Shown: positions 1 to 64,000 of the stretch, piece after piece
How the letters are laid out: each line of letters starts with the position of its first letter
How positions within the stretch are numbered: the stretch's first letter is position 1
Virus record (IMG/VR): IMGVR_UViG_3300025889_018102
Span: 1 to 64,000 of that record
Reading direction: 5' to 3' (one strand)
Origin: a virus
Length of the DNA stretch: 64,000 nucleotides
Translations under genes and position numbers: made by a program
Notes under the pieces: generated by a model
What the model was told of the DNA's origin: nothing
The model's input: the letters and a program-made list of their open reading frames with translations, nothing else
Databases searched by the model: none

Positions 1-471
1 ACAGACGGAGCCGCACGCACTACTTTACTTGCAAAAGGACTCCTAGATAATAATAACCCTCTTCTTATTGCTAACAGTGATCAGTTTGTTGAATGGTCTC
101 CAAAAGATATCATGTATAGGGCTGTAACAGATAAAGTTGATGCAGGTATATTGACTTTCAAATCTTCTCATTCTAAGTGGTCTTATGCTAAACTTAGTAA
201 AAACGGATATGTTGAGAGGGTAGCTGAAAAAGAAGTTATTAGTGATGATGCAACTTGCGGTATTTACTATTGGAAACACGGTAAAGATTATATAAAATAT
301 GCAGAGCAAATGATTAGCAAAAACATTCGGGTTAATAATGAGTTTTATGTATGCCCCGTTTTCAATGAGGCTATTGCAGATGAGAAACGTGTAAAAACTT
401 TTCCTGTAACTAAAATGTGGGGACTGGGCACACCCGAAGATCTACAATTCTTTCTAGACAATCACAAATGA
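1..471 (+). CDS. Sugar nucleotidyltransferase, 5'-truncated by the window edge
   Basis: The reading frame is open from base 1 and ends at 471, leaving about 156 residues of the C-terminal part. The segment LLIANSDQFVEW resembles the nucleotide-sugar binding core of the RmlA/GalU-like NTP-transferase fold, and the tail VTKMWGLGTPEDLQFFL is typical of the end of that catalytic domain. The family makes NDP-sugars from sugar phosphate and NTP. It heads a run of tightly spaced sugar genes, so it probably supplies their activated sugar. The substrate cannot be read from the fragment and the true start lies upstream of the window. Confidence 0.75.
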   Translation, partial: TDGAARTTLLAKGLLDNNNPLLIANSDQFVEWSPKDIMYRAVTDKVDAGILTFKSSHSKWSYAKLSKNGYVERVAEKEVISDDATCGIYYWKHGKDYIKYAEQMISKNIRVNNEFYVCPVFNEAIADEKRVKTFPVTKMWGLGTPEDLQFFLDNHK

Positions 472-546
472 TAGATATCTGTTATAAAACTACAAAAACA
501 AGAAGATTTTAGAGGCTTAGAAACAAATATTGCATATTGGTGAAAT

Positions 547-1869
547 ATGGAAAAACAAGATATTATAAGCATTGTGTCAGATTATATTAAAGAAAAACAA
601 TCAAACAAAACTTGGATTGCAGGTAAAGATATTGTTAATTATGCTGGTCCTTATTTTGATACTACAGAATATGAAGAAGCACTAGATTCTTTACTTGATG
701 GATGGCTTGCAATGGGTAATAAATCTCTTAGATTTGAGAATTTGTTTCCCAAACATTTTGATAAAAAATATGGTATACTAACTAATTCAGGTTCAAGTGC
801 TAATCTTTTAATGATGTCCTCTCTAACATCAAAAAGAAAATATAATTTACCTAAAGGTACTAAAGTATTAATGCCCGTAGCAGGATTCCCTACTACTCTA
901 AACCCTACTCTACAGGTAGGGTTTGAACCTATATTTCTTGATATAGAAATCGAGACATTAAATCTTGATTTAACAAAGGCAGAAGATTTAATAAAGAAAC
1001 ATGATATAAAGGTTATTACTTTTGCTCATGTATTGGGCAATCCACCTAATATGAATGATGTTATGGATCTAGTTAAAAAGTATAATCTTCTATTGCTTGA
1101 GGATTGCTGTGATGCTTTAGGTAGTACATATGAGGGAAAGAAACTAGGGTCTTTTGGTATTATGGCATCTTGTTCTTTTTATCCTGCTCATCATATTACA
1201 ATGGGAGAGGGTGGATTTGTTGCATGTAAAGATTATGAAACTGAAGTTGTACTCAGATCATTGCGTGAATGGGGAAGAGGTTGTTATTGTGTAGGTGCTA
1301 AAGCGAATGCTTTAAAATGTGGAACATGTAATCAAAGGTTTTCTTATTGGGTTCCATCTATGCCAGATCAAATTTTTGATCATAAATACGTATATGATGA
1401 AATAGGATATAATTTAAAACCTATAGAAATACAAAGTGCATTTGGATTGGCTCAATTAAAGAAGATTGATAAGATCATTGAATTAAGAAAGAAAAATTAT
1501 AAACTTCTATTTGATATTTATTCAAAATATGAAGAATTCTTCCATTTACCAAGAGCACAACAAAACAGTGATCCAAGTTGGTTTGCATTTCCTCTTACAA
1601 TAAGAGACAATGCACCATTTACAAGAACAAAATTTGTTGAATATCTAGAAGATAATCTTATTCAAACGAGACCTTATTTTGCGGGTAATCTATTATTGCA
1701 GCCAGCATATAGTCATTTAATGGATACAACCACTGCAAAAACCGAATTCCCTGTTGCAACAAAAGTTATGTGTGATACATTTTTTCATGGAACAAGTCCA
1801 GTTCTAACAGAAGAACAAATAGATTATATCGGTGAAAATATTGATTGTTTTTTTAGAAAACTAATATGA
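547..1869 (+). CDS. CDP-4-keto-6-deoxyglucose 3-dehydrase-like PLP enzyme (RfbH/ColD family)
   Basis: A 440-residue member of the DegT/DnrJ/EryC1 aminotransferase fold. The motif SFYPAHHITMGEGG near residue 215 has His where aminotransferases carry the PLP-binding Lys. That replacement is the hallmark of the E1 3-dehydrases, which use PLP or PMP to remove the 3-hydroxyl of a 4-keto-6-deoxy sugar. A Cys cluster (GCYC followed by CGTC) matches the ligands of the [2Fe-2S] cluster of RfbH-type enzymes. It overlaps the start of the dehydratase gene by four bases, so the two are translationally coupled. An iron-sulphur reductase partner is not visible in the window. Confidence 0.88.
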   Translation: MEKQDIISIVSDYIKEKQSNKTWIAGKDIVNYAGPYFDTTEYEEALDSLLDGWLAMGNKSLRFENLFPKHFDKKYGILTNSGSSANLLMMSSLTSKRKYNLPKGTKVLMPVAGFPTTLNPTLQVGFEPIFLDIEIETLNLDLTKAEDLIKKHDIKVITFAHVLGNPPNMNDVMDLVKKYNLLLLEDCCDALGSTYEGKKLGSFGIMASCSFYPAHHITMGEGGFVACKDYETEVVLRSLREWGRGCYCVGAKANALKCGTCNQRFSYWVPSMPDQIFDHKYVYDEIGYNLKPIEIQSAFGLAQLKKIDKIIELRKKNYKLLFDIYSKYEEFFHLPRAQQNSDPSWFAFPLTIRDNAPFTRTKFVEYLEDNLIQTRPYFAGNLLLQPAYSHLMDTTTAKTEFPVATKVMCDTFFHGTSPVLTEEQIDYIGENIDCFFRKLI

Positions 1870-2810
1870 AAAAGATAGTTTATGTTACAGGATGTTTAGG
1901 TTTTATAGGTTATCATATTACTAAAACATGCCTAGAAAAAGGATGGTTTGTGAGAGGTATTGATTCAGGTACCTATGCGGCTAATTATAATTTTCTTGAT
2001 GTTTTATATAAATATAAACAGTTTGTTTATGAGAAAAAGGATATTAATGATTTAAATTATCTCTATGAATGCGATTATGTGATTAACACTGCGGCAGAAA
2101 CACATGTAGATAATAGTATCATGAATAGTGATGTATTTCTAAATAGTAATGTTAATGGTGTTCATCATCTATTAAAATTGATAACACAACAACCTAAATT
2201 TAAAATTCCTATATTCTTGCACTTCAGCACTGATGAAGTTTATGGAGATATACATCAAGGTTCACATGTAGAAACTGATCCCTTAAATCCTAGTAATCCA
2301 TATTCAGCAACAAAAGCAGCTGCTGATATGTTAATCAGTGCTTGGTCCAGAACTTTTAATATCCCTTATGTAATTGTACGTCCAACTAATAATTATGGAA
2401 TTGGTCAATATACTGAAAAATTCATCCCCCATACCATCAAGTGCTTAGCATTGGGAAAACAAGCACCTTTACATGATAATGGATATCCTCGTAGAACATG
2501 GTTACATGCTAGTGATACAGCAGCAGCTATAATTACAATTATTGAAAGCGGAGAAACTAATGAAATTTATAACATCTCTGGCAATTATGAAGAGATGAAT
2601 CTAGTTGTAGCTCAAAAAATAATTCAATATATGGATCTACCAGGTGATATAAAACAATATCTAGATTTTTCAGTTAATCGTCCAGGTCAAGATGTACGAT
2701 ATTCTATTAATGATAATAAGTTAAAGAAATTGGGTTGGAAACCTGAAGCAAATTTTGACGAAAAACTAAAAGAGTTAATAGATTTTTATAAACACAATTT
2801 TGTTTGGTGA
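1866..2810 (+). CDS. NDP-glucose 4,6-dehydratase-like SDR protein
   Basis: 314 residues of the extended short-chain dehydrogenase family. The N-terminal VTGCLGFIGYH is the Rossmann GxxGxxG loop, HFSTDEVYGD carries the Thr-Asp-Glu of the RmlB active site, and YSATKAAAD gives the YxxxK catalytic pair. The closing segment resembles the sugar-binding part of RmlB. It would make the NDP-4-keto-6-deoxy sugar that the preceding dehydrase uses. It follows that gene with a four-base overlap. Whether the nucleotide is CDP or dTDP cannot be read from sequence. Confidence 0.87.
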   Translation: MKKIVYVTGCLGFIGYHITKTCLEKGWFVRGIDSGTYAANYNFLDVLYKYKQFVYEKKDINDLNYLYECDYVINTAAETHVDNSIMNSDVFLNSNVNGVHHLLKLITQQPKFKIPIFLHFSTDEVYGDIHQGSHVETDPLNPSNPYSATKAAADMLISAWSRTFNIPYVIVRPTNNYGIGQYTEKFIPHTIKCLALGKQAPLHDNGYPRRTWLHASDTAAAIITIIESGETNEIYNISGNYEEMNLVVAQKIIQYMDLPGDIKQYLDFSVNRPGQDVRYSINDNKLKKLGWKPEANFDEKLKELIDFYKHNFVW

Positions 2811-2814
2811 TCTT

Positions 2815-3627
2815 ATGATAAACTTATTTGGTAATGGCTTTATCGGAAAAGAATATGCAAATAGATATCAAGTATCGATCAATGATAGAGATGATCTAAT
2901 ACCTAGATCTAGTGATATTCTTTATATGATTAGTACAATACATAATTACAATGTATTCACTGATCCACATTTAGATATAAATACAAATTTAAATGTGTTA
3001 ATAGATGTATTAGAGAATGGAAGAAAAAAATATGGTAGTGATTTTACTATAAACTTTATAAGTTCTTGGTTTGTTTATGGTAATACAGATTTACCTGCTA
3101 CTGAAAATAGTGAATGTCATCCTCGAGGATTTTATTCAATAACTAAAAAAGCAGCGGAAGATCTATTACAATCTTATTGTAATACATTTTCTATTAAGTA
3201 TAGAATAATGAGACTTTGTAATGTTTTAGGTAAAAATGATAATAAAGTGTCTATACAAAAAAACGCATTCCAATATCTTATTGAAGAATTAAAGAATAAT
3301 AGAAGTATAGAACTTTATGATTATGGAAGATTTTATCGAGATTATATGGATGTTAGTGATATTGCAAGAGCAATACATATAGTAATCGAAAGAGGAAATT
3401 TGAACGAGATTTACAATATTGGAACAGGTGAACCATATCTCTTTAAAGAGTTAATTGATTATGTGATAGATAAAACTAAAAGTACCTCCATAGTGAAACA
3501 TATTCCACAAAAAGAATTTCATGCCAAGGTACAAGTTAAATCTATGTATATGGATACAACAAAACTTAAATCTTTAGGTTTTGTTCCCTCTAAAACTTTA
3601 TTTGAAACTATTGATGATTTATTATGA
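2815..3627 (+). CDS. NAD-dependent epimerase/reductase (extended SDR)
   Basis: The ATG at 2815 gives a 270-residue protein whose N-terminus INLFGNGFIGKEY is an SDR nucleotide-binding loop. FISSWFVYGN and FYSITKKAAED supply the Ser and YxxxK active-site residues, and RDYMDVSDIARAI is typical of sugar epimerase and dehydratase C-terminal domains. It probably reduces or epimerises the keto-deoxy sugar made by the two preceding enzymes. Four bases lie between the upstream stop and this start, and it overlaps the glycosyltransferase start. The exact product is not predictable. Confidence 0.8.
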   Translation: MINLFGNGFIGKEYANRYQVSINDRDDLIPRSSDILYMISTIHNYNVFTDPHLDINTNLNVLIDVLENGRKKYGSDFTINFISSWFVYGNTDLPATENSECHPRGFYSITKKAAEDLLQSYCNTFSIKYRIMRLCNVLGKNDNKVSIQKNAFQYLIEELKNNRSIELYDYGRFYRDYMDVSDIARAIHIVIERGNLNEIYNIGTGEPYLFKELIDYVIDKTKSTSIVKHIPQKEFHAKVQVKSMYMDTTKLKSLGFVPSKTLFETIDDLL

Positions 3628-4349
3628 CTAATCCACAAGTAACTATCATTACAGCAACAACTTGCTCTCAGTATCTTAAACAGAACTTAGAATCAGTTCA
3701 AAATCAAACATATAAAAATATCCAACATCTTATCTTTATAGATGGTAAACATCATGTAACAAAAGCAGATTTTGATCTAGATCTAACGCAAGATGTAATC
3801 ATTTTACCTTATGCAACAGGTACAGATAATTATAATGGTCATCGAATGTATGCTGCAGGGACTTTTCTTGCAAAGGGTGATTATATTATCTATTTAGATG
3901 AGGATAATTGGTTAGAACCTAACCATGTAGAAAGTTTGATTGAATGTACTAAACCTAATACTTGGTCATGTTCTCTTAGAAAGATTACGGATATGGAAGG
4001 CAATTTCATCTGTAATGATGATTGTGAGAGTTTGGGTAACTGGGAATCAGTCATTGGTGATTATTTTGTAGATGTTAATTGTTATTTTTTACCTAAGATA
4101 CTTGCTATTCAGTTAGCACCTTTATGGTATAGAAGAGCGAGGCATCCACAAGAGCAACCAGAGGTAGATCGCCTATTGACATTCATGCTTAGAAATAATA
4201 AAATTGAGTGTAATGTAACAGGACTTTATACTGTCAATTATCGTGCAGGTAATAGAGCGGATTCAGTTCAATCCGCCTTCTTTTTAGATGGTAATAAACA
4301 AATGAAAGCAAAATATGGCGAAACTTTTCCCTGGAGAAAATATGTTTGA
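3624..4349 (+). CDS. GT-A fold (GT2-like) glycosyltransferase
   Basis: 241 residues. The start TIITATTCSQYLKQNLESVQ is typical of family 2 glycosyltransferases, and IIYLDEDNWLEPNHV carries the acidic D-E-D motif that binds metal and nucleotide sugar. It closes the sugar operon and probably transfers the finished deoxy sugar to an acceptor such as phage DNA, a virion protein or a host surface glycan; the sequence does not say which. Its end overlaps the start of the next small gene. Confidence 0.8.
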   Translation: MTNPQVTIITATTCSQYLKQNLESVQNQTYKNIQHLIFIDGKHHVTKADFDLDLTQDVIILPYATGTDNYNGHRMYAAGTFLAKGDYIIYLDEDNWLEPNHVESLIECTKPNTWSCSLRKITDMEGNFICNDDCESLGNWESVIGDYFVDVNCYFLPKILAIQLAPLWYRRARHPQEQPEVDRLLTFMLRNNKIECNVTGLYTVNYRAGNRADSVQSAFFLDGNKQMKAKYGETFPWRKYV

Positions 4350-4644
4350 ACTTGAAATTGATTACAAATATAATGAAGGAGAACTTTTAAAAGAGATTAA
4401 AGACTATATTGATAAAACTTACACTGAGCATTATGCACAAGGTAATATCCAGACCACAGAATTCATTATTGACAATGGACATGGAGTAGGTTTTACTATC
4501 GGCAATATTATTAAATATGCTCAAAGATATGGAAAGAAGGAAGGAAAAAATCGTAAAGATATATTGAAAGTTATCCACTATGCTGTTATACTGTTATATG
4601 CTCATGATGTTGAATTGAAAAAAGAGAAAGGTACTACACAATGA
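4342..4644 (+). CDS. SaV-like/DUF3310-type small phage protein
   Basis: The ATG at 4342 follows GGAG and gives 100 residues. The segment GVGFTIGNIIKYAQRYGKK and the following KDILKVIHYAVIL match the nucleotide-kinase-like SaV/DUF3310 pattern (GN-IKY--R---K---D--K---Y). Members are common next to phage replication genes, but I know of no settled function. It overlaps both the glycosyltransferase and the sliding clamp gene, which places it in the same transcript as the clamp. Confidence 0.65.
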   Translation: MFELEIDYKYNEGELLKEIKDYIDKTYTEHYAQGNIQTTEFIIDNGHGVGFTIGNIIKYAQRYGKKEGKNRKDILKVIHYAVILLYAHDVELKKEKGTTQ

Positions 4645-5294
4645 AATTTAGTAATGAAACTATCCAAATTTTAAAGAATTTTGCTACAATCAATCCAAAT
4701 ATTGTTTTTAAAGAAGGGAATACACTTGCTACTATGAATGCGGCAAAGTCTATTCTAGCAAAAGTTAAAATCGCAGAGACAATTCCTAAAGAATTCTCTA
4801 TCTATGAACTTAATTCTCTTTTACAGATTCTTTCGTTTTCGGAGAATCAAGAAATTGAATTTGGAGATAAAAGTCTTACAATTAGTAATGATATGGGATC
4901 GTTTGAATATTTTTATTGTTCCATTGCAATCGCATCTCCTCCAGATAAAGAAGTAAAACTTGAACCTTTATTTACTTTTACATTAACATCAAAAGATATT
5001 CAATCGATTACTAAAGTTGCTGGACTTCTCGCAGCACCAAATCTTTCTATTGTTTCAAAGAATGGAAAGGTTACAATGAAGATTGGTGATAAGAAGGTAG
5101 ATACATCAAATTCTTTTCATAGAATTATTGGTGAATTTGATCAAGAATTTAGTGCAGATATTGCTACTGAAAATTTAAAACTAATTCCCGACGATTATGA
5201 AGTTAAACTTTCAAAGAAACTCGCAAGTGAGTTTACAAGTAAGAATACTAGTATGGTATATTTGATTGCTCTAGAACCTACATCAAAGATGTAA
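4641..5294 (+). CDS. 45: DNA polymerase sliding clamp
   Basis: 217 residues, close to the length of T4 gp45 (228). Identification rests on weak sequence resemblance together with position immediately before gp44 and gp62, the T4 order. The trimeric clamp tethers DNA polymerase gp43 to the template. In T4 it also activates late transcription from TATAAATA promoters, and several such promoters occur in this window. The start overlaps the preceding gene by four bases. Confidence 0.9.
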   Translation: MKFSNETIQILKNFATINPNIVFKEGNTLATMNAAKSILAKVKIAETIPKEFSIYELNSLLQILSFSENQEIEFGDKSLTISNDMGSFEYFYCSIAIASPPDKEVKLEPLFTFTLTSKDIQSITKVAGLLAAPNLSIVSKNGKVTMKIGDKKVDTSNSFHRIIGEFDQEFSADIATENLKLIPDDYEVKLSKKLASEFTSKNTSMVYLIALEPTSKM

Positions 5295-5311
5295 TTTGGA
5301 GGATTTATTTT

Positions 5312-6265
5312 ATGCATGAAATTCGTGATGAGCAGTTTTTGTGGGTGGAGAAGTATCGTCCAAGAATTCTAAAAGATTGTATTCTTCCTACTGCATTGGT
5401 TGATACTTTCTCCAATTTTATTGAGAAGGGTGAGATTCCAAATATGTTGCTCTGTGGTGGAGCGGGTATGGGTAAAACCACAGTTGCAAGAGCACTTTGT
5501 GAGGAACTTGAAACAGATTATATTATTATCAATGGTTCAGAAGAATCTGGTATTGATGTTCTACGAACAAAGATTAAACAATTTGCCTCTACAGTTTCAT
5601 TTTCAGGTAAGACAAAAGTCATTATTTTAGATGAAGCAGACTATTTAAATCCCAATTCCACACAACCCGCACTTAGAGCTTTTATGGAGGAATTTTCACA
5701 AAATTGTAGATTTATCTTTACATGTAATTTCAAAAATCGTATCATTCAACCTTTACATTCAAGAACAGCAGTTTTTGAATTTAAACTTACAAAAGATGAT
5801 AAGCCGAGAATTGCAGCTCAGTTCATGAAACGGTTAAAGTTCATTTTAGATAATGAACAAATTCCGTTTGATCAAAAAGTTCTTGCTTCTCTTTTAATGA
5901 AATATTTTCCAGATTATCGAAGAATCATTAATGAATTACAAAGATATTCTGTCTCGGGTAATATAGATGAGGGTATTTTATCCAAGGTAGGAGAGCAGAA
6001 TACAAAGGAGCTTATTAGTTCTTTGCAAGAAAAAGATTGGAAGAAGATGCGAAGCTGGGTTGTCAATAATATTGATAACGATCCTCAAGGTATTTTTAGA
6101 AAACTTTATGATGAGCTTGTTAGTAAAGTGGATAAAGTACCACAACTGGTTCTTATTATTGCTGATTATAGTTATAAATCTGCTTTCTGTGCTGATCAAG
6201 AGATCAATTTAGTTGCATGTTTAACCGAGATTATGGCTTCTTGTTCTGTTAAGAGTTCTGTATGA
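5312..6265 (+). CDS. 44: Clamp loader ATPase, large subunit
   Basis: 317 residues of the AAA+ clamp loader family. GGAGMGKTT is Walker A, VIILDEADYL is Walker B with the DEAD-type box, and HSRTAVFEF holds the arginine-finger SRT region. With gp62 it opens gp45 and loads it on primer-template DNA. GGAGG lies eleven bases before the ATG. It overlaps the start of the gp62 gene by four bases, as expected for subunits made together. Confidence 0.95.
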   Translation: MHEIRDEQFLWVEKYRPRILKDCILPTALVDTFSNFIEKGEIPNMLLCGGAGMGKTTVARALCEELETDYIIINGSEESGIDVLRTKIKQFASTVSFSGKTKVIILDEADYLNPNSTQPALRAFMEEFSQNCRFIFTCNFKNRIIQPLHSRTAVFEFKLTKDDKPRIAAQFMKRLKFILDNEQIPFDQKVLASLLMKYFPDYRRIINELQRYSVSGNIDEGILSKVGEQNTKELISSLQEKDWKKMRSWVVNNIDNDPQGIFRKLYDELVSKVDKVPQLVLIIADYSYKSAFCADQEINLVACLTEIMASCSVKSSV

Positions 6266-6672
6266 CTGAGGAATATAAACTCCCTTCTATATCACCTTTT
6301 GATTTTGTGAATAGTATTCATCATTCTAAAGAAGATCTTATGATTGATGAATGGGCCGAGAAACAATACAATCCATTTATTGTTAACAAAGCTTTAAGTT
6401 TTGGTGCTGATACTGTTATATGTTGTAATGAAATGAATTCTAGACCACATTTGCCAAAAAAACTTCAATATGATTTTCTTATAAATATAATTAAGCCCAA
6501 GAAGCGTTATAATAAATGGCTAAAGGGTGAAAAAGTAGAAGCGATTGAAGTAATAAAAGCATACTATGGGTATAGTACTGAAAAGGCTCATCAGGTTTGC
6601 TCTATTCTTTCGCCAGATTGTATTAAACTAATGAAGGAACGACTTAGAAAAGGTGGATTAAAAAATGAATGA
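6262..6672 (+). CDS. 62: Clamp loader small subunit
   Basis: 136 residues, shorter than T4 gp62 (187). It sits between gp44 and RegA exactly as in T4. The segment FDFVNSIHHSKEDLMID near the N-terminus matches the gp62 pattern. The protein is the non-ATPase partner of gp44 in the loader complex. It overlaps the starts and stops of both neighbours, so translation is coupled. Confidence 0.85.
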   Translation: MTEEYKLPSISPFDFVNSIHHSKEDLMIDEWAEKQYNPFIVNKALSFGADTVICCNEMNSRPHLPKKLQYDFLINIIKPKKRYNKWLKGEKVEAIEVIKAYYGYSTEKAHQVCSILSPDCIKLMKERLRKGGLKNE

Positions 6673-7099
6673 AGCAACTAATATTTCATTTAACGTCAAA
6701 CTACCTGGATATAAGCCTCTAGAGATTAAACTGGCACAGCCTGATGATTTTTTAAAAGTAAAAGAGACTTTATCTAGAATCGGTGTGGCATCAAAGAAAG
6801 ATAAAACATTATATCAATCAGTTCATATTTTACATAAACAGGGCAGATACTTTTTAGTACATTTTAAGGAACTATTCGCTTTAGATGGAAAATTCTCTGA
6901 TATCTCAGAGAATGATTTACAAAGAAGAAATACAATAGCAAAATTACTACAAGATTGGGCTTTATTATCTATTACTAATCCCGATGATTATAATGATGTG
7001 GCACCATTGGCTCAAATCAAAATTCTTTCATTTAAAGAAAAAAATGAATGGAATTGTGTCCAAAAGTACAATCTTGGTAAAAAAGTAAAACAAAAATAA
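6665..7099 (+). CDS. regA: RegA translational repressor
   Basis: 144 residues against 122 in T4. The block DDFLKVKETLSRIGVASKKD is close to the T4 RegA N-terminal region, and LLQDWAL and ISFKEKNEW also match. RegA binds the initiation regions of early phage mRNAs and shuts off their translation. This copy has about 20 extra residues before the conserved start. It closes the clamp operon, and a hairpin terminator follows. Confidence 0.93.
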   Translation: MNEATNISFNVKLPGYKPLEIKLAQPDDFLKVKETLSRIGVASKKDKTLYQSVHILHKQGRYFLVHFKELFALDGKFSDISENDLQRRNTIAKLLQDWALLSITNPDDYNDVAPLAQIKILSFKEKNEWNCVQKYNLGKKVKQK

Positions 7100-7110
7100 C
7101 ATTTCTGTGT

Positions 7111-7118
7111 CATAAATA
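7111..7118 (+). promoter_or_regulatory. Possible T4-type late promoter (CATAAATA)
   Basis: CATAAATA differs by one base from the T4 late consensus TATAAATA. It lies immediately before a terminator hairpin and 64 bases before the Hsp20 start. The location is less convincing than the other late sites in this window. Confidence 0.3.
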
Positions 7119-7121
7119 ATA

Positions 7122-7152
7122 GTACCTATGCCTTCGGGGTAGGTACTTTTTT
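7122..7152 (+). terminator. Rho-independent terminator after regA
   Basis: GTACCTA and TAGGTAC pair around a CC-TTCG-GG core, giving a stable hairpin with a UUCG-type tetraloop, followed by a run of six T. It ends the clamp/regA transcript. Confidence 0.88.
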
Positions 7153-7181
7153 AAATCTTGCTTATAACAAGGAGAGCATAT

Positions 7182-7634
7182 ATGTTTAAAGAAATGAAAT
7201 TTGAAACAATCTTTCCACGACATTTTGTGGGTTTTGATGATATTCTGAATACAGCAACAAAAATTTCTGAAGAATTTTCAAAAAATTCATCTTATCCTCC
7301 ATACAATATCAAAAAACTTAATGAAGATACATTTGTAATCGAGATCGCATGTGCTGGATTTTCTTCTCAAGATCTTGAGATTACAGTTATCGAAAATAAG
7401 TTAACAGTCAACGGAACCGGTAAACAAGAAGAAGCTAACTTTGTTTATAAAGGTATTGCTAATAGAAACTTCACTCGAGAATTTACATTAGCAGATTATG
7501 TTGAGATTGAATCTGCAGATATTGTAAATGGTATTTTAGAAATTAAACTCTTTCGTAAACTCCCCGAAACAAAGAAACGTAGAACAGTTTCAATCGGAAA
7601 ACAGGAAAATGTAAAAGAATTTTTAACTGAATAA
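7182..7634 (+). CDS. Hsp20/alpha-crystallin small heat-shock protein
   Basis: The ATG at 7182, seven bases after AAGGAG, gives 150 residues. YPPYNIKKLNEDTFVIEIACAGF opens an alpha-crystallin domain, and the later VNGILEIKLFRKLPE is the GxLxI-type end of that domain. Small heat-shock proteins hold unfolding proteins in solution without ATP. Hsp20 genes recur in marine T4-like phages, where a role in virion assembly is only suspected. The gene stands alone between two terminators. Confidence 0.9.
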   Translation: MFKEMKFETIFPRHFVGFDDILNTATKISEEFSKNSSYPPYNIKKLNEDTFVIEIACAGFSSQDLEITVIENKLTVNGTGKQEEANFVYKGIANRNFTREFTLADYVEIESADIVNGILEIKLFRKLPETKKRRTVSIGKQENVKEFLTE

Positions 7635-7641
7635 TTTCTAG

Positions 7642-7664
7642 AACCCCCTGCAAAGGGGGGTTTT
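7642..7664 (+). terminator. Rho-independent terminator after hsp20
   Basis: CCCCC and GGGGGG pair across a short TGCAAA loop and are followed by TTTT. The hairpin lies directly after the Hsp20 stop codon. Confidence 0.85.
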
Positions 7665-7682
7665 AAAAAGTTAAATTTGTTC

Positions 7683-7710
7683 TTGACATTTTTGCTAGAT
7701 CATATATAAT
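7683..7710 (+). promoter_or_regulatory. Sigma70 promoter for the tRNA/HNH segment
   Basis: TTGACA at 7683 and TATAAT at 7705 with a 16-base spacer match the host vegetative consensus. The tRNA begins 20 bases downstream, so this probably drives the first tRNA and the HNH gene. Confidence 0.85.
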
Positions 7711-7729
7711 GATAGAGAATTAATTAATC

Positions 7730-7824
7730 CCTCCTATAGCTCAGCGGTAGAGCAGCTGGTTTATACCCAGTATTAGCGCTAGATAGGCGTGAGGTCGTAG
7801 GTTCGAATCCTACTGGGAGGACCA
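7730..7824 (+). tRNA. tRNA with anticodon TAT (Ile-like) and an enlarged variable arm
   Basis: Acceptor strands CCTCCTA and TGGGAGG pair (one G-T). The D arm GCTC/GAGC, anticodon stem GCTGG/CCAGT with loop TTTATAC, and T arm GTAGG/CCTAC with TTCGAAT are all intact, and CCA is encoded. The anticodon reads TAT, which would decode AUA. The region between anticodon and T arms is 25 bases and contains a small GCGC/GCGT hairpin, which is unusual for an Ile-type tRNA. Confidence 0.85.
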
Positions 7825-7842
7825 ATTTTATAGAAAAAGAAG

Positions 7843-8409
7843 ATGCAAAATCTCATTTTAGCTTTGAATAAAGGAGGATATCCTCATACATGGTTACCAT
7901 GGCAAGATGCAGTTATTTTAAAATGTAAAGGTTTGATTGCATGGGAATATGGTGATAAAGACTTTATGTTTAGAGGTGGAATTTCTAGAATAACAGGTCT
8001 TCAATCAAAAATTGAGATATCATCTATCATTGCACTTAAAACTAATTTTTATTATAAAGGTAGAACTCCTACATTAAGTAATAGAAATCTTTTTAGAAGA
8101 GATCTTTATCTGTGTGCTTATTGCGGAAAAAAGTATTCTGATAACAGATTAACAAAAGATCATATTGTTCCGGTTTCAAGAGGTGGACTTAATACTTGGA
8201 CAAATTGTGTTACTGCATGTACTCGATGCAATTCTTATAAAGATGATATGTTATTAGAAGAATGCAATATGCAATTATTATATATACCATATACTCCTGA
8301 TAGAGCTGAAGGATTAATATTACAGAATAGAAGTATATTGCATGATCAGATGAAATTTCTTTCAGATTTTTTACCAGATTATTCAAGATCTAAACAAAAA
8401 AGTACGTAA
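7843..8409 (+). CDS. HNH endonuclease
   Basis: 188 residues. The C-terminal half carries CAYCGKKYSDNRLTKDHIVP, RGGLNTWTNCVTAC and RCN, which together are a zinc-binding HNH module (two CxxC pairs and the DHIVP catalytic strand). Such enzymes cut double-stranded DNA and in phages are usually homing endonucleases or packaging helpers. It sits directly after a tRNA with an unusual insertion. The N-terminal half is of unrecognised function. Confidence 0.88.
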   Translation: MQNLILALNKGGYPHTWLPWQDAVILKCKGLIAWEYGDKDFMFRGGISRITGLQSKIEISSIIALKTNFYYKGRTPTLSNRNLFRRDLYLCAYCGKKYSDNRLTKDHIVPVSRGGLNTWTNCVTACTRCNSYKDDMLLEECNMQLLYIPYTPDRAEGLILQNRSILHDQMKFLSDFLPDYSRSKQKST

Positions 8410-8413
8410 AAAA

Positions 8414-8421
8414 TATAAATA
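8414..8421 (+). promoter_or_regulatory. T4-type late promoter TATAAATA
   Basis: An exact TATAAATA octamer lies six bases before the ATG of the next gene. This is the consensus read by phage late sigma gp55 with the gp45 clamp. The transcript leader would be very short or absent, which weakens the call slightly. Confidence 0.55.
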
Positions 8422-8426
8422 ATAGT

Positions 8427-8852
8427 ATGATTACTATTATTAAAAATATAGAAAACCCTTTTATGGAATATATAAAAGATGATCCTGTTCGCCCAGAAAT
8501 TTCAAAAGATTTTAGAGTAAGTAAACATAGATTTGTATGTGTATTGGGTGAAGAAACCCCATCTGCTATAGTATGTGTGAGTTTATTGAATCATGTTCCT
8601 GTGACTGTAGAAGAATTAGAGGCGGATGAAGAAGAAACTACAGCAGTATTTTATACTATATGGAGTTATGTACCGGGAGCTGCGAGGAAATTATTATTTG
8701 AAACTATAAACTTTATACATGAACAATTTCCATCGGTGAATAGATTTGTAACTTTGAGTCCAAAAACTGAGCTGGCGAAGAGATTTCATTTAAGAAATGG
8801 TGCTATTTTATTAAAAGATAATGAGACAACAGTTAATTACGAATATATATAG
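8427..8852 (+). CDS. GNAT-fold-like conserved phage protein
   Basis: 141 residues. The segment FVTLSPKTELAKRFHLRNGA followed by a closing beta strand is a conserved block I associate with T4-like marine phages. It resembles the acetyl-CoA-binding part of GNAT or malonyl-CoA decarboxylase C-terminal folds. Catalytic activity is not demonstrable from motifs. It lies between the HNH gene and tRNA-Thr. Confidence 0.5.
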   Translation: MITIIKNIENPFMEYIKDDPVRPEISKDFRVSKHRFVCVLGEETPSAIVCVSLLNHVPVTVEELEADEEETTAVFYTIWSYVPGAARKLLFETINFIHEQFPSVNRFVTLSPKTELAKRFHLRNGAILLKDNETTVNYEYI

Positions 8853-8859
8853 ATATATA

Positions 8860-8934
8860 GCTCCTAACTCAGAGAAAGCGCTGACCTGGATTTGTAACCC
8901 AGTGAGGATCGTGCAAGTCGGTCTGGGAGCACCA
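8860..8934 (+). tRNA. tRNA-Thr (TGT)
   Basis: Acceptor GCTCCTA/TGGGAGC (one T-G pair), D arm TCAG/CTGA, anticodon loop TTTGTAA, T arm GATCG/CGGTC with loop TGCAAGT, and encoded CCA. The pair closing the anticodon loop is A-C, and the T loop lacks the usual TTC start, so this is a divergent but foldable tRNA. Confidence 0.82.
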
Positions 8935-8950
8935 TTTTAAAGGAATTTAA

Positions 8951-9514
8951 ATGACTAAAAAAGTAGCAGATCTTTTACATGAATCGAGTTTATCTCGTGT
9001 AAATTCTCATGTTAAAAACAGAAATATAGGTATGATAACTGCACATAGAGGTGAGAATACTTCTAAAGAAAATCAATCTAATAACAAAGAATTGGAAAAT
9101 CATATAAAAACAGCAGGTTATGGTTTTATTAAAGTAAAAGGTCGATACATAGAGAACCATGGCACCAAAAATGCAAAAGCAGTAGATGAAGATTCTTTTC
9201 TAGTTATCGGTAAGAAAGGTGATGATAAAGGGGAGTTATTGTCTTTTTTGAAAAAACATGGAAAACATTATAATCAAGATTCCATTCTTCATAAATCATC
9301 AACAGATTTAAACGCAAAGTTGCATGGAACAAGAAAAGACGGATTTCCAGGATTGAATAAAATTCATGATGTTGGAACATTCCATGCTAATAGAGCAGGA
9401 GAATTTCATACTGCAATGAGGGGGCATAGATCTTTTGAATTTAGTGAATCTGTAGAAACATTTAAATTTGTACGTTCACCAACATTTTTTAATAGAGAAG
9501 AAACATTATTTTAA
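8951..9514 (+). CDS. Conserved phage protein with a DUF3293-like region
   Basis: 187 residues. The stretch from about residue 50 to 110 (TAGYGFIKVKGRYIE then DEDSFLVIG and LKKHGKHYNQDSILH) resembles the DUF3293 pattern of a short alpha/beta domain ending in a glutamine-asparagine motif. The N-terminus MTKKVADLLHES contains L-H-E followed by S, a possible prohead-protease site as in packaged T4 proteins. No activity can be assigned. Confidence 0.5.
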   Translation: MTKKVADLLHESSLSRVNSHVKNRNIGMITAHRGENTSKENQSNNKELENHIKTAGYGFIKVKGRYIENHGTKNAKAVDEDSFLVIGKKGDDKGELLSFLKKHGKHYNQDSILHKSSTDLNAKLHGTRKDGFPGLNKIHDVGTFHANRAGEFHTAMRGHRSFEFSESVETFKFVRSPTFFNREETLF

Positions 9515-9529
9515 ACAAGGAGATTAATT

Positions 9530-9865
9530 GTGTTTTATAAAGTTTTTTACACAAATTTATTTGTTTTGAAAAATTCTGCTGGTACTACAAGAGGACCTTT
9601 TATCTTCATTCGTCCAGAATATAAAGATGACATTGGACTATTAGAGCATGAAAAGATTCATGTTAAGCAATGGTGGAAAAATCCTCTTTTTCATGGTATT
9701 ATGTATCTTTTTAGTGAAAAGTATAGACTTAATTGTGAAGTAGAAGCATATAAAGAACAATTAAAACATTGCCCTGCTAATAGAAGAACTCTTTTTGCAA
9801 AGTATCTTGTAAAAGATTATAACTTAAAGATAACACTTGACAAAGCTAAGAAAATTCTGTTATAA
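9530..9865 (+). CDS. Putative HExxH zinc-dependent peptidase-like protein
   Basis: 111 residues. LLEHEKIHVKQWW carries an HExxH zinc motif, and NCEVEAYKEQ about 25 residues later supplies a possible third ligand Glu, the gluzincin layout. No signal peptide is present. The short length means only a minimal metallopeptidase core could exist. The promoter of the following tRNA segment overlaps its last codons. Confidence 0.6.
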   Translation: MFYKVFYTNLFVLKNSAGTTRGPFIFIRPEYKDDIGLLEHEKIHVKQWWKNPLFHGIMYLFSEKYRLNCEVEAYKEQLKHCPANRRTLFAKYLVKDYNLKITLDKAKKILL

Positions 9866-9866
9866 T
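9837..9866 (+). promoter_or_regulatory. Sigma70 promoter for the tRNA-CAT segment
   Basis: TTGACA at 9837 and TATAAT at 9861 with an 18-base spacer. The predicted transcript starts about where the tRNA-like 5' half begins at 9876, so that half is at the 5' end of the RNA. Confidence 0.75.
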
Positions 9867-9875
9867 AGATTTATC

Positions 9876-9912
9876 GGGTCTATAGCTTAATGGTAAAGCA
9901 GCGGACTCAAGA
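9876..9912 (+). other. tRNA-like 5' half (acceptor strand, D arm, half anticodon arm)
   Basis: GGGTCTA, TA, GCTT/AAGC D arm and GCGGA plus loop CTCAAGA follow tRNA spacing exactly, but no matching TCCGC follows at once. Instead an AT-rich linker leads into a complete tRNA. It is either a tRNA fossil or the 5' part of an interrupted tRNA. Confidence 0.6.
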
Positions 9913-9924
9913 ATTAAAAATAAT

Positions 9925-10001
9925 GCCCTGGTAACTCACCTGGTCGAGAGTAATCCGCTCATAACGGATAAGGCAGAGTTCAAGTCTCTGACGGGGCACC
10001 A
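9925..10001 (+). tRNA. tRNA with CAT anticodon (Met or Ile2)
   Basis: Acceptor GCCCTGG pairs with ACGGGGC except at the innermost position. The anticodon stem ATCCG/CGGAT encloses CTCATAA, the T arm is CAGAG/CTCTG around TTCAAGT, and CCA is encoded. The D stem is weak. CAT may read AUG or, if lysidinylated by the host, AUA. Confidence 0.82.
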
Positions 10002-10009
10002 GTAAAGAA

Positions 10010-10051
10010 GGTTCAACTGGGTCACTGGTTCAATCCCAAGTGAACCCACCA
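10010..10051 (+). other. tRNA-like 3' half ending in CCA
   Basis: A T-arm-like segment (GG-TTCAATC-CC) is followed by TGAACCC, A and CCA, the layout of a tRNA 3' end. GGTTCA at 10010 can pair with TGAACC at 10041 as a local hairpin, while pairing with the 5' half at 9876 has mismatches. Its relation to that half is uncertain. Confidence 0.5.
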
Positions 10052-10068
10052 AAATTTTATTTGAATAT

Positions 10069-10191
10069 ATGAATAGTTTATTAAGAAAAGAATTTCAACG
10101 TAGTAGAGATTTAGGATCATTATTTAGACGTAAGATTAAAAGAAAGTTATTAAAAATAACAGGATTTATTATAGGATTCTTTTGGAAATAG
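10069..10191 (+). CDS. Possible 40-residue basic peptide with hydrophobic end
   Basis: An ATG-initiated frame of 40 codons fills the space between the tRNA-like 3' half and the structured RNA. It is rich in Arg and Lys in the first 30 residues (SLFRRKIKRKLLK) and ends in a hydrophobic FIIGFFW stretch. No convincing ribosome site is present, so it may not be translated. Confidence 0.3.
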   Translation: MNSLLRKEFQRSRDLGSLFRRKIKRKLLKITGFIIGFFWK

Positions 10192-10195
10192 AATT

Positions 10196-10470
10196 GTTAT
10201 AGACGAACGTGCTGTCTAATCAACAGCTAGTGTGACCCGCACGATGAGAAGTAGGATGATACCTACGGGTGGTTTGAGCAAGTGCCTACTCCTAGTAATG
10301 GGAATGGAGAATCTGCTCCGGTGAAAACCGCAGTCCAACCTAACTGACGCTGGCAATGCGAAAATCTTTCCCGGTCGTGAAGCGGATGGGGCGTGCGTGA
10401 TGGGATTGCGACTACGCGGTTTCTGATGCGCTATAGTTACCGCCGCGGGAAAGAAGCACTTATACTCGAT
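10196..10470 (+). ncRNA. Candidate structured non-coding RNA upstream of tRNA-Pro
   Basis: About 275 bases without a convincing gene, visibly richer in G and C than the flanks. Helices seen by eye: GCTGT 10211/ACAGC 10223; CGT 10208/ACG 10241; GTAGG 10251/CCTAC 10262; GGAG 10306/CTCC 10316; CGGT-GAAA-ACCG at 10319-10330; a long-range CTTTCCCG 10366/CGGGAAAG 10446 enclosing GCGGT 10416/ACCGC 10439. I do not recognise it as RNase P, tmRNA, 6S or a standard group I intron. Large ornate RNAs such as GOLLD occur beside phage tRNAs, but membership cannot be claimed. Confidence 0.55.
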
Positions 10471-10481
10471 AACTCAGAAAA

Positions 10482-10557
10482 CTCTCTGTGGCGTAATCCG
10501 GTAGCGTTCTACGTTTGGGACGTAGAGGTCCTGGTTCAAATCCAGGCAGAGAGACCA
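10482..10557 (+). tRNA. tRNA-Pro (TGG)
   Basis: Acceptor CTCTCTG/CAGAGAG is perfect. The D arm is GCGT/GCGT with wobble pairs, the anticodon stem CTACG/CGTAG holds TTTGGGA, the T arm CCTGG/CCAGG holds TTCAAAT, and CCA is encoded. Confidence 0.93.
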
Positions 10558-10588
10558 AAAAGAGGTAAAAATAAATAATTTTTTACAA

Positions 10589-10673
10589 GCGCGGGTGGTG
10601 GAACGGTTTACACATCAGACTTAAAATCTGACGGCTTAAGGCCTTGCGGGTTCGAATCCCGCTCCGCGCACCA
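10589..10673 (+). tRNA. tRNA-Leu (TAA)
   Basis: A class II tRNA: acceptor GCGCGGG, anticodon stem TCAGA/TCTGA around CTTAAAA, a long variable arm (CGGC...GCCTT), T arm GCGGG/CCCGC around TTCGAAT, and encoded CCA. Confidence 0.95.
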
Positions 10674-10691
10674 AATTTAAAAGGTCAGTAT

Positions 10692-10877
10692 ATGGCAACA
10701 AAAAATGATATAACTGGCGATGAAATAAAAACAAAAACAGTAACTGATGCATATAGAAACAATTATGATAGAATCTTTCGCAAAAAAGAAACAACATATG
10801 AAGAACAAATACTAAAAAACGAGTATCAAGATATATTATCAACAGAAGAGTGTTTAATTAACGATGAAGAAAAATAA
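10692..10877 (+). CDS. Small hypothetical acidic protein
   Basis: The ATG at 10692 gives 61 residues, charged and hydrophilic, with no domain I recognise. It follows tRNA-Leu by 18 bases and overlaps the next gene's ATG. The proximity suggests co-transcription with the tRNA. Confidence 0.6.
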   Translation: MATKNDITGDEIKTKTVTDAYRNNYDRIFRKKETTYEEQILKNEYQDILSTEECLINDEEK

Positions 10878-11148
10878 AGAAATCTTATGGACTGATGATT
10901 ATGGGTTCTCTCTTACATTAGAAGAAATGATTGAGGAGATTCAATATTTACGTTTAATGAAAGTAAAATATCACTTTTTACTGTTTAAAAATAAAATTTC
11001 AGTACAAGAAATCGCTAACGTAGAAACTCAAATTAAAAACCAACTACATCCAATCATTAAACCTGTACTACCTGTAGAAACTAAGAAACCTGTAATTAAA
11101 AGAAAACAAGCATCTAAAAAAATAACAAAAAAGAAGAAAGGATCTTAG
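10864..11148 (+). CDS. Hypothetical protein with Lys-rich tail
   Basis: 94 residues. The first 60 are mixed helical, and the last 30 are Pro-Val then dense in Lys (KRKQASKKITKKKK), suggesting nucleic-acid contact. No family is recognised. It overlaps its upstream neighbour by 14 bases and sits just before the nucleotidyltransferase-cupin gene. Confidence 0.6.
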   Translation: MKKNKEILWTDDYGFSLTLEEMIEEIQYLRLMKVKYHFLLFKNKISVQEIANVETQIKNQLHPIIKPVLPVETKKPVIKRKQASKKITKKKKGS

Positions 11149-11149
11149 T

Positions 11150-11911
11150 ATGAATACTATTGTAATTGCAACTGGTGGATTTGATCCTTTACATTCTGGT
11201 CATATAAAATATCTTGAAGCTGCAAGACAACTAGGTGACAGATTAATCATCGGTTTAAATTCTGATGCTTGGTTAACTAGAAAAAAAGGTCGTTCTTTTA
11301 TGCCGTTTTTAGAACGACAGGCAGTTCTTAAAGGTTTAAGTTGTACCGGTTATGTTATTGGATTTGATGATTCTGATAACTCAGCGAAAAATGTAATTCA
11401 TATGGTAAGACAATCTTATCCACAAGATAAAATCATTTTTGTAAATGGAGGAGATCGTACAAAAGATAATATTCCGGAAATGGATATACAGGATAATAAC
11501 TTAGAATTTGTTTTTGGAGTTGGAGGAGAAAACAAACGAAATTCCTCGAGCTGGATTCTAGAAGAATGGAAAAATCCAAAAACATTTAGAGATTGGGGTT
11601 ATTATCGTGTATTAGATTCTCAGCCAGGAACCAAGACAAAAGAATTAGTAGTGAATCCTCAATGTTCACTATCTATGCAAAGGCATTTTAAACGTAGTGA
11701 ATATTGGCATATTGTTTCAGGTGTTGGTTGTGTAGATTTAGAGACAGAAAATAATTTTAAATCTGTATATCTTTATCCACATTCTTTTATTAATATTGCG
11801 GTGGGGACATGGCATAAACTTCGTAATACATCACAAGATATTCCACTTAAAGTTATAGAAATTCAATTTGGTGAAGATTGTATAGAAGAAGATATAGAAA
11901 GAAAAGTTTAA
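11150..11911 (+). CDS. Cytidylyltransferase-cupin fusion protein
   Basis: 253 residues in two parts. Residues 1-130 are a RfaE/TagD-like nucleotidyltransferase: GGFDPLHSGHIKYLEAA carries the HxGH motif and KRNSSSWI is near the family's SSS..I signature. Residues 150-250 form a cupin like the C-terminus of type II mannose-6-phosphate isomerase: SMQRHFKRSEYWHIVSGVG and HSFINIAVGTWHKL are the two metal-site strands. The fusion suggests activation and isomerisation of one sugar or polyol phosphate, perhaps feeding a surface or DNA modification. Confidence 0.8.
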   Translation: MNTIVIATGGFDPLHSGHIKYLEAARQLGDRLIIGLNSDAWLTRKKGRSFMPFLERQAVLKGLSCTGYVIGFDDSDNSAKNVIHMVRQSYPQDKIIFVNGGDRTKDNIPEMDIQDNNLEFVFGVGGENKRNSSSWILEEWKNPKTFRDWGYYRVLDSQPGTKTKELVVNPQCSLSMQRHFKRSEYWHIVSGVGCVDLETENNFKSVYLYPHSFINIAVGTWHKLRNTSQDIPLKVIEIQFGEDCIEEDIERKV

Positions 11912-11918
11912 AAATTTC

Positions 11919-11947
11919 TTGACACCACCGTCAAAATATGTTACTAT
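11919..11947 (+). promoter_or_regulatory. Sigma70 promoter for tRNA-Arg
   Basis: TTGACA at 11919 and TACTAT at 11942 with a 17-base spacer, placed 12 bases before the tRNA. A second TATAAT at 11953 is too far from the -35 box to be its partner. Confidence 0.65.
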
Positions 11948-11958
11948 TTGGATATAAT

Positions 11959-12036
11959 ACGGCTGTAGCTCAGTTGGAAAGTAGCACGAGCCTTCTAAGC
12001 TCGGGGTCGGGGGTTCGAGTCCCTCCAGCCGTGCCA
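11959..12036 (+). tRNA. tRNA-Arg (TCT)
   Basis: Acceptor ACGGCTG/CAGCCGT is perfect. The anticodon stem CGAGC/GCTCG holds CTTCTAA, the T arm holds TTCGAGT, the discriminator is G and CCA is encoded. It decodes AGA, the favoured Arg codon in this AT-rich genome. Confidence 0.95.
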
Positions 12037-12053
12037 TTATGTGAGGAATTAAA

Positions 12054-12248
12054 ATGAGAATGATTCTTAATAGAAATGATATTAGATGTTTGGTGGAAAA
12101 ACTGGACAAATATGAAGTAGACAGTTTTACAATCATCAAACATGATACAAGTGGTATAGCTTACACTCTCGATATTGAATTTCCTTATAGAATTAAGGAT
12201 GAGCTTGTGACTGTGACTACGAATGTTGTAGGAACAAACGAATGGTAG
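12054..12248 (+). CDS. Small hypothetical protein
   Basis: 64 residues with GAGGA ten bases before the ATG. The pattern alternates beta-type stretches (FTIIKHDTSGIAYTLDIEF). No family is recognised. Its stop codon region overlaps the ATG of the next small gene. Confidence 0.6.
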   Translation: MRMILNRNDIRCLVEKLDKYEVDSFTIIKHDTSGIAYTLDIEFPYRIKDELVTVTTNVVGTNEW

Positions 12249-12439
12249 AGATCAATTTTATGTGTTTAGTTCAGCATGTTCATTTCAACACAAATTTAGG
12301 TGTTTTTAGAATTAATAGAGATAGAGTATTAGAACATTGGGATACCATACAATGGAGATGGAATAATGCTTTAATGAAGTTTCCAGAATTGAATGTTAAT
12401 GAGTTTTATGAAAAAGCACTTCCATTATTTAAGACTTGA
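12242..12439 (+). CDS. Small hypothetical protein
   Basis: 65 residues, rich in aromatic residues and His (CLVQHVHFNTNLGVF). No domain is recognised. The start overlaps its neighbour; an ATG at 12260 is an alternative. Confidence 0.5.
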   Translation: MVEINFMCLVQHVHFNTNLGVFRINRDRVLEHWDTIQWRWNNALMKFPELNVNEFYEKALPLFKT

Positions 12440-12464
12440 CATTTAAGTAAAATGCTTGTATAAT
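12436..12464 (+). promoter_or_regulatory. Sigma70 early promoter for the 12.5-15 kb cluster
   Basis: TTGACA at 12436 and TATAAT at 12459 with a 17-base spacer, overlapping the end of the preceding gene. It precedes the first of the FAELIVREC paralogues. Confidence 0.82.
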
Positions 12465-12490
12465 ATTAATATATTGAATAAGGAATTGTT

Positions 12491-12682
12491 ATGAACGAAC
12501 GAATTTTTGAACTGATTCAGACCCAAAATGGGTTTCGCGGTCTACTTTGGACCGAAGAAGATAAGCAAGAGTTCGCCGAGTTGATTGTTCGGGAATGCGC
12601 CAAAGTTAATTACAACTCGCCATTTAAGGATGGCGAATTTCACGCCAGGGAACTATTAGAACACTTTGGAGTTGAAGAATGA
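12491..12682 (+). CDS. FAELIVREC-family small protein, paralogue 1
   Basis: 63 residues starting MNERIFEL, with the shared core EFAELIVRECAK and the ending HFGVEE. The same core and tail recur in four nearby genes. The family is known to me only as small uncharacterised phage proteins. AAGGA precedes the start. It overlaps the next paralogue by four bases. Confidence 0.75.
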   Translation: MNERIFELIQTQNGFRGLLWTEEDKQEFAELIVRECAKVNYNSPFKDGEFHARELLEHFGVEE

Positions 12683-12918
12683 ACAAACGAATTCTTAAAC
12701 TTGGGTTAGACTCGGGTATGCTGAACTATGTGGAACATGAAACACCACGACACTATTTCTTATCCGGTCATGCTGATGAAGAATGTTTAGAAAAGTTCGC
12801 TGAGTTGATTGTTCGGGAATGCGCCAAAATGCTCGACGAGTTTCCAGACTACGGACGCCACAACTACTATAAACACGCATCACTGAAGGTAAAAGAATAT
12901 TTCGGAGTTGAAGAATGA
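12679..12918 (+). CDS. FAELIVREC-family small protein, paralogue 2
   Basis: 79 residues: MNKRILKL, the core FAELIVRECAK and the ending YFGVEE. The DNA of the core is nearly identical to paralogue 1, indicating recent duplication or recombination. Function unknown. Confidence 0.75.
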   Translation: MNKRILKLGLDSGMLNYVEHETPRHYFLSGHADEECLEKFAELIVRECAKMLDEFPDYGRHNYYKHASLKVKEYFGVEE

Positions 12919-13196
12919 AATTCAAATACAAAGCCAAGCGTCCCTCTCGTGATCAGTTATGGGGAATGAGCCCAAGTCAGTTCAAGACCTTTCTGAAGAA
13001 GCGTGGACATAATATTGGTCGTGATTTCTTCAAGTATGGTTCTGTAAGCCATTATAAAGGGCGGGCATACCGTTTTCGTTGGTGGGGTGCTATTGGTGAG
13101 TTTTATGTAGATGTAAGTTGCCCATTGAAAGAGTTTGATCGTTGGGCGAATAGTGTAGATGAAGTTGTAAACTTTTATAATTGGATTGAGAAATGA
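12915..13196 (+). CDS. Hypothetical protein, basic and aromatic-rich
   Basis: 93 residues, with Lys/Arg in the first half (KFKYKAKRPSRD) and many Trp, Phe and Tyr. It is inserted between paralogues 2 and 3 with four-base overlaps on both sides, so it is part of the same operon. No family is recognised. Confidence 0.65.
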   Translation: MKFKYKAKRPSRDQLWGMSPSQFKTFLKKRGHNIGRDFFKYGSVSHYKGRAYRFRWWGAIGEFYVDVSCPLKEFDRWANSVDEVVNFYNWIEK

Positions 13197-13414
13197 ACGA
13201 ACGAATTAAAGAACTTGCGTTAGAAGTTTTTAGTTTCAAGTATAAAACTAACCCCAACGAATTGAATCCTGGGCACCACATGGATCATATACACAAGTTC
13301 GCCGAGTTGATTGTTCGGGAATGTGGGGTAGCATTAAGCCCTATGTTGCGTGATATGGTCAGTCGTGGTCAGGCTTTTGATTTAATTAAGAAACATTTCG
13401 GAGTTGAAGTATGA
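13193..13414 (+). CDS. FAELIVREC-family small protein, paralogue 3
   Basis: 73 residues beginning MNERIKELALEVF, with FAELIVREC and ending HFGVEV. It is coupled by four-base overlaps to both neighbours. Function unknown. Confidence 0.75.
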   Translation: MNERIKELALEVFSFKYKTNPNELNPGHHMDHIHKFAELIVRECGVALSPMLRDMVSRGQAFDLIKKHFGVEV

Positions 13415-13674
13415 TCAATCGTTATGAATTATTGAATCGTATTACAGAGTATCTTGCCAATGGTGGTTTGTTCAACCCTGAGTTGATGGATCATCAAGAG
13501 GTGATGCGTCTGCTAATGGATGTTCGTGATTATTTGAATGATCCGACTATCAATCAGCCAGTGATTCCACAAAATCCTTTCAAATGGGATGGTAGTTGTC
13601 CTGTCTGTGGTATTAGTGGTGTCAATGGATATGTGTGTAACAATCCAAAGTGTCCCACGAAAGTGACTTGTTGA
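13411..13674 (+). CDS. Small zinc-ribbon-like protein
   Basis: 87 residues. The last 25 carry CPVCGISG and CNNPKCPTKVTC, a CxxC plus C/C arrangement typical of a zinc ribbon. The N-terminal 60 residues are helical. It could bind nucleic acid or a protein partner; no family can be named. Confidence 0.65.
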   Translation: MINRYELLNRITEYLANGGLFNPELMDHQEVMRLLMDVRDYLNDPTINQPVIPQNPFKWDGSCPVCGISGVNGYVCNNPKCPTKVTC

Positions 13675-13686
13675 AAGGAGAAACAT

Positions 13687-13755
13687 AACAGATGAACGAT
13701 TTAGTAGATTCTTTGGAAAGTGTATCAAAAACATTTCATGAAATTCACGATGAGA
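13687..13755 (+). repeat. 69-bp direct repeat, copy 1
   Basis: Identical to 14632-14700. It covers the last bases before the ATG and the first 21 codons of the gene at 13692. Confidence 0.95.
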
Positions 13756-14066
13756 TCGAAAAGGAATCAGAACAATATTGGAATTCACTTTCCAAAGAAG
13801 ATCAGTTAAAAGTCTTTTGTGCAGTAAGTCGAAGAATCTACAAAGCGGAAATAGAAGAACAAAGAAGTTATCGTGGTACATTATATAGTGTTTTTGAATT
13901 TGGACCAGAAGCATATGCACAAGCACAAATGGCTGGATATTTGACAATTCATAATTCAATAATGTCCGAAGATCATGATACTCACTTGTTGACTCAATTC
14001 TGTAAACAGAATAAAATAGACGATATAGAAACTAAGATAATGGAATTTTGGAAGTTGAATCTATGA
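13692..14066 (+). CDS. Hypothetical protein sharing its N-terminus with a downstream gene
   Basis: 124 residues with AAGGAG upstream. The first 21 residues (from MNDLVDSLESVSKTFHE) are identical to those of the gene at 14637. The rest is charged and helical with no recognised domain. The next gene starts inside its stop codon region. Confidence 0.65.
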   Translation: MNDLVDSLESVSKTFHEIHDEIEKESEQYWNSLSKEDQLKVFCAVSRRIYKAEIEEQRSYRGTLYSVFEFGPEAYAQAQMAGYLTIHNSIMSEDHDTHLLTQFCKQNKIDDIETKIMEFWKLNL

Positions 14067-14278
14067 AATATTATTCTTATAATGAGTATATAACTGAACC
14101 AGGTATTGATGATTATGTAGAAACAAAATCAGAAGAAGATATCAGAAAAGAATATTGGCCTTATTGGTATAACGAGATGTGTAAAAAGTTTGGCAAAGAG
14201 CATGTTGATGCTAACTATACTATACAGGACTGCATCGACGATTGGGTTATTGTTAATTGGGCGTGGGAGAGTAATTGA
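14063..14278 (+). CDS. Small acidic hypothetical protein
   Basis: The ATG at 14063 overlaps the upstream stop and gives 71 residues rich in Tyr, Trp and acidic residues (EEDIRKEYWPYWYNEM). No family is recognised. Confidence 0.6.
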   Translation: MKYYSYNEYITEPGIDDYVETKSEEDIRKEYWPYWYNEMCKKFGKEHVDANYTIQDCIDDWVIVNWAWESN

Positions 14279-14325
14279 TGGGCACTAATTATTATGTGGT
14301 GGAAAATCACAGGACGTGGTGGTAA
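14278..14325 (+). pseudogene. Truncated remnant of a MGTNYY-type phage protein
   Basis: A 15-codon frame begins MGTNYYVVEN, which matches the start of a widespread small phage protein, then stops. It overlaps the end of the previous gene and the ATG of the next paralogue. It looks like a recombination junction that left only the first codons. Confidence 0.5.
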
Positions 14326-14591
14326 TGGATAAAGATCTGATCCTACCCATGGTGATCAACCAGAGTCGCCGAAAGATTGCACGACAGGCTTGTCAGTATT
14401 ATGAGTTCTCCGAGAGTGAGCTTCTTCGGTTTGTTGAGGAGATTGTAGAGCAGTGTGCCTCAATTGCGGACTCAAATCGTGATCGGTATGTTTTTTTTGC
14501 CGAGGCACTCGGAGGTCTTGTTCTCCCCGACACTGGCGATCTGATTCGCCATCATTTTGGTATTCTTTCTGATTTCGGAGTTGAAGAATGA
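14325..14591 (+). CDS. FAELIVREC-family protein, divergent paralogue 4
   Basis: The ATG at 14325 gives 88 residues. The core is diverged (FVEEIVEQCASIAD), but the ending HHFGILSDFGVEE retains the family tail. Base composition is visibly richer in G and C than the other paralogues, which suggests separate import. GTG codons at 14316 and 14319 are alternative starts. Confidence 0.65.
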   Translation: MDKDLILPMVINQSRRKIARQACQYYEFSESELLRFVEEIVEQCASIADSNRDRYVFFAEALGGLVLPDTGDLIRHHFGILSDFGVEE

Positions 14592-14632
14592 ATGATGAAA
14601 AAGACTATGATGTGGTCGTTGATGTAATTTGA
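14588..14632 (+). pseudogene. 14-codon ORF remnant before the duplicated segment
   Basis: A short frame MNDEKDYDVVVDVI ends where the second copy of the 69-bp repeat begins. It is probably debris of the recombination that created the following gene. Confidence 0.3.
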
Positions 14633-14700
14633 ACAGATGAACGATTTAGTAGATTCTTTGGAAAGTGTATCAAAAACATTTCATGAAATTCACGATGAGA
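14632..14700 (+). repeat. 69-bp direct repeat, copy 2
   Basis: Identical to 13687-13755 and supplying the start and first 21 codons of the following gene. Confidence 0.95.
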
Positions 14701-14906
14701 GCGAAATGTTTTGTATTTGTTGTAATAAAAAGTTAGAAAAAGTGTTTGATGAAAATCTACAGCCCAGTGGTGCTGTTCACTTTTCGAGCTTGGGCCATTA
14801 TGGTTCTACTTATTTTGATCCAATGGATGGATCTACTTTGAATATTTTTGTCTGCGACACATGCCTTGAAAAAAACCAAGACCGACTAATAATGAGAGAA
14901 AAATGA
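14637..14906 (+). CDS. Chimeric protein: duplicated N-terminus plus Cys-rich domain
   Basis: 89 residues. Residues 1-21 copy the gene at 13692. From there the sequence carries CICCNKKL and CDTCL, a two-CxxC zinc-binding layout around a Gly/Ser/Tyr-rich middle. The domain swap at the repeat edge indicates formation by recombination. No Shine-Dalgarno is visible, unlike copy 1. Confidence 0.6.
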   Translation: MNDLVDSLESVSKTFHEIHDESEMFCICCNKKLEKVFDENLQPSGAVHFSSLGHYGSTYFDPMDGSTLNIFVCDTCLEKNQDRLIMREK

Positions 14907-15106
14907 ACGAACGAATTAGAGAACTTGCTTATCAAGCCGCCAATGGCATGCTATCGTATGATGGTGAAGGAGAATGGCGTTTGAGTGAAAAAGAAACGAT
15001 AAAGTTTGCCGAGTTGATTTTGAAACAATGTTTATCATACATCGATGATTCGGGCGATATCGATTATGTGAAGTTTATGATCAAACGAGATTTTGGAGCC
15101 GAATGA
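14903..15106 (+). CDS. FAELIVREC-family small protein, paralogue 5
   Basis: 67 residues: MNERIRELAYQ, core FAELILKQC and ending DFGAE. It is coupled to both neighbours by overlaps. It is the most diverged core among the MNER-starting copies. Confidence 0.7.
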   Translation: MNERIRELAYQAANGMLSYDGEGEWRLSEKETIKFAELILKQCLSYIDDSGDIDYVKFMIKRDFGAE

Positions 15107-15267
15107 TGAAAAAAATAATTCAACTAGAACAAGATGAAAATGGTGATCTGATACTTCCACTAGGCGATGAGATATGCGAAACCTTAGGATGGAATATAGG
15201 CGATACTATAGAATGGATTAACAATAACGATGGTTCGTTCTCTTTAAGAAAGAAAAATGAGTCCTAA
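15106..15267 (+). CDS. AbrB/MazE/SpoVT-fold DNA-binding protein
   Basis: 53 residues. LPLGDEICETLGWNIGDTI is the swapped-hairpin AbrB signature (L-P-----LG---GD---). Such dimers bind DNA as antitoxins or regulators. No toxin gene is adjacent, so a stand-alone regulator is more likely. An ATG at 15103 would add one Met. Its end overlaps the next start. Confidence 0.75.
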   Translation: MKKIIQLEQDENGDLILPLGDEICETLGWNIGDTIEWINNNDGSFSLRKKNES

Positions 15268-15832
15268 TCTAGATCAAAAGCTGTGTAAAGAATTTCCTGA
15301 AATTTTCAAAAATCGCTATGCAGATAAACGCTCTACAGCAATGTGTTGGGGCTTTGATATTGGTGACGGTTGGTATAGTATCATTCGTTTTCTTTGTCAG
15401 CAACTAATGCGTGATTATACTCTAGCTAAGCAAGATTATGATCATTATAAACAAATGCTCGAAGTAAAAGATAAATCTGCTTGGCGTGAATGGCATCATC
15501 AAAAATATACTCAGGAAAACCTAGAAAAACGCAAACAAGAATTAGATGAGTGTCATATTCCTGTAGCCTTACAAGTTAAAGAAAAGTATGGTGGGCTACG
15601 TTTTTATGTTCAATCTGCAACTGATGAACAACATCAAACGATTGCTATTGTAGAAAGTATTAGTTATTCAGTATGTGAACAATGTGGTACAACAAAAGAT
15701 GTTCATGTGTTCAATATGGGTTGGATGCGTACACTTTGTGTAGAACATGGCAAAGAACTGTATGGAGAACAATCTGTTGCTGATTATATAAACGATTTAG
15801 AGGGAGAAAAAAATGAAGAAAGATATTTTTGA
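15257..15832 (+). CDS. Conserved hypothetical protein with CxxC
   Basis: 191 residues. GDGWYSIIRFLCQQL near residue 38 and KEKYGGLRFYVQSAT near 120 are conserved-looking blocks I have seen in uncharacterised phage and bacterial proteins. CEQCGT and a later Cys-Glu-His suggest one metal site. It overlaps genes on both sides by 11-20 bases. Function unknown. Confidence 0.65.
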   Translation: MSPNLDQKLCKEFPEIFKNRYADKRSTAMCWGFDIGDGWYSIIRFLCQQLMRDYTLAKQDYDHYKQMLEVKDKSAWREWHHQKYTQENLEKRKQELDECHIPVALQVKEKYGGLRFYVQSATDEQHQTIAIVESISYSVCEQCGTTKDVHVFNMGWMRTLCVEHGKELYGEQSVADYINDLEGEKNEERYF

Positions 15833-16082
15833 TCTAGAACAAAGTATAATGCATTGTTGGAATATTGTTGAAGATTTAAAAATGCTCAATGAAGCTGTGT
15901 TGGAGCGTGATCTAAGTGTTGATGAAATTTCTAATATTCTTTTAGGTATAGAACGTCTTTATAATTTGAAATTTGAAAAACTTTTTGAAATGTTTGAGGA
16001 TCATTGTAAAGATTATTGGAATCTTAAAAATAAATGGAATGATCGATTTACTACAACTATAAAAAAAGAAGAAAATGATTGA
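15813..16082 (+). CDS. Hypothetical helical protein
   Basis: 89 residues with GGGAG seven bases before the ATG. Almost entirely helix-forming (NIVEDLKMLNEAVLERDL). No domain is recognised. Confidence 0.6.
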   Translation: MKKDIFDLEQSIMHCWNIVEDLKMLNEAVLERDLSVDEISNILLGIERLYNLKFEKLFEMFEDHCKDYWNLKNKWNDRFTTTIKKEEND

Positions 16083-16263
16083 TCCGATTACACCAATAAC
16101 AATTATTTCAAATTATACAAGAACAACTGATAAAGAAACTGAAATACATAAGTTTATTTCCGTTAATAACAATTCACCTAAACATTTTATTAACTATATT
16201 CTCTACAATTCAAAAGGTATAATTGAAGAGAATTATGAAAATAAAATTGACATAAACACATGA
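16075..16263 (+). CDS. Small hypothetical protein
   Basis: 62 residues, rich in Asn, Ile and Thr, coupled to both neighbours by short overlaps. No family is recognised. Confidence 0.5.
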   Translation: MIDPITPITIISNYTRTTDKETEIHKFISVNNNSPKHFINYILYNSKGIIEENYENKIDINT

Positions 16264-16382
16264 AACCGTGGCAAATTAAGATTGCTAATTTCTATTTTAA
16301 ACTAACAGAAAAATTTACTGTTATAGAATGGATTGTGATATTTGTAACAATATCATATATTACATGGATTATAATTAAATGA
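16260..16382 (+). CDS. 40-residue membrane micropeptide
   Basis: ATG at 16260 in a stop/start overlap. After a short polar start the sequence FTVIEWIVIFVTISYITWII forms one membrane helix. Its stop overlaps the next ATG, so it is translated only if coupling works. Comparable early phage peptides act on host membranes, but no role can be assigned. Confidence 0.5.
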   Translation: MKPWQIKIANFYFKLTEKFTVIEWIVIFVTISYITWIIIK

Positions 16383-17041
16383 AAGTATATATTGGACCTT
16401 ACAAAGATTATTTTGGTCCCTATCAACTTGCAGATCTTTTACAAAAAGTCGGTGTAAGTGAAGATCGTTGCAATACAGTAGGTGACTGGTTATCCAAAAC
16501 ATGGGTGAATAAAGTCTTTACTTGGATTTATAGTAAGAAGAAAAGAAAAATTAAAATTAATATACACAAATACGATACGTGGGGTATGGATTCTACTCTA
16601 GCATTAATTATTCTTCCAATGCTGAAACAATTAAAAGATACTAAACATGGTTCAGGTATCGTTGATCTAGATGATGTTCCAGAAAAAATGCGATTTACTA
16701 CAACAGAAAACTATGAATGCCAAGAAACATTTGATTTCTACAATGATCCAGATCTATGCAAACAAAATATTCAATGTGATGTTCATGATCGTTGGGATTG
16801 GGTTTTAGAAGAGATGATTTGGGCATTTGAACAACTTAATATTGATTGGGCAGATCAATATTGGTTAGTAAAACCTGAATTAGATCTTGAAGATTATCCA
16901 GAGGATGAAGGAAAAGAAACTATACCAATTCGTTGGAAGGTAAAAGGTGAATGTGATTGGGAAGGTACAAAAAAGCATCAAGATAGAATCGATAACGGTT
17001 TAAGATTGTTCGGAAAATACTATCAGAGCTTGTGGGATTGA
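16379..17041 (+). CDS. Conserved phage protein of unknown function
   Basis: 220 residues beginning MKVYIGPYKDYFGPYQLAD, a start I recognise from many uncharacterised phage proteins. The middle has HKYDTWGMDSTLALIILPML and DRWDWVLEEMIWAF. These blocks are conserved, but I know of no biochemical role. A Trp-rich, acidic C-terminus follows. Confidence 0.7.
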   Translation: MKVYIGPYKDYFGPYQLADLLQKVGVSEDRCNTVGDWLSKTWVNKVFTWIYSKKKRKIKINIHKYDTWGMDSTLALIILPMLKQLKDTKHGSGIVDLDDVPEKMRFTTTENYECQETFDFYNDPDLCKQNIQCDVHDRWDWVLEEMIWAFEQLNIDWADQYWLVKPELDLEDYPEDEGKETIPIRWKVKGECDWEGTKKHQDRIDNGLRLFGKYYQSLWD

Positions 17042-17052
17042 AAAATACTTGT

Positions 17053-17112
17053 AAATCAATGAGTTAGCTGGTGTAAGAAACTGCTTGACAGATAGTTAGA
17101 TCCATGTATAAT
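17053..17112 (+). promoter_or_regulatory. Early sigma70 promoter with upstream AAATCAATGAGTTAGC element
   Basis: The 16-base element is at 17053-17068, TTGACA at 17085 and TATAAT at 17107 (16-base spacer). The leader GTTGATGACAAGG precedes the gene at 17145. The same arrangement recurs at 17342, 52241 and 56572. Confidence 0.88.
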
Positions 17113-17144
17113 AACGGTATACTGTTGATGACAAGGAAAAGTAA

Positions 17145-17351
17145 ATGGGCTGGATTAAAGATGGTAAGCACATTACTGCCAATTATCTGGGTGTAATGGT
17201 TTCTGGTGTCATTGAGTCAAGCCGTGTAAAATATGGTGGCAAGGTACAATATACTGTTAACTTAGACAACCCCGTCCAATTACGTTGGAGGAGCGAACCC
17301 ACAGTGCGTGTTCTCATTGATGAAACTGAAATTACTTCGGAAAATCAATGA
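17145..17351 (+). CDS. Conserved small phage protein (MGWIKDGKH type)
   Basis: 68 residues. VSGVIESSRVKYGGKVQYTV and the closing VRVLIDETEI are beta-rich and match a widespread uncharacterised phage family. It has its own strong promoter. The 16-base promoter element of the next gene overlaps its stop codon. Confidence 0.7.
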   Translation: MGWIKDGKHITANYLGVMVSGVIESSRVKYGGKVQYTVNLDNPVQLRWRSEPTVRVLIDETEITSENQ

Positions 17352-17400
17352 GTTAGCTGATGCAAAAAACGCTTGACATTTAGTTAGATTCATGTATAAT
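17342..17400 (+). promoter_or_regulatory. Early sigma70 promoter with upstream element
   Basis: AAATCAATGAGTTAGC at 17342-17357, TTGACA at 17373 and TATAAT at 17395, spacer 16. Leader GTTGATGAGGAG leads to the gene at 17431. Confidence 0.88.
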
Positions 17401-17430
17401 TAAGTCTGAATCGTTGATGAGGAGTTCTGA

Positions 17431-17664
17431 ATGTACACTGAAAATCAAGAAACGTTGAATAATGTTCTTAAATGTTTTAGCGATTCTGCTAGTAGGTATT
17501 ACAAATCATATGGGTTTGAGGCAGGATATCTGGAAAGCGTCATTATTCATCTTTTACCTAAGCTGTCTAAGAAGAATCAGAAAGAGTTGATTGAGAGCAT
17601 GCTCAAGTCTGCTCAAGAAATAGAGCAAAAGTTGGTTGAGAAAATTCTTAAGGGGGCTATCTAA
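17431..17664 (+). CDS. Small helical hypothetical protein
   Basis: 77 residues, amphipathic helices throughout (LLPKLSKKNQKELIESMLK). GAGG lies ten bases before the ATG. An early gene by promoter; no family recognised. Confidence 0.65.
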   Translation: MYTENQETLNNVLKCFSDSASRYYKSYGFEAGYLESVIIHLLPKLSKKNQKELIESMLKSAQEIEQKLVEKILKGAI

Positions 17665-17666
17665 TA

Positions 17667-17837
17667 ATGGACTTTTTGATTCGTGCAGAAAAGTATGCAG
17701 AGGAACGAGGTGACGATGCGTTCTTCAAGTGGATCTACACTAATCATCGAGAATATAATTCTGTCAAGGATTCAGTCTGGAAAACTTTGAGTTATCTTTA
17801 CGGTGATTATACTGCCGATATATTGGAGAATCAATAA
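17667..17837 (+). CDS. Small hypothetical protein
   Basis: 56 residues starting MDFLIRAEKYAEERGDDAFF. The frame runs from just after the previous stop and overlaps the next ATG by one base, the usual spacing in this operon. No family recognised. Confidence 0.6.
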   Translation: MDFLIRAEKYAEERGDDAFFKWIYTNHREYNSVKDSVWKTLSYLYGDYTADILENQ

Positions 17838-18040
17838 TGATTGAGTTTGATGATCAGACACTGGATTATTTGCAGATTATACATGATGGTCCTGGTGGTG
17901 GACCGAGGTCAGCTTATGCATTCTTTTTGGGGAGAATGGATTGGATGACCAATACATCCGATCTAAAAACCTCTGATGTAGAGGACTTTATTATTAATTT
18001 TTATTCTGCTTATAATAGGCGGTTTGGTACTCGATATTAA
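17837..18040 (+). CDS. Small hypothetical protein
   Basis: 67 residues; a GPGGGPRS loop follows a beta-like start. It shares one base with the preceding stop codon. No family recognised. Confidence 0.6.
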   Translation: MIEFDDQTLDYLQIIHDGPGGGPRSAYAFFLGRMDWMTNTSDLKTSDVEDFIINFYSAYNRRFGTRY

Positions 18041-18055
18041 TTTAGGAGATATATT

Positions 18056-18319
18056 ATGAAAAAGATTGTAAATGTGACTGAAGTTGCAGGCGAAGGTCTT
18101 GTTAAGCTAATGGGTGAGCGTGTAACATTATTCTGTATGAATTATATCTACACAGGCAAACTCGTAGGTGTGAACGATTCTTGTGTTCTATTAGAAGATG
18201 CAGCAATCGTTTACGAAACCGGTTCTTTTTCTGAAAAGAATTGGAGAGATGCACAAAAATTACCCAATGACTGGTATGTGCAAATTTCAACTATTGAAAG
18301 TTTTGGTATTCTAAAATGA
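18056..18319 (+). CDS. Small hypothetical protein with SH3-like beta pattern
   Basis: 87 residues with TTAGGAG before the ATG. RVTLFCMNYIYTGKLVGVND followed by CVLLEDAAIVYETGS looks like an Sm/SH3-type small barrel seen in uncharacterised phage proteins. Its stop overlaps the SR-peptide ATG. Confidence 0.6.
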   Translation: MKKIVNVTEVAGEGLVKLMGERVTLFCMNYIYTGKLVGVNDSCVLLEDAAIVYETGSFSEKNWRDAQKLPNDWYVQISTIESFGILK

Positions 18320-18441
18320 TTCGTTCTAGATTACAAAAATACTCTAGGTCTAGGTCTGAGTCTAGGTCTAGGTCTGGGTCTAGGTCTGTGTCTGGGTCTT
18401 GGTCTAGGTCTAGGTCTAGGTCTAGGTCTGTGTCTGGGTAA
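18316..18441 (+). CDS. SR-dipeptide-repeat micropeptide (41 residues)
   Basis: ATG overlaps the upstream TGA. After MIRSRLQKY the frame reads SR, SG, SV, SE and SW dipeptides from 16 TCTNNN hexamers (mostly TCTAGG) and ends in TAA. It is a translated tandem repeat and gives a highly basic, disordered peptide resembling eukaryotic SR domains. Expression is plausible through coupling but unproven; it may simply be an expanded repeat. Confidence 0.55.
   Translation: MIRSRLQKYSRSRSESRSRSGSRSVSGSWSRSRSRSRSVSG
18343..18438 (+). repeat. Tandem hexamer repeat (TCTAGG-type, 16 units)
   Basis: Sixteen consecutive six-base units, nine of them TCTAGG and the others variants at positions 4-5 (TCTGAG, TCTGGG, TCTGTG, TCTTGG). 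A strong promoter begins 12 bases after the array. Confidence 0.95.
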
Positions 18442-18450
18442 AAATTCTGC

Positions 18451-18478
18451 TTGACATTTAGTTAGATTTCTGTATAAT
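18451..18478 (+). promoter_or_regulatory. Early sigma70 promoter
   Basis: TTGACA at 18451 and TATAAT at 18473, spacer 16, followed by the shared leader GTTGATGACAAGGAG. The upstream position where other copies carry the 16-base element is occupied by the hexamer array. Confidence 0.88.
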
Positions 18479-18511
18479 GACGGTATACTGTTGATGACAA
18501 GGAGCTAGACA

Positions 18512-18772
18512 ATGAATATTATGCCCGTAAATATCACTGGCCCATATCGTACTGGCACTATTAGAGGTTATAGTGCAGATGAGATTGAAAATATCTTAGG
18601 GTTTCCCCCTAATGTAGAAGATGATCCTGATAAGGTTAGTCATAGTTGGGGGTTTCTTGCTGATGGATTGAACTGTGGAATTTGGTCGTATAAGGGTAGT
18701 GAAATGGCAAAAATCTTCAGTACATATGGACCACAATATGTGTTTGATACACTTTTTCCTGAAAGGAGTTAA
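18512..18772 (+). CDS. Small early hypothetical protein
   Basis: 86 residues. GYSADEIENILGFPPNVEDD then SHSWGFLADG suggests a compact mixed fold that I know only as an uncharacterised phage protein family. AAGGAG lies in its leader. Confidence 0.65.
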   Translation: MNIMPVNITGPYRTGTIRGYSADEIENILGFPPNVEDDPDKVSHSWGFLADGLNCGIWSYKGSEMAKIFSTYGPQYVFDTLFPERS

Positions 18773-18775
18773 TTC

Positions 18776-18925
18776 ATGGGGCTTATCATTCTTTATACTA
18801 TCATTATAATTCTTACACTTACATTTCTAGCAACAGGTAACACGAATTATTTTCTTCTTTCGTGCGTTTTTGCAGTCATTGCATTGATTAAGGAAAGGTC
18901 GTTGAAAAAGAATGTCGAAAACTAA
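18776..18925 (+). CDS. Two-helix membrane micropeptide
   Basis: 49 residues. Two hydrophobic stretches (LIILYTIIIILTLTFLA and FLLSCVFAVIALI) flank a short polar turn, and a Lys-rich tail would stay in the cytoplasm. GAAAGGAG precedes the start. It overlaps the deaminase gene by 14 bases. Confidence 0.6.
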   Translation: MGLIILYTIIIILTLTFLATGNTNYFLLSCVFAVIALIKERSLKKNVEN

Positions 18926-19223
18926 GCAAAATATCACTGCTATAATTTATGATAAACGTGGTAGAGTGTTGTCAGTAGGCAAAAACCAATACCTTAAGAC
19001 ACATCCAATGCAAGCAAAATATGCTAATGAAGTTGGTCTACATGAAAAGATGTTTCTACATGCAGAGATTCATTCTATAGTACGGTGTAAACAATTACAT
19101 AGAGCATATAAAATTTTTGTGAGTCGATGGGATAAAAAGGGGAATCCAATGTTAGCTAAACCATGTCTAATCTGTCAGAGTGCGCTTAAAGCTGCTGGTA
19201 TTAAGATTATAGAGCATACTTAG
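18912..19223 (+). CDS. Cytidine deaminase-superfamily protein
   Basis: 103 residues. HAEIHSIVRCK gives the HAE motif and KPCLICQSALKAAG the PCxxC motif, the zinc site of nucleotide and tRNA deaminases. It is separate from the dCMP deaminase at 20118 and shorter. The substrate is unclear; it could be a free base, nucleotide or nucleic acid. Confidence 0.75.
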   Translation: MSKTKQNITAIIYDKRGRVLSVGKNQYLKTHPMQAKYANEVGLHEKMFLHAEIHSIVRCKQLHRAYKIFVSRWDKKGNPMLAKPCLICQSALKAAGIKIIEHT

Positions 19224-19225
19224 AT

Positions 19226-19498
19226 TTAAGTATAACCAATACGATTGAGAATATTAATTGCTCGTGTTCTTAATTTGTTAAGAAACTGTTCTTCAGTTAG
19301 AACACCTTTTTCTGTATTACATTTTTTACATGTTACTTGAAGATTACCAAACGATGTTGATCCTCCTTGGCTTTCCGGTATAACATGATCCAATTGTATC
19401 TCATTGATCTCTAAATCAACTCCACAAAAGACACATCTTTGTCCATCACGCTCTATAACCATTCTACGTAAATTTTTAGTTATACGTTCCTTTTTCAT
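19226..19498 (-). CDS. HNH endonuclease (McrA-like), the only minus-strand gene
   Basis: 90 residues on the reverse strand. CVFCGVDL, LDHVIPESQGG and CKKCNTEKG form a complete HNH zinc module. It lies tail to tail with the deaminase gene, three bases away, and head to head with the DUF2384-like gene. Opposite orientation within a wholly forward window indicates insertion, as for a homing endonuclease. Confidence 0.88.
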   Translation of the reverse strand: MKKERITKNLRRMVIERDGQRCVFCGVDLEINEIQLDHVIPESQGGSTSFGNLQVTCKKCNTEKGVLTEEQFLNKLRTRAINILNRIGYT

Positions 19499-19511
19499 AT
19501 ATAAATTCCAC

Positions 19512-19540
19512 TTGACATAAACAAATTATTTTATTATAAT
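19512..19540 (+). promoter_or_regulatory. Sigma70 promoter upstream of the 19561 gene
   Basis: TTGACA at 19512 and TATAAT at 19535 with spacer 17, inside the divergent gap between the minus-strand HNH gene and the forward operon. GGAG follows before the ATG. Confidence 0.8.
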
Positions 19541-19560
19541 TGTATTTATAGGAGATCATT

Positions 19561-19767
19561 ATGTTAGATCGAGATAAGCTTGAAAAGAAAAGAATGTTGC
19601 GTGAAACCAATGCGTATTTAGTTGCTCTTCTTGGAGATAGAAATGTTGAAGAATGGTGGCAAAGAAAAAATTCTCATTTTTTAGGTAAAACACCAGCTGA
19701 AGCATGGGAAGAAAATCCTGTGAAGGTTTATCAATATGTTGCATCTGCTGGTGATGGATATTGGTGA
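19561..19767 (+). CDS. DUF2384/MbcA-like small protein
   Basis: 68 residues. VEEWWQRKNSHFLGKTPAEAW and the closing VYQYVASAGDGYW match the C-terminal toxin-binding domain of Xre/MbcA/ParS antitoxins (DUF2384). No RES-domain toxin is adjacent. It might neutralise a host toxin; that is only a possibility. Confidence 0.65.
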   Translation: MLDRDKLEKKRMLRETNAYLVALLGDRNVEEWWQRKNSHFLGKTPAEAWEENPVKVYQYVASAGDGYW

Positions 19768-19770
19768 TAT

Positions 19771-20115
19771 ATGTTGATCTATACTAATCAGAGTTCTAAA
19801 CTTACACGTAAACAGAAACAAAAGCAAAAAGACCGTTGGATTAAATCTCAACAAACTATTGGTGGCACTATCGAAAAAAGGAGATCAAGTTTCACTCCAT
19901 TGAAAGTACAACCATCTCCTATTATTCGTACAGACGCATCTGTTTATAAATCTTTGCCTTCGATAACATCATCTAACGGTGATACATTTAAAAAACCAAT
20001 TCCCATCTATACCGGTGATGCTATGATTGGAATTGGTACATTGCATAAAAGTAATGCTGTACCTATTTTTTCAACTGATGAAGCTAAAGAAATTTCTAGA
20101 ATGCGTAGAGGGTAA
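19771..20115 (+). CDS. Conserved hypothetical protein
   Basis: 114 residues, basic start (LTRKQKQKQKDRWIKSQ), Ser/Pro-rich middle and a short ordered end IYTGDAMIGIGTLHKSN. I have seen this pattern in uncharacterised phage proteins. It precedes the dCMP deaminase gene by two bases. Confidence 0.6.
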   Translation: MLIYTNQSSKLTRKQKQKQKDRWIKSQQTIGGTIEKRRSSFTPLKVQPSPIIRTDASVYKSLPSITSSNGDTFKKPIPIYTGDAMIGIGTLHKSNAVPIFSTDEAKEISRMRRG

Positions 20116-20117
20116 AT

Positions 20118-20546
20118 ATGTGGGATGAAAGATTTTTGAAATTAGCAAAAGAAATTTCTTCATGGTCTAAAGATCCTTCTACAAAAGTAGGTGCTGTTAT
20201 TGTAGATTCTAATCGTAGAATTGTTTCAACTGGTTATAACGGATTTCCACGAGCAGTTCATGATCATTCTTCTCGTTATAATAATAGAGAAGAAAAGTTG
20301 GAGATTATCATTCATGGAGAGATTAATGCTATTCTTTTTGCACAAAGATCTTTAGAAAATTGTACACTTTATACTTTTCCCTTTATGCCATGTTCAAGAT
20401 GCGCCTCTATTGTGATACAATCAGGAATAACTCGTGTATGTTCGTTAATCTCTGATTCACCTAGATGGAAAACAAGTTTTGAGTTATCAGAAAAATTATT
20501 TAAAGAAGCAAATGTAAACGTTGATTTACTTAATTTACAGGAGTAA
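20118..20546 (+). CDS. dCMP deaminase
   Basis: 142 residues. STKVGAVIVDSNRRIVSTGYNGFP, HGEINAI and MPCSRCASIVI give the full zinc-dependent deoxycytidylate deaminase signature. The reaction dCMP to dUMP supplies the substrate of ThyX, also encoded here. It lacks the long insert of T4 Cd. Confidence 0.9.
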   Translation: MWDERFLKLAKEISSWSKDPSTKVGAVIVDSNRRIVSTGYNGFPRAVHDHSSRYNNREEKLEIIIHGEINAILFAQRSLENCTLYTFPFMPCSRCASIVIQSGITRVCSLISDSPRWKTSFELSEKLFKEANVNVDLLNLQE

Positions 20547-20549
20547 TAA

Positions 20550-20720
20550 ATGAAAGCTACCTCCACATTTAAACTTTCAAAGACCACTAAGAGGTTATTA
20601 GCAACAATGTTGAAGCAAGATAGAAGTATCTATAAATCTTTGGCAATTAGTGCACAACTATCAGAAGAAGACCATGCAAAACGAAAAGTGAGAACTAAAG
20701 AAAAAGATTTAGATGTATAG
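20550..20720 (+). CDS. Small basic hypothetical protein
   Basis: 56 residues, Lys/Arg-rich, beginning MKATSTFKLSKTTKRLL, with GGAG upstream. It lies between the deaminase and polymerase genes. No family recognised. Confidence 0.55.
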   Translation: MKATSTFKLSKTTKRLLATMLKQDRSIYKSLAISAQLSEEDHAKRKVRTKEKDLDV

Positions 20721-20728
20721 AGCTTTAT

Positions 20729-23221
20729 ATGCAAAAATTTTATACTAGTGTAATACAATATGGCAATAAGATCCTCTATCGTGGTATAGATAGAGGTATG
20801 CCTTTTATGTATAAAGATTCTTTTTCACCTACTCTCTTCGTTAAAACAAAAAATGTTTCACAATATAAATCTCTCTTTGGAGATATTCTAGAGCCTATCA
20901 AGTTTTCAGATATAAATGATACAAAAGAATATATAAAGATGTATTCTGATGTAGATAATTTTCATATCTTCGGTAATACAAATTTTGCATATCAATATAT
21001 AACTGAGAATTATAAAAATGAGATACAATTTGATATCTCACAAATACGCATCTATTCTATCGATATTGAAACAACAGCAGATAATGGATTTCCAGATGTA
21101 GATAATCCTATTGAGAAAGTTATTCTCATTACAGTAAGAGATTATACATCTAAAGAATTAATTACTTTTGGATGTAACCCCTATAAAATTACTCGATCAA
21201 ACCATAGATATATTCTTTGCAAAGATGAATACACATTACTTTCTAAATTTATCGAATTCTTTGAAACAGCATATCCTGATGTTATCACCGGATGGAACTG
21301 CGATATATTTGACATCCCTTATCTTATCAATCGTATTGAAAGATTAAAAGGTGAAGGTGCATCAAAGAAACTGTCACCATGGAATATCATCAAAGACAAA
21401 TCTTTTACTCGCAATGATAAACGGATAACATCATTTGAATTAGTCGGTATCTCAACTTTAGATTACTTAGATCTATATAAGAAGTTTACTTATACTGCTA
21501 GAGAATCATATAAGTTAGATTATATTGCTAAAGTTGAATTGGGAAAACAAAAACTTTCTCATGATGAATATGATACTTTTAAAGAATTTTATACAAAAAA
21601 TTGGCAAAAATTTACTGATTATAATGTAATTGACGTTGAACTAGTAGATGAATTGGAAGATAAGATGAAACTTATCGAACTAATTATCACTATGGCATAT
21701 GATGCCAAATGTAATTTTACAGATATCTTTTCTGCAGTCCGTACATGGGATTGTATCCTCTATAATCATTGCTGGAATAAGAATATCGTTGTTCATCAGA
21801 GAGATTCTAATCAGAAGGGTAGACAAATTGTTGGTGCATATGTAAAAGAACCTCGTCCAGGAAAATATGATTGGGTTGTATCTTTTGATGCAACATCACT
21901 TTATCCATCTATTATTATGCAATATAATATGTCACCAGAAACAATGGTAAATCTTACATATGATACCACTGTTGAAGGAATGTTAGAAGAAAGATATGAT
22001 ACAACAAATCTCATCACAAAAAATATTTGTATGGCAGCAAATGGATATTGTTATGATAACAGCAAACAAGGACTATTTCCTGAGATCGTCCAAAAGTTAT
22101 TTGATGATAGACAACGCTATAAGAAAGAGATGATTTCAGCACAAAAGAAATATGAAGAAACAAAAGATAAAAAATATCAAAAAGATATTGCTAAATATAA
22201 CAATTTTCAGATGGCAAGAAAGATTCAACTAAATTCTCTATTTGGAGCTATGGCTAATGAATGGTTTCGTCTTTATGATGATAGAATTGCTGAAGGTATT
22301 ACTATTACAGGTCAATACATCATTCAACAAGTAGCTAGAGCATTAAATGTTTATCTGAATAAAATCTGTAAAACAGAAGAGCATGATTATGCGTTTTATG
22401 GTGATACAGATTCATGTTATATTACATTAGATCCTCTTGTTAAAAAGTTCTTACCTAATCTAACAAAAGAAAAACTTATCAATTCTTTAGATAAGATCTG
22501 CGAAGATAAAATAGTACAAGTTATTAATGCAGCATGTGATGAATTGGCTGCATATACAAATGCTTTTGATAAAAAGGTTTATTTTAAGCGTGAGGCTATT
22601 AGTGATAGAGGTATCTGGGTAGCAAAGAAACGTTATGCGTTGAATGTTTATGATAATGAGGGTGTAAGATATGAAGAACCCAAATTAAAAGTTATGGGTT
22701 TAGAAATTGTTCGTTCATCTACACCAGAGCCTGTACGTGATGCATTAAAAGAAGCAGTGAAGATTGCATTAACAAAAACAGAATCTGATTTACATAAATT
22801 TATTGAGGAATTGGAAGTTAATTTTAAGAAGCTTCCCTCAAATGAAATTGCTTTTCCTCGTGGAGTAAATGGATTAGAAAAATATACCGATAGTGCTAAA
22901 ATTTATAAATTGGCAACTCCTATGCATGTGAGAGGCTCTTTGTTATATAACTTTTATTTAAAGAAGAAACGTTTAGATAAAAAGTATGAACAAATACAAG
23001 AGGGAGATAAGATTAAGTTTCTTTATTTGAAAGATCCCAATCCTATTAGTGAAAACTGTATTGCGTTTATGTCAAAACTTCCGGATGAATTAGCATTGTC
23101 GGATTATGTAGATTATGATACAATGTTTGAGAAATCTTTTATCGAACCTATTAATACAATTTTACAAGGCTTAGGTTGGAGTGCTAGACCACAAGCTAGT
23201 TTAGAATCTCTTTTCGCATAG
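20729..23221 (+). CDS. 43: Family B DNA polymerase
   Basis: 830 residues, near T4 gp43 (898). YSIDIETTADNGFP is exonuclease motif I, FDIPYLINRIERLKGEG lies in exonuclease II, SFDATSLYPSIIMQYNMSPE is polymerase motif A and YGDTDSCYITL is motif C. Proofreading and polymerising residues are all present. It acts with gp45/44/62 and leads a UvsX-gp40-gp41 block in T4 order. Confidence 0.97.
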   Translation: MQKFYTSVIQYGNKILYRGIDRGMPFMYKDSFSPTLFVKTKNVSQYKSLFGDILEPIKFSDINDTKEYIKMYSDVDNFHIFGNTNFAYQYITENYKNEIQFDISQIRIYSIDIETTADNGFPDVDNPIEKVILITVRDYTSKELITFGCNPYKITRSNHRYILCKDEYTLLSKFIEFFETAYPDVITGWNCDIFDIPYLINRIERLKGEGASKKLSPWNIIKDKSFTRNDKRITSFELVGISTLDYLDLYKKFTYTARESYKLDYIAKVELGKQKLSHDEYDTFKEFYTKNWQKFTDYNVIDVELVDELEDKMKLIELIITMAYDAKCNFTDIFSAVRTWDCILYNHCWNKNIVVHQRDSNQKGRQIVGAYVKEPRPGKYDWVVSFDATSLYPSIIMQYNMSPETMVNLTYDTTVEGMLEERYDTTNLITKNICMAANGYCYDNSKQGLFPEIVQKLFDDRQRYKKEMISAQKKYEETKDKKYQKDIAKYNNFQMARKIQLNSLFGAMANEWFRLYDDRIAEGITITGQYIIQQVARALNVYLNKICKTEEHDYAFYGDTDSCYITLDPLVKKFLPNLTKEKLINSLDKICEDKIVQVINAACDELAAYTNAFDKKVYFKREAISDRGIWVAKKRYALNVYDNEGVRYEEPKLKVMGLEIVRSSTPEPVRDALKEAVKIALTKTESDLHKFIEELEVNFKKLPSNEIAFPRGVNGLEKYTDSAKIYKLATPMHVRGSLLYNFYLKKKRLDKKYEQIQEGDKIKFLYLKDPNPISENCIAFMSKLPDELALSDYVDYDTMFEKSFIEPINTILQGLGWSARPQASLESLFA

Positions 23222-23229
23222 GAAATGTT

Positions 23230-24276
23230 ATGTCATTACTAGAAAAATTAAAAAAATCATCTACAATTAAAGAATCAGAAATTCTCACTGAATCGAAATT
23301 CTTCATTGAAAAGGATTTAATTCCTACACCAATTCCAATTTTAAATGTTGCTTTATCTGGTAGTTTAGATGGAGGATTAGCACCAGGTCTTACTATGTTT
23401 GCAGGACCTTCAAAACATTTTAAAAGTGCTTTCTCCTTGATGTTAGCTAAATCTTATCTTACCAAATATGAAGATGCTGTTGTATTGTTTTATGATTCAG
23501 AATTTGGCTCTCCACAAACATATTTTAAATCATTTGGTATTGATACAGATAAAGTTTTACATACTCCGATTACAGATATTGAGCAATTAAAACATGATGT
23601 AATGTCTCAATTATCTAATATTAATAGAAATGATCGTGTTATAGTTGTAATTGACTCTATCGGTAATCTTGCATCAAAGAAAGAGGTTGAAGATGCTTTA
23701 GAAGGTAAATCTGTTGCTGATATGTCTAGAGCAAAACAATTAAAGTCTTTATTTAGAATGGTTACTCCACATCTGACAATTAAAAATATCCCTATGATTG
23801 TAGTTAATCATACTTATAAAGAAATTGGTATGTTTCCTAAAGATATTGTAGGTGGAGGAACCGGTGCATATTATGGTAGTGATAACATCTATATTATCGG
23901 ACGACAACAAGAAAAAGATGGTTCTGAGCTTACAGGTTATAAGTTTATTATCAATGTAGAGAAATCTCGTCATGTGCGAGAAAAATCAAAAATTCCTGTT
24001 GAGGTATCATTTGAAGGTGGCATTAGCAAATGGTCAGGATTACTTGATATCGCCCTTGAAGGTGGATTTGTTACTAAACCTAGCAATGGATGGTATCAAA
24101 AAGCAGGAGATACTTCCAAATATAGACAAAAAGATACCTATACAAAAGAATTTTGGTCTTCTATTATAGAATCAAATGAATTTAAGCAATATATTGAACA
24201 AACCTATAAGATGAGTCAAACTAATATGGTGAACTCTGATTCAGATATTGATGAGGAGTATGAAAATGTTGAATGA
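23230..24276 (+). CDS. uvsX: UvsX RecA-like recombinase
   Basis: 348 residues. MFAGPSKHFKSAFSLML is the UvsX form of Walker A (GPSKxFKS), VIVVIDSIGNL is Walker B and VGGGTGAYYGSDNIY is the DNA-binding loop region. It coats single-stranded DNA and drives strand invasion for recombination-dependent replication. The next gene overlaps its end. Confidence 0.95.
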   Translation: MSLLEKLKKSSTIKESEILTESKFFIEKDLIPTPIPILNVALSGSLDGGLAPGLTMFAGPSKHFKSAFSLMLAKSYLTKYEDAVVLFYDSEFGSPQTYFKSFGIDTDKVLHTPITDIEQLKHDVMSQLSNINRNDRVIVVIDSIGNLASKKEVEDALEGKSVADMSRAKQLKSLFRMVTPHLTIKNIPMIVVNHTYKEIGMFPKDIVGGGTGAYYGSDNIYIIGRQQEKDGSELTGYKFIINVEKSRHVREKSKIPVEVSFEGGISKWSGLLDIALEGGFVTKPSNGWYQKAGDTSKYRQKDTYTKEFWSSIIESNEFKQYIEQTYKMSQTNMVNSDSDIDEEYENVE

Positions 24277-24562
24277 TGTTTATAGAGTTTGGAATGTAGA
24301 TTATTCTTTAGAAGAAACTAAAGAAGAAAAAGTTCCACATTGGGGATTTGAAATCTTAAAGGGTAAGTTCAAAGATACAGTAATAGAGATTGAGAATATT
24401 GATTATAAGGATGAAAGTTTAGATGTAGGATTTCATTTTCTCAATACTCCTGATACAATATCAACTGAAGAAATGAAAACAAAAGATTTTGATGAATTAA
24501 TAGAATGTATCATTTCTGATTTTATTGCTAGAGCTATAAAGGACACGGATGACAAGTATTGA
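24266..24562 (+). CDS. gp40-like small protein between uvsX and 41
   Basis: The ATG at 24266, eight bases after GAGGAG, gives 98 residues, close to T4 gp40 (about 114). Identity rests mainly on the T4 position between uvsX and 41. T4 gp40 assists head vertex assembly. The acidic sequence gives no independent proof. Confidence 0.45.
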   Translation: MLNDVYRVWNVDYSLEETKEEKVPHWGFEILKGKFKDTVIEIENIDYKDESLDVGFHFLNTPDTISTEEMKTKDFDELIECIISDFIARAIKDTDDKY

Positions 24563-25922
24563 ACAAACAATTTTATCTAACTTAATTCACAACGAAGATT
24601 ATATGAGAAAGGTTATCCCCTTTCTCAAGGAGGAATATTTTACAGAATCTACTACAAAGAGTCTTTTCAAGCATATATCAGAATTTATAGAAAAGTATAA
24701 TACACAGCCATCTAAAGATGCTTTAACTATTGCTTTTCATAATGATAAAACTTTAAATGAGGATACTTATTCTGATCTCATTAATCATCTAGATACATTA
24801 ACAACAAAAGAATCTAATATAGAATGGTTATTGAACGAAACAGAAAAATATTGTAAAGATAGAGCTGTTTATAATGCTATTGTAAACTCCATTAGTATTA
24901 TTGATGGTAGAGACAAAGTACATTCTAAAGATGGAATTCCATCTTTGCTTCAAGAAGCATTAAGTGTATGTTTTGATACTTCTGTAGGGCATGATTATTT
25001 AGATGATGCTGAAAGTAGATTTGAGTTTTATAATCGTGTAGAGGCAAGAATTCCATTTGATTTACATTATATGAATTTGATCACAAATAATGGTATTCCA
25101 AATAAAACTTTAAATATTATTTTATCTGGCACTGGTGGGGGGAAGAGCTTATTTCTATGTCATGTAGCTTCTTCTTATCTAAATCAAGGTAAAAATATTT
25201 TATATATTACATTGGAGATGGCAGAAGAAAGAATTGCTGAAAGAATTGATGCAAACTTACTTAATACACAAATTGATCAACTAAAAGATTTACCTAAACA
25301 TATTTTCATTGATAGAGTAGCAAAGATAACAAATAAAACTAATGGTAAATTAATTATTAAAGAGTATCCAACTGCTTCAGCACATGTTGGTCATTTTAAA
25401 ACTTTATTAAATGAACTGAAGTTAAAGAGAAACTTTATACCAGATGCCATCTTTATTGATTATCTTAACATCTGTTCTAGTTCACGGTTTAAACCTAGTT
25501 CAGGAGCAAACTCTTATATTATTATTAAATCGATTGCTGAAGAATTGAGAGGATTGGCAGTTGAATTTAATGTTCCAATTTGGTCAGCAACACAAACTAC
25601 AAGATCGGGTTATAGTAATACAGATGTAGAATTAACAGATACATCTGAAAGTTTTGGTTTACCAGCAACTGCAGATTTTATGTTTGCGTTAATTAATACT
25701 GAAGATCTGGAAAAACAAAGCCAGGTTATGGTTAAACAACTTAAAAGCAGATATCGTGATCCTTCTAAAAATAAAAGATTTCTTTTGGGTATAGATAGAG
25801 CAAAGATGCGATTATATGATCTAGAAGAATCTGCACAAAAAGGTATCACTGATGCGGGCGAGGAAGAATCTTTTAATCTTAATAGAAAATTTGAAAGGAA
25901 TTATTCAGATATCAAAATATAA
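24549..25922 (+). CDS. 41: Replicative DNA helicase (DnaB family)
   Basis: 457 residues, matching T4 gp41 (475). LSGTGGGKSLFLCHVAS is Walker A, IFIDYLNICSS is Walker B and ATQTTRSGY carries the sensor Gln. It is a hexameric 5'-3' helicase working with primase gp61. A late-type promoter lies across its stop codon. Confidence 0.95.
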   Translation: MTSIEQTILSNLIHNEDYMRKVIPFLKEEYFTESTTKSLFKHISEFIEKYNTQPSKDALTIAFHNDKTLNEDTYSDLINHLDTLTTKESNIEWLLNETEKYCKDRAVYNAIVNSISIIDGRDKVHSKDGIPSLLQEALSVCFDTSVGHDYLDDAESRFEFYNRVEARIPFDLHYMNLITNNGIPNKTLNIILSGTGGGKSLFLCHVASSYLNQGKNILYITLEMAEERIAERIDANLLNTQIDQLKDLPKHIFIDRVAKITNKTNGKLIIKEYPTASAHVGHFKTLLNELKLKRNFIPDAIFIDYLNICSSSRFKPSSGANSYIIIKSIAEELRGLAVEFNVPIWSATQTTRSGYSNTDVELTDTSESFGLPATADFMFALINTEDLEKQSQVMVKQLKSRYRDPSKNKRFLLGIDRAKMRLYDLEESAQKGITDAGEEESFNLNRKFERNYSDIKI

Positions 25923-25925
25923 ATA
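25918..25925 (+). promoter_or_regulatory. T4-type late promoter TATAAATA
   Basis: An exact octamer spanning the gp41 stop codon, 30 bases before the next ATG. The spacing suits a late transcript for the metalloprotease-like gene. Confidence 0.7.
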
Positions 25926-25954
25926 CTCTATGTATACACTTTAAGGAGTGCATT

Positions 25955-26608
25955 ATGCATCTAGGACCAAAAATCTGGAAAAGATTGAATAAGTATTCCG
26001 ATAAGTTAACAGGCAAATTTACAATTAGCCAATTTAAAGAAAATTTAGAGTTTATTATTAAGCCATTTGGCGCAAAAGTAATTATAGAACTTAGATCACT
26101 TTCTAAAAATAAACTGTTTGCTATTGGTGGAGAATATGACTTTTCTACTAATAGACAACCTATAACTATTTTTTTATTTATAAATCAGAATAAACAACAG
26201 ATATATCTTTCAAAAAAAAGAAAAGAAAGTTTCCTCTTCCAATTGAATCAGACTTTACAGCACGAATTAATACATAAATTTCAGCACGCTAAAAAACAAG
26301 AAAAATTTTATACTACACAATATAACTTCTCTAAAGGATCCGCTAAACGCGGATTATCTTCTATGGAATATTTGGCTATTGTTGAAGAGATAGATGCTTA
26401 TTCCCATGATCTTGCTATGGAGATTATTTATTATTATCCTGAGGATAATTACAAAACTATATTAAATAACTTGAGTAAATATAAGAAGTTATATACATGG
26501 AATCTATACTCTACAACATTTAAAGGGGCGAGATGGAATCATATCAAAGCCGTGCTTTTACTTAAAACTTACAAGTGGTTACCTTTAATCAAAGAAAAAT
26601 TCCTTTAA
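25955..26608 (+). CDS. HExxH metallopeptidase-like protein
   Basis: 217 residues. LQHELIHKFQHAKK carries HExxH, and VEEIDAYSHDLAME about 70 residues later can supply the third zinc ligand. AAGGAG lies ten bases before the ATG. It is preceded by a late promoter, so it may belong to the virion or to assembly. The substrate is unknown; a different, shorter HExxH protein is at 9530. Confidence 0.65.
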   Translation: MHLGPKIWKRLNKYSDKLTGKFTISQFKENLEFIIKPFGAKVIIELRSLSKNKLFAIGGEYDFSTNRQPITIFLFINQNKQQIYLSKKRKESFLFQLNQTLQHELIHKFQHAKKQEKFYTTQYNFSKGSAKRGLSSMEYLAIVEEIDAYSHDLAMEIIYYYPEDNYKTILNNLSKYKKLYTWNLYSTTFKGARWNHIKAVLLLKTYKWLPLIKEKFL

Positions 26609-26629
26609 AATCAATAGATTACAATCTGC

Positions 26630-26657
26630 TTGACATTTTTTATAGAATCTGTATAAT
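26630..26657 (+). promoter_or_regulatory. Early sigma70 promoter
   Basis: TTGACA at 26630 and TATAAT at 26652, spacer 16. A diverged form of the upstream element (AAATCAATAGATTA) starts at about 26609. Confidence 0.85.
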
Positions 26658-26686
26658 ATAGGTGTATACTTAGTGGAAGAATCGTT

Positions 26687-27097
26687 ATGATATCTATGCC
26701 GGAGATAGGTTCTGTTGTCAGAGTAGTGACGAAGTTTCCTAATACATATTACTACTCTGATGCAGAATATGAATACAAAACTTTTACTGGGCGTATCATT
26801 CGTCCAGAGTCATGGATGCAAGGAGATGAGTTTAATATTGAAACAGGAAATCCGAAGTATCCTAAATCAATTATTAGATTGAAAAATGTATCAGAGATAC
26901 AATATCTTAGTGGTTCGGCTAGAAAAATAGAAGAATCTGTTACAAGAATTTTCAAAATTACTAGTAAAAGTTCAAAAAAACAATATACGGTTACTGTTGA
27001 CGGAATGCGGGGTAGATGTGATTGCCTGGGATTTCAGTTCAGAAAAAACTGTAAACATAATGATGCGGTTCTAAAGAAGATTGGAGTGAAAAAATGA
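26687..27097 (+). CDS. SWIM zinc-finger-type protein
   Basis: 136 residues. The C-terminus GRCDCLGFQFRKNCKHNDA follows the CxCx(n)CxH pattern of SWIM zinc fingers, which bind DNA or proteins. The N-terminal 80 residues look like a small beta barrel (GSVVRVVTKFPNTYYY). An early gene by promoter. An ATG four codons downstream is an alternative start. Confidence 0.65.
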   Translation: MISMPEIGSVVRVVTKFPNTYYYSDAEYEYKTFTGRIIRPESWMQGDEFNIETGNPKYPKSIIRLKNVSEIQYLSGSARKIEESVTRIFKITSKSSKKQYTVTVDGMRGRCDCLGFQFRKNCKHNDAVLKKIGVKK

Positions 27098-27255
27098 AAC
27101 AACCACAAATCTCAGTAAAACTGAACAATTATTCCGGCAAACCTCTTAAATTTGATAATATCACTTTTAAACAAGCACAAGAACTTTTAGAAAATTTCAG
27201 CGGATGGCATCTAATTGTTACAAGCACTAAAATGCAAAAAGAATATAAACGATGA
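27094..27255 (+). CDS. Small hypothetical protein
   Basis: 53 residues starting MKQPQISVKLNNYSGKPLKF, coupled by overlap to the SWIM gene and to the next membrane peptide. It resembles an SPOR-like strand-helix pattern too weakly to assign. Confidence 0.55.
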   Translation: MKQPQISVKLNNYSGKPLKFDNITFKQAQELLENFSGWHLIVTSTKMQKEYKR

Positions 27256-27404
27256 GTCCTGATACATATATGAGTACAACAGCATTGTACTTTTCTTTAG
27301 CCTTTTTAGCTACGTTTCTGATAGAAGAACCTACATTTGTAACATATATAGTAAGATTCTTTTTCTTCTTTATGGTATTTTCTTACACCTTTATAACATT
27401 ATGA
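27252..27404 (+). CDS. Two-helix membrane micropeptide
   Basis: 50 residues with hydrophobic segments ALYFSLAFLATFLI and VRFFFFFMVFSYTFI separated by EEPTF. Four-base overlaps on both sides place it in the operon with the YqiA-like hydrolase. Confidence 0.55.
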   Translation: MSPDTYMSTTALYFSLAFLATFLIEEPTFVTYIVRFFFFFMVFSYTFITL

Positions 27405-27940
27405 TCATATATATTCACGGTTATAATAGTACTGGATTAGAAACTTTTGGTAAGATTAAAGAGGGAATTCCTGATAGCATTCCAATGAAATTGATTCAAT
27501 ATGATACTATAGATGCAGATGTATCATATAAACAAATTATGGAGCAACTTACCCCTCATTTAGATGATGATATTCTTATTGTAGGTTCTAGTTTGGGTGG
27601 GTTTTGGGCTAATTATTTTGCATGTAAATATGCATATAGAATGGTGCTAATCAACCCAGCCACTCAACCACATATATCACTTAAAAAGTATCAAGAAAAT
27701 ACTGATAGTTTTTTATCATATGAAAAAATTATCAATGAGCGGCTTGAACACTGTTCTAATGTATGTTATAGAACTTTGATTTTAGGTCTGCAGGATGAGG
27801 TTTTAGATCCTCGAGAAACTTTAGAGTATTATGAAAGATTTCATCCAAAAATTTATACTTTTGCTCAAGAAAAACACCGTTTCAAAGATTTTAACCCAAT
27901 AAATAAAATTATTCGTAAAATATACAACACTTATTACTAA
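27401..27940 (+). CDS. YqiA/UPF0227-like alpha/beta hydrolase
   Basis: 179 residues. MIIYIHGYNSTG is the oxyanion strand, IVGSSLGGFWANYFA the nucleophile elbow (Ser in GSSLGG), LGLQDEVLDP the acid strand and EKHRFKDF the catalytic His. Family members are esterases or lipases of poorly known substrate. In a phage it might act on acyl groups of host envelope molecules; that is inference. Confidence 0.85.
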   Translation: MIIYIHGYNSTGLETFGKIKEGIPDSIPMKLIQYDTIDADVSYKQIMEQLTPHLDDDILIVGSSLGGFWANYFACKYAYRMVLINPATQPHISLKKYQENTDSFLSYEKIINERLEHCSNVCYRTLILGLQDEVLDPRETLEYYERFHPKIYTFAQEKHRFKDFNPINKIIRKIYNTYY

Positions 27941-27951
27941 GGATAATTAAA

Positions 27952-28539
27952 ATGAATGAGTTTAAATCCTTTCTAGAAGAAAGATTCATCAATCTTCTTC
28001 CTCAACATGAAAAAGAAAAGCATGAACATGCTGATCATGTGTGGAATATGCTTCAGACAGCATATAAGCCTTTAGGTGGAATTCATGGTTCGGGATTTGA
28101 ATCAAAAGAAGATATGGTAAAGAAAATACCGATGTGGAAATTACATAAAGAAGGTGGAAAAGTTCGTTCTGTTCAACTATATAAAGATAAAGAAGGTAGA
28201 AAGCGTGTTGCTATAGCTACAGATGGAACAGATGCGGGTAAACGTGGATTAGCATCTATGATGAAAGATGATTTCAAACAAAAAAGATCGTATGGTGAAG
28301 TTTCTGGTCCCTCTCTATCTTTTTTAAAAAAACATCTTCCCAATGTCAGAGATTTTGCTATTCCGCGCCATCAAGCAGCTAAATTAGCAAAAGAAGAATT
28401 ACGCAAACCACCACATGATGATCCCGAGCTTCAGAAACATCCAGAACTAAAACATCATTTTTACCAAAGAAAAATTGGAGGAGAGTGGCATACTAAAGTG
28501 ATGCTAGGGATACCACACAATCCTATAAGATCTAAATAA
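27952..28539 (+). CDS. Putative packaged internal protein
   Basis: 195 residues. The N-terminus MNEFKSFLEER resembles the T4 capsid-targeting peptide that ends at an L-x-E prohead-protease site. The body is His- and Lys-rich (HEKEKHEHADHVWNML, PHDDPELQKHPELKHHF) with no catalytic motif I recognise. It precedes an early promoter, so its timing is unclear. Confidence 0.55.
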   Translation: MNEFKSFLEERFINLLPQHEKEKHEHADHVWNMLQTAYKPLGGIHGSGFESKEDMVKKIPMWKLHKEGGKVRSVQLYKDKEGRKRVAIATDGTDAGKRGLASMMKDDFKQKRSYGEVSGPSLSFLKKHLPNVRDFAIPRHQAAKLAKEELRKPPHDDPELQKHPELKHHFYQRKIGGEWHTKVMLGIPHNPIRSK

Positions 28540-28584
28540 TTGATTTTAAAGTGTTTTTTTAATGTAAAAAGTTTAAAAAAAAGC

Positions 28585-28612
28585 TTGACATTTAGTATAG
28601 AACATGTATAAT
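28585..28612 (+). promoter_or_regulatory. Early sigma70 promoter
   Basis: TTGACA at 28585 and TATAAT at 28607, spacer 16. It precedes the membrane micropeptide and the 141-residue gene. Confidence 0.85.
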
Positions 28613-28644
28613 ATGGTTTTACGATGATAGAAGGATGCGGGAAA

Positions 28645-28713
28645 ATGAATATGGACAAAGTAATTTTTATCACTGCAGTTGTACTTTTTCCCGTTCTTTT
28701 TATTCTGTATTGA
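28645..28713 (+). CDS. 22-residue single-helix membrane micropeptide
   Basis: MNMDKVIFITAVVLFPVLFILY, ATG just after a GGATGCGGG stretch and directly downstream of the promoter. The peptide is one membrane helix. Comparable to small early membrane peptides of phages; unproven. Confidence 0.4.
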   Translation: MNMDKVIFITAVVLFPVLFILY

Positions 28714-28772
28714 TTGACAGAAGTATAGTAGGGTGTTATAATTGTTTTTTTAACTTGAGAGGTGCATATATT

Positions 28773-29198
28773 ATGAATGCAAAGTATAATTTTGGTGGTG
28801 TGTCTAAGCGTCTGGGTAAGTTCAAAGTCCGTGTAGGTCAAGGTGATATGGTAACTCGTATTAAGGCTATGATTAAAGCTGGGCATACGGATATTGAGTT
28901 GGTAGAGTTTGATGAAAAGTTCACTAAGGCGCAGATTTGCGAGAAGCTTCTAAAGAATGATAAGTTCAAAGATTACGAAGCTATTATCAATCAAACTTAT
29001 GATAAGAAGATGGGTCTGACAACTGTTAAGGTTTCGTCAGCCAAACCCACAAAAAACAAGAAGTCTGTTAAGAAGACTCAGCCTGTTTCTAAGAAGGAAA
29101 AGGCAGTGAAGCAACCCAAGGTAGTTATTGGATCTAAGCCTAGTAAAGATGAGGAAGATGATCTAATGATTGAAGAAATCAAACAATATGCAGTATAA
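28773..29198 (+). CDS. Hypothetical protein with Lys-rich linker
   Basis: The ATG at 28773 follows GAGAGG and gives 141 residues. Residues 1-90 look folded (KFKVRVGQGDMVTRIKAMI), followed by a Lys/Pro linker (KPTKNKKSVKKTQPVSKKEK) and a short acidic tail. The linker suggests binding to nucleic acid. No family recognised. Confidence 0.65.
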   Translation: MNAKYNFGGVSKRLGKFKVRVGQGDMVTRIKAMIKAGHTDIELVEFDEKFTKAQICEKLLKNDKFKDYEAIINQTYDKKMGLTTVKVSSAKPTKNKKSVKKTQPVSKKEKAVKQPKVVIGSKPSKDEEDDLMIEEIKQYAV

Positions 29199-29216
29199 TT
29201 TTATGGAGTATCTTGA

Positions 29217-29459
29217 ATGAAAACTCAAAATGAGAAGTTAGTATCGTATTTTAAGACAGGTCGTAAGTTGAATCAAGCCCAAGCCCGAGGTCTTTTTGGA
29301 GTGAAGAATCTTCCAGCACGTGTTGCTGAACTACGTGATGCTGGTATGGCAATTTACACTAATACTAGTAAGAAGGGCACCAGTTATCGTCTTGGGCGTC
29401 CTAATCAACGTATGGTAAGTTTTGCGTATAGGCTAGCGGGTACTCAATTTTTTGAGTAA
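29217..29459 (+). CDS. Winged-helix-like DNA-binding protein
   Basis: 80 residues. LNQAQARGLFGVKNLPARVAELR followed by IYTNTSKKGTSYRLG is a helix-turn-helix plus wing pattern used by small phage regulators. It is the last gene before a strong terminator and the start of the late block. Confidence 0.7.
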   Translation: MKTQNEKLVSYFKTGRKLNQAQARGLFGVKNLPARVAELRDAGMAIYTNTSKKGTSYRLGRPNQRMVSFAYRLAGTQFFE

Positions 29460-29483
29460 ACGTAGAGGTAGATAAATTTTTCA

Positions 29484-29505
29484 GGGCGCTTTGGCGCCCT
29501 TTTTT
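29484..29505 (+). terminator. Rho-independent terminator
   Basis: GGGCGC and GCGCCC pair across TTTG and are followed by six T. It separates early genes from the late block; a late promoter begins four bases later. Confidence 0.93.
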
Positions 29506-29509
29506 ATTG

Positions 29510-29517
29510 TATAAATA
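29510..29517 (+). promoter_or_regulatory. T4-type late promoter TATAAATA
   Basis: An exact octamer immediately after the terminator and 26 bases before the ATG of the 443-residue gene. Confidence 0.82.
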
Positions 29518-29542
29518 TTAAAATAAACCACGGATTACGTAG

Positions 29543-30874
29543 ATGGCTTCTCGCGGTAAAGAAAAATTTGAAAAATATTTCAAAGATAAAGAGATATCTA
29601 CCTTTGTCAAGGGAAAAGATAAACAACAAGTAAAAATAACTAATGAGAAGGGAATCGTAATTGATACAATATATGCTAATACTCCAATTATTGTTCCCGC
29701 GGTAAAAGATTTTTCCCCTAAGTATAAAATTTTATATAAAAAAAATAACATAGAAACTATTGGCTATATCCACGAATCTTTTGTTTCTAAACCTATTGAT
29801 ATCTCAAAGGGTGGGGCGACCGAGTTATTAGGTATTCAGTCCAATACACTAATAACTTTGGGAAAAAAGGATATATTTGAGTATAATGGTATGAAAATAC
29901 CAGGATATTCGTTTACTACAGCTAGTCAATTAGCTAATTCTATTCTTGCAAATTTAAGAAAAAATCCTAAGGTAAACAGAGATAATTCTGGCATACTTTT
30001 AGTGCTTGAAAATTACTTTAAAAGTTCTAATCCTAAAAAAATTACTTGGAACACTGAAGTTTTACCCCCAGAAATAAATGAATTAGGTAAATATTTGGGT
30101 GAATTACTCTTAGGATATATCATTCTAAAATCACCTTCTTCATATCCTGTAATTAAAGGCACACCTAAGTATTTTTTTATTCCCGATGAATCCAGTTTTA
30201 AAGGTGTTGATACATTTATAAAAACAACTACAGGATTATACCCTATCTCTAATAAATTTGGTGTGGGTGCCAAAGCATCTTTTTTTGGTAATCTTCTTCC
30301 TATTGCCTTAGATAAGTATCAATACTTACCCTCAAACTCCACTATAAAAGAAATAGCAGATATTACTAAAAAATTAAACATAACCTCTGCAGATCTTTTA
30401 AGAAACAAGGGAGCTAAAAATATAGTTTATGAGTATGGAGTACGAGTTATTTTAGGAATACCTGCAACTAAAGTAAAAAATACATATGATGTGTATACTA
30501 ATATAAAAACTTCTACGACAGATAAAAATTTAACTAAAGAAAGTAGTACAGTAGTTGATGCTATAAAATCAATAAAAAATTTAGAAACAAATATAAAAAT
30601 TAATCTTCCAAAATCAATTACTGCATTTTTCAATAGACAAATATCGTCAGAATTAAATTCTGACTCCAAATCTGTAAACTTTATGTTAGATGTTCTTGCT
30701 GGTAAAGAATTTTATCAGGCAAATTTAAATATAGATAGATGGAAGGAAGGTGAAATCATATATTCATTAACAAAATCTGGAGATGTTTCTATAAACATTA
30801 TTGGTAGTAAGTCAGCAATTTCAGATATTGAGTCTAAACAAGGTTTAATAAATTACGAACTTAAGGTAAAATAA
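29543..30874 (+). CDS. Large hypothetical late protein
   Basis: 443 residues. An SH3-like beta region opens it (KQQVKITNEKGIVIDTIYAN), followed by helices and a Ser/Lys/Asn-rich C-terminus (KTSTTDKNLTKESSTVV). No family recognised. A late promoter and virion-like neighbours suggest a structural or packaged role. Confidence 0.6.
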   Translation: MASRGKEKFEKYFKDKEISTFVKGKDKQQVKITNEKGIVIDTIYANTPIIVPAVKDFSPKYKILYKKNNIETIGYIHESFVSKPIDISKGGATELLGIQSNTLITLGKKDIFEYNGMKIPGYSFTTASQLANSILANLRKNPKVNRDNSGILLVLENYFKSSNPKKITWNTEVLPPEINELGKYLGELLLGYIILKSPSSYPVIKGTPKYFFIPDESSFKGVDTFIKTTTGLYPISNKFGVGAKASFFGNLLPIALDKYQYLPSNSTIKEIADITKKLNITSADLLRNKGAKNIVYEYGVRVILGIPATKVKNTYDVYTNIKTSTTDKNLTKESSTVVDAIKSIKNLETNIKINLPKSITAFFNRQISSELNSDSKSVNFMLDVLAGKEFYQANLNIDRWKEGEIIYSLTKSGDVSINIIGSKSAISDIESKQGLINYELKVK

Positions 30875-32043
30875 TGTTATCATTTCAAACTTTTTTAACA
30901 GAAGCTGCCACAGAAGAAAAGTTAAAACATCTGGAGCATGCAGAGGATCATCCTATCAATGCGGGGGAGGCAGGATTTAATCATGCGAAAACTACTCTTA
31001 TGGGTGTGCATGATGCACTGCGAGGTAAAGGATCTAAAGTCTCTATATCAACTAAATATGATGGTTCACCTAGCATTGTTTTCGGATATCATCCAGAGAA
31101 TAAAAGATTCTTTGTCGCCTCAAAATCAGCTTTCAATAAGAATCCAAAGTTAAATTATACAACAGATGATATAGAAAAGAACCATGGTCATGCACCAGGT
31201 TTAGTATCAAAACTTAAATCTGCTCTAACACATCTACCAAAAGTTACTCCACATACTGGTGTTTATCAGGGCGATTTTATGTATTCCAAGAGTGATAATG
31301 ATGTTAGTTCATCACGAGATTCTTATCATTTTAAACCAAATACTATAACATATTCAGCAAAAAAGAATTCTGAACATGGTCAAGCAATAAAGAATGCAAA
31401 GATTGGTGTAGTTGTTCATACTGCTTATCATGGAAATAAATTAGAAGATATGAAAGCAGAATATAATGCTGATACTAGTCATTTTACAAAACATCCAGAT
31501 GTACATTTAATTAGTCCCAATTATGATTCTAAAAAATCGCATTATTCACCAGAACATCAAAAAGAATTTGAATCTCATATGCGTATGGCGGAAAATGAGC
31601 ACAAAAAATTAGCAGATTATAGTCATTTACACGGACATATTGATACTGTCAAGACATATATAAATAGTGCAGTGAGAGAAGGAGTAGCTCCCTCTACAAA
31701 AGGATATAGATCACATTTAGAAGCGTTTCATAATAAAAAAATTGCAGATGTAAAGACTGAAGCATCTAAAACTGCAAAAAGAAAAATTGCAAACGAAGCA
31801 CTACAACATGTAGATTCTAATAAGAGTTTATTTGATCATACATTTAAGTTGCATCATCATCTACAAAAAGCCAAAGATATATTAAACAATACCTTATCAG
31901 CATCTGAGCAACAATTTCATCATAGTATTTCGGGGCAATTAGCAAAGCCTGAGGGGCATGTAGCAGTGATAAATAATAGACCCACAAAACTAGTTGATAG
32001 AGCTGAATTTAGTAGAGCTAATTTTTTAGCAAGACCAAGATGA
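30874..32043 (+). CDS. Ligase-fold nucleotidyltransferase-like protein (DUF6267 type) with packaging signal
   Basis: 389 residues. MLSFQTFLTEAATEE resembles a T4 capsid-targeting sequence with an L-T-E/A cleavage site. STKYDGSPSIVFGY matches ligase motif I (KxDGxx) and GVYQGDFMY a later ligase strand, so covalent nucleotidyl transfer through that Lys is likely. The substrate (RNA, DNA or other) is unknown. It overlaps the HAD gene by four bases. The C-terminal 150 residues are His/Lys-rich and helical. Confidence 0.7.
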   Translation: MLSFQTFLTEAATEEKLKHLEHAEDHPINAGEAGFNHAKTTLMGVHDALRGKGSKVSISTKYDGSPSIVFGYHPENKRFFVASKSAFNKNPKLNYTTDDIEKNHGHAPGLVSKLKSALTHLPKVTPHTGVYQGDFMYSKSDNDVSSSRDSYHFKPNTITYSAKKNSEHGQAIKNAKIGVVVHTAYHGNKLEDMKAEYNADTSHFTKHPDVHLISPNYDSKKSHYSPEHQKEFESHMRMAENEHKKLADYSHLHGHIDTVKTYINSAVREGVAPSTKGYRSHLEAFHNKKIADVKTEASKTAKRKIANEALQHVDSNKSLFDHTFKLHHHLQKAKDILNNTLSASEQQFHHSISGQLAKPEGHVAVINNRPTKLVDRAEFSRANFLARPR

Positions 32044-32657
32044 AAACATTAAGGCAACTAAAAGAAGAAATACATCAGAAATATAGTCATCTACATGTTT
32101 TTGATATAGATGATACTTTATTTCATCCTACTGCAAAAGTTAATGTAGTAGATAACGCGGGTAATAAAGTAAAATCTTTATCTAGTAAAGAATATGCTCA
32201 TCATAGCACTCATAATTTATTAAAATCAACTGAAAAATATGATTTTACAGAATTTAGAAATGCTAAAAAATTTAAACAAGAATCTAATCCGATTCATTCC
32301 ACGTTAAATCTAGTAAAATCTTTACAAAAATCTCCTCATAATCATATTATTCTTAATACTGCTAGAGTAAATATGGATAATAAGAATACTTTTTTAAATA
32401 CATTTAAAGCACATGGACTAAATATGAACAAGATTCATATTATACGTGCTGGTAATATAAATGCCCCTGTATCATCAGATATGAAGAAAGCAACAGTTAT
32501 TAGAGGGTATATAAACAAACATAAATATAAACATGTTCATATGTATGATGATGATACTAAAAACTTAAGTACATTTAAAGATTTAAAACATGATTATCCT
32601 AATACCAATTTTTATGCTCATCATGTACAGCATACAGGTGAATTAAAGGATTTTTAA
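32040..32657 (+). CDS. HAD-superfamily phosphatase-like protein with packaging signal
   Basis: 205 residues. HVFDIDDTLFHP is HAD motif I, HIILNTARVN motif II and HMYDDDTKN motif IV. The N-terminus MKTLRQLKEEIHQ resembles T4 capsid-targeting peptides. Coupling to the ligase-like gene suggests both act on the same nucleic-acid ends or metabolite; that is inference. Confidence 0.75.
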   Translation: MKTLRQLKEEIHQKYSHLHVFDIDDTLFHPTAKVNVVDNAGNKVKSLSSKEYAHHSTHNLLKSTEKYDFTEFRNAKKFKQESNPIHSTLNLVKSLQKSPHNHIILNTARVNMDNKNTFLNTFKAHGLNMNKIHIIRAGNINAPVSSDMKKATVIRGYINKHKYKHVHMYDDDTKNLSTFKDLKHDYPNTNFYAHHVQHTGELKDF

Positions 32658-32733
32658 TCATCATACGCCACATAGCGAAGTTTACATGGTTGTCAATGAT
32701 TAATCAATAGAGAAGATAACTTTTTAAAAGTTT

Positions 32734-33474
32734 ATGAGAACGATTAAAGAAAAGTTAATGCTTGTAAAGTTATCACAGGATCTCGGAATGCCTGTTGATT
32801 CTGATCTATTGGAAGAAGTAACACGTTATAAAGATATGCAGCGTAATCTTATAGAATCAGTACGTAAGAATTCCGCATTAGATCTTTTTGATTTAAAAAA
32901 TATAGAAGAAGAACAGATTACTATATCTGAACCAATACAAGAAGAAGTTCGTTATGAAACACCACCACCAGTTATAGTGCCAGAAAAAAGTTTAGTAGAT
33001 AGAGTCGCACAAGAAATAGAAAAACAAGTTTCTAGAGAACAAGATTCGTTTCAACAACCAGATCCTTTAGTTACGCAACCAAATTTTGATGCTATTACAA
33101 AAAAGTTAAAATTTTTAGAACAAGCCATTAGTAAGATTGCAGTTACGGGACCTGGTGGTGGTGCTAGTGATGTAGTAGATCTTACACATAGAGTAGTATC
33201 AGTTACATCAAATTCTTATACTATGGGAAGAAAAGATTATTATGTAGGTGTTAATTATAGTGGAGCAGTAAACATTTATTTACCTTCTAAACCAGCACAA
33301 GGAAGAAAAGTTGTAGTTAAAGACGAATCAGGTAATTGTGCTAATGGAGTAAATCGTTGGATTACAGTACGTGGAAGTAATAGTGATTTAATTGATGGTA
33401 AAAATGCTGCTAATATAGCAATAAACTATGGCTCCTTAACTTTTGTGAACAAAAACGGATGGAGAATTATCTAA
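32734..33474 (+). CDS. Virion structural protein candidate
   Basis: 246 residues. A helical N-terminus with an acidic, Pro-rich linker, then GPGGGASDVVDLTHRVVSVT and a beta-rich end (YVGVNYSGAVNIYLPSKPAQ, GRKVVVKDESGN, TFVNKNGWRII). That C-terminal beta domain is common in fibre and head-decoration proteins of T4-like marine phages. The precise position in the particle is unknown. Confidence 0.65.
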   Translation: MRTIKEKLMLVKLSQDLGMPVDSDLLEEVTRYKDMQRNLIESVRKNSALDLFDLKNIEEEQITISEPIQEEVRYETPPPVIVPEKSLVDRVAQEIEKQVSREQDSFQQPDPLVTQPNFDAITKKLKFLEQAISKIAVTGPGGGASDVVDLTHRVVSVTSNSYTMGRKDYYVGVNYSGAVNIYLPSKPAQGRKVVVKDESGNCANGVNRWITVRGSNSDLIDGKNAANIAINYGSLTFVNKNGWRII

Positions 33475-34686
33475 GTGTCTCACTTATTTTCAGATCGAGT
33501 TGGCTTTATACGCAGTACTGTAGATGCGTTTAATAGATTAAAAACTTCAGAACCTTTTACCCTTTTTGAAAATCAAATGAGATTTAATGAGGGGTATAAA
33601 TTTAGTACAGCAAATTCTATAGGTACATATACAGAACATAAACCAAATGAAAGTGTTTTGGATATGGTTGTTGATGCAAATTCTGGTTCATATGTCTATA
33701 GAGAATCAAAAAGAGTTTTTTCTTATCAACCTGGAAAATCTCTAGGTATTATGTTAACTTTTGTTTTTGCACCTGCAAAAACAAATTTACGGCAACGTGT
33801 AGGTTATTTTGGCAATAAAAATGGTATTTATCTAGAACAAAATGGATCTGATATTAAATTAGTTTTAAGATCAAATGTTACAGGAACAGTTGTTAATCAA
33901 GAAGTTTTGCAAAGTGATTGGATAGATGATCCTTTTGATGGAACCGGAGCTTCAGGAAGAATATTAGATGTAAGTAAGGCTAATATTTTTTGGATTGATA
34001 TTGAATGGTTAGGTGTAGGAGATGTAAGATGTGGTTTTATAGTACATGGCGAACCCATAACAGCACATACATTTCACAATGATAATGTAAATACTACCAC
34101 ATATATGACTACTGCATGTTTACCTGTAAGATATGAGATAGAAAATACAGGAAGTACTATAAGTTCTAGTACTATGAAACAAATTTGTACTACAGTTATA
34201 TCAGATGGAGGATTTCAGGGAAGAAGTTTAAATACTAGAGTGGGGCATGATTTAACACCTTTATATGATTTAACGTTAGCTAATACATGGTATCCAGTAC
34301 TAAGTATACGATTGAAAAGTACTAGATTAGAGGCTATTGTTTTACCAAATTTTGTCGATCTTTATTCACCTACAAATAATGCCATTTTTAAATATCAGGT
34401 AAGATTAAATGGTACGCTTACAGGTAATACTTTTTTACCTGTAAGTGACGATAGTTCTGTAGAATATACTCTCACCTCAACCGAAATTTCTGATGGACGA
34501 ATACTAGAATCTGGTTATTTTTCAGCTGGAAAATCTGGTTCTATTACTATTGGTGTACAGGAAGATTTTAATTTTCAACTTGGTAGAACATTAGCAAATG
34601 TTAGTGATATTGTAACAGTTTGTGTAATGACCGACACTGCAGGTGCGGATATTGGTGCTATTATTGGTTGGAATGAAATAATTTGA
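33475..34686 (+). CDS. Large beta-rich virion structural protein candidate
   Basis: 403 residues from a GTG directly after the preceding stop. MSHLFSDRVGFIRSTVDAFN followed by long beta stretches (LGIMLTFVFAPAKTNLRQRV, FWIDIEWLGVGDVRCGFIV) is typical of phage fibre or decoration proteins. No catalytic motif. Its order with the preceding gene suggests a shared structure. Confidence 0.65.
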   Translation: MSHLFSDRVGFIRSTVDAFNRLKTSEPFTLFENQMRFNEGYKFSTANSIGTYTEHKPNESVLDMVVDANSGSYVYRESKRVFSYQPGKSLGIMLTFVFAPAKTNLRQRVGYFGNKNGIYLEQNGSDIKLVLRSNVTGTVVNQEVLQSDWIDDPFDGTGASGRILDVSKANIFWIDIEWLGVGDVRCGFIVHGEPITAHTFHNDNVNTTTYMTTACLPVRYEIENTGSTISSSTMKQICTTVISDGGFQGRSLNTRVGHDLTPLYDLTLANTWYPVLSIRLKSTRLEAIVLPNFVDLYSPTNNAIFKYQVRLNGTLTGNTFLPVSDDSSVEYTLTSTEISDGRILESGYFSAGKSGSITIGVQEDFNFQLGRTLANVSDIVTVCVMTDTAGADIGAIIGWNEII

Positions 34687-34692
34687 TAAATA
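34685..34692 (+). promoter_or_regulatory. Late-type promoter GATAAATA
   Basis: One base from the T4 late consensus, 30 bases before the next ATG and overlapping the stop of the structural gene. Confidence 0.6.
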
Positions 34693-34722
34693 ATATATAA
34701 CTTTATTTTTTACGGGAAAATA

Positions 34723-35865
34723 ATGAAATTTAGAGATTTTATTGTAGAGGGAAGCGAAAAAACAACAGTTTTCGCCTTTGGGCGTATGAATCCAGGACCT
34801 ACAACTGGTCATCAAAAATTGATTAATACTGTAATATCTCTTGCCAAAGAACATAAAGCAGATCATCTGATCGTTATGTCTCATTCCCAAGATCCGAAGA
34901 AAAATCCTTTAAGTCCAGAGCAGAAATTAAAACATGCTAAAAGATTTTTTCCAAAAGTTAACTTTAGAACATCCTCTAAGCAATCTCCATCATATCTAAC
35001 TCATGCTGCAGAGTTACATAAAAGTGGTACAAAACATTTGATTATGGTTGGTGGATCTGATAGAGTAGAAGAATTCCATAAAACATTACACAAATATAAT
35101 GGAGAAGGTGAGGGTAAACTTTTTAATTTTAAATCAATTAAAGTTGTTTCCTCCGGAGAAAGAGATCCTGATGCTGAAGGTGCTGAAGGTATGTCAGCAT
35201 CTAAGATGCGTGCTCATGCTGCAGCAAATAACTTTAAAGAATTTCGTAAAGGTGTTCCCTCTCATATATCAGATTCACATGCAAAAGAACTTTTTCATGA
35301 TACACAAGAAGGTATGAAATCTGCGTCTAAAACAGTTAGAGAACAATATTACAATAAAGAAATTTATAATGTTGGAGATATAGTTTTTGTTGAACAGAAT
35401 GAAGTTATGATAATTTCTTGTAATAGTAATTATGTCACTGTTGAAACTTTAGATGGTAGTATAGAAAAAAGATGGTTAACTGATATACAGGAAGAAGCAC
35501 CTATTATTGAGAAGAAATCTTCAATTGTTATGGCAACACCTCGTCCTTATAATGAATCATTTACATTTAAAACAAAAAAAGGAAGAGAAATACCCCGTTT
35601 ATTAATGTCTCCAGCACAGATTGCTGAAATGGCAAAAAATGCAGAATCTTTAAATCAAATTTCTTTTTTAGATTATGAGACAAAAAATTTTGATATTGAA
35701 CCTAAAGCAAAAGAATTGTTTGATAAATTAATAGATGCTTTAGGACCTGTTGACATTAATATCAATGATGTAAGTAGAAATAAACAGATACAGAATTATA
35801 TAGGAGCAATGGCTGACCCATCTCATGTTCGTAGACAACATTTTAGGAATTATACTGAATTATGA
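34723..35865 (+). CDS. Nucleotidylyltransferase (HxGH superfamily) with packaging signal
   Basis: 380 residues. MKFRDFIVEGSEK looks like a capsid-targeting peptide with I-V-E/G cleavage. FAFGRMNPGPTTGHQKLIN carries the TxGH motif of NadM/cytidylyltransferases and GMSASKMRAHAA the S-S-x-x-R motif. The C-terminal 180 residues hold a short SH3-like strand set and helices of unknown role. It might act on NAD or a nucleotide substrate after injection; untested. Confidence 0.72.
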   Translation: MKFRDFIVEGSEKTTVFAFGRMNPGPTTGHQKLINTVISLAKEHKADHLIVMSHSQDPKKNPLSPEQKLKHAKRFFPKVNFRTSSKQSPSYLTHAAELHKSGTKHLIMVGGSDRVEEFHKTLHKYNGEGEGKLFNFKSIKVVSSGERDPDAEGAEGMSASKMRAHAAANNFKEFRKGVPSHISDSHAKELFHDTQEGMKSASKTVREQYYNKEIYNVGDIVFVEQNEVMIISCNSNYVTVETLDGSIEKRWLTDIQEEAPIIEKKSSIVMATPRPYNESFTFKTKKGREIPRLLMSPAQIAEMAKNAESLNQISFLDYETKNFDIEPKAKELFDKLIDALGPVDININDVSRNKQIQNYIGAMADPSHVRRQHFRNYTEL

Positions 35866-35919
35866 TATTACAACAATCATACATGAAAACTACTGTTAGT
35901 TTCTAGGGGCTAGTTTTAA

Positions 35920-36759
35920 ATGAACAACGAAAAAGAAATACAAGCTGAGATTTTAAAACGTGCTATTATAGCTACAGATGCATATTTAGGTATGTATAAA
36001 GACGCTTTGCGTACAAAGATTATTACTCAACAACAAGTCCATGATTTTACTGTAAAATTATCTATTGCCATGGAGGCATTAAAACATCTTAAAGATTTAC
36101 AGAATCATAATGCTTATATAGAATCTATAATATCTGATATGGCTAAATTTTTACCATATCATGGAGATTCTTTCTTTTTTGATGAACCCTATACACATAT
36201 TCCTGCTTCTTTTCCTGATGGTAGTGTAGATGAGGGATTAAAAGATCCTGAAGATAATCCATGTTGGAATGGATATAAACCTGTAGGTGTAAAGAAAAAG
36301 AATGGTAAAACTGTTCCAAATTGTGTTCCGGTTAAAGAAGAAGAAGAACTTGATATTGATGATATAATTGATGATTTAGAATGGGATGATATTTCCGATA
36401 CTTATGAAGAAGAGCAATTAGAAGAAGAGATTTTAGACGAAAAAATTTCTGCTGCTTCTAGATTACGTAAAAGAATGCATTTTAAAAGAACAACACCAAA
36501 GAGACAATTGGGAGCCTCTATAAAATTAAGTAGACCTTCCACTATGTCGCAATTACAGAATAGAGCTAAAGTTGCTGCAAGAAGATTGTTAATGAAACGA
36601 TTTCTTTATGGAAGAAATAAAGCGCAATTATCAGCACAAGAAAAAGATTCGTTAGAAGCACGTATAAAAGCTATGAAAAATATACGTACTATACTTGCAC
36701 AAAGATTGATACCAAAGATTCGTTCTCTTGAAAGTAAACGCTTAAAATCAAAGAGATGA
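35920..36759 (+). CDS. Putative capsid-associated protein with basic C-terminus
   Basis: 279 residues in three parts: a helical start; a block with DNPCWNGYKPVGVKKKNGK that recurs in T4-like marine phage proteins; an acidic linker; and a basic helical tail rich in Arg and Lys (RLRKRMHFKRTTPKRQLG). The tail could bind packaged DNA. I recognise this architecture only as conserved phage protein. Confidence 0.6.
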   Translation: MNNEKEIQAEILKRAIIATDAYLGMYKDALRTKIITQQQVHDFTVKLSIAMEALKHLKDLQNHNAYIESIISDMAKFLPYHGDSFFFDEPYTHIPASFPDGSVDEGLKDPEDNPCWNGYKPVGVKKKNGKTVPNCVPVKEEEELDIDDIIDDLEWDDISDTYEEEQLEEEILDEKISAASRLRKRMHFKRTTPKRQLGASIKLSRPSTMSQLQNRAKVAARRLLMKRFLYGRNKAQLSAQEKDSLEARIKAMKNIRTILAQRLIPKIRSLESKRLKSKR

Positions 36760-36765
36760 TAAATA
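36758..36765 (+). promoter_or_regulatory. Late-type promoter GATAAATA
   Basis: Overlaps the stop codon of the previous gene, 25 bases before the next ATG. Confidence 0.6.
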
Positions 36766-36790
36766 ATAAATCAATAAATAGATAAACAGG

Positions 36791-37189
36791 ATGAAAACTT
36801 TTAAAACCTTTAAAAATGACTTCTATATTGCAGAATCTGATGTAGATTCTGTGGAGGAAAGTTTTATTATTTGTGATGATATAGAATATGAAACTTGGGG
36901 TGATGATTTAGTTGAAGAAGCTGAAGTGCAGGGTAAAAAAGTAAAATTAGGCAAGCCTTTTTTAACACCATCTGGACCTAAGAAACGTGCTGTTTATGTA
37001 AAAAATGATAAGGGAAATGTTGTAAAAGTTAATTTTGGTGATCCAAATATGGAAATTAAGCGTGATAGTCCTGAGCGTCGTAAAAATTATAGAGCAAGAC
37101 ATAATTGCGATAATCCGGGTCCCCGCTGGAAAGCGAACTACTGGAGCTGTCGTTACTGGTCATCAACACCTGTTAGTAAATTAGATTAA
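36791..37189 (+). CDS. Putative packaged capsid protein with C-terminal Cys/Trp motif
   Basis: 132 residues. The N-terminus MKTFKTFKNDFYIAESD matches the capsid-targeting pattern with an I-A-E/S site. The end RHNCDNPGPRWKANYWSCRY is a block I have seen at the end of many T4-like phage proteins, with two Cys able to bind metal. Function unknown. Confidence 0.6.
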   Translation: MKTFKTFKNDFYIAESDVDSVEESFIICDDIEYETWGDDLVEEAEVQGKKVKLGKPFLTPSGPKKRAVYVKNDKGNVVKVNFGDPNMEIKRDSPERRKNYRARHNCDNPGPRWKANYWSCRYWSSTPVSKLD

Positions 37190-37199
37190 GAGGAAAAAT

Positions 37200-37982
37200 A
37201 TGCGTACTCTAGTAGAAACAGCAGCAGATATACTTAATGGTAAACTGGATGAAGCAAAGAAACCACTTCATCCAAATCAACAAAAACTTGACATCCACGA
37301 ACCTGAAAAAGATGAGTTAACAGCAAAAGACTTTGAGATGCTACGTAAAGGTAAGACCGTAGCGACTGTCAAAGAAGAACTAAAAGGCGATATTCATCCA
37401 GATGCAGACGAGGTATTAAAACATATTGAACCAGAACACCGTCGTAAATATTTGCCGTGGTTAAAGAAAGGTACATACAAAATTGACAGCAAGCGGAGTA
37501 GTTATGCTGATCGTAGTGCTATATTAAGAGCAGCAGAAAGAGCAGGTCATACCGTGAAAGATGTGACGGAAGGTGTTATTGAAGAAACTATTATTAAAGA
37601 AGATTCGTTTGAAGTTACTTTACCAAAAAAGTTAGAATATTCTGATTATGTAAAAGCATATCTAACACTTGAAGGAGTAACTTCATTTTCTGAATTATCA
37701 GAAGAGCAATTACATCTTGCTTTAGAGACAATAGAAGTTGCATATGAAAATAGAGTAGAAGATTTAGTTATTGAAGCATTATCATGGGAAGAAATTGGTA
37801 AATTAGCTAATAGAAAAGATGTAACAGATCTCAAAACTAAAATTGTAAATGGAAAGCCGCATGTCAGTTATGTAATGACTGATAAAAATGGTATGAAGCG
37901 CCGCTATTTGCATCATGGTAACATTAGAAGAGTTGAAAATATTGGTCAGACCGTTAAACCTGACTCAACCGACGAAGATTAA
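37200..37982 (+). CDS. Putative packaged internal protein
   Basis: 260 residues. The start MRTLVETAADILNGKLDEAK contains L-V-E/T and L-D-E/A sites compatible with prohead protease. Acidic and helical middle, and a C-terminal beta part (KPHVSYVMTDKNGMKRRYLH). No enzyme motif. GAGG lies before the ATG. Confidence 0.55.
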   Translation: MRTLVETAADILNGKLDEAKKPLHPNQQKLDIHEPEKDELTAKDFEMLRKGKTVATVKEELKGDIHPDADEVLKHIEPEHRRKYLPWLKKGTYKIDSKRSSYADRSAILRAAERAGHTVKDVTEGVIEETIIKEDSFEVTLPKKLEYSDYVKAYLTLEGVTSFSELSEEQLHLALETIEVAYENRVEDLVIEALSWEEIGKLANRKDVTDLKTKIVNGKPHVSYVMTDKNGMKRRYLHHGNIRRVENIGQTVKPDSTDED

Positions 37983-37995
37983 TAGGAGAAAATAA

Positions 37996-38544
37996 ATGTC
38001 AGGATGGGGTAAACTAGATAGTAAACAAATAACAGCTAATGTTATAGTTACTAATGGCAGCGCTACAGTTTCAAATTCCTTAGGAAATACTACAATCTTC
38101 TTAAGTGAAGTAGACCCTGGCGATTATTTTGTTGCCGGTGCTGTAACAAGTAACTCTAATGTTAAGTATTATGTTTTAACTGTTGATTCAGATACTTCTT
38201 TAACTCTAGATAGAGTTTATGAAGGCTCTACATCTAATGTAAAAGCAAATGTTCAACAAGGTCCTAAAGCAATTAATAACACAGGTTCAACCTCTGATTC
38301 CGGCATGTATACAATTCAAAATGTATATGGAGTCGATTATGTTGAAGTCGGTGTTACAGCAAATAAAGCAAATGGCTTTAGTCAACCCGGTTGGACATAT
38401 CATACAACATATGTTGATGGATATGGTCAAACACGAGTTAAGACAGAAGTTCTTGTAGCTGCATCTAAATACTTTAATCGTAATGTTTCAACAGGTTCTC
38501 TTGAAACAGATGCTAATGATGATACAGTAATTCCTAACTCATAA
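37996..38544 (+). CDS. Beta-rich virion structural protein candidate
   Basis: 182 residues. MSGWGKLDSKQITANVIVTN then alternating beta strands and a GWTYHTTYVDGYGQTRVKTE block. This pattern is shared with uncharacterised head or neck proteins of T4-like marine phages. AGGAG precedes the start, and it overlaps the next ATG. Confidence 0.65.
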   Translation: MSGWGKLDSKQITANVIVTNGSATVSNSLGNTTIFLSEVDPGDYFVAGAVTSNSNVKYYVLTVDSDTSLTLDRVYEGSTSNVKANVQQGPKAINNTGSTSDSGMYTIQNVYGVDYVEVGVTANKANGFSQPGWTYHTTYVDGYGQTRVKTEVLVAASKYFNRNVSTGSLETDANDDTVIPNS

Positions 38545-38822
38545 TGGCTGATTCTAAATTATCTGAATTAACATCGACTACAACTGTTGGCGAGACTGAT
38601 CTATTTTATATAGTTCAGTCTAACGCCAGCAAACGTATTACTGGTGGCAATCTAATTGCAAGTTTAACACAAATAAGTAGTGCACCAGCAAATGCTAAAG
38701 GTGTTGTAGGTGATGTGGTTGGTATGATTGCTTTTGATAGCACATATTTCTATGTCTGTACAGCAACATATTCTAATGGAACTGCCAATATTTGGAAGAG
38801 AGCTAGTATAACAGAATGGTAA
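38544..38822 (+). CDS. Small virion structural protein candidate
   Basis: 92 residues: KLSELTSTTTVGETDLFYIVQ is the common start of phage fibre-base or decoration domains, ending in YVCTATYSNGTANIWKRASI. It shares one base with the previous stop codon. Confidence 0.65.
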   Translation: MADSKLSELTSTTTVGETDLFYIVQSNASKRITGGNLIASLTQISSAPANAKGVVGDVVGMIAFDSTYFYVCTATYSNGTANIWKRASITEW

Positions 38823-38825
38823 TTG

Positions 38826-39209
38826 ATGGTATTCGACTTAACTAATGATAATTTCTTATTATACGCTATAAAATGTTATGATGCTTCTTCATTTAAAAGC
38901 ATACATGAATTTTATGATGATTTAAAAAGAATAAAATATCTAAAAAGATTATTTAATAGATATAGTACAGCAAATGATCTTAAAGAACGATTAATATTAA
39001 ACCATATAATCGTTCTTTATAATCTTTTTGGAGCAGAAGCAACAGTTAAAATGTTATTTTTTAAAATAGATCAAAAATATTGGTCATATCTTAAAACATT
39101 TCTTGTTTATCTTAACATGATGCCTTCAAATGTATTTCTTTATAATGATATAAAAGATACAGATATACCCATAGATTATAATATAGCAAAAATATTAAGG
39201 ACTCTATAA
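38826..39209 (+). CDS. Conserved T4-like phage protein
   Basis: 127 residues from ATG 38826. Highly helical with YAIKCYDASSFKSIHEFYDD and LILNHIIVLYNLFGAEATVKM, a pattern I recognise from conserved T4-like phage proteins of unknown role. It shares one base with the next start. Confidence 0.6.
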   Translation: MVFDLTNDNFLLYAIKCYDASSFKSIHEFYDDLKRIKYLKRLFNRYSTANDLKERLILNHIIVLYNLFGAEATVKMLFFKIDQKYWSYLKTFLVYLNMMPSNVFLYNDIKDTDIPIDYNIAKILRTL

Positions 39210-39778
39210 TGCCAACTTCAAGATTTGCAGATAATATTGTTGCATATAGAATTTTACGTATGCTCGTAACTCCTTTTAATGAAACAACTGCATATAAATT
39301 GGGTATTATAGATGAAAAAGGTAAAATTTTAAAAAAATCTTCTCAACTAAAAACATCCGAAGAAAAAGATGCTTATACATTCTTACATAGAATAGTATTT
39401 AGGTTAAAACGAATAATTGAAAAATTACCAACAGAAAATAAAAAATTTGCTTCCTATGCAGCTGCCTATGCATTAGTTAGAGAATGTATACAAACTGAAA
39501 AAGAACCTTTAAATTTAGAATCAATCTTTTTAGAAACTCTTACTCTAGAACACGACACAACAATCGTTGAAGAATTTTTTACAGGAAAGAAAATAATACC
39601 TTTTCATTTATTTTATGAAGAAGATGGCGGTGCTCCAGCAAATACAGCTACCGTTACTCCTGGTATTGCAGGTATAGGTAGAACTTCTGATGATATTGCT
39701 GTCCCCCCTCTAAACAAACTAACACGTAAATCTAGATTGTTTCGTAGAAAAAAACTTCTACAAAGAAATTCATTGTAA
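39209..39778 (+). CDS. Conserved T4-like phage protein, possibly capsid-associated
   Basis: 189 residues. VAYRILRMLVTPFNETTAYK and EKDAYTFLHRIVFRLKRIIE are conserved blocks. A Gly/Ala/Pro/Thr-rich linker precedes a basic tail (KSRLFRRKKLLQRN). In related phages similar proteins carry an N-terminal packaging peptide, which this copy lacks. Function unknown. Confidence 0.6.
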   Translation: MPTSRFADNIVAYRILRMLVTPFNETTAYKLGIIDEKGKILKKSSQLKTSEEKDAYTFLHRIVFRLKRIIEKLPTENKKFASYAAAYALVRECIQTEKEPLNLESIFLETLTLEHDTTIVEEFFTGKKIIPFHLFYEEDGGAPANTATVTPGIAGIGRTSDDIAVPPLNKLTRKSRLFRRKKLLQRNSL

Positions 39779-39820
39779 AATTTACTATAATATGTTAACA
39801 TGGTTTAAAAGGAGTAAACC

Positions 39821-40852
39821 ATGTCTCTATACATTGATCTAAAATATATAAACTTTGTTAGTACACGTTTAGAATTCTTTAAACGTAAAAACGATTATCT
39901 ATTTAACTTTAGATGCCCTATCTGCGGAGATTCCTCTAAAAAGAAAACAAAAACTAGAGGTTATTTCTATAAAGTTAAAAATGATATGTTTATGAAATGC
40001 CATAATTGTGCAATTTCAGTACACTTTGGTACTTTTTTAAAGATGATTGATGGTTCATTATATTCACAATATTCCTTTGAGCGTTATGCAGATGGTGTAG
40101 CTGCAAATAAACCACATAAAAAAGAACCTAAATTAGTCTTTACAGAATCTAAAATAACTGAAAAAAAACCTGATACTTCATTAGATTCTATTCTTGATAG
40201 AATCGATACTTTATCTGAGGATCATATTGCAGTAAAGTTTTGTAAAAAACGAATGATTCCAGAACATCAATACAAAAGACTTTATTTTATTGATGATATA
40301 AAGAAGATTGAACAATTATCAGATAAAGTAAAAGATAAGATAACATCTAATGAACCTAGAATAGTTTTACCTTTCTTTGATGATAAATTACAATTAATTG
40401 GTGTTACATGTAGAGCATTGGGTAATGAAAAACTTCGTTATCTAACTATTGATATAAAAGATGATATTCCAATGATATTTGGTTTAGAATCTGTTAATTC
40501 TAACAAACATATATACGTTACAGAAGGTCCTATTGATAGTTTATTTTTACCTAATGCAATTGCAGTAACTGGAACATCATTTAATAAATTAGATTCATTA
40601 AATATTTCTAAAGATAATATGACGATCATTGTGGATAATCAACCTAGAAATAAAGATGTTTGCAAGGTTATTGAAAAACTTATCGAAAAAAATTATAATG
40701 TAGTTATTTGGAATCAAACTTTAAAAGAAAAAGATATCAATGAAATGGTATTGTCAGGTAAATCATCTGCATCTATTCTTAAGATGATTAAAGAAAGAAC
40801 TTTTAGAGGATTAGAAGCTAGAGCTAATTTTATTGTTTGGAAAAGGTGTTAA
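39821..40852 (+). CDS. 61: DNA primase
   Basis: 343 residues, as T4 gp61 (342). CPICGDSS and CHNCAISVHFG form the N-terminal zinc ribbon, YVTEGPIDSLFLPNAIA is the Toprim EGxxD motif and MTIIVDNQPRNKDV its second acidic motif. It makes RNA primers with helicase gp41. AAAGGAG lies eight bases before the ATG. Confidence 0.93.
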   Translation: MSLYIDLKYINFVSTRLEFFKRKNDYLFNFRCPICGDSSKKKTKTRGYFYKVKNDMFMKCHNCAISVHFGTFLKMIDGSLYSQYSFERYADGVAANKPHKKEPKLVFTESKITEKKPDTSLDSILDRIDTLSEDHIAVKFCKKRMIPEHQYKRLYFIDDIKKIEQLSDKVKDKITSNEPRIVLPFFDDKLQLIGVTCRALGNEKLRYLTIDIKDDIPMIFGLESVNSNKHIYVTEGPIDSLFLPNAIAVTGTSFNKLDSLNISKDNMTIIVDNQPRNKDVCKVIEKLIEKNYNVVIWNQTLKEKDINEMVLSGKSSASILKMIKERTFRGLEARANFIVWKRC

Positions 40853-40855
40853 TAT

Positions 40856-41218
40856 ATGAACTCGTGGATTGGTGTAGATTTAGATGGAACTCTTGCATAT
40901 TATAATGGATGGAAAAATGGAGATATTGGACAACCTATTAAGCCAATGCAAGAGAAAGTAATTAAATGGTTAAAGGAAGGTAAAGATGTTAGAATCTTTA
41001 CTGCTAGAGTAAGTGAAATTAATACACAAGGTGTACAACGTTCTATAGAACCTATTAGAAAAAAAATTGAAGAATGGTGTTTAAACCATTTAGGCAAAGT
41101 ATTACCTATTACAAATATTAAAGATTATGGAATGGTAGAATTGTGGGATGACCGAGCAGTACAAGTAATACCAAATACTGGAATGACAATTGAGGAGTTT
41201 ATTAAAAATGCAAGTTAG
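40856..41218 (+). CDS. Small HAD-superfamily hydrolase
   Basis: 120 residues. WIGVDLDGTLAYY is motif I, VRIFTARVSE motif II and VELWDDRAVQV motif IV. It has no cap domain. Comparable phage proteins are annotated as phosphatases without known substrate. Three bases separate it from primase. Confidence 0.78.
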   Translation: MNSWIGVDLDGTLAYYNGWKNGDIGQPIKPMQEKVIKWLKEGKDVRIFTARVSEINTQGVQRSIEPIRKKIEEWCLNHLGKVLPITNIKDYGMVELWDDRAVQVIPNTGMTIEEFIKNAS

Positions 41219-41891
41219 ACTTATTTCTTATTCACAACCAAATTTAGATCCAGAAACACATGAAGATAACACCTTTTTACAATTTATTAAATCACCACAA
41301 GACTTAGTTGCTTTTTGTGCCCGTGTATCCAATCCACAAAATCAACATAATACAGAGACATCTGATAAACTACTTAAATATTTGGTCAAAAACAAACATT
41401 GGAGTCCATTTGAACTTGTCTCCGCTTGTTTAGAGATTACAACGACAAGAGATATTGCTAGACAAATTCTTAGACATAGAAGTTTTTCATTTCAAGAATT
41501 TAGTCAACGATATGCCGATCCAGTTAAAGAACTTTCATTTGTACTTAGAGATCCACGTCTACAAGATACAAAAAATAGACAAAATAGTATAGAAGTTCAG
41601 AATGAATACTTACAGAGGGAATGGGAATATCAACAATATAGAGTATTAGAGGCAGCAAAAGAAGCATATAAAAGAGCTATTTCTAAAGGTATTGCTAAAG
41701 AACAAGCAAGAGCAGTTTTACCAGAAGGATTGATTGAATCAAAACTATATATGAATGGAACTTTACGCTCATGGATTCATTATATTGAGCTTCGATCTGG
41801 CAATGGTACACAAAAAGAGCATAGAGAGATCGCGGTTGAATGTGCAAAAGTTCTTTCAAAAGTATTTCCAATTATTAAGGAGTTTGCATGA
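41208..41891 (+). CDS. thyX: Flavin-dependent thymidylate synthase
   Basis: 227 residues from ATG 41208. RHRSFSFQEFSQR is the ThyX RHRxxSxxxxSxR signature. The enzyme methylates dUMP to dTMP using FAD and methylene-folate. Upstream dCMP deaminase and NrdAB make the dUMP pool. It overlaps both neighbours. Confidence 0.96.
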   Translation: MQVRLISYSQPNLDPETHEDNTFLQFIKSPQDLVAFCARVSNPQNQHNTETSDKLLKYLVKNKHWSPFELVSACLEITTTRDIARQILRHRSFSFQEFSQRYADPVKELSFVLRDPRLQDTKNRQNSIEVQNEYLQREWEYQQYRVLEAAKEAYKRAISKGIAKEQARAVLPEGLIESKLYMNGTLRSWIHYIELRSGNGTQKEHREIAVECAKVLSKVFPIIKEFA

Positions 41892-42265
41892 ATACATTTA
41901 ATGATGTAAAAATTTTTATGGAGGCAGCAGATCATCAAGTAAAGAGAGAAATAGATGGAGCTTTTACACATCAATCATTACTTTATATGGATCTAGTTAA
42001 AGAAGAATATTATGAATTAGTAAAGGCAGTGAAAGATTTTGATATTGTAGAGACAGCAGATGCCTGTGCTGATTTAATTTGGGTTATTGAAGGTCTTTGT
42101 CATTCTTTAGGTATTCCTCTACAACAAGTATGGAAGGAAGTTGCAAGATCTAATCTTTCAAAAGTTAGTTCATCAGGTAAAATTCTTAAACGTGAGGATG
42201 GTAAAATTCTTAAACCAGATACATATTCTCCTCCAAATATTAAAGCAGTTCTTAAACTAAAATAA
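41888..42265 (+). CDS. MazG-like nucleotide pyrophosphohydrolase
   Basis: 125 residues. VKEEYYELVKAVKDFD and ETADACADLIWVIEGL give the ExxE and ExxD metal-binding helices of MazG/HisE-type enzymes. It hydrolyses NTPs or dNTPs. In phages it may alter host nucleotide or alarmone pools, which is not established. Confidence 0.85.
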   Translation: MNTFNDVKIFMEAADHQVKREIDGAFTHQSLLYMDLVKEEYYELVKAVKDFDIVETADACADLIWVIEGLCHSLGIPLQQVWKEVARSNLSKVSSSGKILKREDGKILKPDTYSPPNIKAVLKLK

Positions 42266-42269
42266 TAAA

Positions 42270-43271
42270 ATGTCTATAAAAATAATAGAATTGATAAAAG
42301 CTGAAAAACTTCTAGAGCAAGTTGTAAAAACTTATGTCAACACTGGTTTAAAATATGGATGGAAATCTTCTAACGGTAAAAGTTATGACTATGGACATTG
42401 GAACAAGCAGATATTAAAATCAAATAAGAATCTAGTATTAGATTTCACATGTTCTCCATATATAAAAAAGAACCCATTAATTGATTCTATATGGCAAAGT
42501 ATTTTACCTAATATAGAAGAAAGAGCTTTGTTGAGATGTTATATTAATGGTTATACATATGGTACAGATGCTTATTTTCATACTGATGATAATTGGATTG
42601 CTGAAAAATATGGTGATAATACAAGATCTGAGACTATAATAGTTTATATTAATCCTGAATGGCATTATGATTGGGGTGGAGAAACTGTTATCTTAAATGA
42701 AGCTGCTACTGATATCGTAGCATCGATATTACCAAAATTAGGTAGAGTATTAATTTTTGATTCAAATAGATTACATTCTGCTCGACCAGTTACAAGAGCT
42801 TGTCCTGTTCTAAGATCTGTTTTAGTGTTTAAAACAATATCAAAAGATTATATAGATCCACAAGTAGCATATGTACAAAATCTGACACAAAAATTTAATC
42901 ATAGTAGTAAAACTTTCTTTGAACACTTATATAATACAGCAATTATTTTAGAGAAAAATAAATTTGAGCGAGATGTTTATATTGCGGGATTATTTCATTC
43001 TATCTATGGTACAGAATATTATACTTATGAAGGATTAAAACCGTCTAGAGATGATATTAAGAAACAGATAGGTGAATATTCTGAATTTTTAGTTAACGAA
43101 TTTTGTAATCTAAAAGGTAGATTTCTATCTTTAATGCAAAACACAAAAAATTACAATGATAAAGTTCTAAGTGATTTATTAAAAATAGAATGGGCTAATC
43201 TTTGTGAACAAAACAGAAATGCTATGTTAGATAACAAAATTCTTCAAATAGAAGAAAAAATTTTTAAATAG
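42270..43271 (+). CDS. Fe(II)/2-oxoglutarate oxygenase fused to an HD-like domain
   Basis: 333 residues. Residues 90-190 are a prolyl-4-hydroxylase-type oxygenase: YFHTDDNW gives HxD, LIFDSNRLHSARPVT the distal His and following Arg. From about residue 205, NHSSKTFFEHLYNTAIILEK and IAGLFHSIYGTEYY form a DUF6817-type HD-like domain. The pairing recalls two-step iron oxygenation (compare separate PhnY and PhnZ), but the substrate is unknown. It precedes nrdA. Confidence 0.82.
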   Translation: MSIKIIELIKAEKLLEQVVKTYVNTGLKYGWKSSNGKSYDYGHWNKQILKSNKNLVLDFTCSPYIKKNPLIDSIWQSILPNIEERALLRCYINGYTYGTDAYFHTDDNWIAEKYGDNTRSETIIVYINPEWHYDWGGETVILNEAATDIVASILPKLGRVLIFDSNRLHSARPVTRACPVLRSVLVFKTISKDYIDPQVAYVQNLTQKFNHSSKTFFEHLYNTAIILEKNKFERDVYIAGLFHSIYGTEYYTYEGLKPSRDDIKKQIGEYSEFLVNEFCNLKGRFLSLMQNTKNYNDKVLSDLLKIEWANLCEQNRNAMLDNKILQIEEKIFK

Positions 43272-43280
43272 GGAAGTTAC

Positions 43281-45077
43281 ATGCAAACAGATATTGTTCA
43301 CGGTATCAAAGTAGATTATACTAGAGATAAGTTATTTGATGAGTTAGGTATTAAGAGACTTAAAGAAAGTTATATGCGTGATGATGAAGAATCGCCACAG
43401 GAAAGATTTGCTTTTGTATCATCTAAATTTGGATCAAATGAAGAACACGCACAAAGGCTTTATGAATATTCAAGTAAACATTGGCTTAGTTATAGTACAC
43501 CGATTTTAGCTTTTGGTAGAACGAAACGAGGTCTACCTATTTCATGTTTTTTACCTTATTTGCATGATAGTGCAGATGGATTAGTAGAATGTCTCTCTGA
43601 AGTGAATTGGTTATCTATGTTAGGAGGTGGAATTGGAATTGGTATTGGTATTCGTAGTTCTGATGACAAGTCTGTTGGTGTTATGCCTCATCTCAAAACT
43701 TATGATGCAAGTTGCTTGGCTTATCGTCAAGGCAGGACTCGTAGGGGTAGCTATGCTGCTTACCTTGATATTTCTCATCCCGATATTCTTCTTTTTGTAG
43801 AGATGAGAAAATCTACAGGTGATCAAAATATGCGTTGCTTAAATCTTCATCATGGTATTAATATCACGGATGATTTTATGGAGATTATTGAAAAATGTAT
43901 GTTAGATTCTACTGCAGATGATACATGGGAACTTAAAGATCCACATAATGGAGAAGTGAGAGATAAAGTATCTGCAAAAGAATTATGGCAAAGAATTTTA
44001 GAGATGCGTATGCATACTGGAGAACCATATCTTCACTTTATCGATAGAAGTAATGAAAAAATGCCAGGATTTCAAAAAGCACTTGGTTTGAAAATTAGGC
44101 AATCAAATCTTTGTAGTGAAATTATTCTTCCAACAGATAAAGATAGAACTGCAGTATGTTGTCTTTCTTCAGTCAATTTAGAATATTATGATGATTGGAA
44201 GTCTGATAAACTATTTCTTAAAGATATTGCTGAGATGTTAGATAATGTATTGCAATACTTTATTGATAATGCACCTCGTAGTATACAGAGAGCAAAATAT
44301 TCTGCTAATCGTGAAAGAAGTATTGGAGTTGGTGCATTAGGTTTTCATGCCTATCTGCAGAAAAAAGGTTTACCGTGGGAATCCGCTTTATCAGTATCAG
44401 CAAATAAAGCGATGTTTAAACACATTAGAAAGCGTTTAGATAAAGCAAATATTGAATTGGGTGAAGAAAGAGGCGAAGCACCCGATGCTAAAGGAACTGG
44501 CTTAAGATTTTCGCATGTTATGGCAATTGCACCAAATGCATCAAGTTCTATCATTATGGGGAATACTAGTCCTTCAATCGAACCATATCGTGCAAATGCT
44601 TATAGACAAGATACTCTTTCAGGGGCTCATCTAAATAAAAATAAATTTTTAGATAAAGTTCTTAGATCTAAAGATTTAACTGATGAAAAGATTACCGAGA
44701 TTTGGTCATCTATTATCGCAAATGATGGATCGGTACAACATTTGGATTGTTTAGATGATTATGAAAAAGATATCTTTAAAACATCTATGGAGTTAGATCA
44801 ACGATGGATTGTCCAACATGCTGCTGATAGAACAGATTATATTGATCAATCTCAATCATTAAATCTCTTCTTTCGTCCAAATGCTAATGTGAAATATATT
44901 CATGCAGTACATTTTCAAGCATGGAAACAAGGATTAAAAACTCTTTATTATTGTCGTTCTGAAAAGATTGGAAAGGCAGATAAAGTTTCAAAACAAATTG
45001 AAAGACAGGTTATTGAAGAATTAGATCTTAAAGCTCTAGCACAAGATGAAGAAATTTGTTTAGCATGTGAAGGATAA
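43281..45077 (+). CDS. nrdA: Ribonucleoside-diphosphate reductase, large subunit
   Basis: 598 residues, shorter than T4 NrdA (754); the N-terminus starts without an ATP-cone, so the dATP activity switch appears to be missing. PISCFLPYL and SNLCSEI carry catalytic Cys residues, APNASSSIIMGNTSPS is the P-[ST]-A-S-like substrate loop, and the tail ICLAC holds the thioredoxin-reactive pair. It reduces ribonucleotides with NrdB. Confidence 0.93.
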   Translation: MQTDIVHGIKVDYTRDKLFDELGIKRLKESYMRDDEESPQERFAFVSSKFGSNEEHAQRLYEYSSKHWLSYSTPILAFGRTKRGLPISCFLPYLHDSADGLVECLSEVNWLSMLGGGIGIGIGIRSSDDKSVGVMPHLKTYDASCLAYRQGRTRRGSYAAYLDISHPDILLFVEMRKSTGDQNMRCLNLHHGINITDDFMEIIEKCMLDSTADDTWELKDPHNGEVRDKVSAKELWQRILEMRMHTGEPYLHFIDRSNEKMPGFQKALGLKIRQSNLCSEIILPTDKDRTAVCCLSSVNLEYYDDWKSDKLFLKDIAEMLDNVLQYFIDNAPRSIQRAKYSANRERSIGVGALGFHAYLQKKGLPWESALSVSANKAMFKHIRKRLDKANIELGEERGEAPDAKGTGLRFSHVMAIAPNASSSIIMGNTSPSIEPYRANAYRQDTLSGAHLNKNKFLDKVLRSKDLTDEKITEIWSSIIANDGSVQHLDCLDDYEKDIFKTSMELDQRWIVQHAADRTDYIDQSQSLNLFFRPNANVKYIHAVHFQAWKQGLKTLYYCRSEKIGKADKVSKQIERQVIEELDLKALAQDEEICLACEG

Positions 45078-45082
45078 ATTAA

Positions 45083-46075
45083 ATGGAATCTACATTATTG
45101 GTTGTAATAAGTCTTATTATTATCGCATTGATTTTTGATTTTACAAATGGTTTTCATGATGCTGCAAATTCTATAGCAACAATTGTTGCTACTAAGACAT
45201 TGACTCCTATACAGGCAGTTGCAATGGCAGCATTTTGTAACTTTATAATTATGTTTTTTATTACTTTTAAAGTTGCTGCAACAATAGGAAAAGGTATAGT
45301 AATTCCACAAGCAGTTACATTATATGTAGTATTTGGTTGTCTTATGGGTGCTATTACATGGAATCTTATTACATGGTGGCTAGGACTTCCAACATCTAGT
45401 AGCCATGCGTTAATAGGTGGATTGATTGGTGCAAGTATTGCAAGTGGAGGAATTGATGTAATATATACAAACAATATTATAAAAATTGTTTCTTTTATTG
45501 TTGCAGCACCAATTATTGGATTTGTATTAGGAGCATCATTAAATACAATTATAAGAAATATATTTCCAATTGAAACGGATCGACAAAATAAATGGTTTAA
45601 ACGTTTACAAATAGTTTCAAGTGCATGCTATTCGATGGGTCATGGAGCAAATGATGCACAAAAAACAGCGGGTATAATTTTTCTTATTATGGTTGCAGGT
45701 GGTTATTTACAAGCAACAGAAACAATTCCTTATTGGGCAGTATTAATTTGTTTTATTGTAATGGGATTAGGAACTCTTGCGGGGGGATGGAGAATTGTGC
45801 AAACTTTAGGATTTAAGTTAACACAATTAAGCTCACGACAAGGTTGTGCAGCAGAAACAGGTGGAAGTATGATGTTATTTGGTGCGAGTGCAATGGGTAT
45901 ACCTGTAAGTACAACTCATACTATTACGGGTGCTATTTTAGGTGTAGGTGCAAGTCAACCAGATCCTAAAGTAAAATGGAAAAAAGCAGGTGAAATTTTA
46001 ATTGCATGGTTATTGACTATTCCTTGTTCTGCTTTATTAGCTTATGCTTTTTGGATTTTAAGTACACATATATGA
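45083..46075 (+). CDS. Inorganic phosphate transporter (PiT family)
   Basis: 330 residues with about ten membrane helices. Two PiT signatures are intact: GFHDAANSIAT near the N-terminus and GHGANDAQKTAGI in the middle. PTSSSHALIGG and GIPVSTTHTITGA are the inverted-repeat Ser/Thr motifs. PiT proteins import phosphate with cations across the inner membrane. Its place between nrdA and nrdB suggests feeding nucleotide synthesis. The usual central hydrophilic loop is short. Confidence 0.93.
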   Translation: MESTLLVVISLIIIALIFDFTNGFHDAANSIATIVATKTLTPIQAVAMAAFCNFIIMFFITFKVAATIGKGIVIPQAVTLYVVFGCLMGAITWNLITWWLGLPTSSSHALIGGLIGASIASGGIDVIYTNNIIKIVSFIVAAPIIGFVLGASLNTIIRNIFPIETDRQNKWFKRLQIVSSACYSMGHGANDAQKTAGIIFLIMVAGGYLQATETIPYWAVLICFIVMGLGTLAGGWRIVQTLGFKLTQLSSRQGCAAETGGSMMLFGASAMGIPVSTTHTITGAILGVGASQPDPKVKWKKAGEILIAWLLTIPCSALLAYAFWILSTHI

Positions 46076-46695
46076 TAGATGAAGATGTAGAATCATGGTT
46101 TAAATATCCACAGTATAGAAATTGGTTTAATAAATTATTTGTAGCAGATTTTTTTGGTTATAAATGTGGACCAGCATCTGTTCCTATACCTGAAGATGGT
46201 TATTATATAACTAGACCAACTTATAATCTTAAGGGTATGGGTGCTGGTGCAAAAATATGTTATTATAACAAAGACGATATACCACATTTACCTGCAGGTC
46301 ATTTTTGGTGTGAAGTATTTACAGGAGGACACTATTCTGTAGATTATGTAAAACGTGGTGAAATATTAGAACAGTTAGTATGTTTTCAAGGTTATAATAA
46401 TTGTAATGACTTATCTTATTTTTTGAAATGGGAAAGAATAGATAAACAATTTGCTTTACCTACAGTTTTATTCAATTTAGATGTAGAGAGATTAAATATT
46501 GAGATTATAGGTGATAAAGTTATTGAAGTACATTTGCGAGGGGGATTTGATCATATGCTTGACTATACTGAACTTTATCCTGTTTTTGAGAATACAACAA
46601 ATGTTTTGGTACCGGATGATTGTACGTGGATAGAGGGTGAAGAAGATGGTAATGGGGAGATTACAAATAAAAGACTGGGGTATTATGTAAAGTAA
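46072..46695 (+). CDS. Hypothetical protein
   Basis: 207 residues from ATG 46072, overlapping the transporter stop. FGYKCGPASVPIPEDGYYIT and LPAGHFWCEVFTGGHYSVDY look like conserved structured blocks, but I cannot name a family. The fold could be ATP-grasp-like; not supported by a clear motif. Confidence 0.6.
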   Translation: MIDEDVESWFKYPQYRNWFNKLFVADFFGYKCGPASVPIPEDGYYITRPTYNLKGMGAGAKICYYNKDDIPHLPAGHFWCEVFTGGHYSVDYVKRGEILEQLVCFQGYNNCNDLSYFLKWERIDKQFALPTVLFNLDVERLNIEIIGDKVIEVHLRGGFDHMLDYTELYPVFENTTNVLVPDDCTWIEGEEDGNGEITNKRLGYYVK

Positions 46696-46874
46696 TGGGT
46701 ACAATAATTTTTCTTAAAGAAGTTTATGAAACAAAAAAGCAACAAGAACGAGAATTAGAATATTATAAGGAACAGATGAGTATACTACAACAAAAAATGG
46801 ATTTAGTTCGCCATGAAATTATTCTAACTGATACTATAATACATATTATAGAAGAAGAAATAATAAAACACTAA
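46695..46874 (+). CDS. Small coiled-coil hypothetical protein
   Basis: 59 residues with a heptad-like Gln/Glu/Lys stretch (YETKKQQERELEYYKEQM). The start shares one base with the preceding stop. No family recognised. Confidence 0.55.
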   Translation: MGTIIFLKEVYETKKQQERELEYYKEQMSILQQKMDLVRHEIILTDTIIHIIEEEIIKH

Positions 46875-46887
46875 AAGGAATTAGATA

Positions 46888-47046
46888 ATGGAGAAAAAAC
46901 TTCTCATTACAGAAGATGATCAAGAAAACATGTTAGCAGAATTTATTGCATCATGTGAAAAGGACGGTTTAACAGAGGAAGAATATAAAGAAGTGTTTAA
47001 TACACTTAAAAAAGTAGCGGAGCATGTGAGAGAGAAAAATGGTTAA
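46888..47046 (+). CDS. Small acidic helical protein
   Basis: 52 residues (MEKKLLITEDDQENMLAEF), preceded by AAAGGAA and overlapping the nrdB start by eight bases. No family recognised. Confidence 0.55.
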   Translation: MEKKLLITEDDQENMLAEFIASCEKDGLTEEEYKEVFNTLKKVAEHVREKNG

Positions 47047-48019
47047 AAAGAAATTAAAATTAACAGATGAAAGAGACTATTTTAGACCTTTTAGTTATGA
47101 ATGGGCATATTCTTCTTGGTTAGCACATGAGCAAGCACATTGGTTATTTGGTGAAGTACCGATGATTGAAGATGTTAAAGATTGGAAAAATAAATTATCT
47201 GATTCTGAAAAATTATTTCTTACTCATATATTTAGATTTTTTACTCAAGGAGATATTGATGTAGCTGGTGGTTATATTAAGAACTATCTGCCATATTTTC
47301 CTCAACCTGAAATACGTATGATGTTATCTGGATTTGCTGCAAGAGAGGCAGTACATATTGCAGCATATAGTCATCTTATTGAAACTTTAGGTATGCCAGA
47401 TTCTATGTATAATGAATTTTTAGAATATGCGGCAATGAAGGATAAGCATGAATATTTTACGAATCTTTCTAATAACAATGGTACTAAGGATTCGGTTGCA
47501 ACAAATATTGCAGCTTTTTCTGCCTTTACTGAAGGTATGCAATTATTTTCTTCTTTTATTATGTTGCTTAATTTTCCTAGACATGGTAAAATGAAAGGTA
47601 TGGGTCAAATTATAAGCTGGAGTATTGTAGATGAAACTATGCATGCTGAATCTATGATAAAATTATTTAGAACTTATATTGAAGAAAATCGTGAATTATG
47701 GAATGATGAATTAAAAGGAAAGATATATACTATAGCTACAAAGATGGTGGATCTAGAAGATAAATTTATTGATTTGGCTTTTGGTATAGATAATATGCAG
47801 AATTTAATTTCAGATGATGTTAAAACCTATATCCGTTATATCGCTGATCGTAGATTAATTTCTCTTGGAATGAAAGGTATTTTTAAAGTAAAAAAGAATC
47901 CTCTACCGTGGGTTGAGGAAATTATCAATGCGCCTATTCATACAAATTTCTTTGAAAATCGTGCAACCGATTATGCAAAAGGTGCGCTTTCAGGATCTTG
48001 GGATGAAGTTTGGGCTTAA
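47039..48019 (+). CDS. nrdB: Ribonucleoside-diphosphate reductase, small subunit
   Basis: 326 residues of the R2 fold. The iron ligands appear as EAVHIAAYSH, EGMQLFSSF and DETMHAESM, and the tail SGSWDEVWA is the R2 C-terminus that docks on NrdA. It generates the radical for NrdA. Separated from nrdA by the transporter and three other genes. Confidence 0.94.
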   Translation: MVKKKLKLTDERDYFRPFSYEWAYSSWLAHEQAHWLFGEVPMIEDVKDWKNKLSDSEKLFLTHIFRFFTQGDIDVAGGYIKNYLPYFPQPEIRMMLSGFAAREAVHIAAYSHLIETLGMPDSMYNEFLEYAAMKDKHEYFTNLSNNNGTKDSVATNIAAFSAFTEGMQLFSSFIMLLNFPRHGKMKGMGQIISWSIVDETMHAESMIKLFRTYIEENRELWNDELKGKIYTIATKMVDLEDKFIDLAFGIDNMQNLISDDVKTYIRYIADRRLISLGMKGIFKVKKNPLPWVEEIINAPIHTNFFENRATDYAKGALSGSWDEVWA

Positions 48020-48041
48020 TAATAGAATGTTAGAAGGAAAA

Positions 48042-48587
48042 ATGCAAAAAAAGCTACCATTTTTGGTGTTTTTTATTATTTTTTTATCATTCTCTGTTTA
48101 TGCACAACCAATTATAACTGAATCGACTTCAACAAGCACCGTAAAATCTGATTCTGTAACAACTTTAAAATCTCCTCCTCCATCTGCAATTAGTCCAACA
48201 ATTAATAATACTAATTCGGACTTATGCACAACAGGAGTTGCTGGAGCTGTTCAAACTCAAATATTAGGACTTTCTGGTGGTATGACAATTCGAGATTTGA
48301 ATTGTGAAAGATTAAAATTATCAAAAACATTATATGATATGGGAATGAAAGTTGCTGCAGTGTCAACACTTTGTCAAGATCATCGTGTTTTTGATGCTAT
48401 GATTATGGCAGGAACACCCTGTCCTTATGATGGTATGATAGGTTCTGAAGCAAAAGCTGCATGGCAATCTAATCCAGAAAGAATACCTAAACAAGAAACT
48501 AAAAAATTAGAAGGGATGAGCGATGAACAAAAAACTTGGATGGGTGGGGGTCTTATTAGCATTTTGTTCCTTTTATTCTTACTCTGA
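48042..48587 (+). CDS. Exported protein with signal peptide and C-terminal membrane anchor
   Basis: 181 residues from ATG 48042. MQKKLPFLVFFIIFLSFSVYAQ is a Sec signal peptide with a VYA-Q cleavage site. A Ser/Thr/Pro-rich linker and a domain with four Cys (LCTT, NCER, LCQD, PCPY) follow, then a C-terminal helix GGGLISILFLLFLL. Function unknown; probably periplasmic. Its last 65 bases also encode the start of the next gene. Confidence 0.7.
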   Translation: MQKKLPFLVFFIIFLSFSVYAQPIITESTSTSTVKSDSVTTLKSPPPSAISPTINNTNSDLCTTGVAGAVQTQILGLSGGMTIRDLNCERLKLSKTLYDMGMKVAAVSTLCQDHRVFDAMIMAGTPCPYDGMIGSEAKAAWQSNPERIPKQETKKLEGMSDEQKTWMGGGLISILFLLFLL

Positions 48588-49401
48588 GACAACATATAAT
48601 CAAAGTTCAAATGCTGCTGCAACCGGTCAGCAATGGACTATGACGAATGTTATACCGCAAAATACAGGTCTTTCTGTAACCGGTATTATATATACTTATA
48701 ATGTAACAAAAAATCCAGCGGATGCATTTACTGTTTCAATACAAAATAAGAATGCATCAGGGACGGGGTTTGTTTTTAGAAGCACCGATGATTGGTCAGG
48801 TCTTCCTGGAAATACTATTGCTAAATCTGTTCCAGTTGACAATATTCCTTTTAAAGCATGGGGTGATGGTGAAATTGCCACAACTGGTTTTGGAACTGTA
48901 AAAAATCCAGTTATTATATATAATTATAAGATTGATACATGTGCAGCTACTCCAGTAATAGATAGATCTTGTCCAAATTATATTCCACCAACAATTGACA
49001 CTCCTTCAATAGCAACAGATACTGCTACAGAAGAATATATTAAAGAAGTAATGGCAAATAAAACAAAATTAGAAACTGAAGAAGAAAAGAAACAAAAAGA
49101 ATTGAAAAAGGCTGCAGAAGAAAAGAAGAAGAAAATTGAACAAATTGCTAATAAAGCAATACAAAATACTTTATTAACGGCAAATGCTGTAGCTCAAGCA
49201 GATGCCTTTTTTGCTATGAATAATATTAAAGGATTTGAAAGTTATAGTGTCAGTATGCCTGGTGGCACATACAAAGATGCAGTTAGACTTCAAGATGCAA
49301 AACTTCCAGATAATGTTAAAGCGTTAAGAGGAAACTTAACACAACAAAATTTACATAAAAAAATGGTAGAAGAGCAGTATAAACGTTTTAATAACAACTA
49401 A
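48523..49401 (+). CDS. Exported protein with beta domain and coiled coil
   Basis: 292 residues. MNKKLGWVGVLLAFCSFYSYSE is a signal peptide. Residues 25-165 are beta-rich with Cys pairs, and residues 170-215 are a Glu/Lys coiled coil (EEEKKQKELKKAAEEKKKK). It overlaps the previous gene by 65 bases in another frame. Function unknown. Confidence 0.7.
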   Translation: MNKKLGWVGVLLAFCSFYSYSETTYNQSSNAAATGQQWTMTNVIPQNTGLSVTGIIYTYNVTKNPADAFTVSIQNKNASGTGFVFRSTDDWSGLPGNTIAKSVPVDNIPFKAWGDGEIATTGFGTVKNPVIIYNYKIDTCAATPVIDRSCPNYIPPTIDTPSIATDTATEEYIKEVMANKTKLETEEEKKQKELKKAAEEKKKKIEQIANKAIQNTLLTANAVAQADAFFAMNNIKGFESYSVSMPGGTYKDAVRLQDAKLPDNVKALRGNLTQQNLHKKMVEEQYKRFNNN

Positions 49402-49416
49402 TTCTCGGAGAATTTT

Positions 49417-49920
49417 ATGCATAAAAAGATTTTAGGTTTTGTAGGATTAATGATTGCTCTTACAATTACTGCTACTGCTTCTGAGGTTCCAATTATTGGA
49501 ACTGTAGCAAGTAAATGTATTATAACAACAGATACAACGGGTATTTATGGTAACCCAACTATTGATAAATTAAGTACAGCTCCTGCAGATGGTGGTGTTA
49601 TGCCTGTTATTCGGTATGATGTATTTGCAGCAAATGCATATAAAGCAGTTATCAGCACTCCAATATCGTTTTCTACTTCTCCAACTTTAAGTGATACTGT
49701 TGATTGGGTAGGAGATACGAGTGTTAGCCGTGTTTCTGTAGCTGGTATGTCTGCATATGATACCAATAAACGTGTTTATAATAATACAACTGAATTTGAT
49801 TTAACCTTTGCAGGTTCAACATGGTTTAAATCATCTTCAACTGCAACATATGGTGTAGGAAAAGCACTCCCAGGTGGTACTTATCGTGCTGTTGTTGTGG
49901 CTGAATGTATAGCATTGTGA
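49417..49920 (+). CDS. Exported pilin-like protein
   Basis: 167 residues with GGAG upstream. MHKKILGFVGLMIALTITATA is a signal peptide. The mature part starts with a Cys strand (GTVASKCIITTDT) and ends GGTYRAVVVAECIAL, giving two Cys and the beta pattern of a fimbrial subunit. Resemblance is by layout only. Confidence 0.55.
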   Translation: MHKKILGFVGLMIALTITATASEVPIIGTVASKCIITTDTTGIYGNPTIDKLSTAPADGGVMPVIRYDVFAANAYKAVISTPISFSTSPTLSDTVDWVGDTSVSRVSVAGMSAYDTNKRVYNNTTEFDLTFAGSTWFKSSSTATYGVGKALPGGTYRAVVVAECIAL

Positions 49921-49925
49921 TATAA

Positions 49926-50303
49926 ATGTTTCGTTATGTCGTGATATTCTTTATTATGTTAAGTGGGTGGGCGCATGCTCATCAATTTACACCAACATAT
50001 CCTAGATTTAGTTTTTCTTTTGTATCTGGTATATCCAGTACAAAAATGGAATTGTTGAATATGCGTAAAGATGTTAATTATTATGAAATAACAGTTTACG
50101 ATAAAAATTGGAATAAGATACTTTTTATGTCTAGTCCAAGTGGAATTATTTATATTCCATACTTGAGACGAAAAACTATTGAGATATTTGTGAATTCATC
50201 TAATGTTGATAAAGTTACTTATATATGTAGTGAATCAAAAATAATGGTAACTGAAAATACTGTGACTGTAATAGCATCTAAAATATGCTCAAGGAAAAGA
50301 TGA
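49926..50303 (+). CDS. Exported protein, possibly single-domain chaperone-like
   Basis: 125 residues. MFRYVVIFFIMLSGWAHAH is a signal peptide. The rest is one beta domain (SFVSGISSTKMELLNMRKDV, YYEITVYDKNWNKILF) whose strand order recalls the N-terminal domain of PapD-type pilus chaperones. Position after a pilin-like gene supports this weakly. Confidence 0.45.
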   Translation: MFRYVVIFFIMLSGWAHAHQFTPTYPRFSFSFVSGISSTKMELLNMRKDVNYYEITVYDKNWNKILFMSSPSGIIYIPYLRRKTIEIFVNSSNVDKVTYICSESKIMVTENTVTVIASKICSRKR

Positions 50304-50306
50304 AAT

Positions 50307-50717
50307 ATGAAAAGAATTTTCGTTATTCTTATGTTATCTGCTAATGCATATGCGGTCGATTCTTTAAATTTGTCTATACCTATGTCACCTGGGCAATATC
50401 AAAATGACCATATTAGAGCAGATAATATGGAATGTTCTATGGCAATTGGTTCAGGTACCAATATAGAATTTGGTGTTTTAGGTATTGCAAATAATAATAA
50501 CAATACAACCGTTATTGGATCAAACGTAAATGCAAATACAGGTAAACAGGTTGGTGTTTATGGTAGAATAATAATACCAATTGGAGCACCAAAAACTCGT
50601 CTCGATTGTAATTTATTTTATCAATTAGAATTAACGAAACGACGAATAGAGGTGATGAGACTTAATCAAGAATTAGAAAATTTAAGAAGAATGCAGTTTG
50701 AAAACAAAGGTAAATAA
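50307..50717 (+). CDS. Exported hypothetical protein
   Basis: 136 residues: signal MKRIFVILMLSANAYAVD, a beta region with an Asn-rich loop (ANNNNNTTVIGSNVNANTG) and a helical end (KRRIEVMRLNQELENLRRM). Two Cys could form one disulfide. Function unknown. Confidence 0.6.
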   Translation: MKRIFVILMLSANAYAVDSLNLSIPMSPGQYQNDHIRADNMECSMAIGSGTNIEFGVLGIANNNNNTTVIGSNVNANTGKQVGVYGRIIIPIGAPKTRLDCNLFYQLELTKRRIEVMRLNQELENLRRMQFENKGK

Positions 50718-50719
50718 AG

Positions 50720-51268
50720 ATGGAAAAAGGTAAGGACGTTGATGCAAAAATAGAAGAGCTGGAAGCAGCTAAAGAAAAATACATGAGCGAAAATACTGTG
50801 ATTTCTATCGGAGGATATTCTTTTACACCTGCAAAAATCATGATTGCAGGTACTCTTGTTTCAACTGTTCTTGGTGGTTTATATGGTGCGTTTGAAGTAT
50901 ATAAAGATTATCAAGGTATGAAAAAAGCTATTACAGAATATGTTGCCCCAGATCTTGGAGAAATTAATAAAAAACTTGAAGTGTTAAATAAAGAAATGGA
51001 TGCAACTAAAGAAACTGTAAATCAAGCAACCGGATACACAAACAATATTAAAAATGATTTAAAAAGTGATATCCGAAGGCTTGAAGGAGTAGTCGATTCC
51101 GTTGAACGTAGCTCTAAACAAAGCCAACGAGAGACAGATATAAGCGTCAAAGAGGTTCAAACAGAACTTCGAGCAACTCGCAAAGAACTAGATAATGCAA
51201 TTAAAGAATCTAATGCTAATGTTGCTAAAAAAATACAAGAAGCATTGAACAATCCTCTAGCTAAATAA
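50720..51268 (+). CDS. Membrane-anchored coiled-coil protein
   Basis: 182 residues. One membrane helix (IMIAGTLVSTVLGGLYGAF) near residue 45, followed by about 100 residues of coiled coil (INKKLEVLNKEMDATKETVN). It could span the periplasm or link to the exported neighbours. No family recognised. Confidence 0.6.
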   Translation: MEKGKDVDAKIEELEAAKEKYMSENTVISIGGYSFTPAKIMIAGTLVSTVLGGLYGAFEVYKDYQGMKKAITEYVAPDLGEINKKLEVLNKEMDATKETVNQATGYTNNIKNDLKSDIRRLEGVVDSVERSSKQSQRETDISVKEVQTELRATRKELDNAIKESNANVAKKIQEALNNPLAK

Positions 51269-51269
51269 A

Positions 51270-51464
51270 ATGATAGGAATGACCTATAATCAAATTCGTA
51301 TGGAGATATGCAAGGAATGCGACAGATTCAATCCTATGCTTAAAATTTGCAAAGAATGTGGTTGCTTTATGCCTGGCAAAGTTTTAATGAAAAGTGTTCG
51401 CTGTCCAATTAACAAATGGATAGAAATATCCTCTATAAAAGAAAAAAGAAATTGTTGCAAATAG
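51270..51464 (+). CDS. Small four-Cys protein (DUF6171-like)
   Basis: 64 residues. CKECDRFNPMLKICKECGCF and CPINKW form a compact zinc-binding module common in phage genomes. Function unknown. Confidence 0.65.
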   Translation: MIGMTYNQIRMEICKECDRFNPMLKICKECGCFMPGKVLMKSVRCPINKWIEISSIKEKRNCCK

Positions 51465-51473
51465 GAGTTAATA

Positions 51474-51632
51474 TTGGCAAATAAAGGTTACGAATGTTTC
51501 GATTGTGAAGCAGTATTTAAAATAAGACATGATCTAGATGATCATTATTATAAAGTACTGTATTGTGCTTTTTGTGGCTCTGAATTAACAGATGAACAAG
51601 AATTCGATTATAATGAGGAAGATGATTCATAA
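51474..51632 (+). CDS. Small zinc-ribbon protein from a TTG start
   Basis: 52 residues. TTG lies seven bases after AGGAG and no ATG is available, so this start is chosen by the ribosome site. CFDCEAVF and CAFCGSEL make two CxxC knuckles. Confidence 0.65.
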   Translation: MANKGYECFDCEAVFKIRHDLDDHYYKVLYCAFCGSELTDEQEFDYNEEDDS

Positions 51633-51635
51633 ATA
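51628..51635 (+). promoter_or_regulatory. Possible late promoter CATAAATA
   Basis: One mismatch to the late consensus, overlapping the zinc-ribbon stop and 18 bases before the GIY-YIG gene start. Confidence 0.35.
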
Positions 51636-51653
51636 AACCAAAAGAGGTTATTT

Positions 51654-52067
51654 ATGGATTGGCTATATAATGGACAAGTTTTTACAACTCCTAACTCAGA
51701 TGATATAGGTTTTGTATATCTTATTACCTGTATACCTACCGGTAAAAAATATATCGGCAAAAAATTATTTTGGACTAAAAAATATAAACAAATAAAAGGT
51801 AAAAGAAAAAAAATCATAGTTCAATCTGATTGGAAAAAATATTGGTCATCATCAGATGAACTTAAAACAGATGTAGCAAAGTTAGGTGAAAATAGTTTTA
51901 GACGTACAATTTTATATCTATGTAAATCTAAAGGTGAGGCAAATTATCTCGAGGCAAGAGAGCAATTTGTACAGGGAGTTCTAGAATATCCCGATCTCTG
52001 GTACAACGGATGGATCATTGTCAAGGTTTCTTCATCACATATTAAACGCCTACATATTCATCTATGA
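51654..52067 (+). CDS. SegE-like GIY-YIG endonuclease
   Basis: 137 residues. GFVYLITCIPTGKKYIGKK is a GIY-YIG core (VYLI and YIG), as in T4 SegE-like proteins. A conserved Glu (EAREQFVQ) may complete the site. Probably a mobile or DNA-processing nuclease. Confidence 0.78.
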   Translation: MDWLYNGQVFTTPNSDDIGFVYLITCIPTGKKYIGKKLFWTKKYKQIKGKRKKIIVQSDWKKYWSSSDELKTDVAKLGENSFRRTILYLCKSKGEANYLEAREQFVQGVLEYPDLWYNGWIIVKVSSSHIKRLHIHL

Positions 52068-52255
52068 CAGTTGACTACAAAAAATCCGTTTCTTTTATGC
52101 CTAGATTTATTACAAGAGACGGATTTCTTGTACTTTGGCAATATGGACCTGATTATTTTCGTATCGAAAATAACAAGATAGTTACTCATGTTCTGATCCA
52201 TCATACCTTTGAAGAAGCTATTATGATATTTAATACTGTAAAATCAATGAGTTAG
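52064..52255 (+). CDS. Small hypothetical protein, paralogue of the 52831 gene
   Basis: 63 residues. FMPRFITRDGFLVLWQYG parallels YFPHFIMAKGNTVLWQRG of the gene at 52831, so the two are duplicates. Its final codons coincide with the 16-base promoter element. Confidence 0.6.
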   Translation: MTVDYKKSVSFMPRFITRDGFLVLWQYGPDYFRIENNKIVTHVLIHHTFEEAIMIFNTVKSMS

Positions 52256-52301
52256 CGAACCCAAAGAAAATGCTTGACAGATAGTTAGATTCATGTATAA
52301 T
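52241..52301 (+). promoter_or_regulatory. Early sigma70 promoter with upstream element
   Basis: AAATCAATGAGTTAGC at 52241-52256, TTGACA at 52274 and TATAAT at 52296, spacer 16; leader GTTGATGACAAGGAG. The element is partly coding for the end of the previous gene. Confidence 0.88.
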
Positions 52302-52333
52302 GTAGGTATATTGTTGATGACAAGGAGTTTGAA

Positions 52334-52750
52334 ATGGCATACGTTAGTCAAGATCTTAAAGCAAAGTTGGCTCCCCAGATTAAAGCAATCTGCAAGAAAT
52401 ACGGAGTTAAGGCTTCGCTTGCAGTTCGCAATCATAGAACCCTGTGCCTAAACATTAAGAGTGGCAAGGTGGATTTCGTTGAATCGTTTAACCGACTAGG
52501 CGAAGAAGAACTACGCCCTTCATACAACCAGTTCCGACCAGTGACTAATGGTTGTATTGATGTGAACCCGTACCATTACAAAAGTCATTTTGATGGCAAG
52601 GCACTCAAGTTCCTTAGTGAAGTTATTCCTGCCATGAATAACGGAAACCATGATAATAGCGACATCCAAACCGACTACTTTGATGTAGGCTGGTATATCG
52701 ATGTTAACATCGGTAAATGGAACAAACCTTACTCATTGATTTCTAAGTAG
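52334..52750 (+). CDS. LPD29-like phage protein
   Basis: 138 residues. KLAPQIKAICKKYGVKASLAV and HRTLCLNIKSGKVDF match the polyvalent-protein-associated LPD29 pattern found in phages and plasmids. Role unknown. G+C is higher than in replication genes. Confidence 0.65.
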   Translation: MAYVSQDLKAKLAPQIKAICKKYGVKASLAVRNHRTLCLNIKSGKVDFVESFNRLGEEELRPSYNQFRPVTNGCIDVNPYHYKSHFDGKALKFLSEVIPAMNNGNHDNSDIQTDYFDVGWYIDVNIGKWNKPYSLISK

Positions 52751-52769
52751 TTTTTCTTAGTAAAAATGC

Positions 52770-52797
52770 TTGACAGATAGTTAGATTCCTCTATAAT
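52770..52797 (+). promoter_or_regulatory. Early sigma70 promoter
   Basis: TTGACA at 52770 and TATAAT at 52792, spacer 16. An inverted ACTCATTGATTT (reverse of the usual element) lies 28 bases upstream at 52731. Leader GTTGATAACAAGGAG. Confidence 0.85.
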
Positions 52798-52830
52798 TAA
52801 GTCTGAATCGTTGATAACAAGGAGCTTTTG

Positions 52831-53019
52831 ATGGGTTACTTTCCCCATTTCATTATGGCTAAAGGTAATACGGTTTTGTGGCAACGGGGACATTATTTCT
52901 ATGAGATCACAGAACGAGCACAACCATTCAATCGCATAAAAACTATTATGGATTCTTGTGAAACAGCAGTGAAAGAATTTAAACAGATTATTGGAGAAGC
53001 ATATGTCCCGAATGTCTGA
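52831..53019 (+). CDS. Small hypothetical protein, paralogue of the 52064 gene
   Basis: The ATG at 52831, after AAGGAG, gives 62 residues. The N-terminal half is duplicated in the gene at 52064. It overlaps the next start by 17 bases. Confidence 0.6.
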   Translation: MGYFPHFIMAKGNTVLWQRGHYFYEITERAQPFNRIKTIMDSCETAVKEFKQIIGEAYVPNV

Positions 53020-53221
53020 AATTGCAATTACAATTGAAGATATGCTATATGATGGTTATAGTGCAACAGAAATTCAAGAAAAACTTTTTGTTCCATTAGA
53101 ATGGATTGAAGAAGTAAAAGAGTTTATGTCCAGAGAACAAGAAGAAGCAATTACCTTCTTACTCGATTCAGAAGCAGAAGCAAATGAATTGAAAATTACT
53201 GAGATGGAATCAGAACTATGA
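53003..53221 (+). CDS. Small acidic helical protein
   Basis: 72 residues from ATG 53003, after GGAG. YDGYSATEIQEKLFVPLEWI may be a small helix-turn-helix; the rest is an acidic helix. Coupled to the next gene by a four-base overlap. Confidence 0.55.
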   Translation: MSRMSEIAITIEDMLYDGYSATEIQEKLFVPLEWIEEVKEFMSREQEEAITFLLDSEAEANELKITEMESEL

Positions 53222-53466
53222 TTATTACAAAAGAAGAATTATTGACTGCACTAAAAGCAGGTCAAGTTTGCTTGACATTTGAGAAAAAAGATCATACAAT
53301 TCGAGTTATGAATTGCACTCTACAGGAAGATAAAGTTATCGCATATGAGAAGAAAACTTCTCGTGTGCGAAAGGTCAATGATGAAGTCGTTCCTGTGTTT
53401 GATATTGATAAACAAGAATGGCGTAGTGTGCGTCTAGAATCTATCCAACAAGTGGAGATTGTATGA
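53218..53466 (+). CDS. DUF2693/WYL-like small barrel protein
   Basis: 82 residues. QVCLTFEKKDHTIRVMNCTL and VPVFDIDKQEWRSVRLESIQ match the SH3-type DUF2693 layout in phages. Probably regulatory or a nucleic-acid binder; no proof. Confidence 0.65.
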   Translation: MIITKEELLTALKAGQVCLTFEKKDHTIRVMNCTLQEDKVIAYEKKTSRVRKVNDEVVPVFDIDKQEWRSVRLESIQQVEIV

Positions 53467-54521
53467 CCAAAGTAGTGATTTCTGCCAGTACAGAGCCTGA
53501 GGCAACAACTATAAATAGTTCTATGGAGAACTATAAAATAGAATTGACTAAAGCTCTGAATTGGTATTCTTTGGAAAAAGATCGTAAAGATGCTAAGAAA
53601 TATCTGCATCAATATGTGTCTAAGTCAAATATTGATGCACCGTATCTTGCACAAATTTCTGATTCCGAGATCACTCCTACTTTTGGTTGGTTAGCACGTA
53701 TCGCAACTCGAGGAGGCGTTCTAACAGCTAAAGATACAGAACGGATTCTTGTTTATATTAAATCTTTGCAGAAGAAAATTATTACAAAGCAAGCAACAAC
53801 ATCTACACCTCGTATTTCTATTCAAGAAGCAACTGTTAACAAGATTAATGAATATCTGGGTGAACTAGAAGTTATTATTGATGCCTTATACAAGGGAAAG
53901 ATTAAATCTTTCGATCTGCTTTCTGATCTTAAAGCAAAACAATTACCAAAGCAATGCAATACTCAGATCGAAGTATGGGTAAAAGAAAAGATTACTGAAT
54001 TTGTTCATGTATATGAATCTAAGGATGAGGCATATACTATTGAAAGAAAGACATTAGTTAATCTTATTAAAGTGCTAGGTACATTTATTCCTTCTGTTCA
54101 ATCGTACTGTGATTTTAAGAAGGCGAATAGAAAACCTCGTCAACGTAAGGCAAAGCCTGCTGCTACTCAAGTCAAAAATCTTAAATATAAAAAGAGTGAT
54201 GAGGAATTGAAAATTAATTCGATAACTGTTACTGATATTGTGGGTGCTATGCAGGTTTGGGTATTCAATACTAAGACAAGGAAACTTGCAGTATATAAAA
54301 CTGAAAGTGCTTCTGGTATTCAAGTAAAGGGTAGTACTCTTCAAAACTATGAACCAGAACTTTCTTCACAGAAAACTCTACGTAAACCAGAAACACAACT
54401 AAAAGATCTTGTCAATGCAGGCAAGGTTCAACTAAGAAAGTTTATGGATAATATTAAAGCGAAAGCTCAACCGGTACGCGGTAGAATGAATGCCGATACA
54501 CTAATAGTGAGGATAGCATGA
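53463..54521 (+). CDS. Conserved hypothetical phage protein
   Basis: 352 residues. Helical N-terminus, a Lys/Arg-rich linker (FKKANRKPRQRKAKPAATQ) and a beta domain (IVGAMQVWVFNTKTRKLAVY). I associate the C-terminal block with T4-like phages, but its role is unknown. It sits directly before the RNase H gene with a four-base overlap. Confidence 0.6.
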   Translation: MTKVVISASTEPEATTINSSMENYKIELTKALNWYSLEKDRKDAKKYLHQYVSKSNIDAPYLAQISDSEITPTFGWLARIATRGGVLTAKDTERILVYIKSLQKKIITKQATTSTPRISIQEATVNKINEYLGELEVIIDALYKGKIKSFDLLSDLKAKQLPKQCNTQIEVWVKEKITEFVHVYESKDEAYTIERKTLVNLIKVLGTFIPSVQSYCDFKKANRKPRQRKAKPAATQVKNLKYKKSDEELKINSITVTDIVGAMQVWVFNTKTRKLAVYKTESASGIQVKGSTLQNYEPELSSQKTLRKPETQLKDLVNAGKVQLRKFMDNIKAKAQPVRGRMNADTLIVRIA

Positions 54522-55393
54522 TAGTAGTAGACTATAGCCAAACAGCAATTTCTAATTTAATGATGGAGATTAAAGGAAGGACAGATGTAGATATTAATGT
54601 TCCTTTAGTTCGACATATGATTTTAAATTCGATCCGTGGTTATAAGCAAAAATTTTATGAAGAATATGGTGATATAGTTATCGCCTGTGATAGTAGAAGT
54701 TATTGGCGTAGAGGGGTGTTTGCATATTATAAGGCGCATAGGCGCCGTGATAGAGAATCATCAGGGTTTGATTGGAAATCTATTTTTGAAACTTTGAGCT
54801 TGGTTAGAGAAGAACTAGATAAATTCTTTCCCTATACAGTAATGAATGTTGAAGGTGCAGAGGCAGATGATGTTATTGCTGTTTTAGCAGAGTGGAGCCA
54901 AACCAATGATCTAAAGGAAACACTAATTGATAGTGAGCCAAAACCATTTTTAATTATCTCCGGAGATCATGATTTTTATCAATTGCAAAAATTTTCTAAT
55001 GTAAAACAATATAATCCTATTCAGAAGAAGATGTTTAGATCTTCTCTAACACCACAAGAATATTTATTTGAACATATTGTAAAAGGTGATACCGGAGATG
55101 GTATTCCTAATGTACTATCATCAGATGATTCTGTTTTTGCTGGTAGCAGACAAAAGCCTATTACAATGAAGCGGATTAATACATGGAGAAATGAACTACC
55201 CTTAGATGATACTTTTCAACGTAATTTCTCACGTAATAGAACATTAGTAGATTTTGAAAAAATTCCTGAGGGTATTAAGGACAGTATTATAAATACATTT
55301 GTCAATCAACCCAAAAAAGATAGAAGCCAGCTTGTAAATTTCTTTATGAAGAATAGAATGAAGCAGCTTTTAGAATGTGTACAGGAGTTTTAA
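54518..55393 (+). CDS. rnh: RNase H (FEN-1-like 5' nuclease)
   Basis: 291 residues as in T4 RNase H (305). IVIACDSRSYWRRGVFAYYK and VEGAEADDVIAVLAEW carry the metal-binding acidic residues, ISGDHDFYQLQ and KGDTGDGIPNVL the later ones. It removes RNA primers and flaps during lagging-strand synthesis. Confidence 0.94.
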   Translation: MIVVDYSQTAISNLMMEIKGRTDVDINVPLVRHMILNSIRGYKQKFYEEYGDIVIACDSRSYWRRGVFAYYKAHRRRDRESSGFDWKSIFETLSLVREELDKFFPYTVMNVEGAEADDVIAVLAEWSQTNDLKETLIDSEPKPFLIISGDHDFYQLQKFSNVKQYNPIQKKMFRSSLTPQEYLFEHIVKGDTGDGIPNVLSSDDSVFAGSRQKPITMKRINTWRNELPLDDTFQRNFSRNRTLVDFEKIPEGIKDSIINTFVNQPKKDRSQLVNFFMKNRMKQLLECVQEF

Positions 55394-55903
55394 ATGAGAC
55401 TATTACTACCAGAAATTTTTGAGAAAGTTGAAACTGCTAAAAGTGAAGAAGAACGTATCAAAATTCTTCTAACTAATGATAGCCCAGTACTGCAAACAGT
55501 GCTAGGAATCTGCTTTAATCCAGACACAAAGATGCGCTTGCCTGAAGGTAAACCACCATTTAAAGTAGATAAAGATACTCCAATGGGATATAGCCCCACC
55601 AATCTTTACAAAGAAGCACGTAAATTTTACATCTGGTTAAATCCCTCAAATCTTTCTAAAGTTAAACTAGAATCTTTATTTATTGAGATGTTAGAAAGTG
55701 TACATTGGAAAGAAGCCGATATCCTCTGTGCAATGAAAGATAAACAACTATCAACATTGTATAAAACAATGACTGAAGATCTAGTTCGTAAAACATATCC
55801 CAATCTATTGCCTAAAATAGAAAAGAAACCAGAAGAACAGATTGTTGAAACAATTCAACCTGTAAAACGTGGACGTGGCCGTCCTAAAAAAGTTAATACT
55901 TAA
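55394..55903 (+). CDS. DUF6433-type protein with AT-hook tail
   Basis: 169 residues. The body matches DUF6433 phage proteins, and the C-terminus VKRGRGRPKK is a classical AT-hook for minor-groove DNA binding. The AT-rich genome offers many targets. It begins directly after the RNase H stop. Confidence 0.68.
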   Translation: MRLLLPEIFEKVETAKSEEERIKILLTNDSPVLQTVLGICFNPDTKMRLPEGKPPFKVDKDTPMGYSPTNLYKEARKFYIWLNPSNLSKVKLESLFIEMLESVHWKEADILCAMKDKQLSTLYKTMTEDLVRKTYPNLLPKIEKKPEEQIVETIQPVKRGRGRPKKVNT

Positions 55904-55917
55904 TTATGGAGATTTAT

Positions 55918-56190
55918 ATGAGCAAATTTCTTTCTAATCCAGCAGATAAAAATGTAATCAAGAACGCATTACGTGAGATCTCGGGTTCACTAACACGGAT
56001 TGAGGCAGAACGAGATCTCATTAAAGAAACTATTGCTAATGTAGCTGAAAAGTATGAAATTCCTAAGAAAACTTTTCGACGAATGGCAAAGGTTTATCAT
56101 AAGCAGAATTATACTCAGGAACAAGAAGAACATCAGGAGTTCGAGCTACTATACGAAAATATTCTCACTACCGGGACTACAGCAGAATGA
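55918..56190 (+). CDS. dsbA: DsbA-like double-stranded DNA-binding protein
   Basis: 90 residues from ATG 55918, nine bases after GGAG (T4 DsbA 89). AEKYEIPKKTFRRMAKVYHK and the acidic EFELLYENIL end match the T4 protein. T4 DsbA binds late-promoter DNA and assists late transcription. Position after RNase H is the T4 order. Confidence 0.82.
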   Translation: MSKFLSNPADKNVIKNALREISGSLTRIEAERDLIKETIANVAEKYEIPKKTFRRMAKVYHKQNYTQEQEEHQEFELLYENILTTGTTAE

Positions 56191-56381
56191 AATGGGATAC
56201 TCGATACATAGTAGAAGTCGAACTACATGATTCTCTCAATCGTGCTCAGAAATCTCGCATCATCGGCGTATGGAGAACTCCAGAATCTGTACCAGTAGAA
56301 AAGATTCGAGCAGTTAATCGACATATGCATCCCGGCAAACAGATCGAGATTCGAATCCATCCCTATACAGATCTATTCTAG
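56187..56381 (+). CDS. Small basic hypothetical protein
   Basis: 64 residues, beta-rich with many Arg and His (IRAVNRHMHPGKQIEIRIH). Coupled to dsbA by a four-base overlap. No family recognised. Confidence 0.55.
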   Translation: MKWDTRYIVEVELHDSLNRAQKSRIIGVWRTPESVPVEKIRAVNRHMHPGKQIEIRIHPYTDLF

Positions 56382-56426
56382 TAACTCTTTGATTCTTAAG
56401 CATTTTTTCAATACCTCCACAGAACC

Positions 56427-56453
56427 AAAAAGTACTGGTAAATCAATGAGTTA
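56427..56453 (+). repeat. 27-bp direct repeat, copy 1
   Basis: AAAAAGTACTGG followed by TAAATCAATGAGTTA, identical to 56559-56585. No promoter follows this copy. Confidence 0.93.
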
Positions 56454-56535
56454 AGTAATTTTTGGGCGCTAGAGGGAGGTTTCAGAATTTCCCCTGACCC
56501 TCGGAACGTCAGAATTCTAATAGATAGGTATATCA

Positions 56536-56549
56536 TAACTCATTGATTT
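56536..56549 (-). repeat. Inverted copy of the promoter element
   Basis: TAACTCATTGATTT is the exact reverse complement of AAATCAATGAGTTA at 56572, giving a 14-bp inverted repeat with a 22-base loop. Confidence 0.92.
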
Positions 56550-56558
56550 TTAATGAGA

Positions 56559-56585
56559 AAAAAGTACTGGTAAATCAATGAGTTA
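56559..56585 (+). repeat. 27-bp direct repeat, copy 2
   Basis: Second copy, containing the 16-base promoter element and lying directly upstream of an early promoter. Confidence 0.93.
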
Positions 56586-56630
56586 GCTTTGCAAAAAGTT
56601 CTTGACATCTAGAGTAGAACCATGTATAAT
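56572..56630 (+). promoter_or_regulatory. Early sigma70 promoter with upstream element
   Basis: Element AAATCAATGAGTTAGC at 56572-56587, TTGACA at 56602 and TATAAT at 56625, spacer 17. The predicted start is at or one base before the ATG at 56638. Confidence 0.87.
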
Positions 56631-56637
56631 GGTTTAC

Positions 56638-56955
56638 ATGCTGAAGAGAAAACGTAGACAAGATCGAAAGCACGCAGTGTACAAGATCACCAATATACTG
56701 TCTCAAGAATTTTATATTGGTATTACTGTATGCCAGGGTGCAGCAGTGAAGCGTAGTTTAAAAGTACGCTGGCAAAAGCATGTTCATCGTGCATTGAATG
56801 AGAATCTTGATTGGAATTTGTGCAACGCAATACGCTTTTGGGGAGTGGAATGCTTCACTATAGACTTAGTTGAAGTTGTGCGCGGACGTAAGCCAGCGCA
56901 TTCTCGTGAGCGCGAATTGATACGTGAACTCGATCCTCACTTAAATACTGCTTGA
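56638..56955 (+). CDS. GIY-YIG endonuclease
   Basis: 105 residues from ATG 56638. YKITNILSQEFYIGITV is the GIY-YIG core (YKI and YIG), followed by RWQKHVHRAL and an ExxELI helix. The start codon sits about eight bases after the -10 box, so the mRNA may be leaderless. It could be a mobile nuclease sitting within the early region. Confidence 0.75.
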   Translation: MLKRKRRQDRKHAVYKITNILSQEFYIGITVCQGAAVKRSLKVRWQKHVHRALNENLDWNLCNAIRFWGVECFTIDLVEVVRGRKPAHSRERELIRELDPHLNTA

Positions 56956-56979
56956 CATCTAGAGTAAAACCTGTATAAT
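56952..56979 (+). promoter_or_regulatory. Early sigma70 promoter
   Basis: TTGACA at 56952 and TATAAT at 56974, spacer 16; the -35 overlaps the GIY-YIG stop. Leader GTTGATGACACGGAG. Confidence 0.87.
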
Positions 56980-57010
56980 AGTAGCATAAGTTGATGACAC
57001 GGAGAAAGTA

Positions 57011-57172
57011 ATGAGTAAGAAACATTATCAAGAATTGGCATATCAGATAAGTCTTATGTTGAATCCTGATTGTAGATTGAATGCAGCAGTTGCGGTTGCT
57101 AATGCTTGTGCTCAGTTTAATCCTCGGTTCGATTATGATAAGTTTTATGTAGCCTGCGGAGTGTCTAAGTGA
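57011..57172 (+). CDS. Small early hypothetical protein
   Basis: 53 residues, MSKKHYQELAYQISLMLNPD with three Cys. Directly downstream of an early promoter, with CGGAG. No family recognised. Confidence 0.6.
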   Translation: MSKKHYQELAYQISLMLNPDCRLNAAVAVANACAQFNPRFDYDKFYVACGVSK

Positions 57173-57330
57173 AAGAATATACCGTTTACTTTTATGTTGG
57201 TTTAGATGGTAAAGATATGGAAGCAGTATATGAGTGTGAAAGTGCAGACGAAGCAGAGGATCGTTTCCGTTCTGACTTTGGGTTCGATATGGTATATCTA
57301 GATATGATCTGTCGTACTGATAAGGCTTGA
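57169..57330 (+). CDS. Small early hypothetical protein from GTG
   Basis: 53 residues, beginning MKEYTVYFYVGLDGKDMEAV. GTG overlaps the preceding stop. The pattern resembles small beta-alpha phage proteins of unknown function. Confidence 0.55.
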   Translation: MKEYTVYFYVGLDGKDMEAVYECESADEAEDRFRSDFGFDMVYLDMICRTDKA

Positions 57331-57354
57331 CATTTAGTTCAGTTACTGTCATAG
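57327..57354 (+). promoter_or_regulatory. Degenerate sigma70 promoter
   Basis: TTGACATTTAGTT copies the early promoter module, but the -10 position reads TCATAG. It is weak or decayed. Confidence 0.4.
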
Positions 57355-57362
57355 GATTAGAG

Positions 57363-57551
57363 ATGAACAAAGAACTTCTGAAGTTGATTAAGGCAGCGAA
57401 GGCTCCGAAACAAGTCCTGAAGGAGGAATGGTTTCAGGAATTTTGTGAGAACTTCGCCTTTGTAATTCTGGCTGAGGCAGAAGCTGAATGCGAGAAAGAA
57501 TATCAAGTCGCTCTTGCTCAAAAAGAAGTTAAAAATTACGCAATCAATTAG
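57363..57551 (+). CDS. Small helical early protein
   Basis: 62 residues from ATG 57363. Helical, with FCENFAFVILAEAEAECEKE similar in layout, not sequence, to the FAELIVREC proteins. No family recognised. Confidence 0.55.
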   Translation: MNKELLKLIKAAKAPKQVLKEEWFQEFCENFAFVILAEAEAECEKEYQVALAQKEVKNYAIN

Positions 57552-57559
57552 GAAAGAAT

Positions 57560-57703
57560 ATGGCTAAGACTTTTAAACTCCGAGATCCGTATGCTCGTGA
57601 ACTGTTGACAAGTGGAAAGTATAAGCAACGAGTAGTTTCTCTCAAAAAAGTTTATAAGCGTAAATATCGCAATCAAAAGGAAGCTCTAAATGAACTGCAA
57701 TGA
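57560..57703 (+). CDS. Small basic protein (DUF7230-like)
   Basis: 47 residues, MAKTFKLRDPYARELL then Lys/Arg-rich. The start and the basic tail match a small family seen in phages and bacteria. GGAAAG precedes the start; it overlaps the ligase start. Confidence 0.6.
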   Translation: MAKTFKLRDPYARELLTSGKYKQRVVSLKKVYKRKYRNQKEALNELQ

Positions 57704-58985
57704 TATTTTGGAAGCACTTGCAGCAACATCTTCTCGTCTAGAGAAGGAGGCGATTCTACGGAAGAATCGTGACGATGCTGATCTAAAGAAAGTATTTTTT
57801 CTTGCTCTTAATCCGATGATTAATTTTTATATTCGGAAGATTCCGGAATATACTTCTCAATCACTCGTGACATTGAATTGGGCTTTGACGGAGCTGAATC
57901 GATTTTCTAGTCGTGAGTTGACAGGTAATGCTGCAATCTCACATCTGCAACTTGTACTTAGTTCATTGAAGGAGAGTGATGCTTGTGTCATTGAAAAAAT
58001 CATTAAACGAGATCTCCGCTGCGGAGTATCAGAGGCAACAGCAAACAAGATTTGGAAGAATCTCATTCCAGAATACCCAGTTATGCTGGCTTCCGGATTC
58101 GACCAGAAGGCAGTTGATAAAATCAAATTCCCAGCCGTTGTCCAACACAAGTTGGATGGCATGCGCTTTAACGCAATCGTCAAAGACGGAAAAGTAGAAT
58201 TTCGTTCACGTAATGGTAAACCCATCGATCTTCTTGGCGAACTAGAGGAAGATTTTCTACAACTATTTCAGTTGCAAGCGGGTAAAGGTGTAGTATATGA
58301 TGGTGAATTGTTGGTAAAAGATGCAGCAGGGATTCTTGATCGTAAAACTGGTAATGGTATTCTGAATAAAGCAGTGAAAGGTACTATCTCCAAAAAAGAA
58401 GCCATGTTGGTTTGTGCAACACTTTGGGATATTATTCCTTTAGACGATTTTAAGAAAGAAAAATCTTCCTTTACCTATAAAAAACGGTTTTATCTAGCTC
58501 TTAAAGACGCAAAATTCACTCCACGAGTTGGACTTGTTACTTCACATGAAGTAAATTCTTTAGATGAAGCTCAAGAAATTTTTCAATCCTACCTAGAGCG
58601 AGGTGAAGAAGGTATCATTCTTAAAGATCTAAATGCACCTTGGGAAGCTAAACGTGCAAAGCATCAAGTGAAATTTAAGGGTGAACTAGAGTGCGATCTA
58701 AAGTGCGTAGAGTGGGAAAAAGGTACCGGCAAGAATGCTAATCGTCTAGGTAATCTTGTACTAGAATCTGCAGATGGAAAGATTCGAGTATCCGTTGGTA
58801 CTGGATTTACTGATGCAGATCGTGATTCAATCAAGCGTAAAAATGTAGTCGGTAAAATCGTAGCTATTAAATATAATGCTCGGATTCAGGATAAGAATGG
58901 CGGACCAGAGTCATTGTTTCTTCCTGTGTTTCTAGAGATTCGGGAAGATAAAACAGTGGCTGATTCATCGGAAAACATTAAATGA
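57690..58985 (+). CDS. ATP-dependent DNA ligase
   Basis: 431 residues (T4 gp30 487). VQHKLDGMRFNAIV is motif I with catalytic Lys, EFRSRNGKPI is near motif Ia/III, YDGELLVKD motif III, EEGIILKDL motif IV and KFKGELECDL motif V. It seals nicks with ATP. G+C is higher than in other replication genes. Confidence 0.95.
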   Translation: MNCNDILEALAATSSRLEKEAILRKNRDDADLKKVFFLALNPMINFYIRKIPEYTSQSLVTLNWALTELNRFSSRELTGNAAISHLQLVLSSLKESDACVIEKIIKRDLRCGVSEATANKIWKNLIPEYPVMLASGFDQKAVDKIKFPAVVQHKLDGMRFNAIVKDGKVEFRSRNGKPIDLLGELEEDFLQLFQLQAGKGVVYDGELLVKDAAGILDRKTGNGILNKAVKGTISKKEAMLVCATLWDIIPLDDFKKEKSSFTYKKRFYLALKDAKFTPRVGLVTSHEVNSLDEAQEIFQSYLERGEEGIILKDLNAPWEAKRAKHQVKFKGELECDLKCVEWEKGTGKNANRLGNLVLESADGKIRVSVGTGFTDADRDSIKRKNVVGKIVAIKYNARIQDKNGGPESLFLPVFLEIREDKTVADSSENIK

Positions 58986-59752
58986 AGATTGGGCTTGTGT
59001 CAGATTTACATTTAGAATTTGGAGATCTAGATCTTCCGAATAAAGAAAATATTGACACACTTATTCTCGGTGGTGATATTTGTATTGCTGGAAAGATGTC
59101 TCAGTTCGAAGAATTCTTCCGACGTATTGCAGCAGAGTTTCCAGATATCATCTATATCATGGGCAACCATGAGCATTATAATGGTAAATTTGATAAAACA
59201 GAAAATATTCTACGTGAATCACTAGCAAAGTTTTCCAACATCCACATACTCGAAAAGCAGATTAAAAAGATAGATGATGTAGTGTTTATGGGTGGTACAT
59301 TGTGGACAGATTATAATAATAAAGATTCTATTACAATGTGGCAGTGTCGGCAATCAATGAATGATTACCAAATTATTAGAGTTGCCAAAGAAAACTATCG
59401 CCGCCTTCTTCCAGAGGATACATTACTAGAGCATCAAAGGACAATTGATTTTTTGAAGAAGTCTCTATCTGAGCATCAAAGTGACAAAGTAGTTGTGGTT
59501 GGTCATCATGCACCATCTACACTTAGTGTAAAACCTCAGTATGCTGATCAACATTTGATTAATGGTGCCTATTGTTCTGATCTTAGTGAATTGATTCTTG
59601 ACAATCCACAAATTAAACTTTGGACTCATGGTCATACTCATGCACCGTTTGATTATATGATTGGAGGGACTAGGGTTGTCTGTAATCCTCGAGGATACTG
59701 GCAATATGAAGTATTTGAACTGGGATATACATATCAATTATTGGAGGTATAG
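58982..59752 (+). CDS. Calcineurin-like metallophosphoesterase
   Basis: 256 residues. SDLHLEF (DxH), GGDIC (GD), MGNHEHY (GNHE), VVGHHAP and THGHTH provide the five metal-site motifs. Phage homologues are of unknown substrate. It overlaps the ligase stop by four bases. Confidence 0.9.
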   Translation: MKIGLVSDLHLEFGDLDLPNKENIDTLILGGDICIAGKMSQFEEFFRRIAAEFPDIIYIMGNHEHYNGKFDKTENILRESLAKFSNIHILEKQIKKIDDVVFMGGTLWTDYNNKDSITMWQCRQSMNDYQIIRVAKENYRRLLPEDTLLEHQRTIDFLKKSLSEHQSDKVVVVGHHAPSTLSVKPQYADQHLINGAYCSDLSELILDNPQIKLWTHGHTHAPFDYMIGGTRVVCNPRGYWQYEVFELGYTYQLLEV

Positions 59753-59754
59753 AA

Positions 59755-59985
59755 ATGAGAGTGATTAATAATGATTTTATTGAAACTATGAAACCCTGTA
59801 GAAAGAAACCGATTGTAGTTCATGCAGTACAAATGAGTGAAGATTTTGTTGTAAATACTCTAGAGGGTTTAATGAAAGGTTCTGCGGGTGATTATTTGAT
59901 TAAAGGTGTGAGGGGTGAATTTTATTCATGTGAGAAAAGTATTTTTGAAGAAACCTATGCATGGATTGGAGAAGAAAATTTTTAA
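59755..59985 (+). CDS. Small hypothetical protein (PGDYL-type)
   Basis: 76 residues. CRKKPIVVHAVQMSEDF, the turn GSAGDYLIKGVRGEFYSCE and ending FEETYAWI follow a small-domain pattern common in phages. Function unknown. Confidence 0.65.
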   Translation: MRVINNDFIETMKPCRKKPIVVHAVQMSEDFVVNTLEGLMKGSAGDYLIKGVRGEFYSCEKSIFEETYAWIGEENF

Positions 59986-60202
59986 TGAAAAAGTTATTGA
60001 ATGGGTCAGTACTATATTTTTGATTTTGGGTGTAATATTGACAAGTTATAATATTTTTCCTGCCAATATCTGGGTTGCTTTTTTAGGTAATACTGGTTGG
60101 ATAATTATTGGTATAATATGGAAAAAGGCTAGTCTTGTTATTGTAAGTATCTTTTTAGGTGTGATATACTTATCGGGGTTGTTTAATTATTATGTATTAT
60201 GA
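59957..60202 (+). CDS. Small three-helix membrane protein (DUF6552-like)
   Basis: 81 residues from ATG 59957. Three hydrophobic stretches (VSTIFLILGVILTSYNIF, AFLGNTGWIIIGIIW, LVIVSIFLGVIYLSGLF). The layout matches small DUF6552 phage membrane proteins. Role unknown; the start overlaps the previous gene by 29 bases. Confidence 0.6.
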   Translation: MHGLEKKIFNEKVIEWVSTIFLILGVILTSYNIFPANIWVAFLGNTGWIIIGIIWKKASLVIVSIFLGVIYLSGLFNYYVL

Positions 60203-60462
60203 ATGCAAAAATATATAAACTTAAAGAAAAACCATATACCTTTAAGTTATCTCTTTTTACAGATAAAGAAATAGAATTAACTTTAAAAGCAGTTAATATG
60301 TTTTCATCTATTAAGGGTAAAGTAACGAAACGAAGTCTACCTTTTGTAGAACCTTTACATGTTATTAATTGTCTCAATATGGCGAGAATAAATTTTGCTT
60401 TCTTCTCTGTTGAAGAACAAGATATGTGCAAAAAAATTTTAGAAACTGTAGAGCGGACATGA
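60199..60462 (+). CDS. Hypothetical protein
   Basis: 87 residues with mixed strands and helices (PYTFKLSLFTDKEIELTLKA). Four-base overlaps on both sides. No family recognised. Confidence 0.55.
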   Translation: MNAKIYKLKEKPYTFKLSLFTDKEIELTLKAVNMFSSIKGKVTKRSLPFVEPLHVINCLNMARINFAFFSVEEQDMCKKILETVERT

Positions 60463-61016
60463 ATATATTTTATTTAAGTAAAGATCATGAAGAATGTGCT
60501 AGAATGCATCTAGATAAACATGTAGTGAAGATGATTTTAGAATATGCACAACTGCTATCTACTGCTCATCGTGTTTTAGATGGGCAACAAATAATTGAAG
60601 AAAGAAATAATAGAAAAGTCAAGATATGGAAATTAGAAGATCAGCTATTAGATTCTTCTTTATACAAAGCTACACATATTAATCATCCATCTGCTATATG
60701 GGTAAGGCAATCAGTGAACAATTATAATTGGTTAATAGATTTGTTGTGTGCAGTATGTAAAGAATATACTTTTCGCTATGAAAAGATTCATAAAGTAGAG
60801 AGATCTGGATTATTGAATACTCTTACAATTAATATTCCGAGAAATATTTCTGATAAAGAATTTATTGAGCCTCCACCTGCGATGCCTGATAAATATAAAG
60901 TATATGGTAATTCTATTGCATCATATAGAAATTATTATATAGGTGCCAAGAATGGGTTTGCGAAATGGAAGAATCGTTCAAAGCCTATTTGGTTTAATCA
61001 ACTAACTACAATATAA
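60459..61016 (+). CDS. Pyrimidine-dimer-glycosylase-like phage protein
   Basis: 185 residues from ATG 60459. MNIFYLSKDHEECARMHLDK followed by HVVKMILEYAQLLSTAHRVL is a strongly conserved phage block resembling the pyrimidine dimer glycosylase superfamily. Lesion-repair activity is inferred from family resemblance, not shown. Confidence 0.6.
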   Translation: MNIFYLSKDHEECARMHLDKHVVKMILEYAQLLSTAHRVLDGQQIIEERNNRKVKIWKLEDQLLDSSLYKATHINHPSAIWVRQSVNNYNWLIDLLCAVCKEYTFRYEKIHKVERSGLLNTLTINIPRNISDKEFIEPPPAMPDKYKVYGNSIASYRNYYIGAKNGFAKWKNRSKPIWFNQLTTI

Positions 61017-61018
61017 TT

Positions 61019-61279
61019 ATGCCACTTTACGATTACAGATGCAGTACATGTGATAATTCTTTTACACGTATTAGTAATATTTCTACTCGGGATGATCCTG
61101 AGAATGAATCTTGTGAGAAATGTGAACAAAAGACAATCAAGAGACAGATTGGAGCTCCTGCTTTAGGCGATTCAGTTCGTTTAGGGTTAAGAACTCATGA
61201 TGATGGATTTAGGGAGGTATTATCAAAAATAGCTGAAAAAGTTCCAAAGAGTAATATGCGAGATAAACTATCACGATGA
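61019..61279 (+). CDS. FmdB-like zinc-ribbon protein
   Basis: 86 residues. MPLYDYRCSTCDNSF and CEKCEQKTIKRQIGAPAL are the FmdB zinc-ribbon halves. The last 35 residues are helical and may be phage-specific. Role unknown. Confidence 0.75.
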   Translation: MPLYDYRCSTCDNSFTRISNISTRDDPENESCEKCEQKTIKRQIGAPALGDSVRLGLRTHDDGFREVLSKIAEKVPKSNMRDKLSR

Positions 61280-61314
61280 TTTCTCTTTCCACCCTTTGCA
61301 GTTAAACAACATAA

Positions 61315-61343
61315 GGATAGGCTGATTCAGCCTATCCTTTTTT
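61315..61343 (+). terminator. Rho-independent terminator
   Basis: GGATAGGCTGA and TCAGCCTATCC form a perfect hairpin followed by six T, separating the ligase operon from phoH. Confidence 0.95.
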
Positions 61344-61359
61344 ACTTTCGAGGGCTGTA

Positions 61360-62097
61360 ATGACAAAAAGAGCAGAGAAACTAGAAAAAAAACCAAGATT
61401 AACATTAGCTCACAATAGATTAACAGTAACAATTGATAGTTTAAAAATTATCAATCCTCTTACTACAAATCAAAAGAAATTTTTTGAGTATTATAAAAAT
61501 CAAGAAAAAGCTATAATGTTACATGGAGTAGCGGGAACAGGAAAAACATATATAGCGTTATATAAAGCCCTTGAAGAAGTACTAGATAAAGGTAACTCAT
61601 TTAAAAAAGTAATTATTGTTAGATCTGCAGTACAGGCGAGAGAGATAGGTCATTTACCCGGTGATGAATCAGAAAAAGTTGAGGTATACAAAAGACCATA
61701 TATAGATATATGTACTGATTTATTCAATCGCAAAGATGCATTCCAACGATTACAAGAACAAAATATAGCAGAATTTATTATTACTTCTTTTATTAGAGGA
61801 GTTACATTAGATAATAGTATTATTATTGTTGATGAAGCACAAAATCTAAACGATTCTGAATTTAATACAATCATGACTCGTGTAGGTAAAAATTCTAAAA
61901 TAATTTTTTGTGGAGACTTTAGACAGACAGATCTTTGTAAGAAAAGTGATCTTTCAGGTTTGAAGAAATTCTTAGCTATAGCTAAATTAATATCTTCATT
62001 TAAGATGATAGAGTTTTCTGTTGATGAAATAGTTAGATCTGATTTAGTGAAAGAATATATATTAGCTAGATTACAATATGAGGAAAAACAAACTTAA
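61360..62097 (+). CDS. phoH: PhoH-like ATPase
   Basis: 245 residues. MLHGVAGTGKTYIALY is Walker A, SIIIVDEAQNLND Walker B, and KIIFCGDFRQTDL the family sensor region. PhoH-like proteins are frequent in marine phages; a link to phosphate or RNA metabolism is debated. The window also has a phosphate transporter. Confidence 0.93.
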   Translation: MTKRAEKLEKKPRLTLAHNRLTVTIDSLKIINPLTTNQKKFFEYYKNQEKAIMLHGVAGTGKTYIALYKALEEVLDKGNSFKKVIIVRSAVQAREIGHLPGDESEKVEVYKRPYIDICTDLFNRKDAFQRLQEQNIAEFIITSFIRGVTLDNSIIIVDEAQNLNDSEFNTIMTRVGKNSKIIFCGDFRQTDLCKKSDLSGLKKFLAIAKLISSFKMIEFSVDEIVRSDLVKEYILARLQYEEKQT

Positions 62098-62099
62098 TT

Positions 62100-62762
62100 A
62101 TGCAACATTTTAATCATGTAAATAACTTGAATCTGCCGTTATTGAATCAAATTAATACGGATACAGGTAGATTTTATGAAACGATAGAGGGAGAAAAATT
62201 TCCCTCTATCACTACAGTATTAAGTCTTTATAATCAAAAGTACATCACTGAATGGAAGTCTAGAGTGGGTGAAGAATATGCTAATAAGATAGCATCACAG
62301 GCAGCTAAAAGAGGAACTATATTACATGAAAATGTAGAACATTATTTAAGTAATCGCACTGTACCATTTGTATCATTTAGACAACAAGAATTATTTAACA
62401 GTATACAGCCATTGTTAGATGATATAAATAATATACATTGTTTAGAGCAACGTTTATTTTCTAGACATTTAAAAGTTGCGGGTACTGTTGACTGTATTGC
62501 AGAACATGAGAATAGATTAAGTGTAATCGATTTTAAAACATCGTCAAAAACTAAAGAAAAATCTAATATAGAAAACTATTTCATGCAATGTTCTGCATAT
62601 GCTATTATGTATGAAGAAATGACTGGAATACCTATACAGAAAATTGTTATCATTATAGCGGTTGAAGATGATATTCCACAGATCTTTATTGAGAAACGTG
62701 ATAATTTTGTAAAAAGTTTATTATATTATCGAAATCTTTATAGAGAAGAGAAAAATGTTTGA
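62100..62762 (+). CDS. RecB-like PD-(D/E)XK nuclease
   Basis: 220 residues. GTILHENVEHYL, VAGTVDCIAE and LSVIDFKTS give the His/Glu, Asp and DxK elements of the exonuclease fold, similar to MGME1-like phage exonucleases. Probably degrades or processes DNA ends. Two bases separate it from phoH; it overlaps the spanin start. Confidence 0.87.
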   Translation: MQHFNHVNNLNLPLLNQINTDTGRFYETIEGEKFPSITTVLSLYNQKYITEWKSRVGEEYANKIASQAAKRGTILHENVEHYLSNRTVPFVSFRQQELFNSIQPLLDDINNIHCLEQRLFSRHLKVAGTVDCIAEHENRLSVIDFKTSSKTKEKSNIENYFMQCSAYAIMYEEMTGIPIQKIVIIIAVEDDIPQIFIEKRDNFVKSLLYYRNLYREEKNV

Positions 62763-63345
62763 ATGGTTTTTGTTAAATAACATATCCTATTTAGTTCATA
62801 TATTGTTTATAATAGGATTAGTTGGATCTATAATAATTAAATTTGTAAAAAGATTTTCTTATATTGCAAAATTTGCAGCACCATTATTTTACATTTTATT
62901 TCTTGCTGGAGTATATCTAGAGGGAAATTTAAATGGTACTTCCAATTATCTTAAAGCAGTAGCCGCTTTCAACGAAAAGATAAAGGAAGCAGAGGGAAAA
63001 TCAAAGGAAGTTAATGAAAGAATAAAAACAGTATATGTTGATAGAGTACAAATTATTAAAGAAAAAGGTAAAGATAATGTTAAATATATTGAGAAGGTTG
63101 TTACTAAATATGATAACATGTGTACTTTGTCTAATGCTGCTATCGGGGTGCATAACAGCGCCAGTCAAAATGAAGTGGCCCGAAGTACCACAGGAACTGA
63201 TGAAGGTGCCTCCGATGTTAAAATCAGTGAACTCCTCAAAACAATCAACGACAACTACTCCATCTATTACCAAACCAGAGAACAAGTAATTGCTTGGCAA
63301 ACCTGGTATAACGAACAAAAGAAAATTTTTGAAAGTGTGAAATAA
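62755..63345 (+). CDS. Putative inner-membrane spanin (Rz-like)
   Basis: 196 residues. Two N-terminal hydrophobic segments (YLVHILFIIGLVGSIII, FAAPLFYILFLAGVYL) are followed by a long periplasmic coiled coil (FNEKIKEAEGKSKEVNERIK). A lipoprotein frame is embedded in its 3' half, the Rz/Rz1 layout. One helix more than classical Rz. It would join the two membranes at lysis. Confidence 0.7.
   Translation: MFEWFLLNNISYLVHILFIIGLVGSIIIKFVKRFSYIAKFAAPLFYILFLAGVYLEGNLNGTSNYLKAVAAFNEKIKEAEGKSKEVNERIKTVYVDRVQIIKEKGKDNVKYIEKVVTKYDNMCTLSNAAIGVHNSASQNEVARSTTGTDEGASDVKISELLKTINDNYSIYYQTREQVIAWQTWYNEQKKIFESVK
63077..63289 (+). CDS. Putative outer-membrane spanin lipoprotein (Rz1-like), embedded
   Basis: 70 residues from ATG 63077 in another frame inside the Rz-like gene; AAAGG is about eight bases upstream. 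LCLMLLSGC is a lipobox, and the mature part is short and Pro/Ser/Thr-rich (PVKMKWPEVPQELMKVPPML). That matches Rz1. Confidence 0.72.
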   Translation: MLNILRRLLLNMITCVLCLMLLSGCITAPVKMKWPEVPQELMKVPPMLKSVNSSKQSTTTTPSITKPENK

Positions 63346-63548
63346 TGGATATATTTTTCATTCAACTTTTTTTTATATGTTTAATGGAAGATAAAAAATC
63401 TTGTAATTTTTATATGTCTAAGATAAAAACAAACCAGGAAATAGAATGTGTAATTCAATTGAAGGAAAATCACAAAATGTTGGAAAGTATGGGGGCTAAA
63501 TTTATAAAAGGAACTTGTATTGGACCCATTGAAATGGCAGAAATATGA
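63345..63548 (+). CDS. Small protein with hydrophobic N-terminus and Cys
   Basis: 67 residues. MDIFFIQLFFICLMED may be a signal or anchor; four Cys follow (KSCNF, ECVIQ, GTCIG and one in the anchor). Possibly exported. No family recognised. Confidence 0.5.
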   Translation: MDIFFIQLFFICLMEDKKSCNFYMSKIKTNQEIECVIQLKENHKMLESMGAKFIKGTCIGPIEMAEI

Positions 63549-63582
63549 TTTTTAATAACTTTGTATTTGCGAGGATCGTAAC

Positions 63583-64000
63583 ATGAGATATAAAATTCTA
63601 TTATTATTAAGTTTTATTTTTCTTAGTGGATGTTCAGTAGTTCAACCAATTGTAGATAGATTTACTATTGCACCATTTGATGCAAATGAATACGCATTAG
63701 TAAATAGTTTAAGAACAACCGCTATTCAAGCAAAACCAAATTGTAATACGGAAAAAGATCCATTAATGATCATCTATAATTATGTGGATTCTCTCTATAA
63801 TACCTCATTACTTTTAAAAAATTATAGCCAACATATTCCTAAAAATGATCAAACTATAAAACCTGTAAATTTAGTATTTAAAATGTCAACAGATTTGAGA
63901 GATAGATATTTAAAGGAACAAAAAGTTAGTAAAACTTATTGTGAATTAAAAATTCAATCAATCATTGATGCATCTGAATCAATTCAAAAAGCAATAGGGA
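63583..64000 (+). CDS. Lipoprotein, 3'-truncated by the window edge
   Basis: 139 codons visible. MRYKILLLLSFIFLSGCSVV is a lipoprotein signal with lipobox LSGC. The rest is helical with two further Cys (PNCNT, TYCEL). It follows the spanin pair, so an envelope role is plausible. The end lies beyond the window. Confidence 0.7.
   Translation, partial: MRYKILLLLSFIFLSGCSVVQPIVDRFTIAPFDANEYALVNSLRTTAIQAKPNCNTEKDPLMIIYNYVDSLYNTSLLLKNYSQHIPKNDQTIKPVNLVFKMSTDLRDRYLKEQKVSKTYCELKIQSIIDASESIQKAIG

Follow-up and report, generated by a model that had tools for sequence, protein, structure and literature searches.

The six genes singled out in a preliminary description of this DNA lie in a window of 64,000 nucleotides (positions 1 to 64,000 of IMG/VR record IMGVR_UViG_3300025889_018102), and their cluster is part of a 156-kb T4-like phage genome with 215 ORFs, for which no near DNA relative was found in the phage collection searched. 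A sequence check returned the ORFs and ATG starts of all six (27952, 30874, 32040, 34723, 36791 and 37200) as described, and these six, gene 29543, the leaders and the promoter-like boxes placed below all lie on the plus strand. The first ORF (27952..28539, 195 aa), with a tentative GNAT-like fold, opens with MNEFKSFLEE, a predicted capsid-targeting leader (27952..27981) that would be cut after E10. Further along, a late-promoter-like box, TATAAATA (29510..29517), stands 26 nt upstream of a leaderless ORF (29543..30874, 443 aa) that had no PHROG match and no Pfam match above cut-off; this ORF heads a run with abutting or overlapping ends formed by genes 29543, 30874 and 32040. The second gene of the run (30874..32043) encodes a DUF6267 (PF19782) protein, a ligase-type nucleotidyltransferase to judge by its motifs and predicted fold, with the leader MLSFQTFLTE/A (30874..30903), and its end is overlapped by the start of the gene for a HAD phosphatase related to phrog_415 (32040..32657), which has the looser leader MKTLRQLKEE. 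A virion structural gene (33475, phrog_1645) also sits in the cluster. An NMNAT-like nucleotidylyltransferase gene (34723..35865; phrog_3041 and phrog_395, labelled cytidyltransferase) follows, with the leader MKFRDFIVE/G and its predicted cut (34723..34749), and the box GATAAATA occurs upstream of it (34685..34692) and again upstream of 36791 (36758..36765). The last two ORFs are 36791..37189 (132 aa), with a weak, possibly ipI-like longer leader and a C-terminal module that large NMNAT proteins at other loci also have close to their C-terminal end, and 37200..37982 (260 aa), with a possible long leader, MRTLVETAADILNGKLDE/A, that is likewise weak.

Our criterion for a T4-type capsid-targeting sequence was an N-terminal stretch of about 10 residues with aromatic or hydrophobic residues near positions 4 and 7 and an L/I-x-E site. 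The T4 record gives MKTYQEFIAEA as the N-terminus of ipII and ipIII, which bears out the leader quoted for comparison in the preliminary description, and MKTFKEFTSTTTPVSTITEA for ipI. Mutagenesis of the T4 leader, in the available part of its report, assigned targeting mainly to residues 4 and 7 and processing to residues 8 and 10 (PMC9026906), and as these positions underlie our pattern we count that work in favor of the leader reading. Six T4-like leaders had been proposed. Three are clear, as the strict pattern is matched by 27952 (MNEFKSFLEE), 30874 (MLSFQTFLTEA) and 34723 (MKFRDFIVEG, shorter than the T4 leader by one residue); that of 32040 fits the relaxed pattern and not the strict one; and those of 36791 (MKTFKTFKNDFYIAES) and 37200 (MRTLVETAADILNGKLDEA) match neither, their similarity being weak.

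Across the 156-kb genome the strict pattern was found in 3 of the 215 ORFs, every one of them in the cluster, compared with 0.61 expected from shuffled N-termini and 1 match among 668 internal methionines. The relaxed pattern was too loose to be used alone (13/215 against 5.4 expected). In 161 related viral loci the strict pattern matched 116 of 2048 ORF starts versus 6 of 8998 internal methionines, and when homologues of the four core proteins were removed it still matched 22 of 1735 N-termini versus 6 of 6313 internal methionines; a wider pattern gave 56 and 11 matches, respectively, in the same homologue-free set. Several short hydrophobic ORFs among the matches in that set look spurious. 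Serine or alanine at P1′ was enriched about threefold, although P1′ is not part of the pattern. The strict pattern also occurs in 3 of 29 members of a RecA-type family, where it is probably a false match, and in 9 of 64 members of a mixed family. A further leader that we had picked out by eye, on the MazG protein at 41888, was dropped because the PHROG MazG family match begins at residue 1.

The predicted cleavage residue of DUF6267, E10, is invariant in 47/47 aligned proteins, and M1, F4, F7 and E10 of the 27952 leader are identical in all three aligned sequences. Residues 1-12 of the DUF6267 model have pLDDT <50, placing the leader outside the confidently predicted fold. Within the NMNAT family 16 of 37 dereplicated members have a strict leader and many are leaderless. 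Leader-like starts were read in Methylophilales phage Melnitz too, on the gene preceding DUF6267 (MQGFKTFLSEA) and on the NMNAT-like gene (MKKFSEIIEA). When DUF6267 and NMNAT are fused (28 ORFs), the leader stands at the N-terminus in 26 and before the internal NMNAT part in none, and in SSM1_190 about 70 residues separate leader from domain; this placement and this spacer are why we regard the leader as modular. Judged from sequence, then, it is a modular, non-random, T4-type element carried by several unrelated enzymes.

The genome encodes a gp21-family prohead protease (PF03420, E 1.5e-37, at 122920-123345 of the 156 kb), which together with the invariant glutamate of DUF6267 suits the earlier proposal that the leaders end at prohead protease sites, apart from the weak leaders of 36791 and 37200. 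Late expression had been proposed for the whole set, and late-type boxes do occur, but before some of the genes only: the box [TG]ATAAATA, a form widened after the upstream sequences had been inspected, precedes 9 of 40 structural-region ORFs, 4 of 15 cluster ORFs and 1 of 77 others (Fisher 2.5e-4 and 2.2e-3), and TATAAATA alone precedes 2 of the 15 cluster ORFs. The cluster thus shares with T4 IPI, IPII, IPIII and Alt the leader length, the aromatics at positions 4 and 7, the L/I-x-E cleavage-type site, a gp21-family protease in the genome and late-type boxes before some genes. It differs in that its cargo families are unrelated to the internal proteins and in that several leader-tagged enzymes are encoded within ~8 kb.

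What are these enzymes? The 30874 protein matches PF19782 with 329.6 bits (Pfam cut-off 27). Its KYDGS, noted earlier as a ligase-type motif, stands up well, with K61 and D63 invariant in 47/47 aligned proteins; E360, G361, V363 and K372 are likewise invariant in 47/47, and G64 is conserved in at least 90%. We take these residues to be motifs I, IV and V of the covalent nucleotidyltransferase (ligase) superfamily (KxDG, EGxV and the lysine). All 50 matches listed for its model in VIA are RNA or DNA ligases, the best with Z 9.4 and an rmsd of 3.6 over 184 aligned residues, and among those listed RNA ligases rank at the top (Z 7 to 9.4) with DNA ligases at about 6.4 to 6.9. Foldseek alone gave no significant match (best E 0.29), the PDB sequence search and NCBIfam gave none, and nothing on DUF6267 was found in the open-access literature searched. 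We predict from the model and motifs that DUF6267 is a ligase-type nucleotidyltransferase.

The HAD assignment of 32040, made earlier from DIDDTL, is borne out by the presence of all four motifs, with D22, D24, T26, T107, K150, D170 and D171 invariant in 16/16 sequences. Its match to phrog_415, labelled polynucleotide kinase, has an E-value of 2.7e-8, curated models all fell below cut-off, PDB sequence searches gave no match, and a search of viral contigs returned one locus, on a contig encoding the same protein. The 34723 protein does have a nucleotidylyltransferase motif, though as TxGH (NPGPTTGH) and not the HxGH first read there, accompanied by SASKMR; N23, P24, G29, H30 and R163 are invariant in 25/25 family members, and the motifs are common to other nucleotidylyltransferases. 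We name it NMNAT-like only, since it fell below cut-off against curated NMNAT and cytidylyltransferase models (20.8 versus 27.7 bits for TIGR00125) and the matches of its family profile in the PDB are of the phosphopantetheine adenylyltransferase type (0.0064 and 0.012, after UPF0348 protein MJ0951 at 3.5e-4), and none of the 60 matches listed, out of 82, is an NMNAT. The single sequence had retrieved from the PDB an unrelated toxin chain at chance level (E 0.33 or worse), which we rejected. At other loci the NMNAT-like enzyme is fused with a Zeta_toxin domain (2.9e-13), and there was a weak nadR match. The 27952 protein is perhaps GNAT-acetyltransferase-like: most of the 50 VIA matches listed are acetyltransferases (best Z 10.6), the model has a pLDDT of only 63.7, and NCBIfam gave no match.

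Are such proteins found in virions? Published virion lists of cyanophages contain homologues of the NMNAT-like enzyme. All four virion-detected orthologues examined, those of S-CREM2, S-SZBM1, S-SCSM1 and S-SM1, have the leader, and of four leaderless DUF6267 orthologues (one an NMNAT fusion) none was reported (p 0.014). DUF6267 is absent from the three cyanophage virion lists available in full, and the DUF6267 orthologues of those four phages, unlike ours, lack the leader. As a genome-wide predictor of virion membership the pattern worked in one phage, selected with hindsight; in the two phages outside its selection 2 of 6 matches were in the virion, as were 76 of the 490 remaining proteins (p 0.24), with neither S-SZBM1 (1/2 matches) nor S-SCSM1 (1/4) significant, and the leaders of S-SZBM1_191 and S-SCSM1_30 are clean and conserved, yet neither protein was detected. 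In the available parts of these reports no connection is drawn between packaging and a leader, and the S-CREM2 authors allow that carriage could reflect incomplete purification; in the open-access literature searched we found no publication connecting the leader with the cyanophage virion enzymes.

We conclude that the cluster probably encodes a head-packaged set of leader-tagged enzymes, a nucleic-acid end-repair or nucleotide kit that uses a known targeting principle, and give this reading a probability of roughly 0.72; what had first been observed is partly confirmed and its interpretation partly supported. Such unrelated enzymes, probably expressed late, would each be docked onto the scaffold core by the leader, which the gp21-family protease would cut after its glutamate, and the freed enzymes would remain in the head to be ejected with the DNA. 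The job we consider most likely for the kit, at a little under even odds, is to repair cleaved RNA (probably tRNA) at once: the HAD phosphatase would heal the ends and the DUF6267 ligase seal them, and the NMNAT-like enzyme would keep up the NAD or adenylate supply. The phrog_415-related phosphatase and ligase-type nucleotidyltransferase recall Pnkp and Rnl1 of T4 RNA repair, with the difference that the scanned cluster has no separate kinase. Pnkp and Rnl1 are not known to be packaged in the T4 head. The polyvalent proteins, as far as the available text describes them (PMC5512222), offer a similar concept, enzymes that are injected and whose genes lie among the late genes of phages; in them several domains occupy one polypeptide, and here the leader-tagged enzymes are mostly separate.

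If packaging is real, might the kit instead act on NAD? The NMNAT-like enzyme would then restore NAD+ after NAD-depleting defences, with the ligase-fold protein as an accessory adenylyltransferase. It is the NMNAT-like protein that has been detected in virions, its relatives show the Zeta_toxin/PNK-like kinase fusion and the weak nadR match, and NARP1 is described as a phage NAD+ pathway in the accessible portion of PMC12774641. We nevertheless hold this unlikely, since no kinase or other NAD-pathway enzyme is among the scanned cluster proteins, matches to NMNAT-type models fell below cut-off and those in the PDB are of the phosphopantetheine adenylyltransferase type, the substrate is putative, and the HAD and ligase proteins would be left unexplained. 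Less probable still is a role for the injected ligase and phosphatase at the ends of the phage's own DNA rather than on RNA: DNA ligases are among the VIA matches listed, but RNA ligases lead them, such gaps in Z being modest. A reading in which the leaders are common N-terminal helices or chance matches, and the NMNAT-like proteins reached the virion lists as lysate carry-over, we judge quite improbable; the incomplete purification allowed for in S-CREM2, non-significance in two of three phages and the MazG mimic speak for it, but the excess at ORF starts, the recurrence on unrelated families, the position outside the confident fold, the invariant P1 glutamate of DUF6267 and the orthologue contrast speak against it. 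No more probable is packaging as core or scaffold components with vestigial enzyme motifs, which the slower head assembly of T4 IPIII mutants (PMC9026906, in part) and the neighboring structural gene 33475 would suit, but even divergent homologues keep the catalytic-type residues unchanged.

Returning to the packaged repair kit, we suggest, as a tentative extension that we rate below even odds and below the RNA-repair job itself, that in marine and freshwater T4-like phages the leader may act as a general code for filling the head with an exchangeable arsenal of enzymes. It might include DUF6267 as a new RNA-ligase-like family, the end-healing HAD phosphatase and NMNAT-like, GNAT-like and ART-like proteins, joined in S-CREM2 by a SAM hydrolase, an APH-like kinase and possibly a Cas9, with DUF6267, HAD and NMNAT-like proteins forming an injected RNA-repair and NAD-maintenance kit active before phage gene expression. 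If this is true, the packaged effectors of many environmental T4-like phages could be shortlisted by sequence, and anti-defence repair would be predicted from time zero of infection.

The window comes from a T4-like phage. The virus record, 155,949 bp long and covered by the window over bases 1-64000, encodes a major head protein of T4 type (phrog_138, 7.6e-158), a scaffold (phrog_237) and a head maturation protease (phrog_207), and a Peptidase_S77 (gp21) gene lies at 122920-123345 of the whole genome (E 1.5e-37). In a translated search the named relatives of the genes in the cluster at 27952-37982, among them Pelagibacter phage HTVC008M, Methylophilales phage Melnitz, phage C48C1 and many cyanophages, were all below 60% identity; 468 phage records matched DUF6267 and 529 matched the nucleotidylyltransferase type that starts at 34723.

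The preliminary description had claimed T4-type capsid-targeting leaders on six proteins of this cluster, named here by their start coordinates. The N-termini of T4 ipII and ipIII read MKTYQEFIAEA and that of ipI MKTFKEFTSTTTPVSTITEA. A strict pattern, ^M.{1,3}[FYL]..[FLI][ILVMF].E, matched 27952 (MNEFKSFLEE), 30874 (MLSFQTFLTEA) and 34723 (MKFRDFIVEG) and none of the other ORFs among the 215 called in the genome. The claim stands in a looser form for 32040, whose MKTLRQLKEE fits only a relaxed pattern, some of its homologues having clean leaders at the equivalent position (e.g., MKTFKTFLTEAVGKKSLHIFDIDDTL) and others none. 36791 and 37200 match neither pattern and resemble the T4 leader only weakly; they may carry a longer, ipI-like leader.

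Of the 2048 distinct ORFs in 161 related IMG/VR loci, 116 (5.7%) started with the strict pattern, compared with 6 of 8998 internal methionines. Because these loci were fetched using leader-bearing queries, homologues of the four core proteins (27952, 30874, 32040 and 34723) were removed, leaving 22 of 1735 N-termini versus 6 of 6313 internal methionines, or, with a wider pattern, 56 versus 11. The remaining leaders sit on unrelated families, one being ART-like, with the wider pattern in 7/7 members and an ART-PolyVal match of only E 0.019, below cut-off. When families were dereplicated and a methionine anywhere in the first 40 residues was accepted, strict matches were found in 47/70 DUF6267 proteins, 16/37 of the NMNAT family, 4/24 of the HAD family, 9/64 of one mixed family and 3/29 of a RecA-type family, the last probably false, and in 0/42 and 0/24 members of two families read as helicase and polymerase from N-terminus and length. 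Phe occupies position 4 in 130 of 145 distinct leaders, an aromatic residue position 7 in 135 and either Leu or Ile position 8 in 139, frequencies partly imposed by the pattern; at P1', which lies outside it, 65 have Ser or Ala, an enrichment of about threefold. All 47 aligned DUF6267 proteins share the leader Glu and have a hydrophobic residue at P3. According to the accessible text of a T4 review (PMC9026906), T4 genetics gives residues 4 and 7 a role mainly in targeting and 8 and 10 one in processing.

Packaging of leader-bearing NMNAT-like proteins is supported by homologues. In the accessible parts of four virion studies (PMC10665884, PMC9146016, PMC9602691 and PMC3037559), all four virion-detected NMNAT/cytidylyltransferases bear a leader: S-CREM2 gp154 (MKNFSSFLTEA), S-SZBM1_140 (MRFRQFIIEA), S-SCSM1_91 (MKSFLQFLKEA) and S-SM1 SSM1_190 (T4-GC190; MKKFSAFLNEA). 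A fifth report of a virion NMNAT, in S-CBWM1, is cited in those papers and lies outside this count. The leaderless DUF6267 orthologues S-CREM2 gp87, S-SZBM1_141 and S-SCSM1_257 are absent from the virion proteins detected there, and the leaderless S-PM2 DUF6267-NMNAT fusion includes the T4-GC190 product, reported as undetected in S-PM2 virions (PMC3037559), a study that may have been less sensitive. The reading frame upstream of these four likewise holds no leader. Detection of 4/4 leader-bearing NMNAT-like orthologues versus 0/4 leaderless DUF6267 orthologues gives p 0.014. The S-PM2 record NC_006820 splits the fusion into p141/p142 and LN828717 keeps a single ORF; therefore the NC_006820 "cytidyltransferase" label spans part of DUF6267.

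As a genome-wide predictor the strict pattern performed unevenly. In S-CREM2, whose virion list was already known when the pattern was fixed, it matched 5/52 virion proteins (SAM hydrolase, APH-like kinase, NMNAT-like, gp13 and gp136) versus 0/167 others (p 6.5e-4). Virion proteins made up 1/2 strict matches in S-SZBM1 and 1/4 in S-SCSM1, pooled 2/6 versus 76/490 other proteins (p 0.24). The similar S-SZBM1_191 and S-SCSM1_30 (~105 aa, genes among virion genes) have clean leaders followed by ESVNISGDF and are in neither virion list; they may have been missed by mass spectrometry or may not be packaged. The virion-detected S-CREM2 gp6 SAM hydrolase and gp14 APH-like kinase have clean N-terminal leaders, and the virion-detected Cas9 of S-CREM2 (OR473000, 7704-10313, minus strand) has a leader-like FASFMAEAA ~20 residues in, preceded by an in-frame CTG.

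The enzyme assignments held to differing degrees. 30874 belongs to DUF6267 (329.6 bits), a Pfam family of unknown function whose residues K61, D63, Q132, G133, E360, G361, V363 and K372 are invariant in 47 aligned proteins and line up in sequence with ligase motifs I, III, IV and V. For its AlphaFold2 model (pLDDT 93.3; residues 1-12 below 50) Foldseek alone gave no significant match; in VIA, each of the 50 rows listed was a ligase of RNA or DNA, the top one being Naegleria RNA ligase (Z 9.4, rmsd 3.6, 184 aligned), with trypanosome editing ligase (8.3) and T4 Rnl2 (7.8) and Rnl1 (7.7) further matches. By its invariant residues and predicted fold, DUF6267 would be a ligase-type nucleotidyltransferase. 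The HAD assignment of 32040 was borne out, its catalytic motifs being conserved among homologues, and it matches phrog_415, labelled polynucleotide kinase. 34723, described as an HxGH nucleotidylyltransferase, is NMNAT-like with TxGH and SASKMR motifs; it scored below cut-offs against curated models, and its family profile matched phosphopantetheine adenylyltransferases, not NMNATs, among the PDB matches listed. 27952 looks GNAT-like on a weak model. DUF6267 is fused to an NMNAT-like domain in 28 ORFs of other phages (phrog_455 covers both), with an N-terminal leader in 26 and one before the internal NMNAT part in 0; another locus, L128, fuses the NMNAT-like domain to a zeta-toxin/PNK-like kinase. 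Such fusions tie these activities together. Near DUF6267, a leader-tagged ~180-aa protein (MSFKRWLFEQTE; 3868-4407 of locus L027, with 6 members in other loci) has weak, below-cut-off ART-PolyVal and RNA 2'-phosphotransferase matches and is possibly an injected ADP-ribosyltransferase-fold enzyme. Cys-containing modules at 35920-36759 (CWNGYK...VPNC) and 36791-37189 (YRARHNC...YWSCRYW) form part of larger proteins in other loci, some with an NMNAT-like domain. Small leaderless nucleotidylyltransferase-like ORFs were seen by eye at window 11150-11911 (GGFDPLHSGH) and at 66718-67152 of the whole genome (GTFDLFHSGH).

Late-type boxes, [TG]ATAAATA 15-70 nt upstream of an ORF, precede 9/40 ORFs of the structural region and 4/15 of the cluster (25955, 29543, 34723 and 36791) versus 1/77 elsewhere (Fisher 2.5e-4 and 2.2e-3), the box having been widened to this form only after upstream sequences were inspected; TATAAATA alone gives 8/40, 2/15 and 1/77. 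This octamer is not over-represented overall (plus strand 27 vs 22 expected, minus 5 vs 19), and 27952 and 37200 have no box. The distribution is consistent with, not proof of, late expression of the cluster. The ORF at 25955-26608, conserved in two other loci (L020 and L021), may encode a zinc metallopeptidase (HELIHKFQH) and has TATAAATA 30 nt upstream.

The leader principle here is that of T4, and the same T4 review, in its accessible text, allows that T4-like phages may load various proteins in this way; NMNAT-like proteins in virions are already published, by authors themselves cautious in the text accessible. Within the literature searched, as far as the searches show, what is new is the link of the leader to virion NMNAT-like proteins, DUF6267 as ligase-type, and several neighbouring enzymes bearing the leader. 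Leaders, protease, enzyme motifs and some late-type boxes are present as read from sequence, and we put the probability that 27952, 30874 and 34723 are packaged at about 0.85; for 32040 packaging is somewhat favoured, and for 36791 and 37200 it is doubtful. The leader would dock each protein onto the scaffold and be cleaved after its Glu, and the packaged enzymes would be ejected into the new cell, where they may work on cleaved RNA as well as NAD or adenylate pools, with RNA repair tentatively their main job.
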